64,000 nucleotides of DNA from Pseudobdellovibrionaceae bacterium (lineage in GTDB: Bacteria > Bdellovibrionota > Bdellovibrionia > Bdellovibrionales > Bdellovibrionaceae): positions 1,210,565 to 1,274,564 of the forward strand of contig JAHBUV010000001.1 in assembly GCA_019637915.1 (NCBI GenBank), written 5' to 3'. Made by a program: the position numbers and the translations under genes. This document shows positions 1 to 64,000 of this stretch, piece by piece (position 1 is the stretch's first letter; every line of letters starts with the position of its first letter). Below the pieces are notes generated by a model. It did not search any database. It was not told the DNA's origin and saw nothing but the letters and a program-made list of their open reading frames with translations.

Positions 1-20
1 GAAAAAATACTTCCCGGAAA

Positions 21-39
21 TGTCGATCAATTCGACAGG
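21..39. repeat. TGTCGA...TCGACA inverted repeat
   Basis: TGTCGA (21-26) and TCGACA (32-37) are separated by five bases, followed by GG. It lies just beyond the 3' end of the minus-strand thioesterase gene. Read on the minus strand it matches the element at 32277-32297 at 17 of the first 19 positions, and a looser version sits at 50459-50477. A second small inverted repeat, CCCCG/CGGGG, lies at 41-53. Either could act in transcript termination or be a protein-binding site; there is no clear T-run. Confidence 0.45.
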
Positions 40-66
40 ACCCCGACTCGGGGAAAGGCGGCGGAT

Positions 67-474
67 TTAAGGTTTCAAGCCGACGGCGGCCAGCCACTCG
101 GGCGTGGGTTCGATCAAACGGCGCGTTTGCAGGTCAAAAAGGCCGAAGGTGAAAACGGCCTCGGCGGCGACCGTGCCGTCCGCTTTGATCATCTGTTGCC
201 TCATATGGCCGACCTTGCCCGCGTAATCCAGGACCTCGCTGCGGATGACGATGCTTTCGCGCAAATGCAGCTCGCGCAGGAATTTGAGGTTCACCTCGAG
301 GATGACGGGGCCTTTGCCAAGCTTTTGGATTTCGCTGAAGCCGTAACCGGCGCGGGTGATGTTCTCCCAGCGCGCCTCCTCGAACAGGGCGAGGTAAGTG
401 GCGTTGTTCATGTGGCCGAGGGAGTCGACGTGAGCCTCACGGATCACGAGGGGGTAATCGGCCAGCCGGCTCAC
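67..474 (-). CDS. Acyl-CoA thioesterase (4HBT hotdog fold)
   Basis: A 135-residue single-hotdog-domain protein. The N-terminal motif HVDSLGHMNNATYLALFEEAR is the D-x-x-GH-x-N-x-x-Y-x-x-x-E-x-x-R signature of the 4-hydroxybenzoyl-CoA thioesterase (YbgC/FadM-like) family, which hydrolyses acyl-CoA thioesters in the cytoplasm. The start is taken as GTG at 474, whose last two bases overlap the TGA of phnE (GTGA, translational coupling). The frame stays open upstream to 564, but those codons lie inside phnE and are Arg-rich and unlike the family. It is the last gene of the phnDCE operon. The substrate is unknown, and a link to phosphonate uptake is not obvious. Confidence 0.85.
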   Translation of the reverse strand: MSRLADYPLVIREAHVDSLGHMNNATYLALFEEARWENITRAGYGFSEIQKLGKGPVILEVNLKFLRELHLRESIVIRSEVLDYAGKVGHMRQQMIKADGTVAAEAVFTFGLFDLQTRRLIEPTPEWLAAVGLKP

Positions 475-1505
475 TTGAGAGCCTCGCGCAAATAAGCGCT
501 GGCCTGGTCCATCGCCCACACGACCGCGGCGATCACCAGGATGATGCAGCCGACTTCGGGCCACATGGCCTGACCCTGATAGGTCATGAGCATGGTCCCG
601 ATCCCGCCGCCGCCGACTAGACCGATGATGGTGGCCATGCGCACGTTGATGTCCCAGCGGTAAACCGTGAAAGAGATGTAAGGCAGGACCACCTGGGGAA
701 CGATGGCGAACCAGATGGTCTGCAGCTTCGTGGCCCCGGTGGACTGGATGCCCTCGATGGGCCCGTCACTCACCGTCTCGACCATCTCGGAGTACTGCTT
801 CGCCAGCGAAGCCACCGAGTGGATCATCAGGGCGAGCATCCCGGCGAAAGGGCCGATGCCGACCCACACGGAGAAAATGATGGCCCAGATCAGGGCTTCG
901 ATGGAGCGCGTGACGTTCAGGAAAGTGCGCAGGACCAGGTACAGGGCGAAGGCCGGCGGGCTCTTCATGATGTTCTTGGCGCACAGGAAGCTCAGCACGA
1001 AGGCGATCGGGATCGCCAGCATGGTGGCCAGGAAGGCCATGAAGATGGTCTCGATGATGTTGAGCACGGCCCTGGGCAAGAGGGCGAAGTTCGGGTTCAG
1101 CAGGCCTTGGAACAGGCGGACGGCGCCGGCGAAGCCGTCCTCGTTCAGGAGTTCATACAGGGAGAATTTGGTCTTCACCAGGGCCACGACGAACATCACG
1201 ACGATGGTGACGGCCAGCTGCCAGCCGGAGAAGGTCTTCCACCAGGAGGTTTCCTCGAGCTGGGCTTTTTTGTGGGCCGGCGCGAAGATCGCCTCACCCA
1301 AGGTGCGGATTTTCAAGACGTCGTTGAGGACGGAGCTGAGAACCGCGCCCGCAACCATGGCGGCGAGGAAGATCAGCGAGTTGCGACCGAGCTCCAGCAT
1401 CTGACGGTCGGTCGGCTGGGCAATGGCGATCAGAAAAACGACGCCCAGGAAACCGAAGGTCAGGGAGTCGAAAACCGTGCGGCGGATCAGGGAGCTGCGA
1501 TTCAC
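471..1505 (-). CDS. phnE: Phosphonate/phosphate-type ABC transporter permease PhnE
   Basis: A 344-residue inner-membrane permease with several hydrophobic segments. Near the C-terminus it has the binding-protein-dependent transport (EAA loop-type) region around ...SDGPIEGIQSTGATKLQ..., followed by a Gly-rich stretch (GLVGGGGIGT) typical of PhnE. It pairs with the ATPase and binding lipoprotein encoded just upstream. It starts with GTG at 1505, with a GGAG ribosome-binding site 6-7 bases upstream, 11 bases after the phnC stop. At over 340 residues it is longer than a typical PhnE (about 260-290), with an N-terminal extension carrying extra membrane segments. Phosphonate, phosphite and phosphate cannot be separated by sequence alone. 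Confidence 0.9.
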   Translation of the reverse strand: MNRSSLIRRTVFDSLTFGFLGVVFLIAIAQPTDRQMLELGRNSLIFLAAMVAGAVLSSVLNDVLKIRTLGEAIFAPAHKKAQLEETSWWKTFSGWQLAVTIVVMFVVALVKTKFSLYELLNEDGFAGAVRLFQGLLNPNFALLPRAVLNIIETIFMAFLATMLAIPIAFVLSFLCAKNIMKSPPAFALYLVLRTFLNVTRSIEALIWAIIFSVWVGIGPFAGMLALMIHSVASLAKQYSEMVETVSDGPIEGIQSTGATKLQTIWFAIVPQVVLPYISFTVYRWDINVRMATIIGLVGGGGIGTMLMTYQGQAMWPEVGCIILVIAAVVWAMDQASAYLREALK

Positions 1506-1516
1506 TTCGATCTCCG

Positions 1517-2304
<788 letters not shown>

Positions 2305-2308
<4 letters not shown>

Positions 2309-3225
2309 TTTTTCATCAGATCGTCGACGGAAGTCCCCAGGGACGTCAGCATGGCGCGCACTTCATCGTAGTCTTTGTCCGTGGCTTTTTTCAGCTCATC
2401 GACGGAGTAGATTTCCTTGAAGGCGACTTTCCCCTCGGGCGTCGCGACGAAGGCGACGAAGGCCTCGACGATCTTGTTCTTCATCTCTTCCGGCATTTCC
2501 TTGCGGAAGATGATGGGATCGTTGGGGATGGCATCGGAGAGCTCGACAATCTTGATGCGCTTTTCGATGTCCGGGTACTGGGTCATCACCAGGCGGCGGG
2601 CGTCCTCGATGCCCTTGTCGGAGGGCGGGGAATAGAACGTCGCGCCCGCGTCGACCTGGCCCTGGTAGATCATCGAGACGACGGCGTCGTGTTTCATGGC
2701 GAAGACCGTCTCTTTGGGTTTGATCTGGCGCTCTTTCAGGGACTTCATCGGCAGCAGGTAACCGGAGGCGGAGGCCGGGTCGACGAAGGCGACTTTTTTG
2801 CCGTCGAGGTCTTTCAAGGTTTTGATGGGGCTGTCGGCCTTGGCCAGGAATTGCGATTGATAAGTGGCGAGTCCGTGACGAATGACGGTGAGGCGCGCTT
2901 CCGCGCCGTACTTCTCATGGGCCTTGATGTAACCGAAGGTGTTGATGGCGGCGACATCGGCGCGTTTCGTCCCGAAGGACTCCACCACGGCGATGTAGGA
3001 CTGCGGGATCGAAACCTCGAATTGATAACCCGTCGCCTGCTCCAGGTATTTTTTGAAGACTTCGGCGTTGGTTTCCAGCACCTTGGCGTCCACGGACGGC
3101 ACGAAGAACAGCTTCACGGGATTGTTTTCCGTTCCCAGCTCGGCCTTTTTCACGCAACCGGTCATGGCCCAGGCAACAAAAATCGCGGCGATCAAAACGA
3201 GGCTGGTCCTTGATGGCATCGGCAT
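2305..3225 (-). CDS. phnD: PhnD-family substrate-binding lipoprotein
   Basis: A 306-residue periplasmic binding protein of the PhnD/SsuA-like family. The signal peptide ends in a lipobox (AMTGC, Cys24), so it is predicted to be membrane-anchored. The body carries the PhnD-type segments FVPSVDA near the N-terminus, SQFLAKADSPIKTLKDLDGKKVAFVDPASASGY (residues about 125-160) and DAGATFYSPP. It is the first gene of the operon, with an AAGGAG ribosome-binding site upstream of ATG 3225; a second ATG six bases downstream is also possible. No C-P lyase or phosphonatase genes are in the window, so the ligand could be phosphate, phosphite or a phosphonate. Confidence 0.9.
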
Positions 3226-3290
3226 CGGGCTGGCTCCTTATTTGAACAACGAAGTGCGGGGAAACTAACAAAATCTCTTTCTTGAGCCAA

Positions 3291-3320
3291 GGAAAGTCTT
3301 TAGAGTAAGGAAGACTTTCC
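3291..3320. promoter_or_regulatory. 10-bp perfect inverted repeat between divergent genes
   Basis: GGAAAGTCTT (3291-3300) and AAGACTTTCC (3311-3320) are perfect inverted arms around a 10-base spacer, in the 113-bp gap between phnD (-) and the HAD gene (+). The 20-bp centre-to-centre spacing of the arms, about two helical turns, would suit a dimeric repressor acting on both genes. It could equally form an RNA hairpin in the leader of the plus-strand gene. It does not resemble a Pho box. Confidence 0.5.
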
Positions 3321-3338
3321 CTGAAGGATTCCAAGCTG

Positions 3339-4103
3339 ATGACGCCTACCACCAAAACTCTTCGTCAGATTCTGGTCAAGATCGCGGACAATCACGCCCA
3401 GGGCGTTGAGTCCCTCGCCGTCTTTGACCTCGATTCGACCCTCTTTGATGTGGGGCCGCGGCTGGAACGCATTTTAACGGACTTCGCCCAGGAGCCCGAA
3501 TACCAGCGGAAATTCCCGGAACAGCTGCGTTTTTTCAAGAATCTGAAAGTCCATCGCAAAGACTGGGGCCTGCAGGACGCCCTGGTGAGGGCGGGGCTGG
3601 CCGGGGAAGACCTGAAGGAATTCCAAGAGGCCCTGAAGAACTTCTGGCGACGGACCTTTTTTTCCGACGATTATCTTCACCATGACGTCCCCTACCCCGG
3701 CGCCGTGGAATTCGTTCAGAACATGCTCCACTGCGGGGGCCGTGTCGCCTACCTGACCGGCCGGGACGTGCATCGCATGGGCAAGGGCACGGCGGAGGTT
3801 CTGCTGAAATGGAACTTCCCCTTGAACGAGAGGGCCGAGCTCGCCCTGAAACCCCACCTGTCCATGGACGACGCCGAATTCAAGACCAACTGGTTCCTGT
3901 CGGTGCCGGAGAAGCGATACGGCAACATCTGGTTCTTCGAGAACGAGCCCGTCAACATCCACCACACGCGGCTGAAGGCGGCCCATGCCTCCCCGCCCAT
4001 CGAGATCGTTTTTTTCGACAGCACCCATTCGCGGCGCGCGGCCGCGCCCACGGACCTGCCCTCGATCGCGCACTTCCTGATGGACGACGAAGAGGAGAGC
4101 TGA
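3339..4103 (+). CDS. HAD-superfamily hydrolase
   Basis: A 254-residue cytoplasmic HAD-type phosphohydrolase. Motif I is FDLDST with nucleophile Asp30 and acid/base Asp32; motif II is probably the Thr of YLTGRD; a later acidic segment, WFFENEP, may supply motif IV. The nucleophile motif is not the DxAGT of phosphonoacetaldehyde hydrolase, so despite the neighbouring phn operon it is not PhnX. An AAGGA ribosome-binding site lies about 10 bases before the ATG. Its stop directly abuts the next ATG (TGAATG), so it is co-transcribed with the methyltransferase and hrpB. Substrate unknown. Confidence 0.75.
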   Translation: MTPTTKTLRQILVKIADNHAQGVESLAVFDLDSTLFDVGPRLERILTDFAQEPEYQRKFPEQLRFFKNLKVHRKDWGLQDALVRAGLAGEDLKEFQEALKNFWRRTFFSDDYLHHDVPYPGAVEFVQNMLHCGGRVAYLTGRDVHRMGKGTAEVLLKWNFPLNERAELALKPHLSMDDAEFKTNWFLSVPEKRYGNIWFFENEPVNIHHTRLKAAHASPPIEIVFFDSTHSRRAAAPTDLPSIAHFLMDDEEES

Positions 4104-4760
4104 ATGCTGTGGGTGGTGGCGACGCCGGTGGGCGATGCGAATGATCTGACCTTGCGGGCCCTGGACATCCTGAAAAACTGCGATGTGCTGATCTGCGAAT
4201 CCACCAAGGAAACCTCGCGCCTGCTGCGCGCCCACGGCATCAGCGGCAAAACTTACGAAGTGCTGGACGAGCACTCGAAACCCGAGGACGTGCACCGCCT
4301 GGCGGATCTGTGCCGCGACCGCGTGGTCGCCCTGGTGAGCGACGGCGGCACGCCGGCCTTCTGCGATCCGGGCGCGGACCTGGTGGCGCGCTGCCGGCAG
4401 CTGAACATCGAGATCAAACCGGCCCTGGGCGCCTCGAGCCTGATGGGGCTTCTGTCCCTGGCGGGGCGGCGCCTGGACCAGTTCGTCTTCCGCGGCTTCA
4501 TCCCGGCGGAAAGCGAGGCCCGCGCCCGCGCTTTGCGCGAACTGCAGAAGGAAAAGCGCGCCGTCGTCCTGATGGACACGCCCTACCGGCTGAAAAAGAT
4601 GCTCGCCGAGATGGAGGAGCATTTCCCGCAACGAAAATTGTTTTTGGTCCGCGACCTGAGCCTGCCGGGCGAGCGCTGCCTCGAGGGACGCGCCGCCGAT
4701 CTGCGCCGCGCCTGCGGCGACGACAAGGCGGAGTTCATGCTGCTCCTGCTGCCGGAGTGA
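4104..4760 (+). CDS. RsmI-like SAM-dependent methyltransferase (tetrapyrrole methylase family)
   Basis: A 218-residue protein starting WVVATPVGDANDLTLRAL, which matches the start of RsmI (16S rRNA C1402 2'-O-methyltransferase). A central SDGGTPAFCDPG corresponds to the SDAGTP...DPG SAM-site motif of RsmI. It is clearly shorter than usual RsmI (about 280 residues) and lacks the C-terminal domain. The PGPSA-type motif is replaced by ALGASSLM. It may therefore be a divergent paralogue with another substrate rather than the housekeeping enzyme. It abuts the HAD gene upstream and is 7 bases from hrpB. Confidence 0.7.
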   Translation: MLWVVATPVGDANDLTLRALDILKNCDVLICESTKETSRLLRAHGISGKTYEVLDEHSKPEDVHRLADLCRDRVVALVSDGGTPAFCDPGADLVARCRQLNIEIKPALGASSLMGLLSLAGRRLDQFVFRGFIPAESEARARALRELQKEKRAVVLMDTPYRLKKMLAEMEEHFPQRKLFLVRDLSLPGERCLEGRAADLRRACGDDKAEFMLLLLPE

Positions 4761-4767
4761 GGCCCTG

Positions 4768-7287
4768 ATGGCGGACCGAATCCCCCTGCCCATCGATGAG
4801 TTTTTGCCGGAGATCCTGCGAACGCTGCGCGATCACGACTCCCTCGTCCTGACCGCCGCGCCCGGCGCCGGGAAAACCACGCGCTTGCCGCCGGCCTGCC
4901 TGGATCTCGTGAAGGGACAGGTTCTGGTGCTGGAACCGCGCCGGATGGCGGCGGTGGCCGCGGCCTCGCGCATCGCCGAGGAGAACGGCTGGCAGACGGG
5001 CCAGGAGGTCGGCTGGCAGGTGCGCTTCGACAACCGCACTTCGGCCTCGACGCGATTGGTGTTCTTGACGGAGGCCCTGCTCGCCCGGCGCATGATCGGC
5101 GATCCGGAACTGAAGGGCGTGGACCTGGTGGTCCTGGATGAATTTCACGAGCGTTCCCTGCACACGGACCTGACGCTCGGTTTGTTGAAAGAACTGCGCG
5201 AACTCGGGCGGCCGCTGAAGATCGTCGTCATGTCGGCCACCCTGACCGCCGAGCGCATCGCCGGGTATCTGGGCGGCTGCCCGATCATCGCGGTGCCGGG
5301 GAAATTGTTCGAGCTGCGGATTCAGCATCAAAAGACCGCGCAGAAGATCCGCACGGACCACGGATTTTTCGATCACGTGGCGGAGGCCGTGAAAAACGCC
5401 CAGGCCGGCACGGCGCGCGACCTGCTGGTTTTCCTGCCCGGCGTGGGCGAGATCGAGCGCGTGCGCGAGCGCCTGTCGGACTGGGCGCGCGGCAAGAACA
5501 TCGATCTGGTGCCCCTGCACGGCAGTCTTCCTTTGGAGGAACAGCGGCGGGCTTTGCAAAAAGGCGCGCGGGCGCGGGTGGTGTTGTCGACGAACATCGC
5601 CGAGTCCTCCGTGACGGTGGACGGGGTCGACACGGTCATTGATTCGGGCCTGGCGAAATCCAACCGCTTCGACGTGCGCACGGGATTTTCGCGCCTGGAA
5701 CTCGGGCGGATTTCCCTGAGCTCCGCCGTGCAGCGATCCGGCCGGGCCGCGCGCCAGTATCCCGGGCGCGGCATCCGTTTGTGGAGTCCCCATGACGAGC
5801 TCGCCCTGCCGAAGGACGACGTGCCGGAGATCCAACGCGCCGATTTGACCGAGGCTTTGTTGTTCCTGGCCCAGCAAGGGGTCAGCGACTTCCGCCGTTT
5901 CTCGTGGTTTGAGGCGCCGGCCGCGCCGCTCTTGCAGGCGGCGGAGAAAACCTTGCGCGCCCTCGGCGCTTTGAGCGCGGACAACAAACTGACCCCGCGG
6001 GGCGGGAAAATGCTCCGCTATCCCCTGCCCCCGCGCATCGCGGGACTGATGCTGGCCGCGGAAGAGATGGAAGCGGCGGGACGCGCGGGAGCGGTGGATC
6101 TGGCGGCGAGAATCGCCGCCATCCTGCAGGAGCGCGACTTTGTCCGCGACGACACCGCCCGCGCCCATCGCGGCGATCAATTGGAGTGCGACCTTTTATT
6201 GCGCGTGCAACTTCTGGATTCCCTCAAGCCGCGCACGATCCTCGCGGCCGCGGATCAGATCCGCCGTCTGGCGCGCGGCGGGGGCGGCAAAGCCCCCTCC
6301 CCGGCGCAAATCCCCTTGTTGCTCCGGGAACTTTTGATCCGCGCCTTCGCCGATCGTCTCTGCCGGCGCCGCGGACAGAGCGATCGCGCCCTGATGATGG
6401 GCGGACGGGGCGTGAAGCTCGCGCCGGAGTCCCTGGTGCGCGATTCGGAATTCCTGATCGCCGTGCAAGGGGTGGAAGGACTCACCGACGCCGAGACCGT
6501 CATCCGGATCGCCTGCGGCTTCGACAAGGATTTCGTGCTGAAGCACTTCGCCGACCGCATCGAGAAACGCCAGGATCTGTTCGTGGACGAAGGCAAGGGA
6601 ACGATCTTCCTGCGCGAAGCCCGCTATCTGGACGATCTGCCCCTGGAGGAAGCCAATCTGTCTCCCGCCCCGCCCGACCGGATCGCGGCGAAGCTGCCGG
6701 AACTGCTGGTGGCGCGTTTTCCCGACGTGCTGAAGCGCCACGAAGATCTGGCCTCCTGGATGGCGCGCTGGAATTACCTGAAACGACGCTCGGCGGAGCT
6801 GGGCCGCCCCGTGGACTTCGACTTCTCGCCGGCCGCGCTGAAAAGCGTTTTTGAAGAAGCCGCTTACGGGGAGAAATCCTTTGAGGCCGTGCTGGGAAAA
6901 GACCTGATTTATTTTTTCGAATCCGCCCTGCCGCCGGAAGAGGCGCGGCGACTGCGCGAAGAAACCCCGGACAAGATCGAGGTGCCCACGGGCAACCGCC
7001 TGAAGCTGCATTACCCGGAAGACAAAGAGCCTTATCTGGAAGTGCGTTTGCAGGAGGTCTTCGGCTGGCTGGAAACCCCGAAGATTCTGGACGGGCAGGT
7101 CAGCATCACGCTGCACCTGCTGGGACCGAATTACCGGCCCGTGCAGGTGACGGCGAATCTGCGCAGCTTCTGGCAGAACGGCTATCCGGAGGTTCGCAAG
7201 GAGCTGCGGGCCCGCTACCCGAAGCACTCCTGGCCGGACGACCCGCTCACGGCGCGGCCGGAAGCCAAGGGGCGGCCGCGCCGCTGA
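4768..7287 (+). CDS. hrpB: ATP-dependent helicase HrpB
   Basis: An 839-residue DEAH-type superfamily 2 helicase. Walker A is APGAGKTT (Lys36-Thr37), motif II is DEFHERS (from residue 124), motif III is MSATL, and motif VI is in SVQRSGRAARQYPG. The domain order (two RecA folds, then a long helical and C-terminal HrpB region) and the length fit HrpB. Its cellular role is poorly defined in bacteria, with RNA substrates assumed from the family. GAGG precedes the ATG at 4768. It is the last gene of the three-gene plus-strand unit and converges on the minus-strand secreted-protein gene 9 bases away, with no obvious terminator between them. Confidence 0.93.
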   Translation: MADRIPLPIDEFLPEILRTLRDHDSLVLTAAPGAGKTTRLPPACLDLVKGQVLVLEPRRMAAVAAASRIAEENGWQTGQEVGWQVRFDNRTSASTRLVFLTEALLARRMIGDPELKGVDLVVLDEFHERSLHTDLTLGLLKELRELGRPLKIVVMSATLTAERIAGYLGGCPIIAVPGKLFELRIQHQKTAQKIRTDHGFFDHVAEAVKNAQAGTARDLLVFLPGVGEIERVRERLSDWARGKNIDLVPLHGSLPLEEQRRALQKGARARVVLSTNIAESSVTVDGVDTVIDSGLAKSNRFDVRTGFSRLELGRISLSSAVQRSGRAARQYPGRGIRLWSPHDELALPKDDVPEIQRADLTEALLFLAQQGVSDFRRFSWFEAPAAPLLQAAEKTLRALGALSADNKLTPRGGKMLRYPLPPRIAGLMLAAEEMEAAGRAGAVDLAARIAAILQERDFVRDDTARAHRGDQLECDLLLRVQLLDSLKPRTILAAADQIRRLARGGGGKAPSPAQIPLLLRELLIRAFADRLCRRRGQSDRALMMGGRGVKLAPESLVRDSEFLIAVQGVEGLTDAETVIRIACGFDKDFVLKHFADRIEKRQDLFVDEGKGTIFLREARYLDDLPLEEANLSPAPPDRIAAKLPELLVARFPDVLKRHEDLASWMARWNYLKRRSAELGRPVDFDFSPAALKSVFEEAAYGEKSFEAVLGKDLIYFFESALPPEEARRLREETPDKIEVPTGNRLKLHYPEDKEPYLEVRLQEVFGWLETPKILDGQVSITLHLLGPNYRPVQVTANLRSFWQNGYPEVRKELRARYPKHSWPDDPLTARPEAKGRPRR

Positions 7288-7296
7288 GGCGGGCCC

Positions 7297-8934
7297 TCAA
7301 TCCGCGGGGCAGACGTTCTGCCAGTTCCGACCCATCGTCGCGTGCCGGCACTCGGTCACCCGGCCCCCGTCATCGATCAGGACTTCGGCGTCCTTTTGAT
7401 AATTCATGTCGAGCCCCAGGGACGACGGCAGCCGCGCCGGCGCGGCCAGACGCAAGGACACCATGCCCGGTTTCTCCGTGGAGAACGCGACGGCGGTGAC
7501 CGACAGCGGCTGACTGGACAGCTTTCGCCACTTCAGCGCGAAGGGCGACCGGGAACGCACGTGCCGGATCTGGCCGGCGGCCTCGAGCTGAATGTCCGCG
7601 TCCCGCGTTTCGAAGCTTTCCCCCCAAAGGGTCAGGGTGACTTTTTCGTCGCGCAGGATCACCCGCACGGCGCCGTTTTCGGACAGGTGATAAAGAGACA
7701 CCCGGCGCTTTTCACCCTGAAACGTCACGTGGCCGCTCACGATGCGCGAGGCGAAGTTCAGGCGCCCTTGCGGATCGAGTCCCACCGGGCCTTGCGCCAC
7801 CACGTCATGGTCCGGACCGACGAAGCGGGCGGCTTTCGCGAGCAGGCAGCGTTTGGTCGCGCCGTTTTCGTGGAAGGTCAGCATGCCCCGGCAGGAGGTT
7901 TCCCAGCGCGGCGACGCGGCCGTCACCTGATTGGCGTTCAGGGACTGCAGGCGGCCGTTCGCGTGGAAGCGCACGGCCTGACCAAGAACATGGTGCACGG
8001 TCAGATCACCCACCGTGAAACGGTGCTGGCGGGCGGTGGTGATTTTCTTCAGCACCGCGCGGCCTTCGCTGTCCGGATGGAAGCGGATCTCGCCGGCGAC
8101 GGCGATGTCCTGCCCGTTCCACGGCACGGATTGGAGCGGCTGGTCTTTGTCCCAGGCCGGGGCGGCCGGCGTGACGAAGGCTTCGCTGACCTCCCCGTTC
8201 GCAGCGAATTCCGGGGTCACGCGACGGGCGCAGGGGTCGGCGTTTTGGCCGCGGCAGAAACTCAGGTTCAAGCCGTGGGCGTCGTAATCGGGCAGGCCGA
8301 TTTTCCGCGCCAGTTCGATGTAGTCGCGCGAGGACAGGGACTTCAGGCGATCCCCGAAGATCAGGGAGTTGAAATAGCGCACGGGAACGGAGTTCACCGC
8401 CCCGGCCACGCGCATTTCACGCCAGATCAGCTCGTGCAGGATCAAAGCCGCGCGGTCGTCGTCGCTGATCGCCGCCCACAGATCGGCGTCGATCACGTAG
8501 CGCGGATCCTGGTCGAACTTCGGGTCTTTCTGGATGATGATCTGCTCTTTGCGGCAGTTCCGCTCGAGGAACAGCTCGTCCGAATCCGGGATGTCGCTCA
8601 GCACTTTGCCGCGCACGAAGGCCGCCTCCTGCCGGAAGGCCGCGAAGAAGCGCTCGTAGCGGGCGGCGCGCGAGGGATTCAAGGGGCGCAGCCGCGAGAT
8701 CGCCAGGGACACTTTCCGCTCCAGGCTCAATTCCGCTCCGCCGAGATCGAGCCGGATGCCGCGAACGTCGCGGGCCTCGGACACGTCCAGGGCTTCCGTC
8801 TTCAGGCGCAGGGCCGGATCTTCCGGGGAGAAGCAAGAGACCACGTCGCCGCCGATGCCGATGTCATGGCCCTCCACGCGGGCTTGAGCGGTCAGGGACA
8901 GGCTCAACAGGGTCAAGATCAGGGCGGTTTTCAT
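7297..8934 (-). CDS. Large secreted protein of unknown function, coupled to a TIGR02147 regulator
   Basis: A 545-residue protein with a clean signal peptide (MKTALILTLLSLSLTAQA), predicted to be periplasmic or exported. I do not recognise a named family. The first half contains a helical segment with LILHELIWREM, a His-Glu pair in a helix, followed by VPVRYFNSLIF. The second half (from about residue 250) looks like repeated short beta-strand units with RFHPDSEG/RFHANGRLQ/TFHENGATK-type motifs, suggesting a beta-solenoid or MORN-like repeat. The ATG overlaps the stop of the upstream TIGR02147 gene (ATGA), with a GGAGAG ribosome-binding site inside that gene, so the two are translated together. 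Confidence 0.7.
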   Translation of the reverse strand: MKTALILTLLSLSLTAQARVEGHDIGIGGDVVSCFSPEDPALRLKTEALDVSEARDVRGIRLDLGGAELSLERKVSLAISRLRPLNPSRAARYERFFAAFRQEAAFVRGKVLSDIPDSDELFLERNCRKEQIIIQKDPKFDQDPRYVIDADLWAAISDDDRAALILHELIWREMRVAGAVNSVPVRYFNSLIFGDRLKSLSSRDYIELARKIGLPDYDAHGLNLSFCRGQNADPCARRVTPEFAANGEVSEAFVTPAAPAWDKDQPLQSVPWNGQDIAVAGEIRFHPDSEGRAVLKKITTARQHRFTVGDLTVHHVLGQAVRFHANGRLQSLNANQVTAASPRWETSCRGMLTFHENGATKRCLLAKAARFVGPDHDVVAQGPVGLDPQGRLNFASRIVSGHVTFQGEKRRVSLYHLSENGAVRVILRDEKVTLTLWGESFETRDADIQLEAAGQIRHVRSRSPFALKWRKLSSQPLSVTAVAFSTEKPGMVSLRLAAPARLPSSLGLDMNYQKDAEVLIDDGGRVTECRHATMGRNWQNVCPAD

Positions 8935-9752
8935 TGGCTCTCCTTCTGGTCCAAGGGGAAGAAATTCACATTCAGGCAGTAGACGCGGTCCTTGACCGGG
9001 GTCTCCTCCATCTCGCGGTTCAGTCGGCGGCGGAACTCCTTGATCATCTCGCGCACTTTCGGCAAAGCCGCTTCCGGCACGGCCACGGTGAGGGAGGTCA
9101 TGTCACGCTCGGCGACGGCGACGTTTTCCATGGCGTCGATGGCTTTTTCCATCAGCAGGCGGTGGTGGCGTCGCACGTCGCGGGTGGGCACGCCGGACGA
9201 CAACCCCAGGCTGACGTCGATGCGTTTCCAGGTGCCGTCGCTGTTTTTCTCGAGCATGCCGAAGGCCGCCAGGCGCTCCATGAATTCCAGCGCGGCGTTT
9301 TCCTCCAGACCGAAGCGGCGGGCCACCGCCGCGGCCGTGCCGGGGAATCCCTTCGTCAGGAACGCCTCGTGGATGGCCAGATGCTGCCAGTCCGAGATGA
9401 TCTTGAATTTTTCCACTTCGATCTCGCTGAAGCCGTGCTGCGCTTCGAGGGTTTTCAGCTCCTCGCGCGCTTGTTCGCGGCGCAAGGGGCTGCGGGCGTG
9501 CTCCGCCTCCACCATGGCCACGAAGTGCCGACGCTCCTGGCTGTTCAGGCGCAGCTTCAGCGCCACCGCCCCCGCCATGGCGCCGGACAGGCCGCAGCGG
9601 CCGCGCAGGATCTCCGACAATTTGCCGGGCTGCAGGCCGAGGTCGCGGGCGAAAGCGCGCAACGAGTAACGGGGATTGCGCTGGCAGCGGTCTTCCATTT
9701 CACGGGCCAGGGCCAATCGGTATCCAACGGGTTTTGGTGTCTGCGTTTCCAT
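8931..9752 (-). CDS. TIGR02147 / DUF4423-type regulator
   Basis: A 273-residue protein with an N-terminal helix-turn-helix region (YSLRAFARDLGLQPGKLSEILRG) and a C-terminal domain ending in VYCLNVNFFPL. This is the architecture of the TIGR02147 family, common and highly multiplied in Bdellovibrionota and Fibrobacterota. The family is thought to be regulatory, but its ligands are unknown. It is the first gene of a two-gene unit with the secreted 545-residue protein. No good ribosome-binding site precedes ATG 9752, so an alternative start or a weak leader is possible. Confidence 0.85.
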   Translation of the reverse strand: METQTPKPVGYRLALAREMEDRCQRNPRYSLRAFARDLGLQPGKLSEILRGRCGLSGAMAGAVALKLRLNSQERRHFVAMVEAEHARSPLRREQAREELKTLEAQHGFSEIEVEKFKIISDWQHLAIHEAFLTKGFPGTAAAVARRFGLEENAALEFMERLAAFGMLEKNSDGTWKRIDVSLGLSSGVPTRDVRRHHRLLMEKAIDAMENVAVAERDMTSLTVAVPEAALPKVREMIKEFRRRLNREMEETPVKDRVYCLNVNFFPLDQKESQ

Positions 9753-9927
9753 GAGGAAGGTTTATAAGGGGTCGAAGAGTCTCCCGCAATGGTTCCGGGA
9801 ACAAAGCGATCCCTGGTGTTCCTTGGGTCTTTAAGTTCGCGAAATCACGTCGTTGTGTCGGGTATTTATAACAAAACCCTGACCGGCCGAGGTTGACACG
9901 GAAACGGGGCCTGGAGATCGTTGGGGG

Positions 9928-11064
9928 ATGCGAGGGTGGTTTTTTCTTTTCATTCTTTGTCCGCTCCTGTGCCAGGCCGGCGTCCGTCAGGATCTGGCGG
10001 CGCTGTACCCGGAGCAGTCCTCGGCCACCCTGGAGCAGCGGATCGCCTTGCTCAATTCGCCCAACGATTTTTTCCGCGCGTTCGGTCCTTACTTTTACCT
10101 GCGCGCCAAGAAGAACCTTCTCAACGTCGAGCCCTGGAAGTCCTTGAAGGGCCATCAGGGTTGGTGCGCGGGCGACGCCCATCCCAAAAATTTCGGCGTG
10201 CTGCTGTCCGAGCGCAATCAACCGCTCTACAGCATCAACGACGTCGATGACTCCAACCCCTGCCCGGTGATCGCCGATGTGCTGCGTTTCCTGACCGGCT
10301 GGGGCCTGATCGTCGGCGATGACCTTTCGACCGCCTGGCTGCCCCCTTACCTGGCCGGCCTCGAGGGTCGTCCATTGCAGCCGCCGGCCATCGTTCGTCA
10401 ACTCATGGAAAAGGGCCGCGAGCGGGGCCTGGCGCCGAAGTCCAAATGGGTCGACCCCAAAACCGGCGCTTTCCGTCCCCTGGATGAGCTCTCGCCGGTG
10501 AACGGCCCTCTGGCCGTCGAGATCTCCCAGCAAGCTCAGCGCATCGCCGGTCCCGGCTGGGAAATCCTCGAGCTGCGCGAGCGCCTGCGCATGGAAGGCG
10601 GTTCGGGGGGATTGAAGCGCTTCTTGATCCTGCTCAAAGGCCCGAAGAACGTGCTGAAGCGCCAGCCTTTGCTTTTGGAATTCAAAGAGATCGCCCCGCG
10701 CCCGGCCACCGCCGTCCTGGACGTGCCCCGCCTGGATCCCCAAGCCCGCATCTCCCACGCCTGGAAGTGGGAACAAGGCCCGTCCGTCACGCGCTGGCAC
10801 CGCTTCGCGCGGATCGCCGGTCACCTGATGATGAGCCGACCCTTGTGGGACGGCAACGTCGACATCGACGTCGAAAAAATGAGCTTCTCCGAACGCCAGG
10901 GCCTGGCTTTGTATCAAGCGTCCTTGTTGGGATGGCTGCATCGCCAAGGCGCCGTGCCCGCGGATTTCGCGGACGACCTGAAGCAGGTCCCGACGGAAGC
11001 CTGGACGAAGTCCCTGCACCTGCTGGTGCGGGAGATGAATGCGGCTTATACGGAAGTGCGGTAG
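9928..11064 (+). CDS. DUF2252 family protein, exported
   Basis: A 378-residue protein with a short N-terminal signal peptide (MRGWFFLFILCPLLCQA). The DUF2252 core is visible: WCAGDAHPKNFGVL followed by SINDVDDSNPCPVIADVLRFLTG, resembling the catalytic-loop and metal-binding Asp motifs of kinase-like phosphotransferases, and a later LWDGNVDIDVE. DUF2252 proteins are kinase-fold-like with no assigned substrate, and this one is unusual in carrying an export signal. It is a single gene, divergent from the TIGR02147 gene and followed by an abrupt drop in GC at about 11100. Confidence 0.8.
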   Translation: MRGWFFLFILCPLLCQAGVRQDLAALYPEQSSATLEQRIALLNSPNDFFRAFGPYFYLRAKKNLLNVEPWKSLKGHQGWCAGDAHPKNFGVLLSERNQPLYSINDVDDSNPCPVIADVLRFLTGWGLIVGDDLSTAWLPPYLAGLEGRPLQPPAIVRQLMEKGRERGLAPKSKWVDPKTGAFRPLDELSPVNGPLAVEISQQAQRIAGPGWEILELRERLRMEGGSGGLKRFLILLKGPKNVLKRQPLLLEFKEIAPRPATAVLDVPRLDPQARISHAWKWEQGPSVTRWHRFARIAGHLMMSRPLWDGNVDIDVEKMSFSERQGLALYQASLLGWLHRQGAVPADFADDLKQVPTEAWTKSLHLLVREMNAAYTEVR

Positions 11065-11168
11065 ACGGGGTCCGTGTTCGTCGGACTGGGTGGCGTGCTC
11101 TAACGAAAAAATCAATAATGACAAGGACATATCAAGCAGGCAGCGAGCTCTTTGCTCTTTTTGTAACA

Positions 11169-11215
11169 ACAAAATCATCATAGTAACATTTTTTTGATAC
11201 CATGATGATTTTTGT
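11169..11215. promoter_or_regulatory. Inverted repeat, candidate operator of the AbiE-like pair
   Basis: The left arm 11169-11181 (ACAAAATCATCAT) and right arm 11202-11215 are inverted copies differing by one extra T in the right arm, with a 20-base spacer. The right arm falls entirely between the candidate -35 and -10 boxes of the downstream gene, so bound protein would block transcription. AbiEi antitoxins are known to autorepress through upstream inverted repeats, which makes the winged-helix product of the next gene the likely ligand; this is inference. Confidence 0.55.
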
Positions 11216-11223
11216 GTTATGAT
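11194..11223 (+). promoter_or_regulatory. Candidate sigma70 promoter, possibly giving a leaderless mRNA
   Basis: TTGATA (11194-11199) and TATGAT (11218-11223) each match the sigma70 consensus at five of six positions, with an 18-base spacer. Transcription would start about seven bases after the -10 box, that is, at or beside the ATG at 11230, leaving no 5' leader. The only Shine-Dalgarno-like sequence (GAGG, 11224-11227) is two bases from the ATG, too close to work. Confidence 0.5.
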
Positions 11224-11229
11224 GAGGAC

Positions 11230-12189
11230 ATGACAACTGCCGTCGAAAGAACGCTGAAAAAGTATCTTCCCAGCCTTGAATTCAAGACCCGGGAGCTTCG
11301 GATTAAAAACATCCCTCCTGCCTACCAGGGAATTTATGAGTTTGAAGAGCTGAATATGCGGAAGCAGCCCTTCTTGCTCATCAAGGTCAAAGACAGAAAC
11401 CTCGGCCCCAAAGACTTTAAAAAACACGGTCGAAGGCTCAAAGAAAGCATCGACCACCCGCAAGTCTGGTACCTCAAAGAACTCCATGCCCATAAAGTGC
11501 GGCGCATGATCGAAAATGAGCTGAACTTCATTTTGGAAGACAAACAAATTCATCTGCCTGTGCTTCATGTTTCTTTGAGCATGGCATCCGAAAAAGTGAG
11601 AACCGTCAGAAAAATTTCCGGTCTTGGCATCAATCTGCTGATCCGGGAAATTTTGAAGGGGGACCTTTCAGGGAAAAGCAAAGTCGAGATCGCCGGTATT
11701 TTTAAATCATTGAAGATGACGATGGGTCGCGCCATCGAGCCTCTTTTGAGCGCCGGGTTATGTGAAGAGAATAAAGTCGGAGTCGCCAAGCTGATCCGAT
11801 TCAAGCCTCGCACGGAACTCTGGAGGCATCTCCAAAAGAATGTCCACTCCCCCGTTAAAGAAGCGGTTTTCCTTCCCATGGCCCCCAAGAAACTGCCTTA
11901 CTCGGGCATCACGGCCCTCGCCAGGCAATCCATGCTTGCTGAAGATCCAATTCCCACTTTCGCCATCGAGAGAAAAGAGTTCAATAAAAAATATAAAAAT
12001 GCGGAATTGGCACTGGAGGATGAAGCCCTGGCGAAAGTTGAACTATGGGACCGGCCCGTCACCCTGGATCATGATTCAAACATCAATGTCATTGATTTAT
12101 ACCTTATTTTAAGAGACTCCTCCGATGACAGAGTTCAGACAGAAATGGGAAAACTTCTTCAGAAACACGATTTGAAAGCGGATAAGTGA
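11230..12189 (+). CDS. Winged-helix regulator, probable AbiEi-like antitoxin
   Basis: A 319-residue cytoplasmic protein. The segment RRMIENELNFILEDKQIHLPVLHVSL (about residues 95-120) is a pattern I associate with proteins encoded beside AbiEii-type nucleotidyltransferases. It is followed by a predicted winged helix at about residues 140-185 (INLLIREILKG...SKVEIAGIFKSL...AIEPLLSAGLCEE). The pairing suggests a type IV antitoxin and autoregulator. It starts at ATG 11230; a TTG at 11212 is in frame but less likely. Its stop overlaps the next ATG by one base (TGATG). Base composition is clearly more AT-rich than the flanking genes, suggesting acquisition by transfer. Family assignment is from motif memory only. 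Confidence 0.6.
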   Translation: MTTAVERTLKKYLPSLEFKTRELRIKNIPPAYQGIYEFEELNMRKQPFLLIKVKDRNLGPKDFKKHGRRLKESIDHPQVWYLKELHAHKVRRMIENELNFILEDKQIHLPVLHVSLSMASEKVRTVRKISGLGINLLIREILKGDLSGKSKVEIAGIFKSLKMTMGRAIEPLLSAGLCEENKVGVAKLIRFKPRTELWRHLQKNVHSPVKEAVFLPMAPKKLPYSGITALARQSMLAEDPIPTFAIERKEFNKKYKNAELALEDEALAKVELWDRPVTLDHDSNINVIDLYLILRDSSDDRVQTEMGKLLQKHDLKADK

Positions 12190-12977
12190 TGATCAGGGGC
12201 CTGGAGCATTTCAAGGAGCATTTCAAGGAGCATTTCAAGGAGCATTTCAGGAAACACGCCGAAAATTTCATTCTTGTCGGCGGCGTCGCCAGTCACCTTC
12301 TTCTTGAAGAGGCCGGTGCTTCAAAATTGAGGCCCACCAAGGATTTGGACATTGTACTCGCCATGAAGCCGGATGATGAATTCCTGGGCGCGATCAGGGA
12401 TTATATCCGTCGCGGCGGCTATGAAATTCAGAAGGGAAAAAAGAACCAGGCTATTTTTTATCGCTTCCAAAAACCAAAAGATGAACGTTTCCCCGCGATG
12501 CTCGAACTCTTTTCCGCGGCCGCAGAGGGCATTGATTTTTCTGAAGACCAGCGCATCATTCCCATCGCCGATTCAGCGGGAGCGAAATCGTTATCCGCGA
12601 TTCTGCTGGACCCAGATTATTTTGCGATCATCAGAAAAAACGCGGTTGAGAAAGACGGAATTTTTATCATCAACGAGATGGCCCTGATCCCCTTTAAAGC
12701 CAAAGCGTACTTGGATATCAGAGGGCGAGGGGAAGACTCAAAAAGCTGGAAAAAACACCGAGCGGACATCATCAACCTGGCGGTGAACTTCCTGACTGAG
12801 GAAAGCAAAGAAAGTTTGAGTGGAAAAGTTCGCGACCATTTTCTTGATTTTATGAATCAAATCAAGGAAGAGCTGACCATCGAGATCATCACAGGCGCCT
12901 GCAATCAGGATGTTGCACCGGAGACCTTGATCGATCTTTTGGAAAAGACGTTTTTAAGTGACTCTGAGATCAGCTGA
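12189..12977 (+). CDS. AbiEii-like nucleotidyltransferase (putative type IV toxin)
   Basis: A 262-residue protein with the nucleotidyltransferase-fold signature FILVGGVASHLLLEEAG, then RPTKDLDIVL (helix-GG...DxD, metal-binding Asp pair), as in AbiEii/MNT-type proteins. Toxic members of the family modify tRNA or other RNA with nucleotides; activity here is untested. The N-terminus carries a tandem EHFK repeat encoded by 12-bp repeats. ATG 12189 overlaps the upstream stop (TGATG), so expression is coupled to the putative antitoxin. AT-rich like its partner and unlike the following cysE, towards which it converges with 21 bases between stops. Confidence 0.72.
   Translation: MIRGLEHFKEHFKEHFKEHFRKHAENFILVGGVASHLLLEEAGASKLRPTKDLDIVLAMKPDDEFLGAIRDYIRRGGYEIQKGKKNQAIFYRFQKPKDERFPAMLELFSAAAEGIDFSEDQRIIPIADSAGAKSLSAILLDPDYFAIIRKNAVEKDGIFIINEMALIPFKAKAYLDIRGRGEDSKSWKKHRADIINLAVNFLTEESKESLSGKVRDHFLDFMNQIKEELTIEIITGACNQDVAPETLIDLLEKTFLSDSEIS
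12203..12250 (+). repeat. Four tandem 12-bp repeats inside a coding region
   Basis: GGAGCATTTCAA occurs three times exactly (12203-12214, 12215-12226, 12227-12238), and a fourth copy (12239-12250) differs only at its last base. Because 12 is a multiple of three, copy-number change would lengthen or shorten a charged EHFK helix at the N-terminus of the nucleotidyltransferase without shifting its frame. Confidence 0.9.
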
Positions 12978-12998
12978 TTATTTTCTTCGAGGGAAAAC

Positions 12999-13520
12999 CT
13001 AACTTCGGGCTTCCTGGGGCGCCTGTTCCTTCAGCACGCCCAGAGGACCCAGCACCGTGGCTCCGGCGGGGACGTCCTTCACCACCACGGCGTTGGCGGC
13101 GATTTTCGCGCCGTCGCCGATGGTCAGGGGGCCCAGGACCTTCGCCCCGGTGCCGATGAGGACGTGGTTGCCCACCGTCGGGTGGCGCTTGACGGGATCG
13201 AACTTCGATCCGCCCAGGGTCACTCCGTGGAAGAGAATGCAGTCGTCGCCGACCTCGGCGGTTTCGCCGATGACGAGGCCCAATCCGTGATCGATGACGA
13301 GGCGCCGGCCCAGGCGCGCGCCCGGGTGGATCTCGATGCCGGTGATCCAGCGCGAGAATTCCGCCACCACGCGGGCCAGGAAATAAAACTTCGCCGAGTA
13401 GAGCACGTGCGCGACGCGATGACAGAGGATCGCCCGCGGGCCCGGATACAGGAAAAAGATCTCGGCGTAGGATTTCGCCGCGGGATCGTAGTTCTTGTAG
13501 GCCCTCAGGAAATCCATCAT
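12999..13520 (-). CDS. cysE: Serine O-acetyltransferase CysE
   Basis: A 173-residue protein with the left-handed beta-helix hexapeptide repeats of CysE. It has GIEIHPGARLG, the catalytic His region VIDHGLGLVIGETAEVG, and VTLGGSKFDPVKRHPTVGNHVLIGTGAKVLGP. It makes O-acetylserine from serine and acetyl-CoA for cysteine synthesis. The length suits the short EpsC/CysE class (170-230 residues) lacking the long N-terminal helical domain of E. coli CysE. It is the last gene of the eleven-gene minus-strand run, six bases after the nuclease gene. No cysK is nearby. Confidence 0.93.
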   Translation of the reverse strand: MMDFLRAYKNYDPAAKSYAEIFFLYPGPRAILCHRVAHVLYSAKFYFLARVVAEFSRWITGIEIHPGARLGRRLVIDHGLGLVIGETAEVGDDCILFHGVTLGGSKFDPVKRHPTVGNHVLIGTGAKVLGPLTIGDGAKIAANAVVVKDVPAGATVLGPLGVLKEQAPQEARS

Positions 13521-13526
13521 TTGAAT

Positions 13527-14495
13527 TTAGCTCTCAAATTTTTCTTTTAAATCGTCCAACAGGAAATAGCGGTCGAACAGCTCGCTGTACCGTGACCATT
13601 GCTCGCCGCCCCTCTCGTTGTCAATCAGGGTTTTCACCGTCGCCATCTTCGAATCCAGGTCGTCGACCATGGCGACGAGCAAAGCCTCGAGAAACTTAGG
13701 ACGCTTCGGAGAACCGTACTCCAGACGGCCGTGGTGGGACAGGATGATGTGCTTGCAGATGTCGCGCAACTCCGCATCGAAGCCGAGGATGCGCGCGGAC
13801 TTGCGGTCGACGAGCTCGCAGGCCATCTCCATGTGGCCGATCAAACGGCCGCGGTTGGTGTAGGAAAAGCCGTGCTCCCAGCTGAGCTCCCACACCTTGC
13901 CGATGTCGTGGAAAATCGCGCCGAATATCAGCAGATCGCGGTTCAGGAACGGATAATGAGCCGCGAAGAACTCCATGGTCTTGGTGATCGACAGGATGTG
14001 CTCGAGCAAACCGCCGATCCAGGCGTGGTGGATGGATTTCGCCGCCGGGGCCTTGAGCACGAGGGGCCGGATCTCCGGATCCTCGAGGCTGTCCATGACC
14101 AGCTGGCGCAGGGAGGGGTTCTTCATCGTGCGCACGATGGTCAGCAGCTCGGCGAACAGATGTTCCGCGTCGCGCGCGCCCTTCGGCACGAAGTCCTCGA
14201 AATTCACCGTGGTCGGATCGACTTTTTCCAGGCGGTGGATGACGAACTGCCTGCGGTTCTGGAAAAGCTGAACCTGCCCCTTCACCTTCACCACGTCGCC
14301 CACTTCGAACTCGCGGGAGAGGTTTTCGACGTTGTCCCAGGCGCGGCTGTCGATCTGACCGCTGGCATCACCCAGCAGCGCGGTCAGGAAGGGACGGCCG
14401 TTCTTGCCGACGCCCATGTTCTTTTCTTTGACGAGGAAAAGGCTCTCGACGGAATCCTTGTCCTTCATGTCCTTCACGAGGGTCTTGTCGGTCAT
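13527..14495 (-). CDS. HD-domain 3'-5' exoribonuclease, YhaM-like
   Basis: A 322-residue protein with an N-terminal OB-fold nucleic-acid-binding domain (GQIDSRAWDN...GDVVKVKGQVQLFQNRRQFVI) and a C-terminal HD phosphohydrolase domain. In the HD domain, HHAWIGGLLEH, FGAIFHDIGKVWEL, GRLIGHM and CKHIILSHHG supply the metal-binding His/Asp residues. This is the architecture of YhaM/Cbf1, which degrades RNA and ssDNA from the 3' end. The ATG overlaps the stop of the upstream lipoprotein gene (ATGA) and has a GAGGA ribosome-binding site. It sits in an operon with envelope and metabolic genes, and no specific partner is apparent. Confidence 0.87.
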   Translation of the reverse strand: MTDKTLVKDMKDKDSVESLFLVKEKNMGVGKNGRPFLTALLGDASGQIDSRAWDNVENLSREFEVGDVVKVKGQVQLFQNRRQFVIHRLEKVDPTTVNFEDFVPKGARDAEHLFAELLTIVRTMKNPSLRQLVMDSLEDPEIRPLVLKAPAAKSIHHAWIGGLLEHILSITKTMEFFAAHYPFLNRDLLIFGAIFHDIGKVWELSWEHGFSYTNRGRLIGHMEMACELVDRKSARILGFDAELRDICKHIILSHHGRLEYGSPKRPKFLEALLVAMVDDLDSKMATVKTLIDNERGGEQWSRYSELFDRYFLLDDLKEKFES

Positions 14496-15220
14496 AATTC
14501 CTCGCAGTAGAGATTCTCGAAACGGGAGTCCTTGAAGGTCACCTGAGTCAGGAACAATTGACCTTTGCGCTTGGCGGAGAAGATGAAATGCCCGCCCAGC
14601 ACCGTCAAGTGACGGTTTCGTGTCGTGTTGACCGTGAGGCCGCCGCTTTTCATGGTTTTCTCAAGGGCCTGCGTGACGCGGTAGAAACGGCCGCAGCCCG
14701 CCCCCCACAATTCGTCGCCCAATTTGCGACGGCGCGCCTTGGACACGAACCAGGACTGGAACTCGTCCGTCTCCTCCCGCTCGGGCCACTCGAAGCGCAC
14801 GTGGAAGCTGCCCTCGGTGCCCGTCATGAAAGGCGCGAGGTCGATCGTGCCGCCGCCGCGGGGCAAGCGGATCGTCAAAGGCGATTCGCTCAAAACGCCC
14901 GGGTTTTTTTCAATCAAGGTCACCGTGACCGGCATGAACAGGGCGCCGCTGTTGAGATCCTCTTCCTCGGCGCTGGCGCCGCCGGAGCCGCCGCCATGAT
15001 CACCACCGCCGCCCGCCGCGGGCGCGCCGTGCTCCCCTTCCCCGCCATGAGCGCCGTGCGCCGCCTTGCCTTCCAGGCGGTCCCAAACGGCCGAGGGGAT
15101 GCGGATCTCTTTCGGGATATCGTCGACCACGATGGTGCGCTGAGGCTCGGCCTCGTGGGCGTTCTTCGAGCAAGCGAACATCACGACGGCCAAAGCCGTC
15201 AGCAGGAGGATCCTCTTCAT
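14492..15220 (-). CDS. Lipoprotein with a Gly/His-rich linker
   Basis: A 242-residue predicted lipoprotein: the signal MKRILLLTALAVVMFAC is followed directly by Ser-Lys, so Cys17 would be lipidated. Residues about 52-95 are low-complexity Gly/His/Ala (HGAHGGEGEHG, GGGGDHGGG), possibly a flexible tether or metal-binding segment. The C-terminal half is a compact domain with charged strands and one late Cys (NLYCEEL). No family recognised. Coupled by ATGA overlaps to the TPR gene upstream and the nuclease gene downstream. Its physical link to the TPR membrane protein suggests the two act together in the envelope. Confidence 0.7.
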   Translation of the reverse strand: MKRILLLTALAVVMFACSKNAHEAEPQRTIVVDDIPKEIRIPSAVWDRLEGKAAHGAHGGEGEHGAPAAGGGGDHGGGSGGASAEEEDLNSGALFMPVTVTLIEKNPGVLSESPLTIRLPRGGGTIDLAPFMTGTEGSFHVRFEWPEREETDEFQSWFVSKARRRKLGDELWGAGCGRFYRVTQALEKTMKSGGLTVNTTRNRHLTVLGGHFIFSAKRKGQLFLTQVTFKDSRFENLYCEEL

Positions 15221-17010
15221 GGGGTTTTCTCCTGGGAGTCGCGCAGCTCGATCAGCGGCAGGTAAGCCGGTTCACGCTCGCTCCCCTCGCGGATCAAACT
15301 CACCGCTTCCTGGCTGCGGTTCTGGCGCGACAAAATGTCCGCCAGCCCCGTCAACGCGATGATGGAACGATGCCCGCCGGCGCGCGAGACGCGGAAACTC
15401 CTTTCCGCGCAACCCAGGTCGCCCTGGTCCAGGCAGAGTTTCCCGAGCAGAATATCGGTCACCGGCAGGCCGGTCAGCTCCGGCATGCGCAAAACGGCGA
15501 AAGCCTCGTTGCGCAGGCCCGAGCGATAGAGAAGATTCGCCTGCGTGAACAACACCCAGGGGTCCTTCGGGGCCGCCGCCAAAGCCTCGTCCAGGAAACG
15601 GCGGGAATCGCTGTCGCGGCCCGCTTCCGCCAGGCAAACGGCGCGTGCCGCCTTCAGGCGCGGCTGCGGCTCCTGGCGGTCGATGAATTCACGGCATTGT
15701 TTGTCGAGCAGATCCCAATCCGACAGGCGCCAGTCCAGACGCAGGTCCTTCACGTACGCGGAACTCTGCTTCGACACCTGACCGAGGAAATCCGTCAGGG
15801 CTTTCATGAAACCGGCATCGTGCGGCGACATCAGGGCGGCGCGGATCAGCGCGAGCTCCTGGTGCAACTGACCGCTCTTTTCAAAATAAGAATGGATGTC
15901 CGAAACCAAAGACTGCGCCCGCCCCTGGTCGCTCCACTGGCCGGACTCCAGCAGGGACACCCCGCGCGCCAGCAACACCAGGGGATGCGGCGGCGAACGG
16001 CGGCTCAACTCCTCGAGCTGACGATCAGCCTCGGCCCAGTCCCCCTTGCGCAGGGAAATCAGACCCAGGTTCAAATGGGCGTTGAAATTCGCCGGCTCGA
16101 TGACCAGGACTTTCTGCAGGCTGTCCTGGGCCTCCTTGAGATTGCCCTCGAGGATCTGACTGATGGCGATGCCCAAGGACGCGTCGATGATCTGGGCCCG
16201 CGTGTTCTGGTTGTCCTGAGCGACCTTTTCCAGGATGCGCCGGCCCGCCACGTTCTGACGGTCCAACACGATCAGCACCAAGGCCATCTGCTGCTGGACC
16301 TCGGGCGCCGGCTCCTGGATCAAAATGGCTTTTTTGTAAGCCGCCAGGGATTTGTCGTACAGCTGCAGGCTGCGGTAGCGAAGCGCCTCTTCGATCAGGC
16401 TGTCGTAACCTTCGCTCTTCTTCATGTTCAGGCGCAGCTTCCAGCCCAGAACGCCCACCAGGGCGATCACGGCCAGACCCAGCACCACCCAACGGGCCGT
16501 GCGCGTGGCTTGCGACAGGCGGCTCTGCACGCGATGGTCGTGGGCGGAACCGTAAGAGGACACGTGGCTCGTGCGCGGTGAGCTGGCGTGCGGCTGAAAG
16601 GTTTCCTTCGTGGCCGTGATGTCCCTGACCACGCCGCTGCTGAAAGGCGTGTTCAGGTCGCTCTTCACCGTGTGCGGCGCCGGAGGAGGGGGCGTCTCCT
16701 CCTCGTGATGGATTTTCGCCGTGGCGTCCGTGCGCGTGATCGCCGTGCTTCCGACCGTGGCGGTCGAGGTCTGGGTGAGCTCGTTCACGTTGGCTTGCTC
16801 GGCCCGCAAGGCCACCACGACCTCGTCGAAGATGCCGTGCTCGCGCACGTACTTCCAGCGGCCTTCGGGCTGGCGGACCTCGTCGATGATGGAGATGTGT
16901 TTTTTAAGGAGCATCTGCGCGACTTCGTCGACGCTGAACGGCCCGAGAATACGGGTCGACGACTTGATCAGCCAGTTTTTTTCCTGTCTGTCACCCGTCT
17001 TGGATGTCAT
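15217..17010 (-). CDS. Membrane-anchored TPR protein with an N-terminal GYF_2-like domain
   Basis: A 597-residue protein. Residues about 12-60 (WLIKSSTRILGPFSVDEVAQMLLKK...) resemble GYF_2-type domains found at the N-terminus of many bacterial regulatory/membrane proteins. A Thr/Ser/Pro-rich linker follows, then one membrane segment (WVVLGLAVIALVGVLGW, about residue 175). After it comes a long helical region of tetratricopeptide-like repeats (EPANFNAHLNLGLISLRKGDWAEAD, PWVLFTQANLLYRSGLRNEA). The topology implies a cytoplasmic GYF-like domain and a periplasmic TPR scaffold. The stop overlaps the next lipoprotein start, and purH ends 11 bases upstream. Function unknown, probably assembly or protein-protein interaction at the envelope. 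Confidence 0.75.
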   Translation of the reverse strand: MTSKTGDRQEKNWLIKSSTRILGPFSVDEVAQMLLKKHISIIDEVRQPEGRWKYVREHGIFDEVVVALRAEQANVNELTQTSTATVGSTAITRTDATAKIHHEEETPPPPAPHTVKSDLNTPFSSGVVRDITATKETFQPHASSPRTSHVSSYGSAHDHRVQSRLSQATRTARWVVLGLAVIALVGVLGWKLRLNMKKSEGYDSLIEEALRYRSLQLYDKSLAAYKKAILIQEPAPEVQQQMALVLIVLDRQNVAGRRILEKVAQDNQNTRAQIIDASLGIAISQILEGNLKEAQDSLQKVLVIEPANFNAHLNLGLISLRKGDWAEADRQLEELSRRSPPHPLVLLARGVSLLESGQWSDQGRAQSLVSDIHSYFEKSGQLHQELALIRAALMSPHDAGFMKALTDFLGQVSKQSSAYVKDLRLDWRLSDWDLLDKQCREFIDRQEPQPRLKAARAVCLAEAGRDSDSRRFLDEALAAAPKDPWVLFTQANLLYRSGLRNEAFAVLRMPELTGLPVTDILLGKLCLDQGDLGCAERSFRVSRAGGHRSIIALTGLADILSRQNRSQEAVSLIREGSEREPAYLPLIELRDSQEKTP

Positions 17011-17020
17011 CCCGTCCCCT

Positions 17021-18541
17021 TCAGTGGCGGAAGTGGCGCTCGCCGGTGAGAACCATGTTCACCCCCAAGCGTTTCGCCGCCGCCAGCACGTCCTCGTCCT
17101 TGATTGATCCGCCCGGTTGCAAAATCCAGCGAATGCCCTCGCGCGCCGCCAGCTCCACGGAATCCGGGAACGGGAAAAAAGCGTCGCTGATCAGGCTCAC
17201 GGAATTGCGATCGATCTGCGGATGATGGTCTTTCATGCGTTTCAGAGCCTGCTCCACCGCATCGACGCGGTTGACCTGGCCCATGCCCAATCCCACCGTG
17301 CGGCCGTTCGCGACCAGGGCGATGGCGTTGGACTTCAAAGCGGCCCCGACGCGCTCGCCGAAAACCAGGTCGCGCAAACGGGATTCATCGGGCTTTTCGC
17401 CTTCAAACTTCCACTCGCTCGCGGCGCGGAAACGGTCCGGGGACTGCACCAGAAAGCCGCCGGCGATGCTGCGCAAATCGGCGCCACGGCGGAAATTCAT
17501 CATTTCCGGCCACGCCAGCAGACGGAGGTTTTTCTTCTTCGTGAAAACGCCCAGCGCCTCTTCCGAGAAGGACGGGGCGACGACGCACTCGAGGAAAACG
17601 GCGTTCAGTTTTTCCGCCTCGGCGGCCGTCACCTCGCGGTTCAAGGCGACGATGCCACCGAACACGGAGACCGGGTCGGCCGTCAAAGCGGCGTTCGCGG
17701 CGTCGATCAGGCGGTCGGCCACCGCCGCTCCACAAGGATTGTTGTGCTTCACGGCCACCACGCCCGGCGAGGTGAACTCCTTCACCAGGGCCACCGCGGC
17801 GTCGAGATCCAGGAGGTTGTTGTAGGAGAGTTCCTTCCCCTGCAGGATGCGGGCGCCGGCCAGGCCTTGCGTGTCCGAAGGCCAGCGGTACCAGCCGGCG
17901 GCCTGATGGGGGTTTTCCCCGTAACGCAGGCTCTGCACGAGCTTGCCGCCGCCGGGATGCAGGGCCGGGCCCTCGTAACCCAATTCACGGGCGATGAGGG
18001 CGTCGTACACGGAGGTGTGGGCGTAAACTTTCGCCGCGAGCTGGCGGCCCTTGGCTTCCGTCCAATCGAGGCGATTGTCCAGGAACCATTGATAGTCGGC
18101 GGGATCGCAAAGAACGGCGAGCTGGGCGTGGTTCTTCGCCGCCGAACGCAGCATCGAAGGGCCGCCGATGTCGATTTTCTCGATCAGCTCGGGCATCGAC
18201 GCCTTGGAGCGGGCGGCCTCTTCGAAAGGATAGAGGTTCACCACCACCAGATCGAAGCTCTGCACGCCGAAGCGGCTCATCGTCTGCTGGTGCTCGGCCA
18301 CGTCGCGGCGGCCCAGGAGGGCCATGTGCACGTTCGGGTGCAGGGTCTTCACCCGGCCGTCCATCACTTCAGGGAAACCCGTGACCTCGGACACGTCCTG
18401 GACCGCGAAGCCTTTGTCGCGCAGGAACTTCGCCGTGCCGCCGGTTGAAATGATCTGCAAACCCTCCCGCACGAGAGGGGTCAGGAGTTCCACCAGTCCT
18501 GTTTTGTCGGAAACCGAGATAAGGGCGCGATGCCAGTTCAC
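17021..18541 (-). CDS. purH: Bifunctional AICAR transformylase / IMP cyclohydrolase PurH
   Basis: A 506-residue enzyme for the last two steps of IMP synthesis. The N-terminal cyclohydrolase domain starts RALISVSDKTGLVELLTPL and has STGGTAKFL and VMDGRVKTLHPNVHMALLGRR. The C-terminal transformylase domain carries the catalytic KHNNPCG motif (Lys-His near residue 265) and ends in the conserved FRH. Length is normal. The GTG at 18541 overlaps the mlaD stop (GTGA), so a purine enzyme is translationally coupled to a lipid transporter, an unusual neighbourhood. Confidence 0.96.
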   Translation of the reverse strand: MNWHRALISVSDKTGLVELLTPLVREGLQIISTGGTAKFLRDKGFAVQDVSEVTGFPEVMDGRVKTLHPNVHMALLGRRDVAEHQQTMSRFGVQSFDLVVVNLYPFEEAARSKASMPELIEKIDIGGPSMLRSAAKNHAQLAVLCDPADYQWFLDNRLDWTEAKGRQLAAKVYAHTSVYDALIARELGYEGPALHPGGGKLVQSLRYGENPHQAAGWYRWPSDTQGLAGARILQGKELSYNNLLDLDAAVALVKEFTSPGVVAVKHNNPCGAAVADRLIDAANAALTADPVSVFGGIVALNREVTAAEAEKLNAVFLECVVAPSFSEEALGVFTKKKNLRLLAWPEMMNFRRGADLRSIAGGFLVQSPDRFRAASEWKFEGEKPDESRLRDLVFGERVGAALKSNAIALVANGRTVGLGMGQVNRVDAVEQALKRMKDHHPQIDRNSVSLISDAFFPFPDSVELAAREGIRWILQPGGSIKDEDVLAAAKRLGVNMVLTGERHFRH

Positions 18542-19917
18542 AGAGGGGCCTTTGTCAGAAGGAGTTTCAAGTCGTCGTTCGTCAAGAACAGACCCGCGCC
18601 CAGATAACCCGACCGCGCGTCGTTTTTATCCAAAGCATCGTTCAACCCACCCTGCAAATACAAACCGTAAAACAGATTCAAACGCGCCGAGGCACGCAGA
18701 TTCGTCTTCGTGAAGTCGAAAGCCTCCACGGAGAAGGTCAGGCGCTGCGGCAAAAGGTGGTAATCGATGCCCACGCCGCCGGCGCTCTCGATCAAGCCGC
18801 CCTTGATGGTCCAATCCCAGAAGTTCTTGGCGAACAGCAGGGTGAATTTGGTCTTGTTGTAGTAGGTCTTCGAGGTCTCGCTTTCGGTGACGGCGCCGCC
18901 GCTCGTCGTCTCGGTGCGTTCGCGCTCCACGATGCCGGCGGGGTCGTCGACGATGCCGAGCTCGTAGTAACGGTCCAGGCCGGGCTGGATGCGCAGGCCG
19001 ATGTAGGACTTGGTGGCGTGAACCGTGCCGCCCAGGTAGTCGGCGTGGAAGTCGAACCCGGTCTGCACGCGATCCACCGTGCCGAGCAGCGTGTTCACGC
19101 CCTCGATGGTGGTGTTGAGCTCCTCCACCGTCGTGTCGTCATGGATGAGTTTCCCGATGGTGCCCTCGCCGCGGCTGACCTTGGCCACCGTGTCGTCGAG
19201 ATTTTTGAGGGTGCGGTCGATGCGCTCCATGGAGTTCTTCCACGTCGTCTTGAATCCCTTGTCGCCGTCGTCGTTGATCAGCTCATCCAAAGTCGACGTC
19301 ACGTCGCGCACCTGGTCGATGATGTCGTTGACCTTGCCCTTGTTGGCCGTGGTCATCTCGGAGATGTCCTTGGTCAGGACCTCGATGTTCTGCACGATGC
19401 GGCCGAGCACGTGCTTGCGCGTGCCGTCCTCCATCACCGCCTCTTTCAGGGCTTCGGCGACGGTTTTCAGGGAGGTCGTCACTTCCGAAACCGAGGACAC
19501 GAGGCCGTCCAGCGAACCGCCGTCCTTGACGTTCAGGATCTGCGCGCCCTCTTCCAGGGGCGGGTCCGTGGGGGAACCGGGATACACCTCGATGTACTTG
19601 TCGCCGAGGATGCCGTTGGCCTTGACCATGATGGCGGCCGAGGTGGTCAGCGGCACCGCGGCCTTCACCTGGATGTCGATGCGGGCCTGGGCGTCCTGCA
19701 GGCGGATGTCGCGGATGGAACCGACGGAGATCCCGGCGCTCTTGATGGCGGAGTTCTTGATCAGGCCGGAGGCGTTGGGCAGCAGGAACCAGGCCTGGTG
19801 GGTGCGACTGAGGAAGGCCGGATTGTCGCTCACCTGCATCGACATGAAGGCGATCAGCGCCCCCACCGTGAGGACCAGAGCGCCGACTTTGAATTCCACG
19901 GTCTGCAGAAACTTCAT
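18538..19917 (-). CDS. mlaD: MlaD/MCE-family protein with a C-terminal OM-like extension
   Basis: A 459-residue protein. An N-terminal membrane anchor (VGALVLTVGALIAFMSM) precedes the MCE domain (HQAWFLLPNASGLIKNSAIKSAGISVGSIRDIRL..., about residues 40-120). A long helical/coiled-coil region (about 130-285) follows, then a segment rich in alternating aromatic strands: YYELGIVDDPAG, TLLFAKNFWDWTIKGGLIESAGGVGIDY, LYLQGGLNDALD. E. coli MlaD (183 residues) lacks the last two parts. The C-terminus looks like beta-barrel hairpins, so the chain may span from inner membrane to OM. It is in an operon with mlaF and mlaE, the phospholipid ABC transporter core. Confidence 0.88.
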   Translation of the reverse strand: MKFLQTVEFKVGALVLTVGALIAFMSMQVSDNPAFLSRTHQAWFLLPNASGLIKNSAIKSAGISVGSIRDIRLQDAQARIDIQVKAAVPLTTSAAIMVKANGILGDKYIEVYPGSPTDPPLEEGAQILNVKDGGSLDGLVSSVSEVTTSLKTVAEALKEAVMEDGTRKHVLGRIVQNIEVLTKDISEMTTANKGKVNDIIDQVRDVTSTLDELINDDGDKGFKTTWKNSMERIDRTLKNLDDTVAKVSRGEGTIGKLIHDDTTVEELNTTIEGVNTLLGTVDRVQTGFDFHADYLGGTVHATKSYIGLRIQPGLDRYYELGIVDDPAGIVERERTETTSGGAVTESETSKTYYNKTKFTLLFAKNFWDWTIKGGLIESAGGVGIDYHLLPQRLTFSVEAFDFTKTNLRASARLNLFYGLYLQGGLNDALDKNDARSGYLGAGLFLTNDDLKLLLTKAPL

Positions 19918-20672
19918 TGGTGCTTCATCCCTTTGTCGACGAATTTACGCACGAGTTCGATGTCGCTCTTCGCGAAATCGTCCGGCGTCCCCCACAGCAA
20001 CACGCGACCCGCATCCAGCATGGCCACGTAATCGGCGATGCGGAAAGCCGCATACAAATCATGGGAAACCATGACGGATGTCGTGCCTTTGCGGTGACTG
20101 TGGGTCTCCAGGATCAAATTATCCACCATTTCCGTCAGAATGGGATCCAAACCCGTTGTCGGCTCATCGTACAGCAAAATTTCTGGATCTAGGGCGAGAG
20201 CCCGCGCCAGACCCGTTCTTTTCTGCATCCCGCCGGAGATTTCCGACGGCAATTTGTGATCGTGTTTCGGATCGAGACCCACGAGCTTGAGTTTTTCCTT
20301 GGCGATCTCCACGACCTTGGACCGAGGCAGTTCGCGGCGGTGCTCCAGCAGGGGGAAACAGACGTTTTCCAGCACCGTCATGTCGTCGAACAAGGCGGCC
20401 GACTGGAAGAGCACGCCGAAATGGCAGCGGAAACGCGTCAGGGCGTCGGGTTCGAGCTGCCCGATGTCCGTGCCGAGGATCTCCACTTTCCCCGAGGTGG
20501 GTTTGATCAGGCCGAGGATGTGCTTGAGCATCACCGACTTCCCGGTTCCGGAAAAACCGATGATCGCCGTGAGGCTGCCCTTCGGGATGCTCAGATCGAT
20601 GCCCTTCAGGACGTAATCCTTGCCGTCGAAAGTCTTTTTCAAATCGGTGATCTGAATGGCCACTTCGCTCAT
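19914..20672 (-). CDS. mlaF: Mla-type ABC transporter ATP-binding protein MlaF
   Basis: A 252-residue ABC ATPase with Walker A GFSGTGKS, signature EISGGMQKRTGLARAL, Walker B EILLYDEPTTGLDP and H-loop MVSHDL. The 'SGGMQKR' signature is characteristic of the MlaF/Ttg2A family. It couples ATP hydrolysis to phospholipid movement by MlaE and MlaD. The ATG overlaps the mlaE stop, and its own stop overlaps the mlaD start, so all three are translationally linked in the order E-F-D. mlaB, mlaC and mlaA homologues are not in the window. Confidence 0.94.
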   Translation of the reverse strand: MSEVAIQITDLKKTFDGKDYVLKGIDLSIPKGSLTAIIGFSGTGKSVMLKHILGLIKPTSGKVEILGTDIGQLEPDALTRFRCHFGVLFQSAALFDDMTVLENVCFPLLEHRRELPRSKVVEIAKEKLKLVGLDPKHDHKLPSEISGGMQKRTGLARALALDPEILLYDEPTTGLDPILTEMVDNLILETHSHRKGTTSVMVSHDLYAAFRIADYVAMLDAGRVLLWGTPDDFAKSDIELVRKFVDKGMKHQ

Positions 20673-21475
20673 CCGGAAATCCCCACGGCGACATAGTAAA
20701 GACGGATCAGGTTGGTCAGGAAATAATCCAAAACGATGATCAGCACCATCGACAGGACGACCCCGCGGTTGGTGGCCTCGCCGACGCCGCGCGCCCCGCC
20801 CTTGGTGTTGAAACCGCGGTAGGTGCAGACCACCGCGAAGACCAAGCCGAAGACGGCGGACTTGAACAGGCCCTCCATGATGTGGCGGACTTCCAGCAGA
20901 TCGGCGATCCGCTGCATGAAAACGGCTTCATCGAGCTCCACCAGCACGACGCACATGAAGTAGCTGCCCACCATGGCGATGAAATCGAAGAGCGCGGTGA
21001 GCAGGGGCATGCACAGGATCGCCGCCACGATCCGCGGCATGATCAGGTACTGCTTCACGTTGATGCCCATGACGTCGAGGGCGTCGATCTGCTCGTTCAC
21101 GCGCATGGTGCCCAAACGCGCCGCCATGGCGCCGCCCGCGCGGGCGGCGACGATCAATCCCGTCAACACGGGGCCGAGTTCGCGGCTGATCCCCAGGGCC
21201 ACCGTCGGCCCCACCAGATTCACCATGTTGACGATCTTGAAACCGAGGTAAATCTGCACGGACAAGGCCAGGCCGGTGAAAAGGCTCGTCAGCGTGATGA
21301 TGCCCACCGACTGGTTGCCGATGAACTCCATGTGCTGGATGATCTCGGGCGCCCGCGAGGGCTTCTGCGTGACGGTGCGGATGCTGCTCGTGAAAAACAG
21401 GACGATGTCCCCGACCTCTTCGACGAAGCCGATCAGCATGTTCCTGGCGCTTTTGACCGCTCCGTGGAAAAACAT
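20669..21475 (-). CDS. mlaE: Mla-type ABC transporter permease MlaE
   Basis: A 268-residue permease. It contains the MlaE family core: GPVLTGLIVAARAGGAMAARLGTMRVNEQIDALDVMGIN, and the hydrophobic C-terminal helices including RGFNTKGGARGVGEATNRGVV, which matches the conserved G-x-x-x-x-GA-x-GVG-x-AT motif. The start is set at ATG 21475, which overlaps the alr stop by one base (TGATG). The open frame continues upstream into alr, but that extension is Arg-rich and not family-like. Partner of MlaF and MlaD. Confidence 0.94.
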   Translation of the reverse strand: MFFHGAVKSARNMLIGFVEEVGDIVLFFTSSIRTVTQKPSRAPEIIQHMEFIGNQSVGIITLTSLFTGLALSVQIYLGFKIVNMVNLVGPTVALGISRELGPVLTGLIVAARAGGAMAARLGTMRVNEQIDALDVMGINVKQYLIMPRIVAAILCMPLLTALFDFIAMVGSYFMCVVLVELDEAVFMQRIADLLEVRHIMEGLFKSAVFGLVFAVVCTYRGFNTKGGARGVGEATNRGVVLSMVLIIVLDYFLTNLIRLYYVAVGISG

Positions 21476-22647
21476 CACGCCGCGCCCCCTTTGTACACGC
21501 GGGGCACGCGCTCGCCGACGCTGGTGAAAATCTCCCAAGGGATCGTGCCCGCGTGGGTCGCGAGCTCCTCGGCGGGCATGAGGACCCCTTCGCGGGAACG
21601 GCCGAACAAGGTGACTTCCTGGTCTTTTTCCGGGGAAAGGTTTTTCTTTTTCACCGCGTCCGTCACGTCGAGCATCAGGTAGTCCATGCAGATGGTGCCG
21701 ACGACGGGCGCTCTTTCGCCGGCGAACAGGGCCGAGGCCCGGTTCGACAGGAGGCGGTGATAGCCGTCGGCGTAACCGATCGGCACGACGGCGATGACGG
21801 AATCGCGGCTCGCCTTCCAGGTGTGACCGTAGGAGACGCCCTCGCCCGGGGCGAGAGTGCGGTAAACCGCCACGTGGGAGCGCAGGTTCATGACGGGCTC
21901 GAGTTCACAGCCGAAACCGGGACGCACGGGATTGCTCCCGTAAATCATCAAGCCCGGACGACAGCCCCAGTCCATGGCCTCCAGGGGATGGGAGGGATCG
22001 GCCTTTTCGCCGGCGCGATCCAGGCGGTGAACGATGCCGGCGCTGTTCAAGGCGTGCACCGCGGGCGACAGGGCCTTGAAACGATCCGCGGCCCCGCGCA
22101 AGGCGCGCAACTGCGCGGCGCTGTCCCCGTCCGCTTGTCCCGCGTCCTCGCCGTTCCATAAATGGGTGAGCAATCCCTCGACGCGAAGTTTGGGGTTTTG
22201 CCAGAAACGATCGAACAGTTTTTGCGCCTCCCCCGTGGAGAAGCCCAGGCGGTTCATGCCGGTGTCGAATTTCAAATGCACGTTCACGGCGCCGGTCGCC
22301 AGCGCCTCCAGGTCCTCGATCTGCTCCCAGGTGCTGACCACGGGCTTCATGCGGTGGCGGAGAATCTGCTCCGCGCCGGCGCGGTCGAAACCGCGGAAGA
22401 CCAGGATGTCGGACTGGATCCCCGCCTGGCGCAACAGCAAACCCTCCTCGATCAGGCAGACGCCCAGGTGGCGGACGCCCTGCTTTTCCAGGGCGCGCGC
22501 GATGCCGACGTCGCCATGGCCGTAGGCATTGGCTTTCACCATCGGGCAGAAGAAAGTCCGTGGCGACAGAGCCGCGCGCAAACGGCGGACGTTGCCCGCC
22601 AAAGCGTCGAGATCGATCTCAGCGAAAGTCCGCCGGAACATGTCCAT
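21475..22647 (-). CDS. alr: Alanine racemase
   Basis: A 390-residue PLP enzyme converting L- to D-alanine for peptidoglycan. The PLP lysine lies in FFCPMVKANAYGHG (Lys38). The C-terminal domain supplies the catalytic Tyr region GEGVSYGHTWKA and the VPIGYADGYHR and APVVGTICMDYLMLDVT motifs. The start is ATG 22647, overlapping the GGDEF gene's stop by one base (TGATG); a TTG one codon upstream is in frame. It is placed directly before mlaEFD, so a peptidoglycan precursor gene is coupled to lipid transport genes. Confidence 0.95.
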   Translation of the reverse strand: MDMFRRTFAEIDLDALAGNVRRLRAALSPRTFFCPMVKANAYGHGDVGIARALEKQGVRHLGVCLIEEGLLLRQAGIQSDILVFRGFDRAGAEQILRHRMKPVVSTWEQIEDLEALATGAVNVHLKFDTGMNRLGFSTGEAQKLFDRFWQNPKLRVEGLLTHLWNGEDAGQADGDSAAQLRALRGAADRFKALSPAVHALNSAGIVHRLDRAGEKADPSHPLEAMDWGCRPGLMIYGSNPVRPGFGCELEPVMNLRSHVAVYRTLAPGEGVSYGHTWKASRDSVIAVVPIGYADGYHRLLSNRASALFAGERAPVVGTICMDYLMLDVTDAVKKKNLSPEKDQEVTLFGRSREGVLMPAEELATHAGTIPWEIFTSVGERVPRVYKGGAA

Positions 22648-24137
22648 CAACTCTCCGGTTCCACGGAAACGGGGAATTCAGGCTGGTGATTCGGGGGCGC
22701 TTTGAAAAGGCAAAGACGATTCCCCCCCTTGCCCATGATGTGGGCCAGGGCCTTGCCCGCGGTGGCGTCCAGGTTCTCCGCCGTCGAGCACAGCGAGGGG
22801 TACTCGCTGATGCCCAGGGAGATCGACACCTTCAGGCCGTTTTCCAGCATCTGCGAACTTTCCGTCAGGCGGCGCAGGCGCTCGGCGCGGATCATCGCCC
22901 CCTGGCGGTTGCACTGGGGCAGGATCATGGTGATCTCGTTCTGCGCGGTGCGGGCGCTGAAGTCGCTGGTGCGGCTGGTGCGGCGGACGAGGTCGGCGAG
23001 ATTACGCAGCAGCTGGTCGCGGATGGCTTCGCCCAGGGTCTGCTCGAGCTCGAAGAAATCATCCAGGGCGATCTTCACCAGGCACAAAGGCTGCTTCGAG
23101 CGACGGGCGCGGCTCCACTCCTCGCTCAGGCGGGTGCGGTAAAAGCGCGCGTTGTAAAGTTCCGTCACCGGATCCTGCACTTCCAGCACATCGACGCGTT
23201 TTTCGAGGGTGAATTGCAGGTAGGCCAGGCCCATCAGCGAGAACTCGTCGCCGATCAGATCCTTGGTCTCCGTCGGCAGGTCTCCCGCGTGCGCCACCAA
23301 TCCCTCGAGCTGACCGCGCACGAAGAGCGGCAGCAGACGCGGACGGTTGAATTGAAACGCCTGGTTCAGCATCGCCCCCAGGCTCGGCACCACCATGCCG
23401 AGGCTGACCTGCGTCCCGAAGTCGCGCATCTCGGCGTCCGTGAGTTTCACGCCCACGCCCTTCAGACGGCTGGGATCGAGACCGGAGGAATGGGTCACCA
23501 CCAGGGATTGAACGCCCGGCAGGAACTTGAAGTACACGCAGGGCGCGCTCGGCAGGTTCGCCATGAAACGGCGGAGCAGGTCCTCCTGGCTTTCCGCCGA
23601 AAGGTAATCGCGCACGCGCGTGCCGAGAGGAACGCCCTTCTGCTGGGTTTTTTTCTCGAGCTCGTTCAGGCGCTCCTGGCGGCCCCGCAGTTCGGCTTTC
23701 AGGCGGGCGTTTTCGTCGAAAAGCTGCTCGTTTTGATATTGCAGGTAAAGCCGTTCGCAAACGCGGTCCACGGCGAAGGTCACCCGCGACAGCAGGCCTT
23801 CGCTCTGATCCGTCACCAGATCGACGAGACCGTATTCGTTGTAGGCCGAAAGGCCTTCCAGCTCGGAGGGCTGCGCCAGGCAGATCCAGCGGATCTCCGC
23901 GTTCGCTTTCAGGAAGCTTTCGACGAAACCGCTGAGCTGCCCCACCAGGGACGAGGTCGGGAAAATCAGCAGGTGCGGCGCTTTTTCCGCGATGCGCGAC
24001 AGAAGGCGCTCACGCTCCTCGAAAAAGAAGGCGTCGTAGCCGGCGGCCCCCAATGCCACTTTGATGCCCGCGCCGCGATCAATGTCGTTGGCGAACACAT
24101 AAACGGTGAACTGGGGGGCGGCGGCGCGAATATCCAC
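22647..24137 (-). CDS. Degenerate GGDEF-domain protein
   Basis: A 496-residue protein. The N-terminal part (about 1-130) looks like a receiver- or PilZ-like alpha/beta domain (VYVFANDIDRGAGIKVALGAAGYDAFFFEERERLL), a coiled coil follows (ARLKAELRGRQERLNELEKK), then a GAF-like middle and a C-terminal GGDEF fold (DPVTELYNARFYRTRLSEEW...). Where an active cyclase has GG[D/E]EF there is TAQNEITMILPQ, so the catalytic loop is lost and diguanylate cyclase activity is unlikely. The SLGISEYP motif near the end is normal for the fold. The GTG start directly follows the kinase stop codon. Probably a signalling adaptor for the upstream histidine kinase. Confidence 0.82.
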   Translation of the reverse strand: MDIRAAAPQFTVYVFANDIDRGAGIKVALGAAGYDAFFFEERERLLSRIAEKAPHLLIFPTSSLVGQLSGFVESFLKANAEIRWICLAQPSELEGLSAYNEYGLVDLVTDQSEGLLSRVTFAVDRVCERLYLQYQNEQLFDENARLKAELRGRQERLNELEKKTQQKGVPLGTRVRDYLSAESQEDLLRRFMANLPSAPCVYFKFLPGVQSLVVTHSSGLDPSRLKGVGVKLTDAEMRDFGTQVSLGMVVPSLGAMLNQAFQFNRPRLLPLFVRGQLEGLVAHAGDLPTETKDLIGDEFSLMGLAYLQFTLEKRVDVLEVQDPVTELYNARFYRTRLSEEWSRARRSKQPLCLVKIALDDFFELEQTLGEAIRDQLLRNLADLVRRTSRTSDFSARTAQNEITMILPQCNRQGAMIRAERLRRLTESSQMLENGLKVSISLGISEYPSLCSTAENLDATAGKALAHIMGKGGNRLCLFKAPPNHQPEFPVSVEPES

Positions 24138-26135
24138 TTAAGCCCTCGCCCCGGGCCGCCGGATGTCGACCTTCACGTTGTCCAGCTTCGATTCGCGCTT
24201 GGGCGGAGAGAAAGAGGGTTTGTCCACCGGGCCCGCCGGCGACGGCGCGTTTTCCGCCGGTTTGTCTTCCGCGGCGATCACCATGGTCTTGTCCTCATCG
24301 GGCGGGGCCGCGGTTTTCGCCGGCTCGTCGATGGCGAAGAGCTTGTCGATGTCGAGATCCACCGGCGAGGCCGGGGTTTCGGGCGCGGCTTCAGCCGCCG
24401 GCTTCGGCACTTCGGCGGGAATCTCGACTTTTTCCTCGGTGCGCAGGACGACCTGTTGCGAGCCCACTTGCGCCGTCTTGCCGGGTTTCGGGAATACCAT
24501 GGTCATCGTCGTTCCTTTGCCGCGGGTGGATTCGATGCGCAGTTCGCCGCCGTGCTCTTTCATGATTCCCGCCGTCGCCGGCAACCCCAACCCGAGGTGC
24601 TGCTGCGGGTTGCGCGTGGTGAAAAACGGATCGAGGATCTTGCCGAGATCGGCGGCCTCGATGCCTTCGCCGTTGTCCTGGATCTCCACGCGGATCTCGC
24701 GCGGCTCCTCGAGCAGGCGCACCGAGATCTCTTTTTTCATCATGCGGTCGGTGGCCTCGATGGCGTTGTTGAAGAGGTGCCGCAGGGCTTTTTCCACCGC
24801 GTCCCCCGCCAGCGGGATGTTCGAGACCTCGCGCAGATCGCGGTTCAGCTGCACGCGCTTCTGGGCGAAGCGGCTGTCGTTCTCCTGCAGCACGCGGGCC
24901 AGGATGGCGCCGACGCTGCCCGGGGTTTTTTCATCGTTCTTTTCCCCGGCGAAAGCGAGGAGCTTGTCCATCACGTCGCGGGCCGAGCGCGTCTCGCGCA
25001 GGATGGACTGCACGGGTTCGGTGATCTTCTCATCCTGCGTGGAAGACAAGACCATCTGGCAGAAACCCAAAATGGAGGCGAGGGGGCCGCGCAGTTCGTG
25101 CCCCAGCGCGGAGGCGATGCGCAGGGAGGTTTCGCGACGCTCTTTCTGCAACCCCACCGAGGCCGCGTCCAAAGCGGCGGGCGTCGGGGCCGGCACGGCG
25201 TTCACCAGCAGGGACGGATTGGCGGCCATCGTGCGGCGGGCGTTCAACAAAGCTTCTTGATAGGTTTTCTTTTCCCAGTTCCCGGCCACGCTCCACACCA
25301 TCGACACGGCGATCAGCATCAGGCCCGCGCCGGCCAGGGCGCCGAACAGCAGGTTGTGGCGGCGTTCGGCACGGATCTCGGTCACCGGGCGGAACGCCAG
25401 GACGGTCAGGTCGGTGCGCGGCACTTTTTCGAAGGCCGCCATGGAGGGCTCGTTCACGCCCTGGTTGAAGGCGCGGTAATCGCGGGCGGCGCCGTCGACC
25501 AGGGCGCGGGAGTAAATGGAGTCCTGGGGAACGGCCGTGCCGACGTACTCCGGCGTCGAGTGCGCCAGGATCTCACGCTCGGAATTCATCACCGCCAAAG
25601 TTTGCCGCGGGCCTTTTTGCAGATCGAGGAGGGCCTGCAGGAATTCCGGTCCGGTCACCGCGATCCACGTTTTGTCGCCTTCGCGCCAGACGGCGGCCAG
25701 GGTGTGGCCCTTGTTGGAGTCGAGAAGGAAACGCAGGCTCGCCCCTTGATCGGGGGCCGGGTTTTTCCCCCACGCGCGCAGGCGTTTGACCAGGGTCTCG
25801 GTGGTCCAGGAGCCGGCGGAGCTGGACGGATCGGCGGCGAACTGCTGGACCAGGGGGTTGGAGCCTTCGAAGCGGACTTGCGCGACGGCGTAGAATGGCT
25901 TCAAGGCCTTCCAATCGACGCGGTCACGAACCAGGTTCGAGTTTTCGCCCAAAGCCCGGCGCAAACCGCGGAAATCCGCTTGCAGCCCCTGGGCCAAGGA
26001 CGAGACGGAACCGCGCAGGCCGCTCTCGAGAGCCGCGCCGCGCTCCTCCGTGACTTTGGCATCCATGAGCCAAAGCAGGGCCGCCGCCAGACATCCGACC
26101 GCGAGCGCCGTCACCATGGCCAATCTGATTTTCAT
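24138..26135 (-). CDS. Membrane sensor histidine kinase
   Basis: A 665-residue kinase. Transmembrane segment 1 is near the N-terminus, a periplasmic Cache-like sensor follows (about 30-245), then a second membrane segment (LLFGALAGAGLMLIAVSMVW). The HisKA H-box is GHELRGPL with phospho-acceptor His346, and the HATPase has an N-box FNNAIEA and G-boxes DNGEGI and HLGLGL. The final hundred or so residues are a Pro/Ala/Lys-rich tail with no domain. The start is set at ATG 26135; a TTG 24 bases upstream is also in frame and neither has a good ribosome-binding site. No response regulator lies next to it. First gene of the eleven-gene run. Confidence 0.88.
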   Translation of the reverse strand: MKIRLAMVTALAVGCLAAALLWLMDAKVTEERGAALESGLRGSVSSLAQGLQADFRGLRRALGENSNLVRDRVDWKALKPFYAVAQVRFEGSNPLVQQFAADPSSSAGSWTTETLVKRLRAWGKNPAPDQGASLRFLLDSNKGHTLAAVWREGDKTWIAVTGPEFLQALLDLQKGPRQTLAVMNSEREILAHSTPEYVGTAVPQDSIYSRALVDGAARDYRAFNQGVNEPSMAAFEKVPRTDLTVLAFRPVTEIRAERRHNLLFGALAGAGLMLIAVSMVWSVAGNWEKKTYQEALLNARRTMAANPSLLVNAVPAPTPAALDAASVGLQKERRETSLRIASALGHELRGPLASILGFCQMVLSSTQDEKITEPVQSILRETRSARDVMDKLLAFAGEKNDEKTPGSVGAILARVLQENDSRFAQKRVQLNRDLREVSNIPLAGDAVEKALRHLFNNAIEATDRMMKKEISVRLLEEPREIRVEIQDNGEGIEAADLGKILDPFFTTRNPQQHLGLGLPATAGIMKEHGGELRIESTRGKGTTMTMVFPKPGKTAQVGSQQVVLRTEEKVEIPAEVPKPAAEAAPETPASPVDLDIDKLFAIDEPAKTAAPPDEDKTMVIAAEDKPAENAPSPAGPVDKPSFSPPKRESKLDNVKVDIRRPGARA

Positions 26136-26203
26136 CTTGAAAACCCGCCTTCCCAGCAATTTCTCAGTTTTATTCTAGGGTTGGATCGATGAAAGATGCA
26201 AGT

Positions 26204-26227
26204 AAGAGGTCTTTGCGAAGACCTCTT
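26204..26227 (+). promoter_or_regulatory. Perfect hairpin in the nadB leader
   Basis: AAGAGGTCTT (26204-26213) and AAGACCTCTT (26218-26227) form a 10-bp stem with a TGCG loop, between the divergent histidine kinase and nadB and about 40 bases before the nadB start. It is followed by TTTGCC rather than a T-run, so it is not a clear terminator. It could be an mRNA leader structure or an operator dyad for an NAD-related regulator. Confidence 0.5.
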
Positions 26228-26264
26228 TGCCAAGGGCCTTCCGGAGCGCTACAAGGAGCGCATC

Positions 26265-27893
26265 ATGGCGACTCGTCACACGGATCTTCTCATCATCGGC
26301 TCGGGACTTGCGGGATTGGCTCTGGCCCTGAAAATGTCCGCCCGCGGGCGTGTCACCCTTCTCACCAAAGAAAAAGCCCCCGACACCAACACCGCCATGG
26401 CCCAAGGGGGCATCGCCGCGGTGATGTCGGAGGAAGACAGCTTCGAAGCCCACATTCAGGACACGCTGATCGCGGGGGCCGGGCTTTGCCAGCAAAACAG
26501 CGTTCGCCAGATCATTGAACAAGCTCCGGAAAGAATTCAGGATCTGATGAACTGGGGCGTGCAATTCGATCTTCGCCGCGAGGCGGGCTCTCCCTCCACC
26601 ATCGACTTGACGCGAGAGGGCGGCCATCGCTTCCGCCGCATCTTGCATTTTGAGGACTCCACGGGGGCGGAGATCCACCGCACTTTGCTGAACCGCGTGC
26701 GCCAGGATCCGAACATTGAGATCATGGAGGATCACTTCGCCATCGATCTCCTGATCAACAAACAGGTCGATCCCATGGACATGAGCCCCACCCGCTGCGT
26801 GGGGGCTTACGCCTTGAATAAAAAAACCGGCGAGGTCGAGGCCTGGGTGGCGAAAGCCACCGCCCTGGCCACCGGAGGCGCCGGCAAGGTCTACCTGTAC
26901 ACCTCGAATTGGAGCGGGGCCACCGGCGACGGCATCGCCATGGCTTACCGGGCCGGAGCGCGGGTCGCGGATCTGGAATTCATGCAGTTCCACCCGACTT
27001 GTTTATATCACCGCGAATCGCGCAACTTCCTGGTCAGCGAAGCCCTGCGGGGCGAAGGCGGTGAACTCATCGACCATGAAGGCGTCGCTTTCATGAAGAA
27101 GCACCATCCGATGGGCTCCCTCGCGCCGCGCGACATCGTCGCCCGCTCCATCGACGCGGAACTCAAGCGCAGTGGGGCGCCCTGCGTGTACCTGGACATG
27201 AGGTCCCTGCGGGCGGAGTACCTGCGTACGCGCTTTCCCGCCATTCACGCCAAATGCCTCGAGTACGGCATCGACATGACCCTGCAGCCGATCCCCGTCG
27301 TGCCCGCCGCCCACTATCTGTGCGGCGGCGTGCTCACCGCCCCGAACGGCCGCACCGACATCCCGGGCCTGTGGGCCTTGGGCGAGACCGCCTGCACGGG
27401 ATTGCACGGCGCCAACCGGCTGGCTTCGAACTCCCTGCTGGAGGCGATCTCCATGGCCCACGACGCCTCGATGGATCTGACGGCGCAATGGAATCAGTTG
27501 ACGCCGCCGCGGGTGGACCCGAAGCCCTGGGTGTCGCCGGCGCAGTCCGACGCCGACGAGATGATCGTCATCCATCACATGTGGGATGAGATCCGGCGTC
27601 TGATGTGGAACTACGTTGGCATCGTGCGTTCGGACAAACGTCTGCATCGCGCCCGCCACCGCCTGAAGAACATCCTCTCTGAGGTCAAAGAGTATTACTC
27701 CAACCTGCCGATCCACAGCGACATCCTCGAGCTGCGCAACATCGCCATCGTCGCGGACCTGACCGTGGAGTGCGCCCTGCGCCGCCAGGAATCCCGCGGC
27801 ATCCACTACAGCCTGGATTATCCCTTCCCCACCGCGGAAGGCGACCACGCCAATCCGCCCCAGGACACCATCCTGGTGCGCGGGCTCGTGTAG
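26265..27893 (+). CDS. nadB: L-aspartate oxidase NadB
   Basis: A 542-residue FAD enzyme that oxidises L-aspartate to iminoaspartate, the first step of NAD synthesis. It has the N-terminal dinucleotide-binding motif LLIIGSGLAGLALAL, the active-site segment TREGGHRFRRILH, EFMQFHPT, the SEALRGEGGELI substrate-site motif and LWALGETACTGLHGANRLASNSLLEA. The start is ATG 26265 with AAGGAG just upstream; the frame runs 23 codons further but through the leader hairpin. Fumarate reductase/succinate dehydrogenase flavoproteins share the fold, but the TREGGHR context and length favour NadB. nadA and nadC are not in the window. Confidence 0.93.
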   Translation: MATRHTDLLIIGSGLAGLALALKMSARGRVTLLTKEKAPDTNTAMAQGGIAAVMSEEDSFEAHIQDTLIAGAGLCQQNSVRQIIEQAPERIQDLMNWGVQFDLRREAGSPSTIDLTREGGHRFRRILHFEDSTGAEIHRTLLNRVRQDPNIEIMEDHFAIDLLINKQVDPMDMSPTRCVGAYALNKKTGEVEAWVAKATALATGGAGKVYLYTSNWSGATGDGIAMAYRAGARVADLEFMQFHPTCLYHRESRNFLVSEALRGEGGELIDHEGVAFMKKHHPMGSLAPRDIVARSIDAELKRSGAPCVYLDMRSLRAEYLRTRFPAIHAKCLEYGIDMTLQPIPVVPAAHYLCGGVLTAPNGRTDIPGLWALGETACTGLHGANRLASNSLLEAISMAHDASMDLTAQWNQLTPPRVDPKPWVSPAQSDADEMIVIHHMWDEIRRLMWNYVGIVRSDKRLHRARHRLKNILSEVKEYYSNLPIHSDILELRNIAIVADLTVECALRRQESRGIHYSLDYPFPTAEGDHANPPQDTILVRGLV

Positions 27894-27971
27894 ATTTCTT
27901 CACTCCACCGTCACGCGATTCGCCACACCGATCTGATTTGATGATCCCGGCATTGAAGCCAGGAGGTGCGA

Positions 27972-28304
27972 ATGGCGACGATCTCGAAAAAAAATTGGAC
28001 CCGTTGGTCGGATCATGACATCGCGACCGAATCTTCCCGCAAGGACGCCAAAAGCGAAGACACGATCCTCGTGGCGTTCTGGAGAATGGTCGGATTGCTG
28101 GCCTTGGGGATGATCCTCCTGGTCCTGACGATGCAGTTCCTCGGCCAAATGCCGGTCCGGTCCACGGTGGAGCGCGGCGGTTTCATGAATTACTTCTCTC
28201 CGCCGGCCGCCACCACGACCGCGCCGGACCCGGAAATCACTCCGGCCCAGGAGCAACGTTCCGTGCAGCCCGCGCCGGAGCTTCAGCCCCAACCCGTCCA
28301 ATAG
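27972..28304 (+). CDS. Small single-pass membrane protein
   Basis: A 110-residue protein of unknown family. A polar N-terminus (MATISKKNWTRWSDHD...) is followed by one hydrophobic helix (VGLLALGMILLVLTMQFLG, about residues 40-58). The C-terminal tail is Pro/Gln/Ala-rich (PAPELQPQPVQ), probably disordered and periplasmic. A strong AGGAGG ribosome-binding site (27961-27966) fixes the start at ATG 27972. It lies 78 bases after nadB and may share its transcript. No functional clue is visible. Confidence 0.7.
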   Translation: MATISKKNWTRWSDHDIATESSRKDAKSEDTILVAFWRMVGLLALGMILLVLTMQFLGQMPVRSTVERGGFMNYFSPPAATTTAPDPEITPAQEQRSVQPAPELQPQPVQ

Positions 28305-28359
28305 CGGAGTCGGTCTTTGTTTTGTTGGCTTTTTTTTCGATTCACGCAAAAATGGCCGA

Positions 28360-29211
28360 ATGGATCGACGACATGAAGGGTTTTTCGAGGGCCACGACGG
28401 CTTGACCTTGTTCTTTCAGATCTGGGAGAGCGCCCAAGCCCGTGGCACCGTGCTGATCACCCACGGTCAGGGCGAGCACTCCGAGTGCTATCACCGGGTC
28501 GTGGAGCATTTCAAAAACGACGGCTGGAACTTCTGGGGCTGGGACATGCGCGGCCATGGCCGCTCCGAAGGCAAGCGCGGTTACGCCGCCGAGTTCGAGG
28601 ACTACGTCCGCGACTACCGCGTCTTCCTGCGCCAGGCCTTGAACGACCCGCGCGTCAAGCAAGGTCCCGTCGTCCTGCTCTCCCACTCCATGGGGGCGCT
28701 GGTGCAGCTGAAGGCCCTGATCGAAAACCCGGGCCTGCCCGTGGTCGCGCAGGTTTGCTCGGCGCCGTTTCTGGGGCTGGCCCTGCCCGTCCCGAAATGG
28801 AAAGTCAACGCCGCCCACCTGATGAACAACGTTTATCCGCAGATCACCATGTGGAACGAGATCCGCAACGGCGACCTCACCCGCGACCCGGACGTCATCC
28901 GCGAGTTCGAACAGGACGTTTTGCGCCACGACCGCATTTCGCCCGGCGTGTTCCTGGGCTTCGAACCCGCCTGGGATCTCGTGCGCTCCGGGGCGTCGGC
29001 GATTCAAACGCCGACCCTCTTCCAGCTGCCGGAAAAAGACCCCGTCGTGGACACCCGCTTCGGCCTCTCGGTTTTCGAAAACCTCGGCTCGAAGGAAAAA
29101 GTCCTGAAGGTGTACGGCGACGGCGCCCGCCACGAGATGTACAACGACACCCACCGCGAGGCCGTCCTGCACGACCTCAAAACTTTCCTCAATTCTTTCC
29201 TGGAGGCTTGA
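28360..29211 (+). CDS. Alpha/beta hydrolase, monoacylglycerol lipase-like
   Basis: A 283-residue serine hydrolase. It has the oxyanion/early motif ITHGQGEHSECYHRVVEHF, a WGWDMRGHGRSEG loop, the nucleophile elbow LSHSMGAL (Ser), an acid in LFQLPEKDPVVDT and a late His in DGARHEMYND. This order and the HG-x-GEHS signature match the lysophospholipase/monoacylglycerol lipase (YtpA/PldB-like) family. No signal peptide, so cytoplasmic. The stop overlaps the next ATG by one base (TGATG), coupling it to a lipoprotein. Confidence 0.85.
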   Translation: MDRRHEGFFEGHDGLTLFFQIWESAQARGTVLITHGQGEHSECYHRVVEHFKNDGWNFWGWDMRGHGRSEGKRGYAAEFEDYVRDYRVFLRQALNDPRVKQGPVVLLSHSMGALVQLKALIENPGLPVVAQVCSAPFLGLALPVPKWKVNAAHLMNNVYPQITMWNEIRNGDLTRDPDVIREFEQDVLRHDRISPGVFLGFEPAWDLVRSGASAIQTPTLFQLPEKDPVVDTRFGLSVFENLGSKEKVLKVYGDGARHEMYNDTHREAVLHDLKTFLNSFLEA

Positions 29212-29831
29212 TGAAATCCCTGGCCACGCTCCTGTTGATCACCGCCGCCTGGAGTTTCACCGGCTGCGCCACCCGCCCGGCCGCGAATCAGGGCCTGGAG
29301 CTGATGAGCGTCGCCGAGTACGAAAAGGTCGTCGATCGCCACACCCAGCGCAGCCAGAAGTACTCCGGGCTTTACAACACCATGGACGTCACCGCCACCC
29401 TGGTGAACACGGCGGTCGCGAAAGCGCAACTGGAGCAGAAGGCCCGTCTGCTGCAATGGGACCGCGCCCAGTTCCAGCTCGAATCGAACAAACTGGCGGA
29501 GAAAAACAAGAACGAGACCGAGGTCTTCCTCAGCTTCTTCACGCCGGACAAGAAGAACGACGACCTTCAGAAGAAAACCACCCAATGGCGCGTCTACCTG
29601 GAAGCCGACGGTCGCCGCTGGGAGGGGAAAACGATGAAGATCCGCCAGCCCATCGCCGAGATCCAGGGCCTGTTTTCCTACCACAGCCGTTTTTCGACGC
29701 CTTACCTGATCACCTTCCCGGTGGGCACGGCGACCATCGACCCGCGGACCACGCGCTTCATCGTGACCGGGCCCATCGATATCGTGACCCTGGAGTACGC
29801 TCCCGCGGCCCCTTCCGCGCCCGCTCCCTAA
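29211..29831 (+). CDS. Lipoprotein of unknown function
   Basis: A 206-residue predicted lipoprotein. The signal MKSLATLLLITAAWSFTGC ends in a lipobox with Cys19. The mature part starts with a helical segment (VAEYEKVVDRHTQRSQKYSGLYNTM) and ends in an apparent beta domain (WRVYLEADGRRWEG...FSTPYLITFPVG...). No named domain recognised. ATG 29211 shares its A with the hydrolase TGA, and TGGAGG lies just upstream. The coupling suggests joint expression of an OM or periplasmic lipoprotein with the lipase-like enzyme. Confidence 0.8.
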   Translation: MKSLATLLLITAAWSFTGCATRPAANQGLELMSVAEYEKVVDRHTQRSQKYSGLYNTMDVTATLVNTAVAKAQLEQKARLLQWDRAQFQLESNKLAEKNKNETEVFLSFFTPDKKNDDLQKKTTQWRVYLEADGRRWEGKTMKIRQPIAEIQGLFSYHSRFSTPYLITFPVGTATIDPRTTRFIVTGPIDIVTLEYAPAAPSAPAP

Positions 29832-29933
29832 AGGCTTTTCAGGGTCCGTCGCAAAAAGATCTTCTGCAGTTTTTACACTCACGGTGAACCGGGCAAAACG
29901 GTTAAATTGCGCCCTCAAGACAAGAGAGGTGTT

Positions 29934-30278
29934 ATGCGTTCCGTTTTGATGTCCCTGATTCTTTTCGCGGCCGGCGCCGCCCAGGCCCAGAGCGTTCTGA
30001 TCTGCCGTTCGGTCGAGCAGGGTCAAACCCGCTTTTACGAAATCCGCACCGAGAATGACCGCTATGCCGTGGTTCTCGATGGCCGCAACGTGCTGTGGAA
30101 ATCCAATGCCGCGCTGAAATGCTATCCGGGTCTCGGTCTGTACTGCGAAAGCCAGGACCGCCGCGAAGTGCTGTCGATGGAGCCCTCCCCGGACCGCGCC
30201 CGCGTCCGCCTGGTCACCACCGACCGCGTGATCGGCAGCTTCAACACGCAAGACTGCCGCAACCCCCATCTCCGCTAA
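29934..30278 (+). CDS. Small secreted protein
   Basis: A 114-residue protein with a signal peptide (MRSVLMSLILFAAGAAQAQ) and a mature part of about 95 residues dominated by beta-strand patterns, with four Cys (ICRSVE, LKCYPG, YCESQ, DCRN) that could form two disulfides in the periplasm. Start at ATG 29934 with GAGAGG upstream; the in-frame upstream codons lack any ribosome-binding site. Followed by a strong terminator. Family unknown; small disulfide-bonded exported proteins of this sort are common in Bdellovibrio-like genomes (general knowledge). Confidence 0.75.
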   Translation: MRSVLMSLILFAAGAAQAQSVLICRSVEQGQTRFYEIRTENDRYAVVLDGRNVLWKSNAALKCYPGLGLYCESQDRREVLSMEPSPDRARVRLVTTDRVIGSFNTQDCRNPHLR

Positions 30279-30302
30279 GGCCTTCCATTCAATGGATTCC
30301 CG

Positions 30303-30333
30303 AAAACGGCTCCCCTTGAGGAGCCGTTTTTTT
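30303..30333 (+). terminator. Rho-independent terminator
   Basis: An 11-bp perfect stem, AAAACGGCTCC (30303-30313) and GGAGCCGTTTT (30320-30330), with a six-base loop, followed by further T residues. It ends the nadB-side plus-strand genes. The A-rich 5' side also makes it work for transcripts arriving from the opposite strand. Confidence 0.92.
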
Positions 30334-30340
30334 ATGCTCC

Positions 30341-30423
30341 GCACCCCCCAACAGGACCTGGCACCCTTTGGAGGTGCCGGCAAAAGGTGCCGGCAAAAGG
30401 TGCCAGGTCCTGTTGGGGGATGC
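30341..30423. repeat. 25-bp inverted repeat with internal 13-bp direct repeats (REP-like)
   Basis: Arms 30341-30365 and 30399-30423 are inverted copies with one mismatch, with core AACAGGACCTGGCACC on the left arm. The 33-base centre contains two exact tandem GGTGCCGGCAAAA units (30373-30385, 30386-30398), and the right arm begins with the related GGTGCCAGGTCC. It lies between a terminator and the end of rnhA. The layout resembles REP/BIME elements mobilised by Y1-type transposases. Only one copy is seen in this window, so repetition in the genome is not shown. Confidence 0.8.
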
Positions 30424-30437
30424 GCTGCGGTGGGCTT

Positions 30438-31214
30438 TTAGTCGTTTTTGAGGTCGGAGGTTTTTTTGCCCCAGGCGGCGAGGATCTCCGGCTCTTCCTG
30501 GGCGCTCATGGCTTTTTTGAATTTGGCGCCGGAGCGGCCCTTCACGCGGCGCTCGCAGGACGCCCAGTCGGCGTGGCGCATGACGGTGCCGTCCACATAG
30601 CTCAGGTAGGAATGCGCCTTTTGCTTTTCGACCTTCGGCTTCATCTCCGGCAGGCCTTCGAGTTCCGGGAAACTCAAGACATCGATGGAGTAATCGCGGA
30701 GCTTGCCGCGGAAAAGCCCCGGCTTGTTGCCCTGGGAAAAAGCGACCGCGATGCGATCGCAGCGTTCGTTGCCCGGCACGCCCTTATGGCCGCGCACGTA
30801 ATTCCATTCGATTTTTTTTGAGCCGCCGGTGATCAGGTTCTGCTGGATCTCGGTGGTGACGCGGATCAGGTCCTCCCAGAGATCACGACTCTGCACCTCG
30901 TTGCCTTCGGCCGTCGTCCAGCCGCGGTTGCGCCAGCCCCACACCCACTGCGTGATGCCGCGGATGAGGTACGTGGAGTCGGTGAACAGCATGATCTGCT
31001 TGGCGGGCTGCCCGCGCTGCGCGACTTTGCGCAAGGCCACCAGGGCCGCCGACAACTCCATGCGGTTGTTGGTGGTGCCGCGCTCGCCGTCGCCGTACTC
31101 GGCCACGTCCCCGCCGGAGTCGAGCACGATGGCCCCCCAGCCCCCGGGACCCGGATTGCCGGAGCAAGCCCCGTCCGTGTAAATGGCGATGAAATCCAGA
31201 ATCTTGTCGCTCAA
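30438..31214 (-). CDS. rnhA: Ribonuclease HI with a C-terminal viroplasmin-like domain
   Basis: A 258-residue protein. The first ~150 residues are RNase HI, with the four catalytic acids in YTDGACSGNPGPGG (Asp14), NNRMEL, LFTDSTYLI and GNERCD. Residues about 200-247 (SYLSYVDG...WASCERRVKGRSGAKFKKA) match the caulimovirus viroplasmin / hybrid-binding-domain pattern Y-x-V-x-G...W-x-x-C-x-x-x-V-K-G...A-x-F-K. That domain normally precedes the catalytic domain in RNase H1; here it follows it. It would bind RNA:DNA hybrids and improve cleavage. Starts four bases after the LysR gene's stop. Confidence 0.92.
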   Translation of the reverse strand: MSDKILDFIAIYTDGACSGNPGPGGWGAIVLDSGGDVAEYGDGERGTTNNRMELSAALVALRKVAQRGQPAKQIMLFTDSTYLIRGITQWVWGWRNRGWTTAEGNEVQSRDLWEDLIRVTTEIQQNLITGGSKKIEWNYVRGHKGVPGNERCDRIAVAFSQGNKPGLFRGKLRDYSIDVLSFPELEGLPEMKPKVEKQKAHSYLSYVDGTVMRHADWASCERRVKGRSGAKFKKAMSAQEEPEILAAWGKKTSDLKND

Positions 31215-31218
31215 AATC

Positions 31219-32082
31219 TCAACCTTTCGCCGCCAACCAACGGCCCGATTCGCGCTTCAGCTCCGCCGTCACCGCCTCCAAGAGACGGGTGGGATGGGAT
31301 TGCCGATGGCGAACGAGCAGAACCGGCGTTTTCAACGTTTTGAAAGAGGGATCGATCTTCAGATCCGCGCGGTTTTTCACCAGATGCCTCGGCAAAACCG
31401 CCGAGCCCCACCCGGCCGCCACGCCTTCCAAAAGCCCATGGATGTTATCCATATATTCCCGCCGCAGTCCACTGATGGAACGCGCGTTGCGCTTGAAAAA
31501 CCTCTTCGTCCACTCGTCGGTCGCGTCATGATCGAGGTAGACGTCGCGGCGGCCCTTCACCCGGGCCGAATGGACCATGACGTACTCCTCCGAACCCAGA
31601 GCCCAGACATCGCCGTCGAAACCCTCGGGTTTTTCCGCCGTCAGGATGAGATCCGCCCCGCCGTCCTTCAGCAGGCCGATCAAGCCGGCCATTTCCGTCT
31701 CCTGGAAATCGACGCGGACGCCGCCGTTGTCCCGGACGAAAGCGGAAAGCGCCGGCACGGCCACCGACCAGATCACGGATGAAAAACCCGCCACGCGCAG
31801 CCAGCCGCCCAAACCGCGGTGGCCCGACTGGATCTCCTGCAGCAGGTCCTCCTCCTGCAGGTTTTGCTGGCGGCAATAACGGAGCAGGCGCTCGCCGGCC
31901 TCGGTCAACCGCAAGGAGCGGCGCTCGCGGATGAACAAAGTAGCCCCCAGCCCGCCCTCGAGGTTCAAAATCCTCTGGGAGAGGGCGGACTGGGTGAGGC
32001 GCAGATTCAGGGCCGCCTGCGTGAAGTGCCGGGTCTGGGCCACTTCATAAAATGCTTCGAGCTGAAGGGAGGGGACTCTCAT
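31219..32082 (-). CDS. LysR-family transcriptional regulator
   Basis: A 287-residue LysR protein. The N-terminal winged helix reads LQLEAFYEVAQTRHFTQAALNLRLTQSALSQRILNLEGGLGATLFIRERRSLRLTEAG, and the effector domain follows from about residue 90. The SALSQRI...LE form of the recognition helix recalls ArgP, but no lysE/argO gene is adjacent, so the target is unknown. A candidate operator sits six bases upstream of its ATG, suggesting autoregulation. No Shine-Dalgarno sequence precedes ATG 32082. Co-directional with rnhA (four-base gap). Confidence 0.92.
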   Translation of the reverse strand: MRVPSLQLEAFYEVAQTRHFTQAALNLRLTQSALSQRILNLEGGLGATLFIRERRSLRLTEAGERLLRYCRQQNLQEEDLLQEIQSGHRGLGGWLRVAGFSSVIWSVAVPALSAFVRDNGGVRVDFQETEMAGLIGLLKDGGADLILTAEKPEGFDGDVWALGSEEYVMVHSARVKGRRDVYLDHDATDEWTKRFFKRNARSISGLRREYMDNIHGLLEGVAAGWGSAVLPRHLVKNRADLKIDPSFKTLKTPVLLVRHRQSHPTRLLEAVTAELKRESGRWLAAKG

Positions 32083-32087
32083 TTGTG

Positions 32088-32132
32088 ATCAGTTTAATCG
32101 ATGAAAATCCAAAAACAATCGATTTTACTGAT
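32088..32132. promoter_or_regulatory. 15-bp imperfect inverted repeat, candidate LysR operator
   Basis: The left arm 32088-32102 (ATCAGTTTAATCGAT) and right arm 32118-32132 are inverted with 13 of 15 matches, separated by 15 bases in an AT-rich patch immediately upstream of the LysR gene. A T-rich dyad beside the regulator's own start is the usual place for a LysR autoregulatory site. It may also control the divergent OM protein gene about 260 bases away, though that is far. Confidence 0.6.
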
Positions 32133-32391
32133 GGTCCAGTTCCGGCGAAAACGGCGCGGAGGTTTTCGGTGAATGAATTTTTCGCCGGCGCTTTGAGCGG
32201 ATCTTCCGGGTGATTTTCCCGGAAGCCCGGGACGCCGGCGCCCGCCGGTTCCCCGCGGGGTTCCGCGCTTCGTCCCCCTGTCGAATTCTTCGACAGGAGA
32301 GCTTCCTGAAACCCCCTGGATTGCAGTTGAAAGGCCGCGCCGCCGGCATTCATCCTGCAAATCACCGGGTGGCGGCAAACGCCGAAAGCGG
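32133..32391. other. Remainder of the LysR / OM-protein intergenic region
   Basis: About 260 bases without a convincing gene. Short open frames here are Arg/Pro-rich, lack ribosome-binding sites and look like chance frames in GC-rich sequence. The stretch 32170-32276 is GC-rich with several small CCGG-type dyads. The only distinct structure is the TGTCGA palindrome at 32277-32297. No consensus promoter is obvious for the downstream gene. Confidence 0.5.
32277..32297. repeat. TGTCGA...TCGACA palindrome upstream of an OM protein gene
   Basis: CCTGTCGAA (32277-32285) and TTCGACAGG (32289-32297) are perfect 9-bp inverted arms around TTC. The same core is found at 21-39 (opposite strand, 17 of 19 positions identical) and, more loosely, at 50459-50477. 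It is 94 bases before the next ATG. No T-run follows, so an operator or leader hairpin is more likely than a terminator. Confidence 0.7.
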
Positions 32392-33378
32392 ATGGCTATG
32401 GATCAATCGGGTTCGAAACACATGCTTTTGCGGGTTTTCACGGTGCTTTTGGCCGTGGGCCTGCTTTTCGCCGGTTTCGGCGCCGCGGCCGCCGTGAACG
32501 ACAAAGCGCCGACCCAAAAAAAGCCCGCGAAAAAAACCGCGAAAGCCGCCGCGATCCGACAAGCTCCCGTGAAAAAGCCCGTGGAAAAAACCGCCGATCC
32601 CGGCAAGCTGCAGGCGCAGGTCAAAACCGCCGCGCCGGCCGCGAAGGCGCCGGCCAAGAACTGGAGCGTGGCGGCCGTCTACAATCGCGTGCGCAATCTC
32701 TACGACCGCAAGGACGGCAACTTTTCCGAGAGCAATGATTTCTACCTGGTCGGCAATCTCAGCCTCGCGGAGAAATGGCGCCTGAGCGCCCTCGGCGCTT
32801 ATTCGCAGAACGTGAAAAAACCCGAGACCGCCGACTGGGCGGATACGCAGGTCACCCTGTCGCGCAAGGCGGAGGAGATCTCGACCAATTTCAAAATGGG
32901 TTACGGCGCCCTGGCCATCGTCGCGCACTCGAAAAATTCCACCATCCGCCAGAACATGAACGGCGCGGCGGGCGGATTGCTCAACTTCGGTTTCAACGAC
33001 GGCGTCCTGACGCCGGGACTGAACCTGGGGCTGAGTTTCTCCCTGACCCGTCTTTTCTACGCTTATGAAACCAACATCGACGGCCAGGTGCTGTCGCCCT
33101 GGTCCTTCAAACAGACTTTCAGCGCCGGTTACTCGGTCGGGAAATTCTCCTTCAGCGGCTCCTTCATCCACCGCAACGCTTTCACTTTCCAGGACAACAT
33201 GAAGGAAGCCTTCGAGCACTCCCAGGAGATCGGCTACACGGTCACGCCGAACTTCAGCGTCGCCGTCGGCCACTACCTTTCCGGCGGCGCTTTCAAACCC
33301 AACGGTTTCGAATCGAATTATTCTTTGACGGACGAAGAGAACTCCCAGGCTTATGTTTCAATCGCGGTTTCTTATTAA
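32392..33378 (+). CDS. Outer-membrane beta-barrel-like protein
   Basis: A 328-residue protein with a hydrophobic N-terminal signal (MLLRVFTVLLAVGLLFAGFGAAAA) preceded by about ten polar residues, so ATG 32422 is a possible alternative start. Residues about 40-85 are a Lys/Ala/Pro-rich spacer (KKPAKKTAKAAAIRQAPVKKP). The rest is alternating strands with many Tyr, Phe and Gly, ending YVSIAVSY, an OM-barrel-type terminal aromatic. The basic linker could cross peptidoglycan. No family recognised. Followed 10 bases later by a lipoprotein gene, probably the same operon. Confidence 0.72.
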   Translation: MAMDQSGSKHMLLRVFTVLLAVGLLFAGFGAAAAVNDKAPTQKKPAKKTAKAAAIRQAPVKKPVEKTADPGKLQAQVKTAAPAAKAPAKNWSVAAVYNRVRNLYDRKDGNFSESNDFYLVGNLSLAEKWRLSALGAYSQNVKKPETADWADTQVTLSRKAEEISTNFKMGYGALAIVAHSKNSTIRQNMNGAAGGLLNFGFNDGVLTPGLNLGLSFSLTRLFYAYETNIDGQVLSPWSFKQTFSAGYSVGKFSFSGSFIHRNAFTFQDNMKEAFEHSQEIGYTVTPNFSVAVGHYLSGGAFKPNGFESNYSLTDEENSQAYVSIAVSY

Positions 33379-33388
33379 GGAGAAGGTC

Positions 33389-34471
33389 ATGAGAACAACT
33401 TTGCGACAAATGGGAATGTGGACGGTGATCGGCTCCCTGGCCGTGGCTTGCGCCAAACCCCGTGACGCCGCTTTCCCGGCGGAAACGGCGCCGGAGATCT
33501 ACTCCTTGAGCGAGTTCAGCGATCCGGAACAGCAGACCGTCCACACCGTCAGCATGCAGGCGGAAGGCAAGGTCATGACGGCGGGCGAATCGGCGCTGGC
33601 CATCTCGGAGAAAGGCCTGTCCCTGGTGGACACCTCGGCCCTGAACGTGCCCGAGCGCTTCAAGTACATGTTCGAGGAGCTCGTCCTGCAGGGAACGCCG
33701 GGGCAGACCTTCCGCGTGAGCTTCGTGGTCGATCGCAAAAACCTCACGGTTTACAAAGTCGTGCTCAATCCCGAAGAGCTCACCACCCTCGAGAAAGCCA
33801 TGATGACGACGCCCGGGCAGATCAAGGCCGAACTGGGCCTGCAAAAAAGCCGCAGCATGGCCGAGAGCAACAAGCTCTTTCACGCGCTCCGCGAACAGAA
33901 GGTCTCGCCCCGCGCCCTGAGCAACGTGTACGTCCCCCTCTTCCAGCTTCCCGTGGAAGCCTTCGGCGTCGTCGCCCGCGCGAAAAACGAGCTGAAAGAG
34001 GAAACCTCGACGCTGAAGCTGGAAAAGAGCGCCTGGGAAAAAGCCACCCACGTGAAAATCCCGCAGGATCTTTCCAAGCGCAAACTCTTCGGCGTGACCG
34101 ACGCCCTCCGCGAAAAGATGGCCGACGTGTTCGTGGCGGGCCACGTGCACGGCCAAACCATGATGGCCGGCACCCTGCTGCGCGAGCTGGGCCTGCGCAC
34201 CGACCTTCCGGAGCAGACGGCCCTGCGCCTGAACCTGCAGGAAAAATCCCTGGTGATCGAAAAAGTCGCCGGCACCGAGGCCATCGCCGCCTTCGAGGCG
34301 GGCGTGGTCTACAAAAAAGCCGTCCTCCCGGAAGTGAAGATCGACGGCACCCGCGCCTCCGAACTGACGCTGGAGGACTTGCCCGCGGGCCAGGTTTCCC
34401 CCCTGGTGCAAATCAAGAAAGACAGCCTGAAAGCCGTCGGTGGCGGCGCCGCCGCGGAAGCGAAAAAGTGA
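33389..34471 (+). CDS. Lipoprotein of unknown function
   Basis: A 360-residue predicted lipoprotein: MRTTLRQMGMWTVIGSLAVAC gives a lipobox with Cys21. The mature region is mostly mixed alpha/beta with a regular charged composition, and a C-terminal stretch EIKIDGTRASELTLEDL-like before the end. No named domain recognised. AAGGAGAAGG upstream fixes ATG 33389 (36 bases inside the longer open frame). It lies 10 bases downstream of the OM barrel gene, suggesting a barrel/lipoprotein pair. It converges on addA with one base between stops. Confidence 0.78.
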   Translation: MRTTLRQMGMWTVIGSLAVACAKPRDAAFPAETAPEIYSLSEFSDPEQQTVHTVSMQAEGKVMTAGESALAISEKGLSLVDTSALNVPERFKYMFEELVLQGTPGQTFRVSFVVDRKNLTVYKVVLNPEELTTLEKAMMTTPGQIKAELGLQKSRSMAESNKLFHALREQKVSPRALSNVYVPLFQLPVEAFGVVARAKNELKEETSTLKLEKSAWEKATHVKIPQDLSKRKLFGVTDALREKMADVFVAGHVHGQTMMAGTLLRELGLRTDLPEQTALRLNLQEKSLVIEKVAGTEAIAAFEAGVVYKKAVLPEVKIDGTRASELTLEDLPAGQVSPLVQIKKDSLKAVGGGAAAEAKK

Positions 34472-34472
34472 A

Positions 34473-37400
34473 TCAGAAGCCGTCCCCCAAAAGACGGCTC
34501 CACTCCGCGGACAAGTCCGTCGCGCGCTCGAAAGGCCGGATGCGCAGACTCTGATCCAGGGGATAGACCGCGACCAGCCTCACGGGCTGGTCGTCGCGCA
34601 GGATGCGCAGGTGTTTCAGGGCCCAGGCGTAAATCGCCATCTGATCCAGGGCCTTTTCAACATGCTCCCGCGAACCCGTCTTGTAATCGACGATCCACAA
34701 AGTCCCGTCCACCACGCCCCACAGATCGATCTGTCCCTGCAAGGTGAAACTCCGCCCGCGCACGGCGAAACCGAATTCCACGTGGCCCTCACGGATCAGG
34801 TCCGCGAAGGGCGCGTCCGTCGTGCCGTGCAACCACTGCAGGGCCTCGCGCAAAGAGGCGTCGTCCGTCATGTCGCGGACCTCCTCGAGGCTCGAGAACT
34901 TCAGGTTCTCGAAAAGACGGTGCGCATCCGTCCCGCGCTGGGCGACGCGCAAGCCCCGCGTCGCCGCCTGGGCCGTGATCGTGTCGCCGCGCCCGACGTG
35001 TTCGGGCACCCGGCGCTCCAGGATCTCCGTCGGAGAGATCACCTCGCGCGAGGGCTCGAACGCCTCCAGGCGCCAGCGTTCCGGCAGTCCGGAAGTTTCC
35101 GGCGCGTCCTCCTTCCAGATCTGCAGATCCGGCTCGGCCTTCTCCACGCGGTAAACGTATTTGTCCCGGTCATGAACGCCGTCCGTCAGGTCGAAGGGAA
35201 CCAAAGAGGCCCAGGAGCGCGAATCGGCGCGGCCCTCTTTGCCGCGCGGTTTTTCCCAGATCAGGGTCACGCTCTGCATGGCGCGGGTCAGGGCCACGTA
35301 CAGGACGCGTTTGCTTTCCTCCAGCAATTGGGCGTTTTTCTTTTCCAGAATGTCCCGCGCCAGCAAGGAAGCGATCTTCTTCCCGGCCAGGTCCTTGTCG
35401 GCCAGGGTCCACAAGCCGTCCGCCTCGTCCGCCATGAAGGTCTTCGCCTGCTCGTTGGGACGCAATCCGTGCAGATGGGTCACGATGACGTGGTCGAACT
35501 CAAGGCCTTTCGAGGCATGCACGGTCATGAGCTGCACGCGCTTGGGCTCGATGGCGGGAACGGCGTCCCCGTCCTCGTTGCCTTCTTCCGTGGACTGGCC
35601 CTGGCTGAGGCCGCCCGCGAAAGCCAGGCCGTTGAAGCCCGGCTCGCGCTGCGCGTTTTCAAGCTGCATCAGGAGTTTCCACAGATTCGCCTCGCGGCGG
35701 CCGCTCGGGTCCGCGTAGGCCGCGGAATCCAGTAGCCCTTCGCGGCGATAGAACTCGCGCAGAGTGCCGCCCAGACCGATCGCCGAGGCGCGGTCCAACC
35801 AGGCCTGTAGCCGGCGCACGGGATGATCCGCGCCGGCGTCCCCGTGCCGTTTCAGGGCTTCCGCCCAATAACAGACGCCCTTCACCCCGCAGAAGGGCAC
35901 GATGTCCGCGTCCTCCATGAAGAACCACGGGCTGCGCAACAGGCTGAGGAAATTCAGGTCATCGGCGGGGTTCAGGAGGAAGCGCAGGAAAGCCACGGCG
36001 TCGCGCACCTCGCGGCGTTGCGCGAAACCGCCCGCCGTGTGCAGCTGCACCGGCACGCCCACCCGGCGCGACAGCTCCTGGATGTTTTTCAGCACCTCGT
36101 TTTTGCGCGACAGGACGCAGATCGATTCCGGAGCGGTCCCGCCCGCGATCAGCTGCTGGATTTTTTCCACCACCGCTTCCACCGAGGTGTCGCGCTCCTC
36201 GATTTTTTCGACGATGCGGATGTCCGCCGCCGGCACGTCGCTGGGAAGAGCCGGCTTGGTCGAACGCGGCTCCATCGGGGAGAATGACGTCTGGGCCGCG
36301 AAAAAGTCATTGAAGAATTCCAACAAGGGGGCGCGCGAGCGCCGGTTGACGCTCACCTCTTCCACCAGCACGCGGGCCTCGGTGAACTCCTTCATCTTGT
36401 CGTAAAAAACCTGGGAGCGGGCGCCGCGGAAAAAATAAATGCTCTGCTGCGGATCGCCCACCACGAAATGAGGCTTCCCCCCCACCAGGGCGCGCAGCAG
36501 TTCGACCTGCACCGGGCTCGTGTCCTGGTACTCGTCGATCATCCAATAATCCCATTCCCTGGAGAACGCTTCGGCGGCGGCCGGATCGCGGCGCACCAGT
36601 TCCAGGCTGAAGTGCTCGAGATCCGCCATGGACAGAAGGCCTTTTTCCAGGCGGGCTCTTTCCAAACGCTCGCGGAAGCTTCGCCCCAAGCGCTCGAACA
36701 AGGCGGCCCTTTCATCGTGGCTTTTCCAAAAACCCGGCTGGAAGCGCGCGTTCTGTTCGCGATCGGCGATGGGTTGCCACAATTCCTCGAGGAAAACCTT
36801 GTGACGGTCGGCCACGTCCTCATCCAGAAGCTTGCTCTTGCCCGCGGCGCGCGAGGGTTTGCGGCCGAAGCTCTCATCGGCTTCCGCCACGCGCTCGATG
36901 TAGTCCGCGATCTCCCGGTCGCCCGCCGGCGCGCGGGAAAAATCCGCCAGCAGGGCGGCCCAGTGATGCCATTTTTCATTCTTCGAATGCGCGGGAATCT
37001 CCGCGGCGAAGGCGCCCGCCTCCCGCGCCAGGCGGGAGAGGTGCGCGCTCACCCGGGCGCGGGCCTCGTCGGCGTTGAAAAAGCGCGCGCCGGGATTTTC
37101 CGCCAAAGCCTCGCGCCAGCCCTCCAAAGCTTTCCAGAGCTCGCTGAAGTCATAGATCTCCAGCAGCGGCAGGTAGCTTTCATCCTCCACCAGCAGGCGG
37201 CGCAGCTCGCGGCGGGACAACCAGGCGAGCTCCTCGGCGCCGGCGATGGTGAAGTCCGCCGGCAGTCCCACGCGCTCCCCATAGCGTCCCAGGAAAACCG
37301 CCAGGACCCCGTGGATGGTCGACAGGTGCACGCGGCTGCGCTCGCCCAGGTAACGGAAGATGCCGTCGTCGCCCAGTTCGAGGGATTTTTTCAGCAGCCG

Positions 37401-37598
37401 CTCTTTGACCTCTTGCGTGGCCTTGCGGGTGAAGGTGGTGATCACGATTTTCGGGTAAGCGCCGTCGTGGCGGGCGCGGTGATCCTTCACGAACTCCATG
37501 AAGGTCGCGACCAGGGTCGTGGTCTTCCCCGCCCCGGCGCCGGCCCGCAGGATGCGTGAACCTAATTCAGGTGTTTGGCCCGGCACAGTCCGTTCCAT
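34473..37598 (-). CDS. addA: AddA-like ATP-dependent helicase-nuclease
   Basis: A 1041-residue UvrD-type superfamily 1 helicase fused to a RecB-family nuclease. Walker A is RAGAGAGKTTTLVA, motif Ia ITTFTRKATQEVKERLL, motif II MIDEYQDTSPVQ, motif III VVGDPQQSIYFFRGA, motif V MTVHASKGLEFDHVIVTHL, motif VI LYVALTRAM. The C-terminal nuclease has GTDAHRLFE, LQGQIDLWG and IVDYKTG. With the upstream AddB it should form the AddAB complex that resects double-strand breaks. The start ATG 37598 lies inside addB (37-base overlap); the open frame beyond it is non-family sequence antisense-like in composition. Slightly short for AddA (about 1200). Confidence 0.9.
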   Translation of the reverse strand: MERTVPGQTPELGSRILRAGAGAGKTTTLVATFMEFVKDHRARHDGAYPKIVITTFTRKATQEVKERLLKKSLELGDDGIFRYLGERSRVHLSTIHGVLAVFLGRYGERVGLPADFTIAGAEELAWLSRRELRRLLVEDESYLPLLEIYDFSELWKALEGWREALAENPGARFFNADEARARVSAHLSRLAREAGAFAAEIPAHSKNEKWHHWAALLADFSRAPAGDREIADYIERVAEADESFGRKPSRAAGKSKLLDEDVADRHKVFLEELWQPIADREQNARFQPGFWKSHDERAALFERLGRSFRERLERARLEKGLLSMADLEHFSLELVRRDPAAAEAFSREWDYWMIDEYQDTSPVQVELLRALVGGKPHFVVGDPQQSIYFFRGARSQVFYDKMKEFTEARVLVEEVSVNRRSRAPLLEFFNDFFAAQTSFSPMEPRSTKPALPSDVPAADIRIVEKIEERDTSVEAVVEKIQQLIAGGTAPESICVLSRKNEVLKNIQELSRRVGVPVQLHTAGGFAQRREVRDAVAFLRFLLNPADDLNFLSLLRSPWFFMEDADIVPFCGVKGVCYWAEALKRHGDAGADHPVRRLQAWLDRASAIGLGGTLREFYRREGLLDSAAYADPSGRREANLWKLLMQLENAQREPGFNGLAFAGGLSQGQSTEEGNEDGDAVPAIEPKRVQLMTVHASKGLEFDHVIVTHLHGLRPNEQAKTFMADEADGLWTLADKDLAGKKIASLLARDILEKKNAQLLEESKRVLYVALTRAMQSVTLIWEKPRGKEGRADSRSWASLVPFDLTDGVHDRDKYVYRVEKAEPDLQIWKEDAPETSGLPERWRLEAFEPSREVISPTEILERRVPEHVGRGDTITAQAATRGLRVAQRGTDAHRLFENLKFSSLEEVRDMTDDASLREALQWLHGTTDAPFADLIREGHVEFGFAVRGRSFTLQGQIDLWGVVDGTLWIVDYKTGSREHVEKALDQMAIYAWALKHLRILRDDQPVRLVAVYPLDQSLRIRPFERATDLSAEWSRLLGDGF

Positions 37599-40324
37599 GC
37601 GCACCTCCCGCAGTTTTTCGGATCCGCCGGCTCCGGCCACCAACGGCCCTCGCCCACCTCCCGCAACACCTTTCGCAGACGCTCTTCCAGCTCCGCGAAG
37701 AGCTGCAGCTTGCGGTCCTCTTCCACTCCCAGATTTTTTTTCTTGCCCGCCGGGGGATACAGCACGCCGGCATCGGCCTCGATCTGCAGACCGCAATCCC
37801 GGGAGAAATCCCGGTAGACATAGTAAAAAGCCCCGATGGCGCGGCCCTGGATCCCCTCCATGGCGCCGCGCTCGAGGGCCCAGAGATAAAACAGCAGCTG
37901 CAGGTCGTTTTCCCTCATCCACTCGTGCTGATCATGAATGGCGGAAGCGCTGGCCTTGTAATCGACGACCGCGTAGCGCCCCTGACCGTCGGTTTCCAGA
38001 CGGTCGATGCGTCCGCTCAAGCGCAGACGCCCCGGGGCTTCCTCGCGGTGGAAACTTCCGTCCGAGGGCTCAAACCACAAGGTCCACGGGGTTTCCGACG
38101 GCAAGAGACGCAGGGCCGGATGGCGGCGCTTCCACTCTTTTTCGACGCGCAGGAACTCGAGGGCGATCTTCGTCTGGCGCTTCAGGAAAGGCCCCCAGAA
38201 CTTCTCGTCGCCCAGCACGAATTGTTTCCGGGTGCGGATGCTTTCGATCAAATCGACCATCTCGGCTTCGCCCACCGCCGGGCGTGAAATCCAATCCTCA
38301 TCGGTGAGGGCCTGGAAAACCGCGTGGGTCAACGTGCCCAGATCCGAGCGCGCCACGTCCAGGTCGATCTCCTCCAGGTCCTTCAGGCGGAACAGCGCGC
38401 TGCCCGCGACCAGGAAAGGACACTCCAGATAATTGCGCACGAAGGACGGTGACACCGACGCCGGCCGGATGCCCGGCACGGGCGTGGCGGGAATCTCGCC
38501 GAAATCCTGACGCAAGCGACGGTGCAGGCCCTCGCGCTGGCTGTCGCTCCAACCCCGTTCCCGCGCCCAGGCCGTTTCACTTTGACGCTGCAAAAAATCC
38601 CAGCGGGTCGCGCCGGGGATCGACAAGGCGTGGGAATCGGCGTCCTCTTCGGAGGACTCCTGCCGCAACTTCAGCCACAGGGCGGAAGGGGCGCGGATTG
38701 AGCCCTCGAAAGAGGACACCCCCACCAGGTAAAGATCCTCGGCGCCGCCGGCGCTGGAGAGCCAGCGCAGCTCGAACTCCAGCAAGCTGTGATCCGGGTG
38801 ATCCAAATGGAACCCCAGATCCGACAGTTCGCGCACGTCCCGCAGGGGCAACGGATTGCGCTCGGCTTTCTTCAAGCCCTCTTCGCTCAAGCCCAGGAAA
38901 ATCCGGTGCGTGGTTTTGGTGGTCCGCGCCGAGATCAAATTGGTCACGAGGATCCCCGAAGGATCGCCCTTCTCCACCGGCCACTCCTTGGTGGCGGCGA
39001 CGGATTCCAGGTAACGGATCCATTCCGGCAACGGCAATTCCGTCGACGGCAAAGCGTTTTGCAGGACCTCGCGCAGCAGCAGCTGCAAGGGCGCGACGGA
39101 ATCGCGCTCGTCCCAGAACAGAGCCGCCGACAGCAAGAATTCGTCGCGCTTCATGACGTCCTTGAAGCGCGGGCCCTCGCGGTGGAACGACTCCACCAGG
39201 GGATGACGGCGCAGATCCTCCTCGCCGTAGAGGTTGGCGAACAGGGCGCGGAATTCATCATGGCGCAGGCGCTGCGCCTGCTCCGTGGAGTAGAAAGACA
39301 GTTCCAGGTCCGCGGGCGTGAGTTCGCCGCGGCGGGGACGCAGCTTCGCCAGCCACTTGTTCAGGGAAGGCAGCGAGTTCAGGCGCACCGAGATGTTTTT
39401 GTCCGCCGGCAGGCCTTCCTCATCGAGATAGGCCTTCAGCACGGGCCAATACTCCTCGATCCGCGGCGCCAGCACGGCGATCTCTTCCGGCGCCACGCCG
39501 GACTCGATCCAGGCCCGGGCCCGCGACACGGTCTCTTTCACTTCCGCCAGCTGGCCCGACAGGCGCAGGGCCGTGCGCCGCACGGCCGGTCTGTCCACCT
39601 CCGGCAGATCCGAGATTTCCGCCGCGTAACCTTCGATGTCCGCGTAGGGACGCAGCATGAAATCCGCCTCGCGTTCCCAGCGAGGGAAGGGCTGCAGCAG
39701 CGTGATCTCCGTCGTCTGGGAAAGGAGCTTGAAAAGCTCGGCCTCGGCGCCGCTGAGCTCGGCCCCGAGATCGACCATCAGGTGCGAGGTCCAGTCGACG
39801 CCGAAACGGCTTTCCGACTGCAAGGCCGCCGCGATCCATTTTTCCGTGATCATGTCCTGGGACAAGAGGAACCCCAGGGCGGCGCGCGCCAAAAGGTAGA
39901 GACGCCCCCAGCGGTTTTCCGAGTCCGGATTGTCGGCGAACCAATCCGTCACGGTGGCGGTGCCCTCCGGATGAAACGCGACGCCGGCGAAGCGGTCCAT
40001 CGCCGCCATGAGGGAGCGCTCGGACACGGCCTTCAGATCCAGTTCCTCGCGGTGTCGCTGCAGGAAAGAGCGCACCACCGAGGCCGCGAAATCGCGGCTG
40101 ACGATGCGCATGCGCGGGCGCGCCCTTTTCAGCAGCATCTTCCACAGATCGCTCGCCCGCAGAACGTCGGTGTCGAGATAACCGCCGTCGCGCTCCAGCA
40201 GGAACTGCTGGATCTCCAGTTTGGAACGCAGATCGGAAACCACCCAGGTGGCTTGCCGCGAATCGAAGTTCCGGATGAGGGGGGCGACGGCTGCCCGCGA
40301 GGGCAAACGAAGGATGCGAAGCAT
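37562..40324 (-). CDS. addB: AddB-like nuclease/helicase subunit
   Basis: A 920-residue protein. The N-terminal two-thirds has degenerate helicase-like segments (RARAWIESGVAPEEIAVLAPRIEEYW). The C-terminus carries a RecB-type nuclease: LGTLTHAVFQAL, LSGRIDRLE...YAVVDYKAS, with cysteines positioned for an Fe-S cluster (one in YLECPFL and three in NCGRCAWNGLC near the end), as in AddB. It pairs with AddA, which overlaps its 3' end by 37 bases. It begins 42 bases after the OM-protein gene and may be read from that operon's promoter. Divergent enough that only the C-terminal half is readily recognised. Confidence 0.85.
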   Translation of the reverse strand: MLRILRLPSRAAVAPLIRNFDSRQATWVVSDLRSKLEIQQFLLERDGGYLDTDVLRASDLWKMLLKRARPRMRIVSRDFAASVVRSFLQRHREELDLKAVSERSLMAAMDRFAGVAFHPEGTATVTDWFADNPDSENRWGRLYLLARAALGFLLSQDMITEKWIAAALQSESRFGVDWTSHLMVDLGAELSGAEAELFKLLSQTTEITLLQPFPRWEREADFMLRPYADIEGYAAEISDLPEVDRPAVRRTALRLSGQLAEVKETVSRARAWIESGVAPEEIAVLAPRIEEYWPVLKAYLDEEGLPADKNISVRLNSLPSLNKWLAKLRPRRGELTPADLELSFYSTEQAQRLRHDEFRALFANLYGEEDLRRHPLVESFHREGPRFKDVMKRDEFLLSAALFWDERDSVAPLQLLLREVLQNALPSTELPLPEWIRYLESVAATKEWPVEKGDPSGILVTNLISARTTKTTHRIFLGLSEEGLKKAERNPLPLRDVRELSDLGFHLDHPDHSLLEFELRWLSSAGGAEDLYLVGVSSFEGSIRAPSALWLKLRQESSEEDADSHALSIPGATRWDFLQRQSETAWARERGWSDSQREGLHRRLRQDFGEIPATPVPGIRPASVSPSFVRNYLECPFLVAGSALFRLKDLEEIDLDVARSDLGTLTHAVFQALTDEDWISRPAVGEAEMVDLIESIRTRKQFVLGDEKFWGPFLKRQTKIALEFLRVEKEWKRRHPALRLLPSETPWTLWFEPSDGSFHREEAPGRLRLSGRIDRLETDGQGRYAVVDYKASASAIHDQHEWMRENDLQLLFYLWALERGAMEGIQGRAIGAFYYVYRDFSRDCGLQIEADAGVLYPPAGKKKNLGVEEDRKLQLFAELEERLRKVLREVGEGRWWPEPADPKNCGRCAWNGLCRAKHLN

Positions 40325-40366
40325 GGGACAGAGACTAACACCGCTCTCTTCCCAGGGGCAAGTTTC

Positions 40367-41488
40367 CTAGCGGCGCTGCTTGAGTTTGCGGCGACGCCCT
40401 TCCTTGTCGGAGAAATTGAAATCCGCGTCGATGGAAAACGCGCAGGACAGCTCGAGCTTGTAACGCGTCGCCGGGGTTTGCCCCGGGTACACGCCGGTTT
40501 CCTCGGTGTAACGGGCCAGGTCGAATTTCAGGAAGAACAAATCCATGCTGGCGCCCAAGGTGGGATACCCCTGGTTCAGCCCGACACGCAGGTCGACCAG
40601 AGGCAAACCGAGCTCCGCCCCGACGTGCAGTTTCTTGCCGATCGGTTCCCCTTGCAAAGTGATGTGGCGGTACTCGAGACCGCCGCGCACGTCGAGGCCG
40701 GGCAGATCCAGCTCGCTGCCCAAGCCGAAGCTCAGATTGTCTTTGATCCGCGGCGGGGCCGTCAGGCCGGATTCCGGCGCGAAAGCGGTCGATCCCACGT
40801 CCTGCCAATGCACGCCGAAAATCGTCGTGATGGGACCGGGAATCTTGAACTGGGCGCCGAGGTCGAGGCCGTAGGCGGTGCCGCGCTGGTTGAACTGATC
40901 CAGCACCGACTCGCCCCCGGACGTGATCGTCGACAAACTGATGTCCTGGGTCCCCCCCCAACGGGCGATGCGCTTGAAGGTCGTGCCGAAGGTCAATCCC
41001 GGCCCGAGGGGAAAACCGTAAGAGGCGGCGCTGATGGTGTCGCTGAGGTAAGTCAGGTTCAAGGAGGGGAACGCCGGGTTGTGCAGGATGCCCTGCAAAG
41101 TCGTCGAATTGAAAAAGGTCACGCCGAAACGGGGCATGGCGAACTTGCTCGCCGTGCCCAGTCCCGCCCACAGGGGCTTTCCATAAAATCTGTTGTAGCA
41201 GGCCGAGCCGGAACAGTTCGAGTCCTGCATTTGACGGTACAGATCGACGACATCGTCGCCGTTGCCCCCCAGACCGACGTTGAACACTTCCCAGGACAAG
41301 GCGGAGTTGTCGCCCAGCACGGCCGGGTTCCAGATGACGGCATCGGTGTCTTCGACGAAGGGCAGGTAGACGCCGCCCATGCCGAGGGCGCGCACCGGGC
41401 GCTGGAACTCGAAAAGCTCCGCGGCCCGGGCCGCCGCCCCCGCGAGAACCAGACACACAATGAGGAGAAGTCCCATCCGCCGCAACAT
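40367..41488 (-). CDS. OM beta-barrel protein, third member of a repeated barrel/lipoprotein cassette
   Basis: A 373-residue protein with a signal peptide (MLRRMGLLLIVCLVLAGAAARA). The mature N-terminus PVRALGMGGVYLPFVEDTDAVIWNPAVLG is the LGMGG-A-x-x-D...NPA-x-L pattern of FadL/PorV-like OM proteins. The rest is barrel-like, with FGTTFKRIARWGG, LELSCAFSIDADFNF and QGYPTLGASMDLFFLKFDLARYTEETGVYPGQTPATRYKLEL. It shares the start motif and the late '(Y)xEExG...PA..RY' motif with the barrels at 42341 and 44256. ATG 41488 with GAGGTG immediately upstream; a GTG one codon earlier is also possible. Function unknown; hydrophobic-compound uptake or secretion accessory are family possibilities. Confidence 0.8.
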   Translation of the reverse strand: MLRRMGLLLIVCLVLAGAAARAAELFEFQRPVRALGMGGVYLPFVEDTDAVIWNPAVLGDNSALSWEVFNVGLGGNGDDVVDLYRQMQDSNCSGSACYNRFYGKPLWAGLGTASKFAMPRFGVTFFNSTTLQGILHNPAFPSLNLTYLSDTISAASYGFPLGPGLTFGTTFKRIARWGGTQDISLSTITSGGESVLDQFNQRGTAYGLDLGAQFKIPGPITTIFGVHWQDVGSTAFAPESGLTAPPRIKDNLSFGLGSELDLPGLDVRGGLEYRHITLQGEPIGKKLHVGAELGLPLVDLRVGLNQGYPTLGASMDLFFLKFDLARYTEETGVYPGQTPATRYKLELSCAFSIDADFNFSDKEGRRRKLKQRR

Positions 41489-41495
41489 CACCTCG

Positions 41496-42332
41496 TCAGG
41501 GGCAGCAGTCGAAAGGGTGGAAGGGATGCATCGGGTCCGCCGAGCAGTTCTGCACGCCGACCGTGTCGGAACGCACCAGGGCTTTGATGGCCAGCTGGAC
41601 CATGGGATCCGTCCAGGCCGTGTCCGCCGGGCTGGTGATGGAGCAGGGGTTCGGCGTCATCAGCTGGCAGGAATCGTTGAGATCGTCCAAAAGCGTCGAG
41701 GTCGAACCGGAAAGATTCGCCGAGATCGCCGCGAAATTATCGAGGAGGAGCGCGAACCCCGTGCCGATCTGCGCGACCTCGCTGTCGGTCCCCACCGTCA
41801 GGTCCGAGCAGGCGTTGTAGGCCGGATCGTCGTCCTCCTTGGCCTTCAGCTGCGCCCCGATCTTGCTCATGCCCAGCACCGCCATGAAGGTGTTGGCGTT
41901 GTTGCCGCGCAGGGATCCCAGGCGCGAGAGGCGCTGGATGCCCGTCGTCCCGAAAGTCTCGATCAGATCCTGGGCCGTCTGGCAGTGCGCCACGTCCACG
42001 CTCACGCCCGTGAAACCGGATTTGAACAGGTTGAAGGGCGTGCCGGAGCCGTCGATGTTGTCCACGAAGGTCAGGAAATTCAGCCCGCATTTGCCGGCGT
42101 AGATCCCGGCCTTGGTCAGCACGACGTCGTCGCCCCCCTGGGCCGCGGAACTCATCTCGGCGATCTTCGCCAGGGCCTCGTCGTAGCGTTGCCCGTCGAC
42201 CAGCTTCAAAGCGTCCTCGTACAGGGCCTCGTCCGAGTTCTTCGAGGCCATCGGCTCGAAGTAATTGCTGCCCCCGCAGGAGGACAAGGCGCCCGCCAGA
42301 AGCAGGATCGTGATTTTCCGACTCGTCTTCAT
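41496..42332 (-). CDS. Cys-rich lipoprotein, second of two paired with the barrels
   Basis: A 278-residue predicted lipoprotein with lipobox LSSC (MKTSRKITILLLAGALSSCGG). The start is ATG 42332, eight bases after the preceding stop and with GAGGGG upstream; the in-frame TTG at 42344 is less likely. The mature region begins with TPR-like helices (ALYEDALKLVDGQRYDEALAKIAEM), continues helical with spaced cysteines (CGLNFL, HCQTAQ, NACSDL, DSCQL, NPCSI), and ends CSADPMHPFHPFDCCP. Its Cys-Asp-Leu segment followed by a long helix and a further Cys pair resembles the lipoprotein at 43481. Likely partner of the adjacent barrels. Confidence 0.78.
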   Translation of the reverse strand: MKTSRKITILLLAGALSSCGGSNYFEPMASKNSDEALYEDALKLVDGQRYDEALAKIAEMSSAAQGGDDVVLTKAGIYAGKCGLNFLTFVDNIDGSGTPFNLFKSGFTGVSVDVAHCQTAQDLIETFGTTGIQRLSRLGSLRGNNANTFMAVLGMSKIGAQLKAKEDDDPAYNACSDLTVGTDSEVAQIGTGFALLLDNFAAISANLSGSTSTLLDDLNDSCQLMTPNPCSITSPADTAWTDPMVQLAIKALVRSDTVGVQNCSADPMHPFHPFDCCP

Positions 42333-42340
42333 CAATCCCC

Positions 42341-43420
42341 TCAAAACCGGAAAGAGAATTTACCCACGTAACGCCGGTCTTCCGCGGGCGCCGCTGGCGT
42401 GCCCACTTCCTCGCCGTAAGTCGCCAGCTGGAACTGGAACCTCTCACTGGCCAGCTCGAAACCGGCGGTCCAATACCTTTGATTGTAACCGGCGCGCAGG
42501 AAGAAAACGTCCCCGAAGTTGAACTCCGTCCCGAAGTGCACGAGCTTCGCCTTGTCCGTCTCATCCGCGGCCGTGAGCAGGCCGCTGTATTCCAAAGTCC
42601 ACACGGAGCGCAGGTTGTTGCTGTGGATCGGCGACACCGAGATTCCCACGTCGAGATCCTGCTTGACGGGATCCGGTCTTTGCGTGGCGTCCTTGTTGCG
42701 GATGCCGGAGGCCTTGTCGAAAGGCGTCCCGCCCACATCCCGCATCACCGCGCCCAGCGTGGGAAGCCAGACCCACGGCGCCGTCAGCAGGACGCCCACG
42801 TCCGCGCCCGCCCCCACGCCCTCTTTCACCAGGCCGGCGCGCGCCAGGGACGGCAGATCCAGGGCCTGGGTGGTGTCGAGGGCCGGTTCGTCCATCTCGA
42901 TGCGGGAAATGAGTTTGCCGGAAAAACCGATTTTGATCCGCCCGTCGAACAGGCGCAGGTTGTAGGCCAGGAAGAAAGCCAGGTCGTCGCGGTAGAAAAC
43001 ATCCGCCGTGCTGGCGCCGGTGCTGACCGCGTCCAGCGTGTATTTCCCCAGCAGGCCGATGCCGAAGTTGCGCGCCACGAAGGACGGCGAGATCTGCATG
43101 TTCGCGTGGTAGTAGGTGTTCGTGTTCGCCATCACCGAGGGCAGGACGCTGTCGATGGTGAAGGGCTGGGAAAAACCCTTCACCCGGCTCATATCCGGCA
43201 GGTTTTTGCTGATGTCCAGTTCCGGATCGAGAATCGTCCCGTAGATGTCGCGCAAGCGCCCGAGGGCGGCGGGGTTCAGGTACAAGGCGGTCTCGTCGTT
43301 GACGGCGGCCACGGAGGCGCCCCCCATGCCGAGGGCGCGGATGCCGTTGTAGAACTCGCGGCGTTCCCGGGCCTCCGTGAAGGCCGGGATGATCATCAGG
43401 AGAAGGAGAAAAACCCTCAT
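42341..43420 (-). CDS. OM beta-barrel protein, second member of the cassette
   Basis: A 359-residue protein with a short signal (MRVFLLLLMIIPAFTEA). Mature start GIRALGMGGASVAAVNDETALYLNPAALG is the clearest LGMGGA...D...NPA-x-L motif of the three related barrels. The C-terminus FQLATYGEEVGTPAAPAEDRRYVGKFSFRF matches the YGE(E/D)VGT...PAE-x-R-x-Y ending of the 44256 gene and closes with Phe, the OM insertion signal. Interior strands are Gly/aromatic-rich (WLPTLGAVMRDVGGTPF, VFFLRAGYNQRYWTAGFELA). Resembles UPF0164/PorV-type proteins in layout; no function assigned. GGAGGG sits almost against the ATG. Confidence 0.8.
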   Translation of the reverse strand: MRVFLLLLMIIPAFTEARERREFYNGIRALGMGGASVAAVNDETALYLNPAALGRLRDIYGTILDPELDISKNLPDMSRVKGFSQPFTIDSVLPSVMANTNTYYHANMQISPSFVARNFGIGLLGKYTLDAVSTGASTADVFYRDDLAFFLAYNLRLFDGRIKIGFSGKLISRIEMDEPALDTTQALDLPSLARAGLVKEGVGAGADVGVLLTAPWVWLPTLGAVMRDVGGTPFDKASGIRNKDATQRPDPVKQDLDVGISVSPIHSNNLRSVWTLEYSGLLTAADETDKAKLVHFGTEFNFGDVFFLRAGYNQRYWTAGFELASERFQFQLATYGEEVGTPAAPAEDRRYVGKFSFRF

Positions 43421-43480
43421 CCCTCCATTATGAAGCCCCGGGAGGGGGGAGCATGAGTCCAGAACGCCCGGAACCGGACT

Positions 43481-44248
43481 TTAGTAACCGAAGCTGGTCG
43501 TCAAAAAGCCCGTGGTCACGCGCCGCGGATTGCCGGTGCCGCCGGCGTCATCGATGGCCTTTTGGAAAACGTCGCACAGGTCCTTGTTGGCGCTCGAGCC
43601 GGTGCAGCTCAGGTTGTAGCTGGCGATGATGATGGCGCCGATGCTGGTCTGCGCGGCGATGGCGTCGGCGTTCCCCGTCGAGGGATCAACCAGTTCGAGC
43701 AGTTTCGCGGCGTTCGCCACGTCCGTGGTCTGGGTCTCGAGATCATAGCAGGGATTGCCCGTGCAGGTCGTGATCGGCGCGTTGTTGTCGAAGTAGCTGA
43801 TCATCGCCATGGTCAGGTAGCTGAAGCTCACGATCATGGTGGCGCCCTTCGAGCCGCTCTTCATGCAGGAATCGAACGCCGAGCCGACGTTGCTGAAATC
43901 CGCCGGCAGATTGCCCATGGACGAGAATGTCACGATCCCCATCAGGGTCGCGAGGGACGAGCCGCTGGCGCCGTTGTCGATGGCCTTGAACGCGTCGTTG
44001 AAACGCTTGCCGCTGCTGAATCCCTCGCGGATGAAAGCCCCCGAGCAGCGCAGGCCCTCGGCGCCCGGCGAGGTCATGCCCTCGATCTTCTCGAGGCAGG
44101 CGTTGACGTCGGCCGCGGTGGCGCCGGCGTCCAGTTTGTCCAGGCAGAATTGCGCGTCGCCGATCTGATCGGCGTCCTTGGTGCCGCCGCAGGAAAGCAG
44201 GACGACGGCGGCCAGCAGCGAAAGGATCGAAAGCGTGATCTTGTTCAC
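43481..44248 (-). CDS. Cys-rich lipoprotein, first of two paired with the barrels
   Basis: A 255-residue predicted lipoprotein (MNKITLSILSLLAAVVLLSCGG, lipobox LLSC). The start is GTG 44248 with GAGGT five bases upstream; a GTG two codons earlier overlaps that site and is less likely. The mature protein is mainly helical with cysteines in FCLDKL, NACLEKI, LRCSGA, DSCMKS, TTCTGNPCYDL, LSCTG and LCDVF, many probably disulfide-bonded in the periplasm. The C-Y-D-L helix and downstream Cys pair parallel the 41496 lipoprotein. Lies seven bases after the 44256 barrel's stop. Confidence 0.78.
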   Translation of the reverse strand: MNKITLSILSLLAAVVLLSCGGTKDADQIGDAQFCLDKLDAGATAADVNACLEKIEGMTSPGAEGLRCSGAFIREGFSSGKRFNDAFKAIDNGASGSSLATLMGIVTFSSMGNLPADFSNVGSAFDSCMKSGSKGATMIVSFSYLTMAMISYFDNNAPITTCTGNPCYDLETQTTDVANAAKLLELVDPSTGNADAIAAQTSIGAIIIASYNLSCTGSSANKDLCDVFQKAIDDAGGTGNPRRVTTGFLTTSFGY

Positions 44249-44255
44249 GGTCACC

Positions 44256-45449
44256 TCACCAATTGATGTTCATGCGGATCGCGTACATGCGGTTTTCCGC
44301 CGGCGTGGAATAGGTGCCGACGTCCTCCCCGTAGGTCACGGCGTCCAGGTTGAAAACGCCCAGGAGGGCGCTGATCCCGGCGGTCAGGTAACCCTGGTTC
44401 AGGCCGACCCGGTAAGAGCCCTTCCACCAGCTGGCCACGGTCCAGTCGAACTCGAGCCCCAGGTGCAGGCTTTTGCGCAGGCTGATCGACGGATGCATGA
44501 GATCACGGAAGTCCATGACGCCGCGGCCGCCGAACAGCCACATCGAAGGGTATTCCCAGCGCGTGCCGACGTCGACGACCCGGTGGAGTTTCTCCGGCGG
44601 CTCGGTTTTCTCTTTGTTGAGCAGCTTCGAGGAGGTGGTGAATTTGGTCTCGGCCACGTTGCGCACCACCAGGCCGAAGCTCGGCCGGGTCAGTCGCAGC
44701 AGCGACAGGAAGCCCGCGTCCGGCAGGTTCGGCGTGTACAAAAGGCCCAGGTCGGCGTCGACGCCGAAACCTTCGCGCATGTCGCTTTCCTGGATCAGCT
44801 TCGAATCGCTGGCGAGTTCAATGAAATTGATTGATTTTGAAAAATAACCGCGGTTGATGAATTTCCCGGTCACGCCCCACGACAGCCGGCCGTTGGAGAA
44901 CCCCTTGTAGTCGTCGCCGTAACCCAGGGCCACGGTCGTGTCGGCGTAAACCGTCGTGTTGAGCGACGGGCCGACGCCCTGGTGGATGCTGCCCTCCAGG
45001 GTGACGTCCGCCGGGATGACGGCGATCCCCCAATTGGGGCGCACCAAGAAACCCGAAAAGGGCGTCAGCCGCAGACCGATGGTTTTCCCGTATTGCTTCT
45101 GCAGCAGATCGAACATGGCCTGCTGCTTGTCGGACTCGCTGCCCTGGGTGTCCTGGGCTTCACTGATCTCCTTGGTCAGGTCCGGCAGGCTCTTCGAAAT
45201 GCCGACGTCGATGAGCAGGTTCATCTCGCCGTCCTCCCGGCGGGCCAGGCCGGCGGGATTGTACAAGAGGGCGTTGTAATCGTTGGCCACGGCGACGAAA
45301 GCGTCCCCCATGCCCAAAGGACGTGTCCCGACATATTGATGGTGAATCCTGTAGCTGACCCCGGCGTCCTGCGCCTTCACCCAGGGTGAAAGCGAAATGG
45401 TCAGAAAGAACACCAAGCCCGCTTGGCGTGAAATCGTTCGTTGCGACAT
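44256..45449 (-). CDS. OM beta-barrel protein, first member of the cassette
   Basis: A 397-residue protein with a signal peptide (MSQRTISRQAGLVFFLTISLSPWVKA). Mature start GTRPLGMGDAFVAVANDYNALLYNPAGLA is the LGMG-x-A...D...NPA-x-L barrel motif. The C-terminus VTYGEDVGTYSTPAENRMYAIRMNINW matches the end of the 42341 protein and finishes with Trp. Inner strands include LRLTRPSFGLVVRNVAE and YRVGLNQGYLTAGISALLGVFNLDAVTYGEDVG. ATG 45449 has GGAGGG ten bases upstream; the open frame extends to 45467. First gene of a five-gene barrel-lipoprotein-barrel-lipoprotein-barrel run continuing into addB-addA. Confidence 0.82.
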   Translation of the reverse strand: MSQRTISRQAGLVFFLTISLSPWVKAQDAGVSYRIHHQYVGTRPLGMGDAFVAVANDYNALLYNPAGLARREDGEMNLLIDVGISKSLPDLTKEISEAQDTQGSESDKQQAMFDLLQKQYGKTIGLRLTPFSGFLVRPNWGIAVIPADVTLEGSIHQGVGPSLNTTVYADTTVALGYGDDYKGFSNGRLSWGVTGKFINRGYFSKSINFIELASDSKLIQESDMREGFGVDADLGLLYTPNLPDAGFLSLLRLTRPSFGLVVRNVAETKFTTSSKLLNKEKTEPPEKLHRVVDVGTRWEYPSMWLFGGRGVMDFRDLMHPSISLRKSLHLGLEFDWTVASWWKGSYRVGLNQGYLTAGISALLGVFNLDAVTYGEDVGTYSTPAENRMYAIRMNINW

Positions 45450-45505
45450 GAAGAAAGAGCCCTCCACCCTTCCAAAAATTTTATGCTTTGACTAGAATCC
45501 TGGGT

Positions 45506-46150
45506 ATGCGTCTTTTCTTCTTATTCTCTTTTTTGACCTTGGTCGGGATTTCCGCCCCCCATGCCGCGCCGAACCCCGGGATTCCGCGGCCCGCTCCGCC
45601 GGGAACGCGGGAGGAAGCCCCTCCCGCCGCGGCGGACGAAACGCGTTTGGAAGACCTGCGCTTGGCGGAGCCTCCCGGCGTGCCGCAAGCGCTGCCCGAT
45701 TCCGCGCGTCGGCGCCCACCCCTCGCGCCGCGCGCCGACCAGCATTGGCAGGTCAACACCGGCCTGCTGGGGGGTGCCTACCTGGACAAAAACAAAATCA
45801 CCAACTTCGGGTTCATCGGCGTCCAATGGCGGCGCGGGGCGGAGATCCAATCCACCTGGGATTTCGCGCTGGACCTGACCACCACGTCGGTGCTGCATTT
45901 TTCCTGCGGCCGCCGTTACCCTTGGGGCTATGACGGCCAATTCGCGCCTTACTGGAAGCTGGCTTTGAGCCAGACCGTGCCGTCCGACGAGTTTTTCGGC
46001 GGCCTCACCAACCTGGAGCGGGTGAAGGCCGTGGGCGCGCTGGGCCTGGGCGACCTGCGGGAAAGCTCGCCGCCGTGGAACGCCGAATTCGCCCTCGGCT
46101 GGGGCATGCGCGGACCGGGTTTCCAGCTCCGCGTCGGCCGCGGTTTCTAG
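45506..46150 (+). CDS. Secreted or OM protein of unknown function
   Basis: A 214-residue protein with a signal peptide (MRLFFLFSFLTLVGISAPHA). A Pro/Arg/Glu-rich linker (PNPGIPRPAPPGTREEAPPAA, about residues 20-80) precedes a compact beta-strand-rich domain (WQVNTGLLGGAYLDKNKITNFGFIGVQW ... FQLRVGRGF), ending in Phe like OM barrels. No recognised family. The start is ATG 45506; a possible -10 box TATGCT lies at 45482-45487. Divergent from the barrel/lipoprotein cassette and overlapping coaE tail-to-tail by four bases (CTAG). Confidence 0.7.
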   Translation: MRLFFLFSFLTLVGISAPHAAPNPGIPRPAPPGTREEAPPAAADETRLEDLRLAEPPGVPQALPDSARRRPPLAPRADQHWQVNTGLLGGAYLDKNKITNFGFIGVQWRRGAEIQSTWDFALDLTTTSVLHFSCGRRYPWGYDGQFAPYWKLALSQTVPSDEFFGGLTNLERVKAVGALGLGDLRESSPPWNAEFALGWGMRGPGFQLRVGRGF

Positions 46151-46731
46151 AGTTTCAGGATGAGTTCGTCGACCTGCCGCTCAAGGTGGGCCAGGTCGCC
46201 GTCGTTGCGCAGGACGAAATGCGCCAGGGATTCCTTCTCCAACAAAGGAAGTTGAGAGGCCAGGCGGCGGTCGATTTCGGCGTCATCCCAGGCGTTGCGC
46301 GATTTCATGCGCGAGCGCTGCAGGTCCGGCGTGGCGCTGACGACGACGACGGCGTCGAAACCCTCGAGCTTTTTCTCGAACAGCAGAGGCACGTCGTAAA
46401 AGGCCATGCGGAAACCCTGGGTCGACAGCAGGCGCCGCCGCGAGGCCACTTCGGCCTGGACCAAAGGATGGATCAGGCTCTCGAGACGGGAAAGTTTCAG
46501 GCCGTCGCCGAACACCCGCCGTCCCAATTCGCGACGGTCGAGCTCCCCGTCCGGTCCGCGCAGATCGGCCCCGAACTCGCGCAGCACCGCCGTTTGTCCG
46601 GGCGTTCCGGGCGCCACCACCCGGCGGGCGATGTCATCGGCGTCGATCACCGGCCAACCTTTGGTCCGGAGCATCCCCGCCACCGTGCTTTTGCCGGAAG
46701 CCAGACCTCCGGTCAGTCCGATCCATTTCAT
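46147..46731 (-). CDS. coaE: Dephospho-CoA kinase
   Basis: A 194-residue P-loop kinase for the last step of coenzyme A synthesis. It begins WIGLTGGLASGKSTVAGML (Walker A) and continues with WPVIDADDIARRVV, LSRLESLIHPLVQ (the conserved HP after the CoA domain), YDVPLLFEKKLEGFDAVVVVSA and a C-terminal R-x-x-Q-like segment. Length is normal. It is a single minus-strand gene, divergent from the Ser/Thr kinase (41-base gap) and overlapping the upstream plus-strand gene at the stop codons. Confidence 0.95.
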   Translation of the reverse strand: MKWIGLTGGLASGKSTVAGMLRTKGWPVIDADDIARRVVAPGTPGQTAVLREFGADLRGPDGELDRRELGRRVFGDGLKLSRLESLIHPLVQAEVASRRRLLSTQGFRMAFYDVPLLFEKKLEGFDAVVVVSATPDLQRSRMKSRNAWDDAEIDRRLASQLPLLEKESLAHFVLRNDGDLAHLERQVDELILKL

Positions 46732-46772
46732 ATTCTCTCTTCAGAACACCAGGGAAAACGCCGACATGGTTC

Positions 46773-48662
46773 ATGATGTCCCAGTTCGAACGCTTCGGCA
46801 AATATATCCTGCTCGAGAAGCTCGCCGCCGGCGGGATGGCCGAGATTTACCTGGCGAAATCGCTGGGCGCCCAAGGCGTGAACAAGTTCCTCGCCGTCAA
46901 GCGCGTGCTCCCGCAATTCAGCGAAAATCCCGAATTCAAGGAGATGTTCCGCGAGGAGGCCCGGGTCTCGGTGAACCTGCGCCACTCGAACGTCGTGCCG
47001 ATCTTCGATTTCGGCGAGGAGAAAAACCAGTTCTACCTGGTCATGGAGTACGTCGAGGGTCGCAACCTGCGCCAGATCCTCAATGAACTCAAGAAACACC
47101 AGGTGCAGTTCTCCATCGAGCAGATCTGCTACGTCATCCGCGAAGCCGCCGGCGGCCTCGATCACGCCCACCGCTGCATCGACGGCTCCACCGGCCGGCC
47201 GCTCAACATCATCCATCGCGACATCAGCCCCCAGAACATCATGGTGAGCTTCGAAGGCGAAGTGAAGATCATCGACTTCGGGATCGCCAAGGCTGAAAGC
47301 CAGGTCGAAGCGACGAAGGCCGGCACCCTCAAGGGCAAATTCGGTTACATGAGCCCCGAGCAGGCCGACGGCCACCAGATCGACGTGCGCACGGACATTT
47401 TCTCCCTGGGCATCGTCTTCTGGGAGTTGCTGGCCAACGACCGCCTGTTCACGGCGAGCTCCGAGGCGGCGATCCTGCGCAAGATCCGCGAGTGCCAGAT
47501 CCCCTCGATCCGGAAAATCAACCCCAACGTCCCGCCGGAACTCGAGAAGATCGTCAACAAGGTCCTCGCCAAAGACCCGAACCTGCGCTACCAGACGGCG
47601 GCGGCCCTGCACAAGGACCTCAACCGCTTTCTGAACACGCAATACCCGGATTTCAACGCCCAGGATTTCGCCGTCTTCGTGAAGAACACCTTCGCCTCGA
47701 CCTACCAGGAGTCGCGCCGCAAGCTCGTCGATTACGCGAAAGCCCAGAACGGCGACCCCCGGGAAAGCACCGGCAGCGGCGTCCGCGCCGCCGCCCGCAA
47801 CGACGCCACCGTCATCGACCACAGTCTGCCGGCGGAAATCGAAAACCTGAATCTCGACACCTCGACCGCCATCAAGGTGGAGCTGCAGCAAAAAGGCCGT
47901 CACACGCGCGCCGCCGCGGCCAAGTGGAACAATGGCGGCATCGGCCCGGCGCAGCCCTGGCCCATGAACCCCAACCACACGGGAACGCGCGCCCCGATCC
48001 CCGATTTTTCCCGTCCCAGCGGTTTGTTCGACAAGATCCTCGGGCTGACCATGCCGGCCGCGATCATCGCCATCTTCGCGATCGGCGGCTGGTGGGCCTG
48101 GAGCAACGGCCTGGTGGCCGAACTCTTCGCGTCGAACCCGGTGAACGCCGTCACGGAACAGAAAAAAGACAGCGGCACCGTGGAGCCCGCCTCCAGCGCC
48201 ATGTACCGCGTGACCATCACCTCCGAACCCATGGGCGCGCGCATTTTCTTCGACGGCGAGGACCAGAAGAAGTTCACGCCCTACATGCTGGACATGCCGA
48301 GCGGCCGCGTCCACCACATCACGCTGAAGCGCGAGGGTTATTACCCCCATGAAAGCGATTTCACCCCGGTGAAGGACGCGCAGACCCTGAAGGCCACGCT
48401 GCAGCCCCTGGGCCGCGCCGCCTACGTGACGATCTCGCTGGTGAACGGCGGCAACAACCCGGTCCTGGAAGTGAACGGCCGGCGCCTCGGCGAAAAAATC
48501 ACCGATCGTTTGGTCCAGCCCTACCCGATCCCCGCCGGAGTCCCGGTGCAGATCCGCGCCCGCAATTCGTTCACGGGCGCCATGGCCGAACAAACCGTCA
48601 CTTTGCAGCCGGAACAGCGCAAGAACGTCGAGCTGATTCTCGGCACCACCCCGGCGCGATGA
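46773..48662 (+). CDS. Ser/Thr protein kinase with a transmembrane segment and PEGA-like domain
   Basis: A 629-residue PknB-type kinase. Gly-loop AAGGMAEIYLAK, Lys43 in LAVKRV, catalytic loop HRDISPQN (Asp150), DFGIAKAE (Asp168), and SPEQADG as activation-loop end. A linker with basic and Pro-rich stretches precedes one membrane helix (about residues 428-447, IAIFAIGGWWAW). The periplasmic part has one or two PEGA-like units (VTITSEPMGARIFFDGEDQ ... YVTISLVNGGNNPVLEVNGRRLGE). The stop overlaps the next ATG (ATGA), coupling it to an acyl-CoA ligase. Starts with ATG-ATG after CATGGTTC; no strong ribosome-binding site seen. Confidence 0.93.
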   Translation: MMSQFERFGKYILLEKLAAGGMAEIYLAKSLGAQGVNKFLAVKRVLPQFSENPEFKEMFREEARVSVNLRHSNVVPIFDFGEEKNQFYLVMEYVEGRNLRQILNELKKHQVQFSIEQICYVIREAAGGLDHAHRCIDGSTGRPLNIIHRDISPQNIMVSFEGEVKIIDFGIAKAESQVEATKAGTLKGKFGYMSPEQADGHQIDVRTDIFSLGIVFWELLANDRLFTASSEAAILRKIRECQIPSIRKINPNVPPELEKIVNKVLAKDPNLRYQTAAALHKDLNRFLNTQYPDFNAQDFAVFVKNTFASTYQESRRKLVDYAKAQNGDPRESTGSGVRAAARNDATVIDHSLPAEIENLNLDTSTAIKVELQQKGRHTRAAAAKWNNGGIGPAQPWPMNPNHTGTRAPIPDFSRPSGLFDKILGLTMPAAIIAIFAIGGWWAWSNGLVAELFASNPVNAVTEQKKDSGTVEPASSAMYRVTITSEPMGARIFFDGEDQKKFTPYMLDMPSGRVHHITLKREGYYPHESDFTPVKDAQTLKATLQPLGRAAYVTISLVNGGNNPVLEVNGRRLGEKITDRLVQPYPIPAGVPVQIRARNSFTGAMAEQTVTLQPEQRKNVELILGTTPAR

Positions 48663-50440
48663 AAACCCCTGAAACGCTCGCCCACTGCTGGCTCGCCATG
48701 CGCGAAAGGCCCGCTTCCGCCACCGCCGTGCGCGTGAAACGCGGCGATTCCTGGAAAGACATCTCCTGGGACGAATACGCCCGCGATATCGAGCTCGCCG
48801 CCGCCGGGCTGCTGTCCCTGGGCGTGCGCCCCGGCGATCGCGTCGCCATCATGTCGGAAACGCGCTACGAATGGGCCTGCGCGGATTTCGCCGTCATGTG
48901 CGTCGGCGCCGTCACCGTGCCGGTTTACGCGAACAACACGCCCGAAGACTGCGCCTACATCCTGAACGATTCCGGCGCGCGCGTCCTGTTCATCGAGAAC
49001 CGCGCCAGCGGCCGCGCCTGGAGGAAAATCAGCGGCGACTGCCCCTCCGTGGAAAAAACCGTCTGCTTCGAGAAGAACGCCGCCGGTGACGACGATCTCG
49101 CCTGGGAATCCCTGCTCGAGGAGGGCCGCTCCCGCCTGCGCGCCGACCCCGGGGCGGTGACCCGCCTCGCCGCCGCCCGGCGCGCCGACGACTTCGCGAC
49201 CTTGATTTACACCTCCGGGACCACCGGCCGCCCGAAAGGCGTGGTCCTGCGCCACGAGCAGGGCGTCTCCGAAGTGTCGGACGCCTTCACTTACGTGGGC
49301 GTCACCGCCCAGGACGTGAGCTTGAGCTTCCTCCCCTACGCCCACGTCCTCGGGCGCATTGAAATGTGGGGCCACGCCTGGATCGGCTTCACCATGGCCT
49401 TCGCCGAGAGCATCGAAAAAGTCCGCGCCAACCTGCAGGACATCCGCCCCACCATCCTGGTCGCCGTGCCCCGCATCTTCGAAAAAATCCACGCCGGCAT
49501 CCACACGCAAATGGAAAACCAGCTGGTGAAAAAAAAGCTTTTCGACTGGGCCATCGACGTCGGCCAGCAGGTCGGCGAGCTGCGTATGACCAGGCAGATC
49601 ATCCCGTTGAGCCTGCTGGCGCGCTACGAGGCCGCGCGCCGCCTGGTGCTTGACCGCATCAAGGACGCTTTCGGCGGACGCCTGCGTTTCGCGATCAGCG
49701 GCGGCGCCCCCCTGGCCGAGGAGATCTCGCGCTTTTTCCACGCCGCCGGCGTGCTCATCCTCGAAGGGTACGGCATGACCGAGACGACGGCCGCCATCAC
49801 CGTCAACGCGCCCTTCAACTATCGTTTCGGTTCCGTCGGCCGTCCCCTGCCGGAAGTGCGGCTGCGCATCGCCGCGGACGGCGAAGTGCTGGTGAAGAGC
49901 AAAAAAGTCACCCGCGAATACTACAAAAACCCCGAGGCGACGGCCGCCGTCCTGAAAGACGGCTGGTTCCACACCGGCGACATCGGCCATCTCCTGCCCG
50001 GCGGCGATCTGCGGATCACCGACCGCAAGAAAGACCTGATCAAAACCGCCGGCGGCAAGTACGTCGCCCCCCAGCGCATCGAAGGTCTTTTGAAGATGAA
50101 CCCCCTGGTCAGTCACGTCCTCGTGCACGGCGATCAACGCAAATACGTCGTGGCTTTGCTGTCGCCGGACCGCGCCGCTTTGGAAAAATTCGCCCGCGAT
50201 CAGGGCATCGCTTTCCGGGAGTGGACGGAGCTGCTGAAAAACCCGAAGGTGCTGGACCAGTTCCGCCAGGGCGTGGCCCAGGCCAACGAGCGGCTGGCGA
50301 GCTTCGAGTCCGTGAAGCGCTTCGCGGTCCTGCCGGTGGAATTCAGCGTCGAGGGCGGGGAACTGACGCCCTCGCTGAAAGTGAAACGCAAAGTCCTGGA
50401 TGAGAGGTTCCGCGACCGCATCGAGGCGCTGTATTCTTAG
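48659..50440 (+). CDS. Long-chain-type AMP-forming acyl-CoA synthetase
   Basis: A 593-residue adenylate-forming enzyme. It has the P-loop LIYTSGTTGRPKGVVLRH, YGMTETT, the ATP-binding GWFHTGDIG, and the hinge DRKKDLIKTAGGKYVAPQRIE. Length and order fit long-chain acyl-CoA ligases (FadD15/ACSL-like). It activates fatty acids to acyl-CoA for lipid metabolism. No signal peptide. The ATG overlaps the kinase stop (ATGA), so the two are co-translated, which hints at regulation of fatty-acid activation by phosphorylation or at a shared stimulus; this is inference. Confidence 0.93.
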   Translation: MKTPETLAHCWLAMRERPASATAVRVKRGDSWKDISWDEYARDIELAAAGLLSLGVRPGDRVAIMSETRYEWACADFAVMCVGAVTVPVYANNTPEDCAYILNDSGARVLFIENRASGRAWRKISGDCPSVEKTVCFEKNAAGDDDLAWESLLEEGRSRLRADPGAVTRLAAARRADDFATLIYTSGTTGRPKGVVLRHEQGVSEVSDAFTYVGVTAQDVSLSFLPYAHVLGRIEMWGHAWIGFTMAFAESIEKVRANLQDIRPTILVAVPRIFEKIHAGIHTQMENQLVKKKLFDWAIDVGQQVGELRMTRQIIPLSLLARYEAARRLVLDRIKDAFGGRLRFAISGGAPLAEEISRFFHAAGVLILEGYGMTETTAAITVNAPFNYRFGSVGRPLPEVRLRIAADGEVLVKSKKVTREYYKNPEATAAVLKDGWFHTGDIGHLLPGGDLRITDRKKDLIKTAGGKYVAPQRIEGLLKMNPLVSHVLVHGDQRKYVVALLSPDRAALEKFARDQGIAFREWTELLKNPKVLDQFRQGVAQANERLASFESVKRFAVLPVEFSVEGGELTPSLKVKRKVLDERFRDRIEALYS

Positions 50441-50458
50441 GCGTCCCGATCCGGGACT

Positions 50459-50489
50459 GTCGATCAGCTTTTCGACAACGTCGAAAGCT
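50459..50489. repeat. TGTCGA...TCGACA element and overlapping imperfect hairpin
   Basis: TGTCGA (50459-50464) and TCGACA (50472-50477) are the same inverted pair as at 21-39 and 32277-32297 but with a seven-base gap. Overlapping it, AGCTTTTCGAC and GTCGAAAGCT (about 50466-50489) form an imperfect hairpin with one bulged T. It lies 92-110 bases before the GTG start of the lipoprotein at 50569, similar to the 94 bases at 32277. Confidence 0.55.
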
Positions 50490-50568
50490 TCAACGGTCAG
50501 ATCATCGGGAAGGGGCGCCGGGCCGGACCGTTTTTTGCTCTGAAAAGTGGGATCCCGGGGGAGAAACC

Positions 50569-51663
50569 GTGAAAAAGCTCTCTTTGTCTCAAATGAAGAT
50601 CCTGGCCGTCGCCGCCTTGAGCCTGGCGATGGTGATGAGCTTTCAGAATTGCGCCAAGACTTCGCCGCAAAACGCCGGCGACGGTTCCGGCGGCGACTCC
50701 GACCTTCTTCTCAACGATCCTTTGAAACCCGCGCAGAGCAACGCCCCGATCGGCGGCGGCGATCAGATCGGCGCCCTTTATCATCTCGTCGGCTTGGTCG
50801 ATCCCGCCGGCGAAAAACCGCGCGTTTTCACGGCCGGCGCCTTCACCCTGCGTTTTTCCTCCAGCGACGACCTGAGCACGCAAAACGCCGGGGCGGCGGC
50901 GGCGGCGGCTCTGGACATCGTCATGAAGGATGTGACCTTCCAGGCGACGTCCGGCTGCTCCCGCCAGCACATCGGCATGGGCCGCATGGCCCGCTTCAAA
51001 AACCTGCCCCTGCGCACCGGCGCCCTGGAACTGAAAGTGTCTTCGAGCCGGGACATCGCCACCCTCGCGCCCTGCGGACTGGACTTGTCGGCCGAGGATC
51101 AGAGCCTCGTGGACATGGATTCCTTCGCGGGCGTCCTTGAAAGCGCCCGCGCCTACGCCATTCAGGGAATGCGCCTGTATTTCCTCGACGGCCAGGGACG
51201 CCAGGCGGTTTTTCAAAGGGTCGACGCCGACGCCCAGGAAAGCCTGAAGGAACTGATCGCCTCGTGGTCCTCGAAAACCCTCTTGGCGAAAAGCTTCCTC
51301 TACCCGGATGGCTGCCAGGACAACCACCCCGACGCCCAAGGCCGCATGGCCCTGGAATGCAAGCAGTTGGTCACGGAAAAATCGTTCGTGAGAACGCACT
51401 CATTCAAATTGCTTTCCGCCCGCCAAGTGGAGATCCAATTGGCTTGCGGCCCGACCCTGATCGCGACGTTGGGGGCCGATGCCGTTCTTTCCGACGTCCG
51501 TCAGAAAAACCCGGAGGAGATCCACGCGCAGGGCTGCGAAAGCCTGGCCATGAAAGAATCCGGCGAGATCACGGCGATCCTGAACCGTCAACCGCGGGCC
51601 CGATGGGACGGACGGCAAGCGGTCCTCACCACGCCCGCGGGCATCCAGCTATTTCTCGAGTAA
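50569..51663 (+). CDS. Lipoprotein of unknown function
   Basis: A 364-residue predicted lipoprotein. The N-terminal signal (MKKLSLSQMKILAVAALSLAMVMSFQNC) ends in FQNC, a lipobox variant often seen in Bdellovibrio-type proteins (general knowledge). The mature part is a mixed fold with several Cys (SGCSRQ, LAPCGLDL, DGCQDN, LECKQL, LACGPT, QGCESL), suggesting disulfides. No named domain recognised. It starts with GTG 50569 after GGGGGAG, and is preceded by the TGTCGA element. Its 3' end overlaps the minus-strand gene at 51649 by 15 bases. Confidence 0.78.
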   Translation: MKKLSLSQMKILAVAALSLAMVMSFQNCAKTSPQNAGDGSGGDSDLLLNDPLKPAQSNAPIGGGDQIGALYHLVGLVDPAGEKPRVFTAGAFTLRFSSSDDLSTQNAGAAAAAALDIVMKDVTFQATSGCSRQHIGMGRMARFKNLPLRTGALELKVSSSRDIATLAPCGLDLSAEDQSLVDMDSFAGVLESARAYAIQGMRLYFLDGQGRQAVFQRVDADAQESLKELIASWSSKTLLAKSFLYPDGCQDNHPDAQGRMALECKQLVTEKSFVRTHSFKLLSARQVEIQLACGPTLIATLGADAVLSDVRQKNPEEIHAQGCESLAMKESGEITAILNRQPRARWDGRQAVLTTPAGIQLFLE

Positions 51664-52239
51664 GGCTTCCACCGCGTCGATGTGCCAGCGCCAGCGGCTC
51701 TCGGTCGTGACGACGCTGTCGTAATGGCGCAGGAGCTTGGCGTTTTCAACGACCAGCCACAGTCCCTCGCCCGGTCCGGGCAGTTGCAGCTTCACCATGC
51801 CGCCGGCCATTTCAAAATAGCGGTAGCGATCGAAAAGGCCGCCGTTCCAACGGCCCTTCTGGCGGATCTCCCACTCCGTCAGGATGTCGCCTTTCGAGAC
51901 GACCGACGGGGCGGCGACGCGGGCCATGAGCTCGATGCGCAGACCCTGATTCTGGCGCGCCACACGGTCCAAGGAGGCGCGCGGGATGTCGGAGGCGCGG
52001 CCGAAGCTCAGGCAACGGGTGGTCACGCCGCTGGCGTTCTGGCATTGCGCCCCCGCCGCCTGCAGCATTTTGAGACGGGCCTCCGAATCCGGCAGGCGCG
52101 CGTCGATGACGTCGATGGTCCGCCGGGCCAACGGATTCAATTGACCGCGGAATTGATAAACGCCTTGCAGTTCCAGAGGCGCGCCCCAGGCCGTCCCGGC
52201 CACGAGCAAGACCGCCCCCATGATCCCCATTCGGCCCAT
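51649..52239 (-). CDS. Secreted protein of unknown function
   Basis: A 196-residue protein with a signal peptide (MGRMGIMGAVLLVAGTAWG). The start is ATG 52239 with AGGGGG upstream; the in-frame codons beyond 52239 have no ribosome-binding site. The mature part contains one disulfide-sized Cys pair (CQNASGVTTRC) and a strand-rich end (WLVVENAKLLRHYDSVVTTESRWRWHIDAVEALLEK). Not recognised. Follows the barrel at 52254 on the same strand (14-base gap), so it is probably the third gene of the AMIN/barrel/secreted-protein unit. Confidence 0.72.
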   Translation of the reverse strand: MGRMGIMGAVLLVAGTAWGAPLELQGVYQFRGQLNPLARRTIDVIDARLPDSEARLKMLQAAGAQCQNASGVTTRCLSFGRASDIPRASLDRVARQNQGLRIELMARVAAPSVVSKGDILTEWEIRQKGRWNGGLFDRYRYFEMAGGMVKLQLPGPGEGLWLVVENAKLLRHYDSVVTTESRWRWHIDAVEALLEK

Positions 52240-52253
52240 GGTTCCCCCTCTTT

Positions 52254-53006
52254 TTAGAAAAGCCACCAGCGAGCACCAAGACTGACATAGGCCCCGGAAA
52301 AATCAAGCTTGCGGTTGTCGCCGCCGTCTCGCTTCACCGTGTCCCCGGCCGAGCGGGAGGCGGAGGAAAAATCCGCCGCCACGTCCTTGCCGTAAGTGAG
52401 TTGATCGAAAACCAGTTTGCGGTAGCCGACTTCCAGGAGCACCGAGGTGGTGTCGAAAGCGGCGAGCTCGTAACCGAGCGCGCCGCCGTAGGCGCTGGCG
52501 CCGCCCTTGTACTGCATTTCAAAATCGGCGTTCGGCGCCACCGTCAGGTTCGTGTAGGTGTTGGTGACGGTGACGCTGGCCTGGCCGGCGAAACCCGACA
52601 GGTAAAGCCGGTAGGAGTTGCGGGTCACGAAGTTCATCTCGAGCGCGATCTTCGGCATGACGCCCAGGATGTCGCTCTTCACGCCGTACAGCTCGGCGCC
52701 GCCCGCGTCCGTCGCCGTCGCGTTCACCACGGCGGGCTTCAGGATCTCGAGCCCGAAGCGCCAGCTGATGACGGACGTCGTGTAGACGAAGCCGAATTCG
52801 GCGACGATGTTCTGATCGATCTTGCCGCTGTAACCGGTGGCGGCGCTCTCCCCGGCGAAGGCGCCGTCGGCCGCGGCCGACGGGCCGTAGGAGAAATTCA
52901 GGTAGGAGGCGAAACTTTCGCGCTTCAGATCGAAGACCCGCGCCACGGCGAAATCCGGCGCGAGGGCGAAAACCCCGAAAAAAACGGCCAGCACCCCCGC
53001 CTTCAC
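52254..53006 (-). CDS. Outer-membrane beta-barrel-like protein
   Basis: A 250-residue protein with a signal (MKAGVLAVFFGVFALAPDFAVA). The mature sequence alternates polar/nonpolar residues with many Tyr/Gly (SFASYLNFSYGPSAAADGAFAG, YRLYLSGFAGQASVTVTNTYTNLTVAPNADFEMQY) and ends ARWWLF, an OM-type aromatic C-terminus. About eight strands could be built. No family recognised. The GTG at 53006 overlaps the stop of the AMIN gene (GTGA), so they are coupled. It may be a small barrel working with the AMIN protein at peptidoglycan. Confidence 0.75.
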   Translation of the reverse strand: MKAGVLAVFFGVFALAPDFAVARVFDLKRESFASYLNFSYGPSAAADGAFAGESAATGYSGKIDQNIVAEFGFVYTTSVISWRFGLEILKPAVVNATATDAGGAELYGVKSDILGVMPKIALEMNFVTRNSYRLYLSGFAGQASVTVTNTYTNLTVAPNADFEMQYKGGASAYGGALGYELAAFDTTSVLLEVGYRKLVFDQLTYGKDVAADFSSASRSAGDTVKRDGGDNRKLDFSGAYVSLGARWWLF

Positions 53007-53494
53007 AGCAGGTCAACCACCACGCGGCTCGTGCCTTTCTGGCCGGGCACCTGGAAAATCTGCGCCTTGACGTTTTTCTTCAGGTCGAGGATCAGGCTCA
53101 GCGTCTGATCGGTGGGATCGAGGACGAACGATGAACCGGCGATGGCCGTCGAGCCCTTCAGGCGCTGGCGCAACTCCTTCTCGTCGATGAAGACGGTGGC
53201 GGTCTGGGAGAAATCGATGACCAGACGGCGCGGCGAATTCTGCAGCTCCGCGTGGTAGTACGTCGGGTAGCCGCGCACCGGGGCGCCTTTGATGTCGCCC
53301 AGATCGATGACGACGCGCTCTTTTTTCTGGGTTTTCGCCAAAGTCACATTGACCAGGGAAAAACCGGCACCGGCCAGCCCGCCGGTGACCGCGCCTTGAC
53401 CCGCCAGGAGCTTCTGGGGTTTCGGGGCCGTTGTTTTCGTGGGAATCGCCGCCGAAGCCAGGCTCATCCATAAAGCGACAAGAAAGGTGTTCAT
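53003..53494 (-). CDS. AMIN-domain-like periplasmic protein
   Basis: A 163-residue exported protein: signal MNTFLVALWMSLASAA, then a mature domain with the AMIN pattern (KKERVVIDLGDIKGAPV..., RRLVIDFSQTATVF..., DQTLSLILDLKKNVKAQIFQVPGQKGTSRVVVDL), that is, repeated 'R-x-V-x-D' strands. AMIN domains bind peptidoglycan and position amidases, secretins or other envelope machines. Here the domain stands almost alone. GGAGG precedes ATG 53494. First gene of a three-gene unit with a barrel and a secreted protein. Confidence 0.78.
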   Translation of the reverse strand: MNTFLVALWMSLASAAIPTKTTAPKPQKLLAGQGAVTGGLAGAGFSLVNVTLAKTQKKERVVIDLGDIKGAPVRGYPTYYHAELQNSPRRLVIDFSQTATVFIDEKELRQRLKGSTAIAGSSFVLDPTDQTLSLILDLKKNVKAQIFQVPGQKGTSRVVVDLL

Positions 53495-53589
53495 CCTTGA
53501 CCTCCCCCCGAAGATTTCACCCCATCCCCGACGCCCCTGTCAAACCGCGTGGCTGTCAAAATCATGAACACGCGTCATCCGAAAGAGGG

Positions 53590-53608
53590 CCTCGCGATCC
53601 TCGCGAGG
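53590..53608. other. Perfect 8-bp hairpin in an intergenic region
   Basis: CCTCGCGA (53590-53597) and TCGCGAGG (53601-53608) flank TCC. It lies in the 231-bp gap between the divergent AMIN gene and the Tyr-rich lipoprotein gene. No T-run follows on either strand, so it is not a terminator. Role unknown. Confidence 0.4.
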
Positions 53609-53667
53609 GGGAAAGCCCATCGTAAAGCCCTTCATTTCGATCTGGCGCGCCGGAGCGGCCGGAGAAG

Positions 53668-53703
53668 CCTGGAATCCCTGGCATATTCCTTGGAATTTCC
53701 AGG
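53668..53703. promoter_or_regulatory. Nested inverted repeats before the Tyr-rich lipoprotein gene
   Basis: Outer arms CCTGGAA (53668-53674) and TTCCAGG (53697-53703) enclose an inner dyad ATTCC-TT-GGAAT (53685-53696). The block is AT-richer than its surroundings and ends 22 bases before the ATG, where promoter or leader signals are expected. Possible operator or leader hairpin; weak evidence. Confidence 0.35.
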
Positions 53704-53725
53704 TTGAACTCAAAAGGAGCTTTTT

Positions 53726-54304
53726 ATGAAGCGTTTCTTCCAATTGCTGGCCGTCTTTGCCCTTCCGGCCCTGCTGGCCGCGTGCCCGGGCAAAAACAAT
53801 GACAATGAAGACAGCGCCGCGACTCCTTTGAACACGCAGTGCCTCTACGGCCAGGTCACCGGCTGCACGCCCGGCATGTACGGTCAATTCCCCGGCTTCT
53901 ACCCCTACCCGGTGCCCTACTCGCAGTACCAGGGCGGTTACTACAACTATTGGTATTCCTACAGCTCCTACTACGGTTACCCGAACAGCGGTTCCATGGG
54001 CTTTTGCGACTGCGGGCCGAACGGCTATCCCGTCTATAACAACAATTTGGGTTTAGGATGCGTGCAACGCCAGATGATCGCCCCGATCGCCACGGTCAGC
54101 GGCTACTGGAGCCTGCCCGCCGTCAACAACACCTGGAGCAGCATCCCGCAAGTCAGCAACATCCCCAACAACGGCGTCGGCGCCTGCCAGAACAATTTCC
54201 TGCAGGCCTGTTTCCTGAGCGCCCCGAACAGCTGCGCCGCCGGTTATGTCTGCGCCCCGACCTCGGGCGGCTCGGCCCTGGGGATCTGCACGCGCCGGAT
54301 CTAA
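53726..54304 (+). CDS. Tyr/Pro/Gly-rich, Cys-rich lipoprotein
   Basis: A 192-residue predicted lipoprotein (MKRFFQLLAVFALPALLAAC, lipobox). Residues about 50-85 are extremely Tyr-rich (YPYPVPYSQYQGGYYNYWYS continuing SYYGYP), a low-complexity segment like those in adhesive or phase-separating proteins. The second half is a Cys-rich module (CDCGPNGYPVYNNN..GC, ACQNNFLQACFL, NSCAAGYVCAPTSGG..GICTRR) resembling small disulfide-knotted surface proteins. AAGGAG lies just upstream of ATG 53726. No named family. Surface exposure is likely but not shown. Confidence 0.75.
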   Translation: MKRFFQLLAVFALPALLAACPGKNNDNEDSAATPLNTQCLYGQVTGCTPGMYGQFPGFYPYPVPYSQYQGGYYNYWYSYSSYYGYPNSGSMGFCDCGPNGYPVYNNNLGLGCVQRQMIAPIATVSGYWSLPAVNNTWSSIPQVSNIPNNGVGACQNNFLQACFLSAPNSCAAGYVCAPTSGGSALGICTRRI

Positions 54305-54359
54305 GCTGTAAAAATGTGAAGATCTCTAAACAAAACCTGAAAAAGGATGCCCTCCTCCG

Positions 54360-54388
54360 GTGATTTGTTTATCCCCAGGACAAATCAC
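54360..54388 (+). promoter_or_regulatory. Hairpin next to the L,D-transpeptidase ribosome-binding site
   Basis: GTGATTTGT (54360-54368) and ACAAATCAC (54380-54388) form a perfect 9-bp stem with an 11-base loop. The stem ends two bases before the GAGGAG ribosome-binding site (54391-54396) of the next gene. It could modulate translation or be an operator dyad; it does not look like a terminator (no T-run). Confidence 0.45.
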
Positions 54389-54403
54389 ACGAGGAGTTTC
54401 CCG

Positions 54404-55387
54404 ATGCCTTCGGTTTTCACCGCGTTCGCGCTTGTTTTCGCCTGTCTCACGGCCGCCCACGCCCAGCTGCCCGCCCCCGGACTCGAGGGCATCAGCCCGC
54501 TGAGCGCCGAGGAGGAGGGTCACGAGCAGGACATTTTCTCCATGCCGCCGCCCGTCGAGCACCCGGTGACCTTCGAGGAATCGGACTTCAACACCAAGCC
54601 GTGGATGAAGGACTTCGAGTGGGTCATCGTCATCAACAAGGCCGACAAGGGCGACGATCGCCAGTCCCTGCGCATCTACCAGAATCAAAAACTCCTGACC
54701 GCCGACGAGATCATCGCCGCCACGGAGGAGATGTACGGCGCCGACTACATGGGCCGGTTCAGCCGCGACCTGAAAAAACGCCTGTGGGCCCCGGACGTCT
54801 TCAAGATCTCCACCGGCCGCGAGGAATTCGAACGCCGCGGGCAGCACGGCGCCAGCCGCGACAGCTTCACGATCACGCCGTCGGGCTTCTTCGTCCCGCA
54901 GTACATCACCTACCGCCACAAGTCGGAGGCCTACTCAAACAAAACTTGTGGATCCGGCTACGTCGTCAAGCGCGTGGTTCGCGGCCGCTACCCGAACCAG
55001 TGGGTGGAGAAGGTCTACCGCCGCCAGCCGAAGTGCGTGTACATGGAGAAGGTCGTGTTCTTCAACAACTCCATCGCCCTTCACAAAGCCGCTTCCGGCA
55101 CCGAAGGGCAGCTGGGCCAGCGCGCCTCGGGTGGCTGCGTGCGCCTGCCCGCCTCCGTCGCCATGTACCTCTTCGTGACCATCAAGCACGCCAGCGGCGC
55201 GCCGATGCCGAAGATCAACCAGGACGGCACGGTCGAATTGGACGGCAACAATCAGGTGGTGAAGGTGGATTCCAACACCACCATCTGGGGCAAGCTGAAC
55301 GCCCGCGCCGCCTTGATCATCGTCCAGAATAAATTCGTGGAGCCGAAACCGTCGCCGAAGCCGCCGCGCCGCCCGGGCCGACTCTAA
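54404..55387 (+). CDS. L,D-transpeptidase (YkuD family), secreted
   Basis: A 327-residue protein with a signal peptide (MPSVFTAFALVFACLTAAHA). The C-terminal YkuD domain contains IALHKAASG (His227) and the catalytic SGGCVRLPASVAMYLF (Cys245), the H...S-x-GC-x-R signature. It forms or exchanges meso-diaminopimelate cross-links in peptidoglycan, or attaches proteins to it, in the periplasm. Upstream of the domain is an unassigned region (about 20-170) rich in charged residues. ATG 54404 is fixed by GAGGAG. It ends at a strong terminator, so it is a single-gene unit. Confidence 0.9.
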   Translation: MPSVFTAFALVFACLTAAHAQLPAPGLEGISPLSAEEEGHEQDIFSMPPPVEHPVTFEESDFNTKPWMKDFEWVIVINKADKGDDRQSLRIYQNQKLLTADEIIAATEEMYGADYMGRFSRDLKKRLWAPDVFKISTGREEFERRGQHGASRDSFTITPSGFFVPQYITYRHKSEAYSNKTCGSGYVVKRVVRGRYPNQWVEKVYRRQPKCVYMEKVVFFNNSIALHKAASGTEGQLGQRASGGCVRLPASVAMYLFVTIKHASGAPMPKINQDGTVELDGNNQVVKVDSNTTIWGKLNARAALIIVQNKFVEPKPSPKPPRRPGRL

Positions 55388-55426
55388 GATTCACGAAAGC
55401 CTGCCTGAAGCGGCTTTGCCCGCCGC

Positions 55427-55460
55427 GTAAACGCCCCGGCCCGGGGCGTTTACATCTTTT
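55427..55460 (+). terminator. Rho-independent terminator
   Basis: 13-base arms GTAAACGCCCCGG (55427-55439) and its inverse (55441-55453) form a palindrome whose practical form is an 11-bp stem with a short GC loop, followed by ATCTTTTT. It closes the L,D-transpeptidase transcript. Confidence 0.9.
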
Positions 55461-55502
55461 TACACATGCAATCTCGGGAGGATAAGCGTATTTTTTGGGG
55501 CT

Positions 55503-57548
55503 ATGAAACACACAGTGGAAAACCCCCTCCTGAAGCCCTTCACCCACCGCGACAACTCCGCTCCCTTCGCCGACATCAAGCCCGAGCATTACCTGCCGGC
55601 CCTGGATGAAGCGATCCGCGACGCCCGCGAAAAGATCACCGCCTTCAAAAGCGACCGCAATCCGGCGGACTTCGCCAACACCATCCTGGCGCTGGAAGCC
55701 TTGAGCGAAAACATCGATCGCATCGCCACGATTTACGGCAACCTCGAGGTCGCCCACGGCGATGAAGCCCTGCAGAGCCTCGCCAAAGAGGTCTATCCGA
55801 AGCTTTCGTCCTTCGGCTCCGACATCTCGCTCGATCCCGAGATCTTCGCGCGCGTGAAGGCGGTCTTCGACCGTCGCGGCGAACTGAACTTGAACAAAGA
55901 GCAGCTGCGCCTCCTGGAGAAGACCCACACGGGCTTCGTGCGCAACGGCGCCCTCCTCGACGCCAAGGGGAAGGAGCGCATCCGCGCCATCGACCAGGAG
56001 CTGTCGGTGCTGGGCCCGAAATTCTCCGAGAACGTCCTGAAGGCCACCAACGCCTTCGAACTCTGGGTGACGGACGCCCGCGACCTGGAGGGCCTGCCCG
56101 AAGGCGCCATCGAGGCCGCGGCGGCCGCCGCCGAAGCCAAGGGCAAAAAAGGCCAGTGGTTCTTCAATCTGCAGATCCCGAGCTACCTGCCGGTCGTGAC
56201 TTACGCGAAGAACCGCGCCCTGCGGGAGAAAATGTGGCGCGCCTACGCTTCGCGCTCTTTCAAGGACGACTTCGACAACCAGGGGACCGTGCGCCAGATC
56301 GTGCAGCTGCGCGACGAGCGGGCCAAGCTCCTGGGTTTCAAGACCCACGCCGATTACGTGCTCGCCGAACGCATGGCGAAGGACCCGGGCACCGTGAAGG
56401 GTTTTCTGGACGGTTTGCTGAGCGCCTCGAAAAAAGCCGCGCAGAGGGATCTCGAGGAAGTGAAGCAGATGGCCCGCGAGGCGGACCGCCTGGAGGATTT
56501 CAAGCCCTGGGACTTCGCTTATTACTCGGAAAAACTGAAAGAGAAGAAATACGCCTTCAACGAGGAGGACCTGCGCCCCTACTTCAAACTGGAGAACGTC
56601 GTGGCCGGCGTCTTCGAGCACGCCCGCCTGCTCTACGGTCTGAAGTTCAAAGAGGTGACGGATGTCCCGGTTTACCATCCGGAAGTGAAAACCTACGAGG
56701 TCTCCGACGAGAAGACCGGCCGCTACATCGGCCTCTTCTACACGGACTTCTTTCCGCGCGAGACCAAAAAAGGCGGCGCCTGGATGACCAACTACCGCGA
56801 GCAGGGCACCTGGGGCTGCGACGTCAAACGCCCCCACGTCTCGATCGTCTGCAACTTCACGAAACCGACGCCCACCAAGCCCTCCCTGCTGAGCTACGAC
56901 GAAGTGCGCACGCTGTTCCACGAGTTCGGCCACGCCCTGCACGGCATGCTGTCGGATTGCACCTACCGCAGCCTTTCGGGCACCAACGTGTACTGGGATT
57001 TCGTCGAACTGCCCTCGCAGATCATGGAGAACTGGGTCGGGGAGAAAGAGGGCCTCGACATCTTCGCCCGCCACTATGAAACCAACGAGACCATCCCGGA
57101 AGAGCTGGTGGAGAAGCTGAAACGCTCCCAGCAGTTCCAGGCCGGCTGGGCCTCTTTGCGCCAGCTGCAGTTCGGGATGCTCGACATGGCCTGGCACACC
57201 GCCAATCCGGCCACCATCAGCGACATCGACGCTTTCGAGAGCGAAGCGATCTCCGAAACGCGGATGCTCGAGAAAGTCGCCGGCACGAATTCCAGCTCCG
57301 CCTTCAGCCATATTTTTGCAGGGGGCTACTCCGCCGGGTATTACTCCTACAAATGGGCGGAAGTCCTCGATGCCGACGCCTTCGAGTACTTCAAGGAGCG
57401 CGGCCTGTTCGATCCCCACGTCGCCTCCCGCTTCAAGGAATGCATCCTGAGCCGCGGCGGCACCGAGCATCCGATGGAACTGTACAAACGTTTCCGCGGG
57501 CGCGAACCGGATCCGAACGCCCTGCTGCGAAGGGACGGGTTGATCTGA
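55503..57548 (+). CDS. M3-family oligopeptidase/peptidyl-dipeptidase
   Basis: A 681-residue zinc metallopeptidase. The HEFGHALHGM motif (His473-His477) binds zinc, and the downstream WDFVELPSQIMENWV segment supplies the third ligand; this is the Dcp/PrlC (M3A) type. It cleaves short peptides in the cytoplasm; no signal peptide. Length is normal for Dcp/PrlC. The start ATG 55503 follows GGGG five bases upstream. The stop lies one base before nadK's ATG, and nadK is followed by recN 25 bases on, so all three form an operon starting after the terminator. Confidence 0.93.
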   Translation: MKHTVENPLLKPFTHRDNSAPFADIKPEHYLPALDEAIRDAREKITAFKSDRNPADFANTILALEALSENIDRIATIYGNLEVAHGDEALQSLAKEVYPKLSSFGSDISLDPEIFARVKAVFDRRGELNLNKEQLRLLEKTHTGFVRNGALLDAKGKERIRAIDQELSVLGPKFSENVLKATNAFELWVTDARDLEGLPEGAIEAAAAAAEAKGKKGQWFFNLQIPSYLPVVTYAKNRALREKMWRAYASRSFKDDFDNQGTVRQIVQLRDERAKLLGFKTHADYVLAERMAKDPGTVKGFLDGLLSASKKAAQRDLEEVKQMAREADRLEDFKPWDFAYYSEKLKEKKYAFNEEDLRPYFKLENVVAGVFEHARLLYGLKFKEVTDVPVYHPEVKTYEVSDEKTGRYIGLFYTDFFPRETKKGGAWMTNYREQGTWGCDVKRPHVSIVCNFTKPTPTKPSLLSYDEVRTLFHEFGHALHGMLSDCTYRSLSGTNVYWDFVELPSQIMENWVGEKEGLDIFARHYETNETIPEELVEKLKRSQQFQAGWASLRQLQFGMLDMAWHTANPATISDIDAFESEAISETRMLEKVAGTNSSSAFSHIFAGGYSAGYYSYKWAEVLDADAFEYFKERGLFDPHVASRFKECILSRGGTEHPMELYKRFRGREPDPNALLRRDGLI

Positions 57549-57549
57549 G

Positions 57550-58458
57550 ATGAAGGCGACGAAAAAGAAAACCAGCAAAAAAGTCCTGGTGAAAAAGGGC
57601 CGCGGGCAGACCGTGGCCCTCGTTTACCGCCTGCAAACCCCCGAGGCCGTGAAGAGCGCCCGGGAGCTGGCGGCGTGGCTCGCGTCCCGCGGCCATAAGG
57701 CCTTCACCGCGCCCGAGCAGAAAGAGCTGCCCGAGGCGCCGCTGATCAAATCGAAGGATTTCGACAAGACGGATCTCGTGGTGGTCCTGGGCGGCGACGG
57801 CACCTACCTGCGGGCCGTGCGCCTGCTGAACGACCGCCCCATCCCGATCCTGGGCTTCAACATGGGTTCCCTCGGTTTCCTCACCGTGCACCCGGTGAAC
57901 CGGCTGATCGAGCTCACGGAAAAAACCCTGGCCGGCAAGATGGTCTCGCAACCGCGCACCATGATCCAGGCCATCGTCCGCCGCAACGGCCGCAAGCACG
58001 CCGACTTCCGCGCCCTGAACGACGTGGTGCTGGAGCGCGGTTCGTACTCGCACCTGATCAACGCCGCCATCTACCTGGGCAACCAGCGCATCAGCGAAGT
58101 GAAGGCCGACGGTTTCATCGTCTCGAGCCCGACGGGATCCACCGCCTACAACCTGGCGGCGGGCGGCCCCATCCTCGATCCCTGCACCCGCGCCTTTTCG
58201 CTGACGCCGGTGGCGCCCCACGCGCTGACCACGAGGCCCCTGGTGCTGCCGGACGACGTGGAGATCATTTTCCGCCTGGTGCCGGGCCGCGACCAGAAAG
58301 CGCATTTCATCATCGACGGGCAGAAACAGCTCGAGGTCATGAACGGCGACGAGGTCATCCTGAGGAAAAGCGCCAGCGATCATCTGGTGGTGCGCGAACC
58401 GGATTTCAATTTTTTCACCCTGCTCAGGGACAAACTCAAGTTCGGGGACCGCGCCTGA
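57550..58458 (+). CDS. nadK: NAD kinase
   Basis: A 302-residue ATP-NAD kinase that makes NADP. It has the active-site GGDGTYLRAVRLL, the NMGSLGFLT turn and the substrate-binding SPTGSTAYNLAAGGPI. A Lys-rich N-terminus (MKATKKKTSKKVLVKKG, 17 residues) precedes the conserved domain. It lies between the M3 peptidase and recN; bacterial nadK is commonly next to recN. No unusual features in the catalytic motifs. Confidence 0.95.
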   Translation: MKATKKKTSKKVLVKKGRGQTVALVYRLQTPEAVKSARELAAWLASRGHKAFTAPEQKELPEAPLIKSKDFDKTDLVVVLGGDGTYLRAVRLLNDRPIPILGFNMGSLGFLTVHPVNRLIELTEKTLAGKMVSQPRTMIQAIVRRNGRKHADFRALNDVVLERGSYSHLINAAIYLGNQRISEVKADGFIVSSPTGSTAYNLAAGGPILDPCTRAFSLTPVAPHALTTRPLVLPDDVEIIFRLVPGRDQKAHFIIDGQKQLEVMNGDEVILRKSASDHLVVREPDFNFFTLLRDKLKFGDRA

Positions 58459-58483
58459 GCCAACCCAAAACCGGGGGAATCTG

Positions 58484-60178
58484 ATGTTGCTTGAACTGAA
58501 AGTCAGCCACTTCGCCATCATCGAGAACATCCACCTGCACTTCCGCGAAGGGCTGAACATCCTGTCCGGCGAGACCGGCGCCGGGAAATCCGTGCTGCTG
58601 AAATCCTTGGCCCTGCTGATGGGCGGGAAGTCCTCCGCCGACACCATCCGCACGGGCTGCACGCAGGCGATCATCGAAGGCTCCTTCGACATCTCGAAGC
58701 GCCGGGACATCCGCCAGCACCTGGAGGCCCTGGGCATCGAGACCGACGAGAACGTCCTGATCGTGCGCCGCCTGATCGCCGGCGGCGACAAATCCCGGGT
58801 GTATTTGAACGGCAGCCTCAGCACCCTCAACTCCCTGCGCGACATCGTGGCGCCGCTGATCGAGGTCACCGGCCACTCGGCGCCCCTGATCGAGATGACC
58901 GGGCAGCACGAGAACCGCAACCTGATCTCGCGCGCCTACCACCTGGATCTGCTCGATCAATACTGCGGCACCTGGGACAGGCGCCACAAGTACGAGGAGA
59001 TGTGGTCGCGACGCTCGAGCCTTCTCGAAGAGATCGCGGATCTCGAGCGCAATGCCCAGCAGAAAGCGCAGCGGCTGGATTTCCTGGTCTACCAGCGGGA
59101 CGAGATCGCCAAGCTGGATCTGTCGCCGGGCGAGGACGTCGAGCTCGAGCAGTCGGTGAAGCGCCTGAAAAACGCCTCGCGCCTGACCGCCTTCGTCGAT
59201 TCCGCCGACGGCGCCCTTTACGGCGACGACGACTCCGCCGTGAACCGCATCAACGCCGTTTTGAAAAAGGCCGCCGACATCGCCGTCCTCGACCCCACCC
59301 TGGCCGGGAAAATCCAGGGGCTCGAACAGGCCAAGGGACTCATCGATGACAGCGTCTATGAACTGCGCCAGTACCTGCGCCAGATCGACGGCGATCCCGA
59401 CTCCCTCGAGGAAAAAGAGGCGCGCCTCAGCGATCTGCGCAAGCTGCAGAAAAAATACGGTTCCTCCGTGGACGAGATCATCCGCGCCTTGATCGACATG
59501 GAAACGGAGATCTCGCAATTGCAGAACTCCGAAAGCCACATCGGGGAAAAGCGCCGCGAGGTGGACCGCCTGACCGCGGACATGGAGAAACTCGCCCTTG
59601 ACCTGCACAAGCGCCGCGAAAAGGGCGCGGGCGTCCTCGCCGACTCCGTGAACGGCGAACTGAACGACCTGAACATGAAGGGCGTCAGCTTCGTCGTGCA
59701 GATCCGCAAAGCCGCCGAGCTGTCCCCCACGGGCCTGAGCGACGTCGAGTTCATGACCAAGACCTCGCCCAAGGATCCGCCCCGCCCGCTAGCGAAGGCC
59801 GCCTCGGGCGGCGAGCTGTCGCGCCTGCTGCTGTCCCTGAAACGGGTCGTGGGTTCCTCGAATCAACCGCGCACCTATCTGTTCGACGAAGTCGACACCG
59901 GCGTCTCCGGCCCGACGGCGGAAAAGGTCGGCCGCAAGCTCAAGTCCATCGCCAAGGGCCAGCAGGTGATTTGCGTCACCCATCTGCCCCAGGTGGCGGC
60001 CTTCGGCGACGTGCACTTCTTCATCCAGAAATCGCCGAAGAAGGACTCCGTTTCCATGGAAGTGGAGGAGCTGGACGGTTCCGAGCGCAAGCAGGAGATC
60101 GCCCGCCTGATTTCCGGGGAGAAAATCACCAAAACCTCCCTCGCCCACGCCGAACAACTGCTGGCCGAGACCCGTTGA
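58484..60178 (+). CDS. recN: DNA repair protein RecN
   Basis: A 564-residue SMC-like ATPase for double-strand-break repair. The N-terminal head has Walker A GETGAGKSVLLKSL, coiled-coil arms occupy the middle, and the C-terminal head has KAASGGELSRLLLSLK (signature) and YLFDEVDTGVSG (Walker B). Length is normal. It ends with a KTSLAHAEQLLAE helix. A GGGGG ribosome-binding site precedes ATG 58484. Together with addAB elsewhere in the window it gives two break-repair systems. Confidence 0.96.
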   Translation: MLLELKVSHFAIIENIHLHFREGLNILSGETGAGKSVLLKSLALLMGGKSSADTIRTGCTQAIIEGSFDISKRRDIRQHLEALGIETDENVLIVRRLIAGGDKSRVYLNGSLSTLNSLRDIVAPLIEVTGHSAPLIEMTGQHENRNLISRAYHLDLLDQYCGTWDRRHKYEEMWSRRSSLLEEIADLERNAQQKAQRLDFLVYQRDEIAKLDLSPGEDVELEQSVKRLKNASRLTAFVDSADGALYGDDDSAVNRINAVLKKAADIAVLDPTLAGKIQGLEQAKGLIDDSVYELRQYLRQIDGDPDSLEEKEARLSDLRKLQKKYGSSVDEIIRALIDMETEISQLQNSESHIGEKRREVDRLTADMEKLALDLHKRREKGAGVLADSVNGELNDLNMKGVSFVVQIRKAAELSPTGLSDVEFMTKTSPKDPPRPLAKAASGGELSRLLLSLKRVVGSSNQPRTYLFDEVDTGVSGPTAEKVGRKLKSIAKGQQVICVTHLPQVAAFGDVHFFIQKSPKKDSVSMEVEELDGSERKQEIARLISGEKITKTSLAHAEQLLAETR

Positions 60179-60270
60179 GAAGGAATTGAGAAGCCTTTTT
60201 GCCGCGAGGCAAGAAGGCTTTCACCCGCTCGCAAAGCCCCCGATGATGAATCCCACACGAGGTGATCATC

Positions 60271-62382
60271 ATGCGCCGTTTCCTCTTCGTCCTGCCGTTT
60301 GCCGCCCTTCTCAGCTGCGTCCACACCCAACGTCAGACCGCCTCCGCGCCGCCGGATGCCCCCGTGGCGGAGAAAATCCCCCATCGCATGGAGAAATTCG
60401 GCGATGTGCGCATCGATGATTATTTCTGGCTGAAAGAACGCGAGAACCCGAAAGTCATCTCCTACCTGAAGGCCGAAAACGACTACGTCGAAGGCGTCAT
60501 GAAACCGACGGCGGCCCGCCGGGAGAAACTGTTTCAGGAAATGAAAGCGCGGATCAAAGAGGAAGACTCCACCGTGCCGATGAAAAAAGGCGGTTACTTT
60601 TATTACCGCCGCACGATGACCGGCAAGCAGTACGCCCTTTACGCCCGCCGCGCCGGTTCGCCCGCGGGCCCGGAGCAGGTCCTGATCGACGAGAACAAGC
60701 TGGCCGAAGGGAAAAAATTCCTGAGCTGCTCGGGACCGCAGATGAGTCCCGACCAGAACCTGATGGCCTTCGCCTGCGATCACAGCGGACGGAGGTTCTA
60801 CGAAATCCGCGTGCGCGATCTACGCACCGGCCGGGATCTGCCCGTCGACATCAAGGACGTGTCCGCGCGCGTGGTCTGGGCCAACGACAACCGCCATTTC
60901 TTCTACGTGAAACAGCACCCCGAAACCCTGCGCACCCAATGGGTTTACCGCTACGACCTGCAAACCGGCCAAAGCACCCTGATCGACGAGGAAAAAGATC
61001 CCACCTTCGCGGTGTTCATCGATCAGGGCCTGGCCCGCAAGCAGCTGCTGATCGGCAGCTTCAGCACCATGACGACGGAGTACCGCACGGTGCCCCTGGA
61101 CCAACCCCTCGCCAAGCCCCGGGTGTTCCAACCCCGCGAGCGGGGCTTGCGTTACTCCGTTCTGGACGGGGGCGACCGCTTTTTCGTGATCACCAATTGG
61201 CGCGCCAAAAACAACCGCCTGATGGAAACCCCTTTCGACCGCACGGCCAAGAAGAACTGGAAGGACGTCATCCCCGCGCGCCCCGACGTCTTTTTCGACG
61301 AAGCGGAGGTCTTCAAGGATCATCTGGTCGTCAAAGAGCGCCGCCAGGGGCAGGACCAGCTTCACATCTACGACCGCGCCCGTCCCCGCGACCCTTACGC
61401 CGTGCCCTTGCTCGATCCCAGCGTGATGATTTCCATCGGCGGGAACGGCGAATACGACTCCCCCTTCCTGCGCTACGATTACGAGTCTTTGCGCCAGCCC
61501 GACACCACCATCGACGTGGACCTGCGCACCCATGAAAGCCACGTCCGCAAAGTCAAAGAAGTGCCCGGCTTCAACCCCGGGCTCTACCGCACGGAAAAAA
61601 TCTGGATCACCGTCCGTGACGGCACGCGGGTTCCCGTCGACCTGCTGATGAAAGCCGGCCAGCGCCTGGACGGTTCCGCCCCGCTGCTGGTTTACGGTTA
61701 CGGATCCTACGGACTGAGCCTCGATCCCTGGTTCTCACCGGGAATTTTCAACCTGATCGATCGCGGTTGGGTCTACGCCCTCACCCACATCCGGGGCGGC
61801 CGCGAACTCGGCGAGGCGTGGTACGAAAACGGCCGCACCGGCAAGAAGCTCAACACCTTCAATGATTTCATCGACGTCACCGAGGACCTCGCGCGCCGCG
61901 GTTACGGGGACCGCGACCGGATCTTCGCCCGCGGCGGCAGCGCCGGCGGCCTCCTCATGGGCGCCGTCATGAACATGCGCCCCGATCTCTACCGCGGCGT
62001 CGTGGCGGAAGTGCCCTTCGTCGACGTCATCACCACCATGCTCGACGATTCCATCCCGTTGACCACCGGCGAGTACGACGAGTGGGGCAACCCCAACCGC
62101 AAAGCGGATTACGGCTACATCCGGCGCTACTCGCCCTATGACAACCTGAAGGCCGCCGCTTACCCGAACCTGCTGGTCACGACGGGCCTGCACGATTCGC
62201 AGGTGCAGTACTGGGAACCGGCCAAATGGGTGGCGAAGCTCCGCACCCTGCGCACCAACGACCGTCTCACCCTGCTCAAAACCGACATGACCTCGGGCCA
62301 TGGCGGCGCCTCCGGGCGCTATGACGTCATGAAGGACGAGGCCTTCGTGCAGGACTTCCTACTTCTGATGGGCGAGAAATGA
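60271..62382 (+). CDS. Prolyl oligopeptidase-family (oligopeptidase B-like) lipoprotein
   Basis: A 703-residue S9A peptidase with a lipoprotein signal (MRRFLFVLPFAALLSC). A beta-propeller follows (MSPDQNLMAFACDHSGRRFYEIRVRDL...), then an alpha/beta hydrolase domain with nucleophile GGSAGG (Ser557), the acid in GLHDSQVQYWEPAKW and the His in SGHGGASGR. The AKW-adjacent motif and the RGGRELGEAWYENG segment are oligopeptidase B-like. OM/periplasmic anchoring is unusual for this normally cytoplasmic family. GAGGTG precedes ATG 60271. It overlaps the minus-strand NUDIX gene by 24 bases tail-to-tail. Confidence 0.9.
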   Translation: MRRFLFVLPFAALLSCVHTQRQTASAPPDAPVAEKIPHRMEKFGDVRIDDYFWLKERENPKVISYLKAENDYVEGVMKPTAARREKLFQEMKARIKEEDSTVPMKKGGYFYYRRTMTGKQYALYARRAGSPAGPEQVLIDENKLAEGKKFLSCSGPQMSPDQNLMAFACDHSGRRFYEIRVRDLRTGRDLPVDIKDVSARVVWANDNRHFFYVKQHPETLRTQWVYRYDLQTGQSTLIDEEKDPTFAVFIDQGLARKQLLIGSFSTMTTEYRTVPLDQPLAKPRVFQPRERGLRYSVLDGGDRFFVITNWRAKNNRLMETPFDRTAKKNWKDVIPARPDVFFDEAEVFKDHLVVKERRQGQDQLHIYDRARPRDPYAVPLLDPSVMISIGGNGEYDSPFLRYDYESLRQPDTTIDVDLRTHESHVRKVKEVPGFNPGLYRTEKIWITVRDGTRVPVDLLMKAGQRLDGSAPLLVYGYGSYGLSLDPWFSPGIFNLIDRGWVYALTHIRGGRELGEAWYENGRTGKKLNTFNDFIDVTEDLARRGYGDRDRIFARGGSAGGLLMGAVMNMRPDLYRGVVAEVPFVDVITTMLDDSIPLTTGEYDEWGNPNRKADYGYIRRYSPYDNLKAAAYPNLLVTTGLHDSQVQYWEPAKWVAKLRTLRTNDRLTLLKTDMTSGHGGASGRYDVMKDEAFVQDFLLLMGEK

Positions 62383-62892
62383 GTAATATCCGCATAAGGT
62401 CTTGGCGTCGGTGACTTCGCCGGCCAGGACCATGCGGTGGAACTCATTGCGGCTGACCGTGAACACCTCGACGTGCTCCCCGGGATCGAGGTCCGCCGTC
62501 CCCTTGACCAGGCCCCGAGCCACGAACAGGTCGATGAACTCGTTCGAGTAACCGATGCAGGGGTGGATCCGTCCCAGGCGCGTCCATTCGCGGGCGGTGT
62601 AACCGGTTTCCTCTTTCAATTCGCGGCGGGCCGTTTCCTCGGGGTCTTCACCCGGGTCCAGCTTCCCCGCCGGGAACTCGATGAACTCGCGGCGCAGGGC
62701 CGGCCGGTACTGTTTTTCCAGGATGAAACGGTCGTCGTCGGTGATCGGCACGATCAAGGCCGCCCCGGGATGCAGGACGTAGTCCACCGTCGATGCCCGC
62801 CCTTCGGGTTCGAGGAGGTGATCGCGCTGGATCTTGAGAAAACTTCCCTGGTAAACCAATTCCGACTTAGTGATTTTCGCGTCTTTCTTCAT
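62359..62892 (-). CDS. NUDIX hydrolase (ADP-ribose pyrophosphatase-like)
   Basis: A 177-residue NUDIX protein. The box AGKLDPGEDPEETARRELKEETGY matches G-x5-E-x7-R-E-U-x-E-E-x-G-U exactly. The surrounding FIEFPAGKLDPGED and IHPCIGYSNEFIDLFVARGL are typical of ADP-ribose/NUDT5-type enzymes. It hydrolyses nucleoside diphosphate sugars in the cytoplasm. The start ATG 62892 has GGGG beside it; the upstream in-frame codons are unlike the family. Divergent from the OM protein at 63009. Confidence 0.93.
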   Translation of the reverse strand: MKKDAKITKSELVYQGSFLKIQRDHLLEPEGRASTVDYVLHPGAALIVPITDDDRFILEKQYRPALRREFIEFPAGKLDPGEDPEETARRELKEETGYTAREWTRLGRIHPCIGYSNEFIDLFVARGLVKGTADLDPGEHVEVFTVSRNEFHRMVLAGEVTDAKTLCGYYSFLAHQK

Positions 62893-63008
62893 TCCCCCAT
62901 CCTCCCACAAATCCGGACGAAGATCGAGGGCGACTCGACTTGCCCGCGCGGCTTTCCGGCGGCATCCTGGGAAGGATGATGACAATCAGATCAAGGAGGA
63001 TCTAGGCC

Positions 63009-63767
63009 ATGAAGATCTTGAGAAAAATCCTTTTGATGGTGACGGCGGCCGCGGCCGTTCTGACGCTGGCTGCGGCCAGCGCTTACGCGGCCCCTTCGCG
63101 CGGTCGCGGCATCGCGAGCAGCCTGAGCGGAAGCAGCTCCATGTCCTTCGGTTTGGCCCTGATCACGGCGGACCAGAAGGACCTGAACTCGGTCATCGAC
63201 CACTACGGCGGCACCAACCCCGGTTTGAAGAATATCGGATCCGGCCTGGAAGTTTTCGCCGAATACGCTTTCCGCTTCGACCGCAGCATCTACGGCCTGG
63301 TCTTCCGCCCGTCCTATTTCATGCAAAGCACCGACGGCAAATGCGGCAGCGGCAGCTGTGAATACAAACTCAACGGTTTGACCTTCTTCCCCATGCTGCG
63401 CCTGACGCCGCTTGAGAACGACTTCATCAAGTTCTACATGCAGGCCGGCGTCGGCTACGGCAACCTCAAAGCCAGCGTGAAGCAGGACAGCGCCAGCGGC
63501 GATTTCTCCGGCAGCGCTTTCGGCGGCATGGCCGGTATCGGCGTGAACTTCTGCTTCACGGAAAGCCATTGCATGACCATCGAAGGCAACGTGCGCTACC
63601 TGCCCATCGAGCGCAACACCTCCGACGGCGTCAGCGGCACCTTCGACCCCAACACCAGCGGTTTTTCGCAGTTCGAACGCGGCCGCGAGGTCGAATACAA
63701 CGGCAACGACTTGTCGACCACCCTCTCGGGCATCCAGGGCGTCCTCGCCTACACGATGAATTTCTGA
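63009..63767 (+). CDS. Outer-membrane beta-barrel-like protein
   Basis: A 252-residue protein with signal MKILRKILLMVTAAAAVLTLAAASAYA. The mature part is an OMP-b-brl-type small barrel: glycine/aromatic strands (GLEVFAEYAFRFDRSIYGLVFRPSYFM, FGGMAGIGVNFCFTESHCMTIEGNVRYL), ending VLAYTMNF with C-terminal Phe. Two Cys (GKCGSGSCEY) lie in an extracellular-type loop. AAGGAGG upstream of ATG 63009. Ends at a strong terminator. Function not assigned. Confidence 0.78.
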   Translation: MKILRKILLMVTAAAAVLTLAAASAYAAPSRGRGIASSLSGSSSMSFGLALITADQKDLNSVIDHYGGTNPGLKNIGSGLEVFAEYAFRFDRSIYGLVFRPSYFMQSTDGKCGSGSCEYKLNGLTFFPMLRLTPLENDFIKFYMQAGVGYGNLKASVKQDSASGDFSGSAFGGMAGIGVNFCFTESHCMTIEGNVRYLPIERNTSDGVSGTFDPNTSGFSQFERGREVEYNGNDLSTTLSGIQGVLAYTMNF

Positions 63768-63796
63768 GGGAGCGCACGACAACCAGCCGCGCGCGG

Positions 63797-63823
63797 ACCC
63801 CGCCGGAAGAGCGGGGTTTTTTT
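63797..63823 (+). terminator. Rho-independent terminator
   Basis: ACCCCGC (63797-63803) and GCGGGGT (63811-63817) form a 7-bp stem with a seven-base loop, followed by seven T residues. It ends the OM protein transcript and touches the stop codon of the convergent gene at 63822. Confidence 0.85.
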
Positions 63824-64000
63824 ATTGCAACCGCGACTCGTAATAATCGCCGATCAGGCGGTCCAGGCGCTGCACGGCCCGCGTGCGCAGAACGCCCAAG
63901 CGGTCCTCCTCACGCACGTGCAGGGACTTGATGCCCCTCGCCTCCAGGCCCAGGTGCTGTTGCGGGGTGAGCTCCCCGCCGCGGGAGATGTAGAGGATGT
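63822..64000 (-). CDS. 3' end of an unidentified gene (cut by window edge)
   Basis: The stop TAA is at 63822-63824 and an open frame runs to the right edge without interruption, giving the C-terminal ~59 residues ...ILYISRGGELTPQQHLGLEARGIKSLHV...RLGVLRTRAVQRLDRLIGDYYESRLQ. The start is outside the window. The 'ILYISRGGELT' phrase recalls the N-terminal DUF3391-like part of HD-GYP proteins, but this is only a resemblance in a tail fragment. GC content matches neighbours. Confidence 0.6.
   Translation of the reverse strand, partial: ILYISRGGELTPQQHLGLEARGIKSLHVREEDRLGVLRTRAVQRLDRLIGDYYESRLQ

Follow-up and report, generated by a model that had tools for sequence, protein, structure and literature searches.

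Outer-membrane (OM) channels of the FadL type let hydrophobic molecules pass via a lateral opening; FadL itself works without a lipoprotein, and barrels of this type have long been regarded as lone channels. The major OM protein of B. bacteriovorus, PopA (Bd0427), is a plugged and weakly FadL-like barrel of 16 strands that forms a pentamer (PMC12228718). In PorV, of type IX secretion, and BamG, of the Bacteroidota BAM machine, the FadL fold is reused for protein handling, in BamG with a lipoprotein (PMC12611786, PMC12578637), and these proteins place some FadL-type barrels within larger machines. Here, we analyzed a 64,000-nucleotide stretch of a Pseudobdellovibrionaceae genome (the window) that carries genes for three predicted FadL-type barrels (A, B, and C) and two lipoproteins (L1 and L2). 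The fold is already known and family membership stays under curated cut-offs; what appears new is the linkage to these lipoproteins and the C-terminal tail of barrel C. Our literature search found no treatment of these genes, of their lipoprotein linkage, or of the C tail, and no paper on Bdellovibrionota and FadL.

Like the FadL/TodX/CymD channels (PF03349), the model of B has 14 strands, an NPA hatch, and a full-length structural match (Z 23-25), but PF03349 misses A and B and is weak with some C orthologs, and the present set joins three paralogs with a pair of lipoproteins. PorV/PorQ (NF033709) is the closest curated family for all three barrels, with a common hatch motif and a Z of 23.4; however, the scores lie under the family cut-off and no type IX secretion gene is found in the locus (a SprA_N search of 30 genomes gave no match, nor did its positive control). 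BamG, too, belongs to the FadL family and depends on a lipoprotein partner (Z 21.5-21.7 to B), but it has an N-terminal extension threading the lateral opening, which B lacks; moreover, nothing ties the set to BamA, and L1 and L2 are not demonstrably related to BamH. BamD and other TPR lipoproteins resemble L2, which has a BamD-like N terminus (E = 2e-4 with the profile) and a TPR-like model (BamD, Z 8.1), but the sequence likeness is confined to ~60 residues that take in the signal peptide and lipobox, L2 is rich in conserved Cys, and a Z below 10 for helical repeats may reflect a common arrangement only. PopA and B are both plugged barrels, with 16 strands and a pentamer in the former and 14 predicted strands in the latter.

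Layout and distribution of the gene set

On the minus strand of the window, the genes run 5' to 3' as A, L1, B, L2, C, addB, and addA (Table 1), separated from A to addB by 1, 60, -4 (+8 with the ATG start of L2), 4, and 42 bases. These open reading frames confirm what a sequence-only reading of the window had described, i.e., five consecutive co-directional genes in the order barrel-lipoprotein-barrel-lipoprotein-barrel, with gaps of 60 bases or less and addB following 42 bases on.

Table 1. Positions of the genes and features within the window
Feature	Position	Strand	Description
Barrel A	44256..45449	-	Predicted FadL/PorV-superfamily OM protein, 397 aa
L1	43481..44254	-	Lipoprotein, 257 aa, lipobox LLSC
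Acidic stretch of L1	44175-44191	-	Just after the lipid Cys
Barrel B	42341..43420	-	Predicted 14-strand plugged barrel, 359 aa
Hatch of B	43244..43366	-	N-terminal, residues 19-59, with LGMG...NPA
L2	41496..42344 (TTG start) or 42332 (ATG start)	-	Acidic lipoprotein, predicted helical and TPR-like, 282/278 aa
Barrel C	40367..41491	-	Predicted FadL/PorV-superfamily OM protein, 374 aa
Basic tail of C	40370..40396	-	C-terminal, RRRKLKQRR-COOH
addB	40324-37562	-	Next after C
Small OM-barrel-like protein	45488..46150	+	220 aa, divergent from A
Upstream block	46147-50440		coaE, Ser/Thr kinase with PEGA domain, long-chain acyl-CoA ligase

A comparison of gene order across the window and 80 named loci qualified this picture, since the arrangement is real in the window but its all-co-directional form is a minority one, found in six complete loci including the window. 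The commonest order was A> L1< B> L2> C> (26 loci), and in most relatives L1 is opposite in direction to B. L2 and C adjoin and are co-directional in every locus that has both, even if inverted relative to B, and the pair stays joined also where it has moved out of the block. L1 usually adjoins A, and the two move as a pair when the block splits; in genus g2, for example, the A-L1 pair is located elsewhere and B-L2-C remain between coaE and addB. In one genome (G018), B, L2-C, and L1 are dispersed. Across the 80 further loci, then, the fixed parts of the set are L2-C and the A/L1 pair.

The wider neighborhood is conserved as well. The upstream genes of Table 1 form, with the set and addAB, an order-wide block that reads ligase-kinase-coaE-(set)-addB-addA, in which the kinase and ligase genes of the window overlap by 4 bases. 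Among the 81 loci, addB was a neighbor in 63, coaE in 57, the kinase in 54, and the ligase in 50. Because the whole block is conserved, neighbors other than the five genes may be passengers. The small barrel-like protein has homologs in 48 loci, window included, and no Pfam match; its gene is divergent from A in all 45 of these loci that also hold A and adjoins A in 37 of them, which makes it a possible sixth member of the set.

When single-sequence queries were run against 60 relatives, B was detected in 59, L2 in 56, and L1 in 50. A profile search of the phylum recovered a B-type barrel in 225 of 242 genomes and an L2-type match in 160; beyond the class, most of the L2-type matches were weak and limited to the N terminus. 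Counting by hand over 107 class genomes (thresholds of E < 1e-60 for B and E < 1e-30 for L2), we found both genes in 93, B without L2 in one, L2 without B in two (with the genes at contig ends), and neither in 11; L1 is present in 90 of the 107. All five genes are missing in nine of those 11 genomes (G039, G165, G166, and G179-G184), which belong to family f4 and are mostly reduced (1.2-2.4 Mb). Since these nine fall within one family, their absences may represent one or a few loss events. Beyond the class, B-L2-C occur in the same order in L201, L2-C in L205 and L214, and B-C without L2 in five f14 loci. B is the most conserved member of the five. Judged by these searches, Bdellovibrio-group predators and their kin keep a linked set made up of three anciently related FadL-type barrels and two lipoproteins that are not demonstrably related to each other.

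Relationships and predicted fold of the barrels

Just as had been read from the window, all three barrels share an LGMG...D...NPA-x-L start and two of them, A and B, a YGE(E/D)VGT...PAExRxY ending; C has a degenerate version of this ending (YTEETGVYPGQTPATRY). The proposed relatedness of the three was upheld far beyond chance, with full-length hhalign matches at a probability of 100 (E = 2e-46, 1e-52, and 8e-48). In a tree of 63 rows, A, B, and C each formed one clade (support 100/100, 100/99, and 100/99), so that they are true paralogs. B and C have relatives elsewhere in the phylum, in further families and classes. Homologs from other families cluster with B (99/98) or C (96/64), which indicates old duplications whose copies have escaped homogenization. 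The barrel duplications are older than the class, and that of B and C is probably older than the phylum.

None of the five window proteins matched a Pfam family. At the sequence level, the barrels are closer to the PorV family than to Toluene_X/FadL. The NCBIfam PorV/PorQ model (NF033709) gave 35.5 bits with A, 43.6 with B, and 17.5 with C, all under the curated cut-off of 90 bits. The corresponding PorV_fam match of B was 2.7e-11; all 27 of 27 A orthologs matched, the best at 5.8e-14 and the window's A at 8e-9, again under the curated cut-off. One A ortholog matches the NCBI BamG model (2e-4). The Toluene_X/FadL family (PF03349) had weak matches in 11 of 32 C orthologs (best 4e-4) and none in A or B. 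A sequence search of solved structures with the barrels returned nothing significant, PorV (6h3i_F) appearing at E = 0.4 through the hatch.

An AlphaFold2 model of B built from 69 sequences (pLDDT 94.7, pTM 0.89) had 14 strands by DSSP and an N-terminal hatch with the NPA motif. Structural comparison, for which Foldseek was also run, placed the model with FadL-type channels at Z 22.1-24.8 (CymD 24.8, TbuX 24.1, FadL 22.9-23.7), PorV at 23.1-23.4, and BamG at 21.5-21.7, with a gap below this group to unrelated barrels at 17-19. B is thus predicted to be a plugged barrel of the FadL/PorV/BamG superfamily, to which A and C may be assigned by profile homology to B; the Z values within the group lie too close together to tell one function from another. 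Residue 19 of the model aligns to residue 1 of FadL, among its first mature residues, and B therefore has no N-terminal extension, while A has a few extra residues at its N terminus. Conservation within B is 0.74 in the hatch, 0.65 in the strands, and 0.41 in the extracellular loops, and the loops, being the least conserved part, were ruled out as a marker of a surface partner.

The sequence-only reading would have been refuted by barrels of unrelated folds or by genes that never occur together; the predicted fold of B with the profile homology of A and C to it, and the gene survey, refuted it on neither count. With paralogous barrels that share a fold, and genes found together over the order and class, the suggestion that they form an uncharacterized OM transport or assembly complex is reasonable.

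The lipoproteins and the tail of barrel C

Each of the two lipoproteins, L1 and L2, carries a lipobox and ~9 Cys. The sequence-only reading took them as related; lipobox and cysteines are indeed common to both, but homology was rejected, as the hhalign probability of 33 obtained with the signal peptide fell to 6 with mature domains alone and was due to the signal peptide and lipobox. A C-x-D-L motif attributed to both was not conserved in the alignment of either ortholog family. The window's L1 has eight Cys besides that of the lipobox, and L1 orthologs have invariant Cys; a sequence search of solved structures with L1 gave no match. Directly behind the lipid Cys, 93% of L1 orthologs have at least two acidic residues, compared with 20% of L2 orthologs and 22-27% of a small background. 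This stretch recalls the Bacteroidota surface-export signal (PMC12578637) and, by analogy, might direct the sorting or surface export of lipoproteins in this phylum.

The model of L2 is all helical (pLDDT 85.6), and TPR proteins dominate its matches; the scores are weak (Z 7-10, Foldseek E > 0.3), so the TPR-like fold is a prediction at that level. Its BamD match (TIGR03302) reached 17.2 bits against a cut-off of 81.4 and covers residues 10-66 only. Many Cys are conserved in L2, and mature L2 orthologs have a median net charge of -17. A DxDxDG Ca-binding-like loop found in 46 of 71 orthologs is missing from the window's L2 (41496-42332, minus strand) and is not a defining feature of L2.

Whereas A and B terminate on the usual aromatic residue, the last strand of C is followed by a variable linker, a K/R-rich stretch, and then L-K-Q-R-R-COOH. 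The last two Arg are present in 66 of 66 full orthologs and K-Q-R-R in 55 of 66. All six Arg codons are used for the final pair, so that the tail is selected at the protein level and a DNA-level artefact near addB is ruled out. In a search for the tail pattern, the C gene was the only match in three genomes (G000, G036, and G051), and a fourth genome had three matches at other sites, within the level of the reversed-pattern control; being specific to C in three of the four genomes, the tail is not a general sorting signal. Those f14 homologs of C that have no adjoining L2 also have no tail, and outside the class basic C ends are found in L201, L202, and L214. The correlation of the tail with L2 is suggestive, not strict, given that in L205 L2 adjoins C yet there is no tail, and that in L113 and L162 the tail is present and no L2 was found. 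Because L2 is strongly acidic and TPR-like and the tail is basic, we propose that L2 may dock on the tail of C.

Possible functions of the set

We consider it likely that the five genes encode a dedicated barrel-lipoprotein complex, leaving its cargo open. Our best reading of the whole is more tentative, namely a FadL-like complex for hydrophobic cargo with L2 bound to the C tail and L1 with A. Three FadL/PorV-superfamily barrels, their lumens closed by the NPA hatch, would act with two OM-anchored lipoproteins. L2 would be the periplasmic partner of C, gripping it via the basic KLKQRR tail, and L1 would pair with A. The barrels would pass hydrophobic molecules laterally through the OM in the manner of FadL, and at their periplasmic face the lipoproteins would receive this cargo or tie the barrels to one another. 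The cargo might be fatty acids or lipids, e.g., from prey or detritus. The physical complex, tail-L2 binding, the side faced by L1, and the cargo are the parts of this account that we infer.

Several observations bear on the FadL-like reading. In its favor, the modeled fold of B is nearest to FadL-family channels and has no N-terminal extension; the L2-C adjacency, the joint absence of the five genes in nine genomes, and the basic C tail next to an acidic L2 speak for the complex itself. Canonical FadL (PF03349) was found neither in the window's genome (G000, a 3.3 Mb assembly) nor in the three Bdellovibrio-like genus-g6 genomes tested; G000, G002-G004, G006, and G024 gave no match, and other relatives have one. 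That fatty acids of the prey are taken up directly is reported in PMC7529429, which cites Kuenen and Rittenberg 1975. The long-chain acyl-CoA ligase of the conserved neighborhood is a further point for fatty-acid cargo, but ligase and barrels share the block with coaE and addAB and A-L1 can exit the block while the ligase remains, so that this link may be passenger synteny. Against the FadL-like reading stand the closer sequence resemblance of the barrels to PorV and the fact that FadL needs no lipoprotein. A protein-handling role, in which the barrels hold lipoproteins and clients as a scaffold in the way of BamG or PorV, is nearly as likely as one with hydrophobic cargo. PorV/PorQ is the closest curated family, one A ortholog matches the BamG model, and the lipoprotein partners are genetically obligatory; PorV and BamG themselves belong to the FadL family and have proteins or lipoproteins as binding partners (PMC12611786, PMC12578637), and the acidic residues of L1 recall the surface-export signal noted above. 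However, all PorV_fam and BamG scores are under curated cut-offs, B is without a BamG-like extension, its extracellular loops are less conserved than would be expected with a fixed protein partner there, and no secretion- or BAM-machine gene lies within the block.

The conservation of the whole block, from the acyl-CoA ligase, kinase, and coaE to addAB, means that vicinity alone proves little, and the barrels could be separate housekeeping porin-like proteins in an old synteny block, with lipoproteins unconnected to their function. We regard this as improbable, because L2 and C are joined even when inverted or relocated, A and L1 relocate jointly, all five genes are jointly missing in nine genomes, and the C tail is under selection. 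The serial duplication of one barrel+lipoprotein unit, to which the sequence-only reading had attributed the locus, now seems very improbable: the alternating order in the window and the paralogy of the barrels would fit, but profile comparison of the mature domains detects no homology between L1 and L2, L1 is usually divergent, the tree has old and separate clades, the barrel duplications predate the class, and the couplings observed are L2-C and A-L1. A more specific idea, which we hold to be doubtful, is that a TPR-like lipoprotein facing the surface or the periplasm reads the RR-COOH of a FadL-type barrel, i.e., a C-terminal docking code of a phylum-specific OM machine that would serve as a hydrophobic-cargo or protein-handling complex in predators and their free-living kin.

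Kept almost everywhere in the phylum of Bdellovibrio apart from some reduced genomes, the set adds to PorV and BamG a third and independent example of barrels of the FadL type linked to lipoproteins. Its invariant tail offers a sharp and cheap handle on how a barrel meets a lipoprotein. If the cargo is fatty acids, the set may explain how these bacteria acquire lipids from their prey; canonical FadL was not detected in the window's genome or in the Bdellovibrio-like genomes tested.
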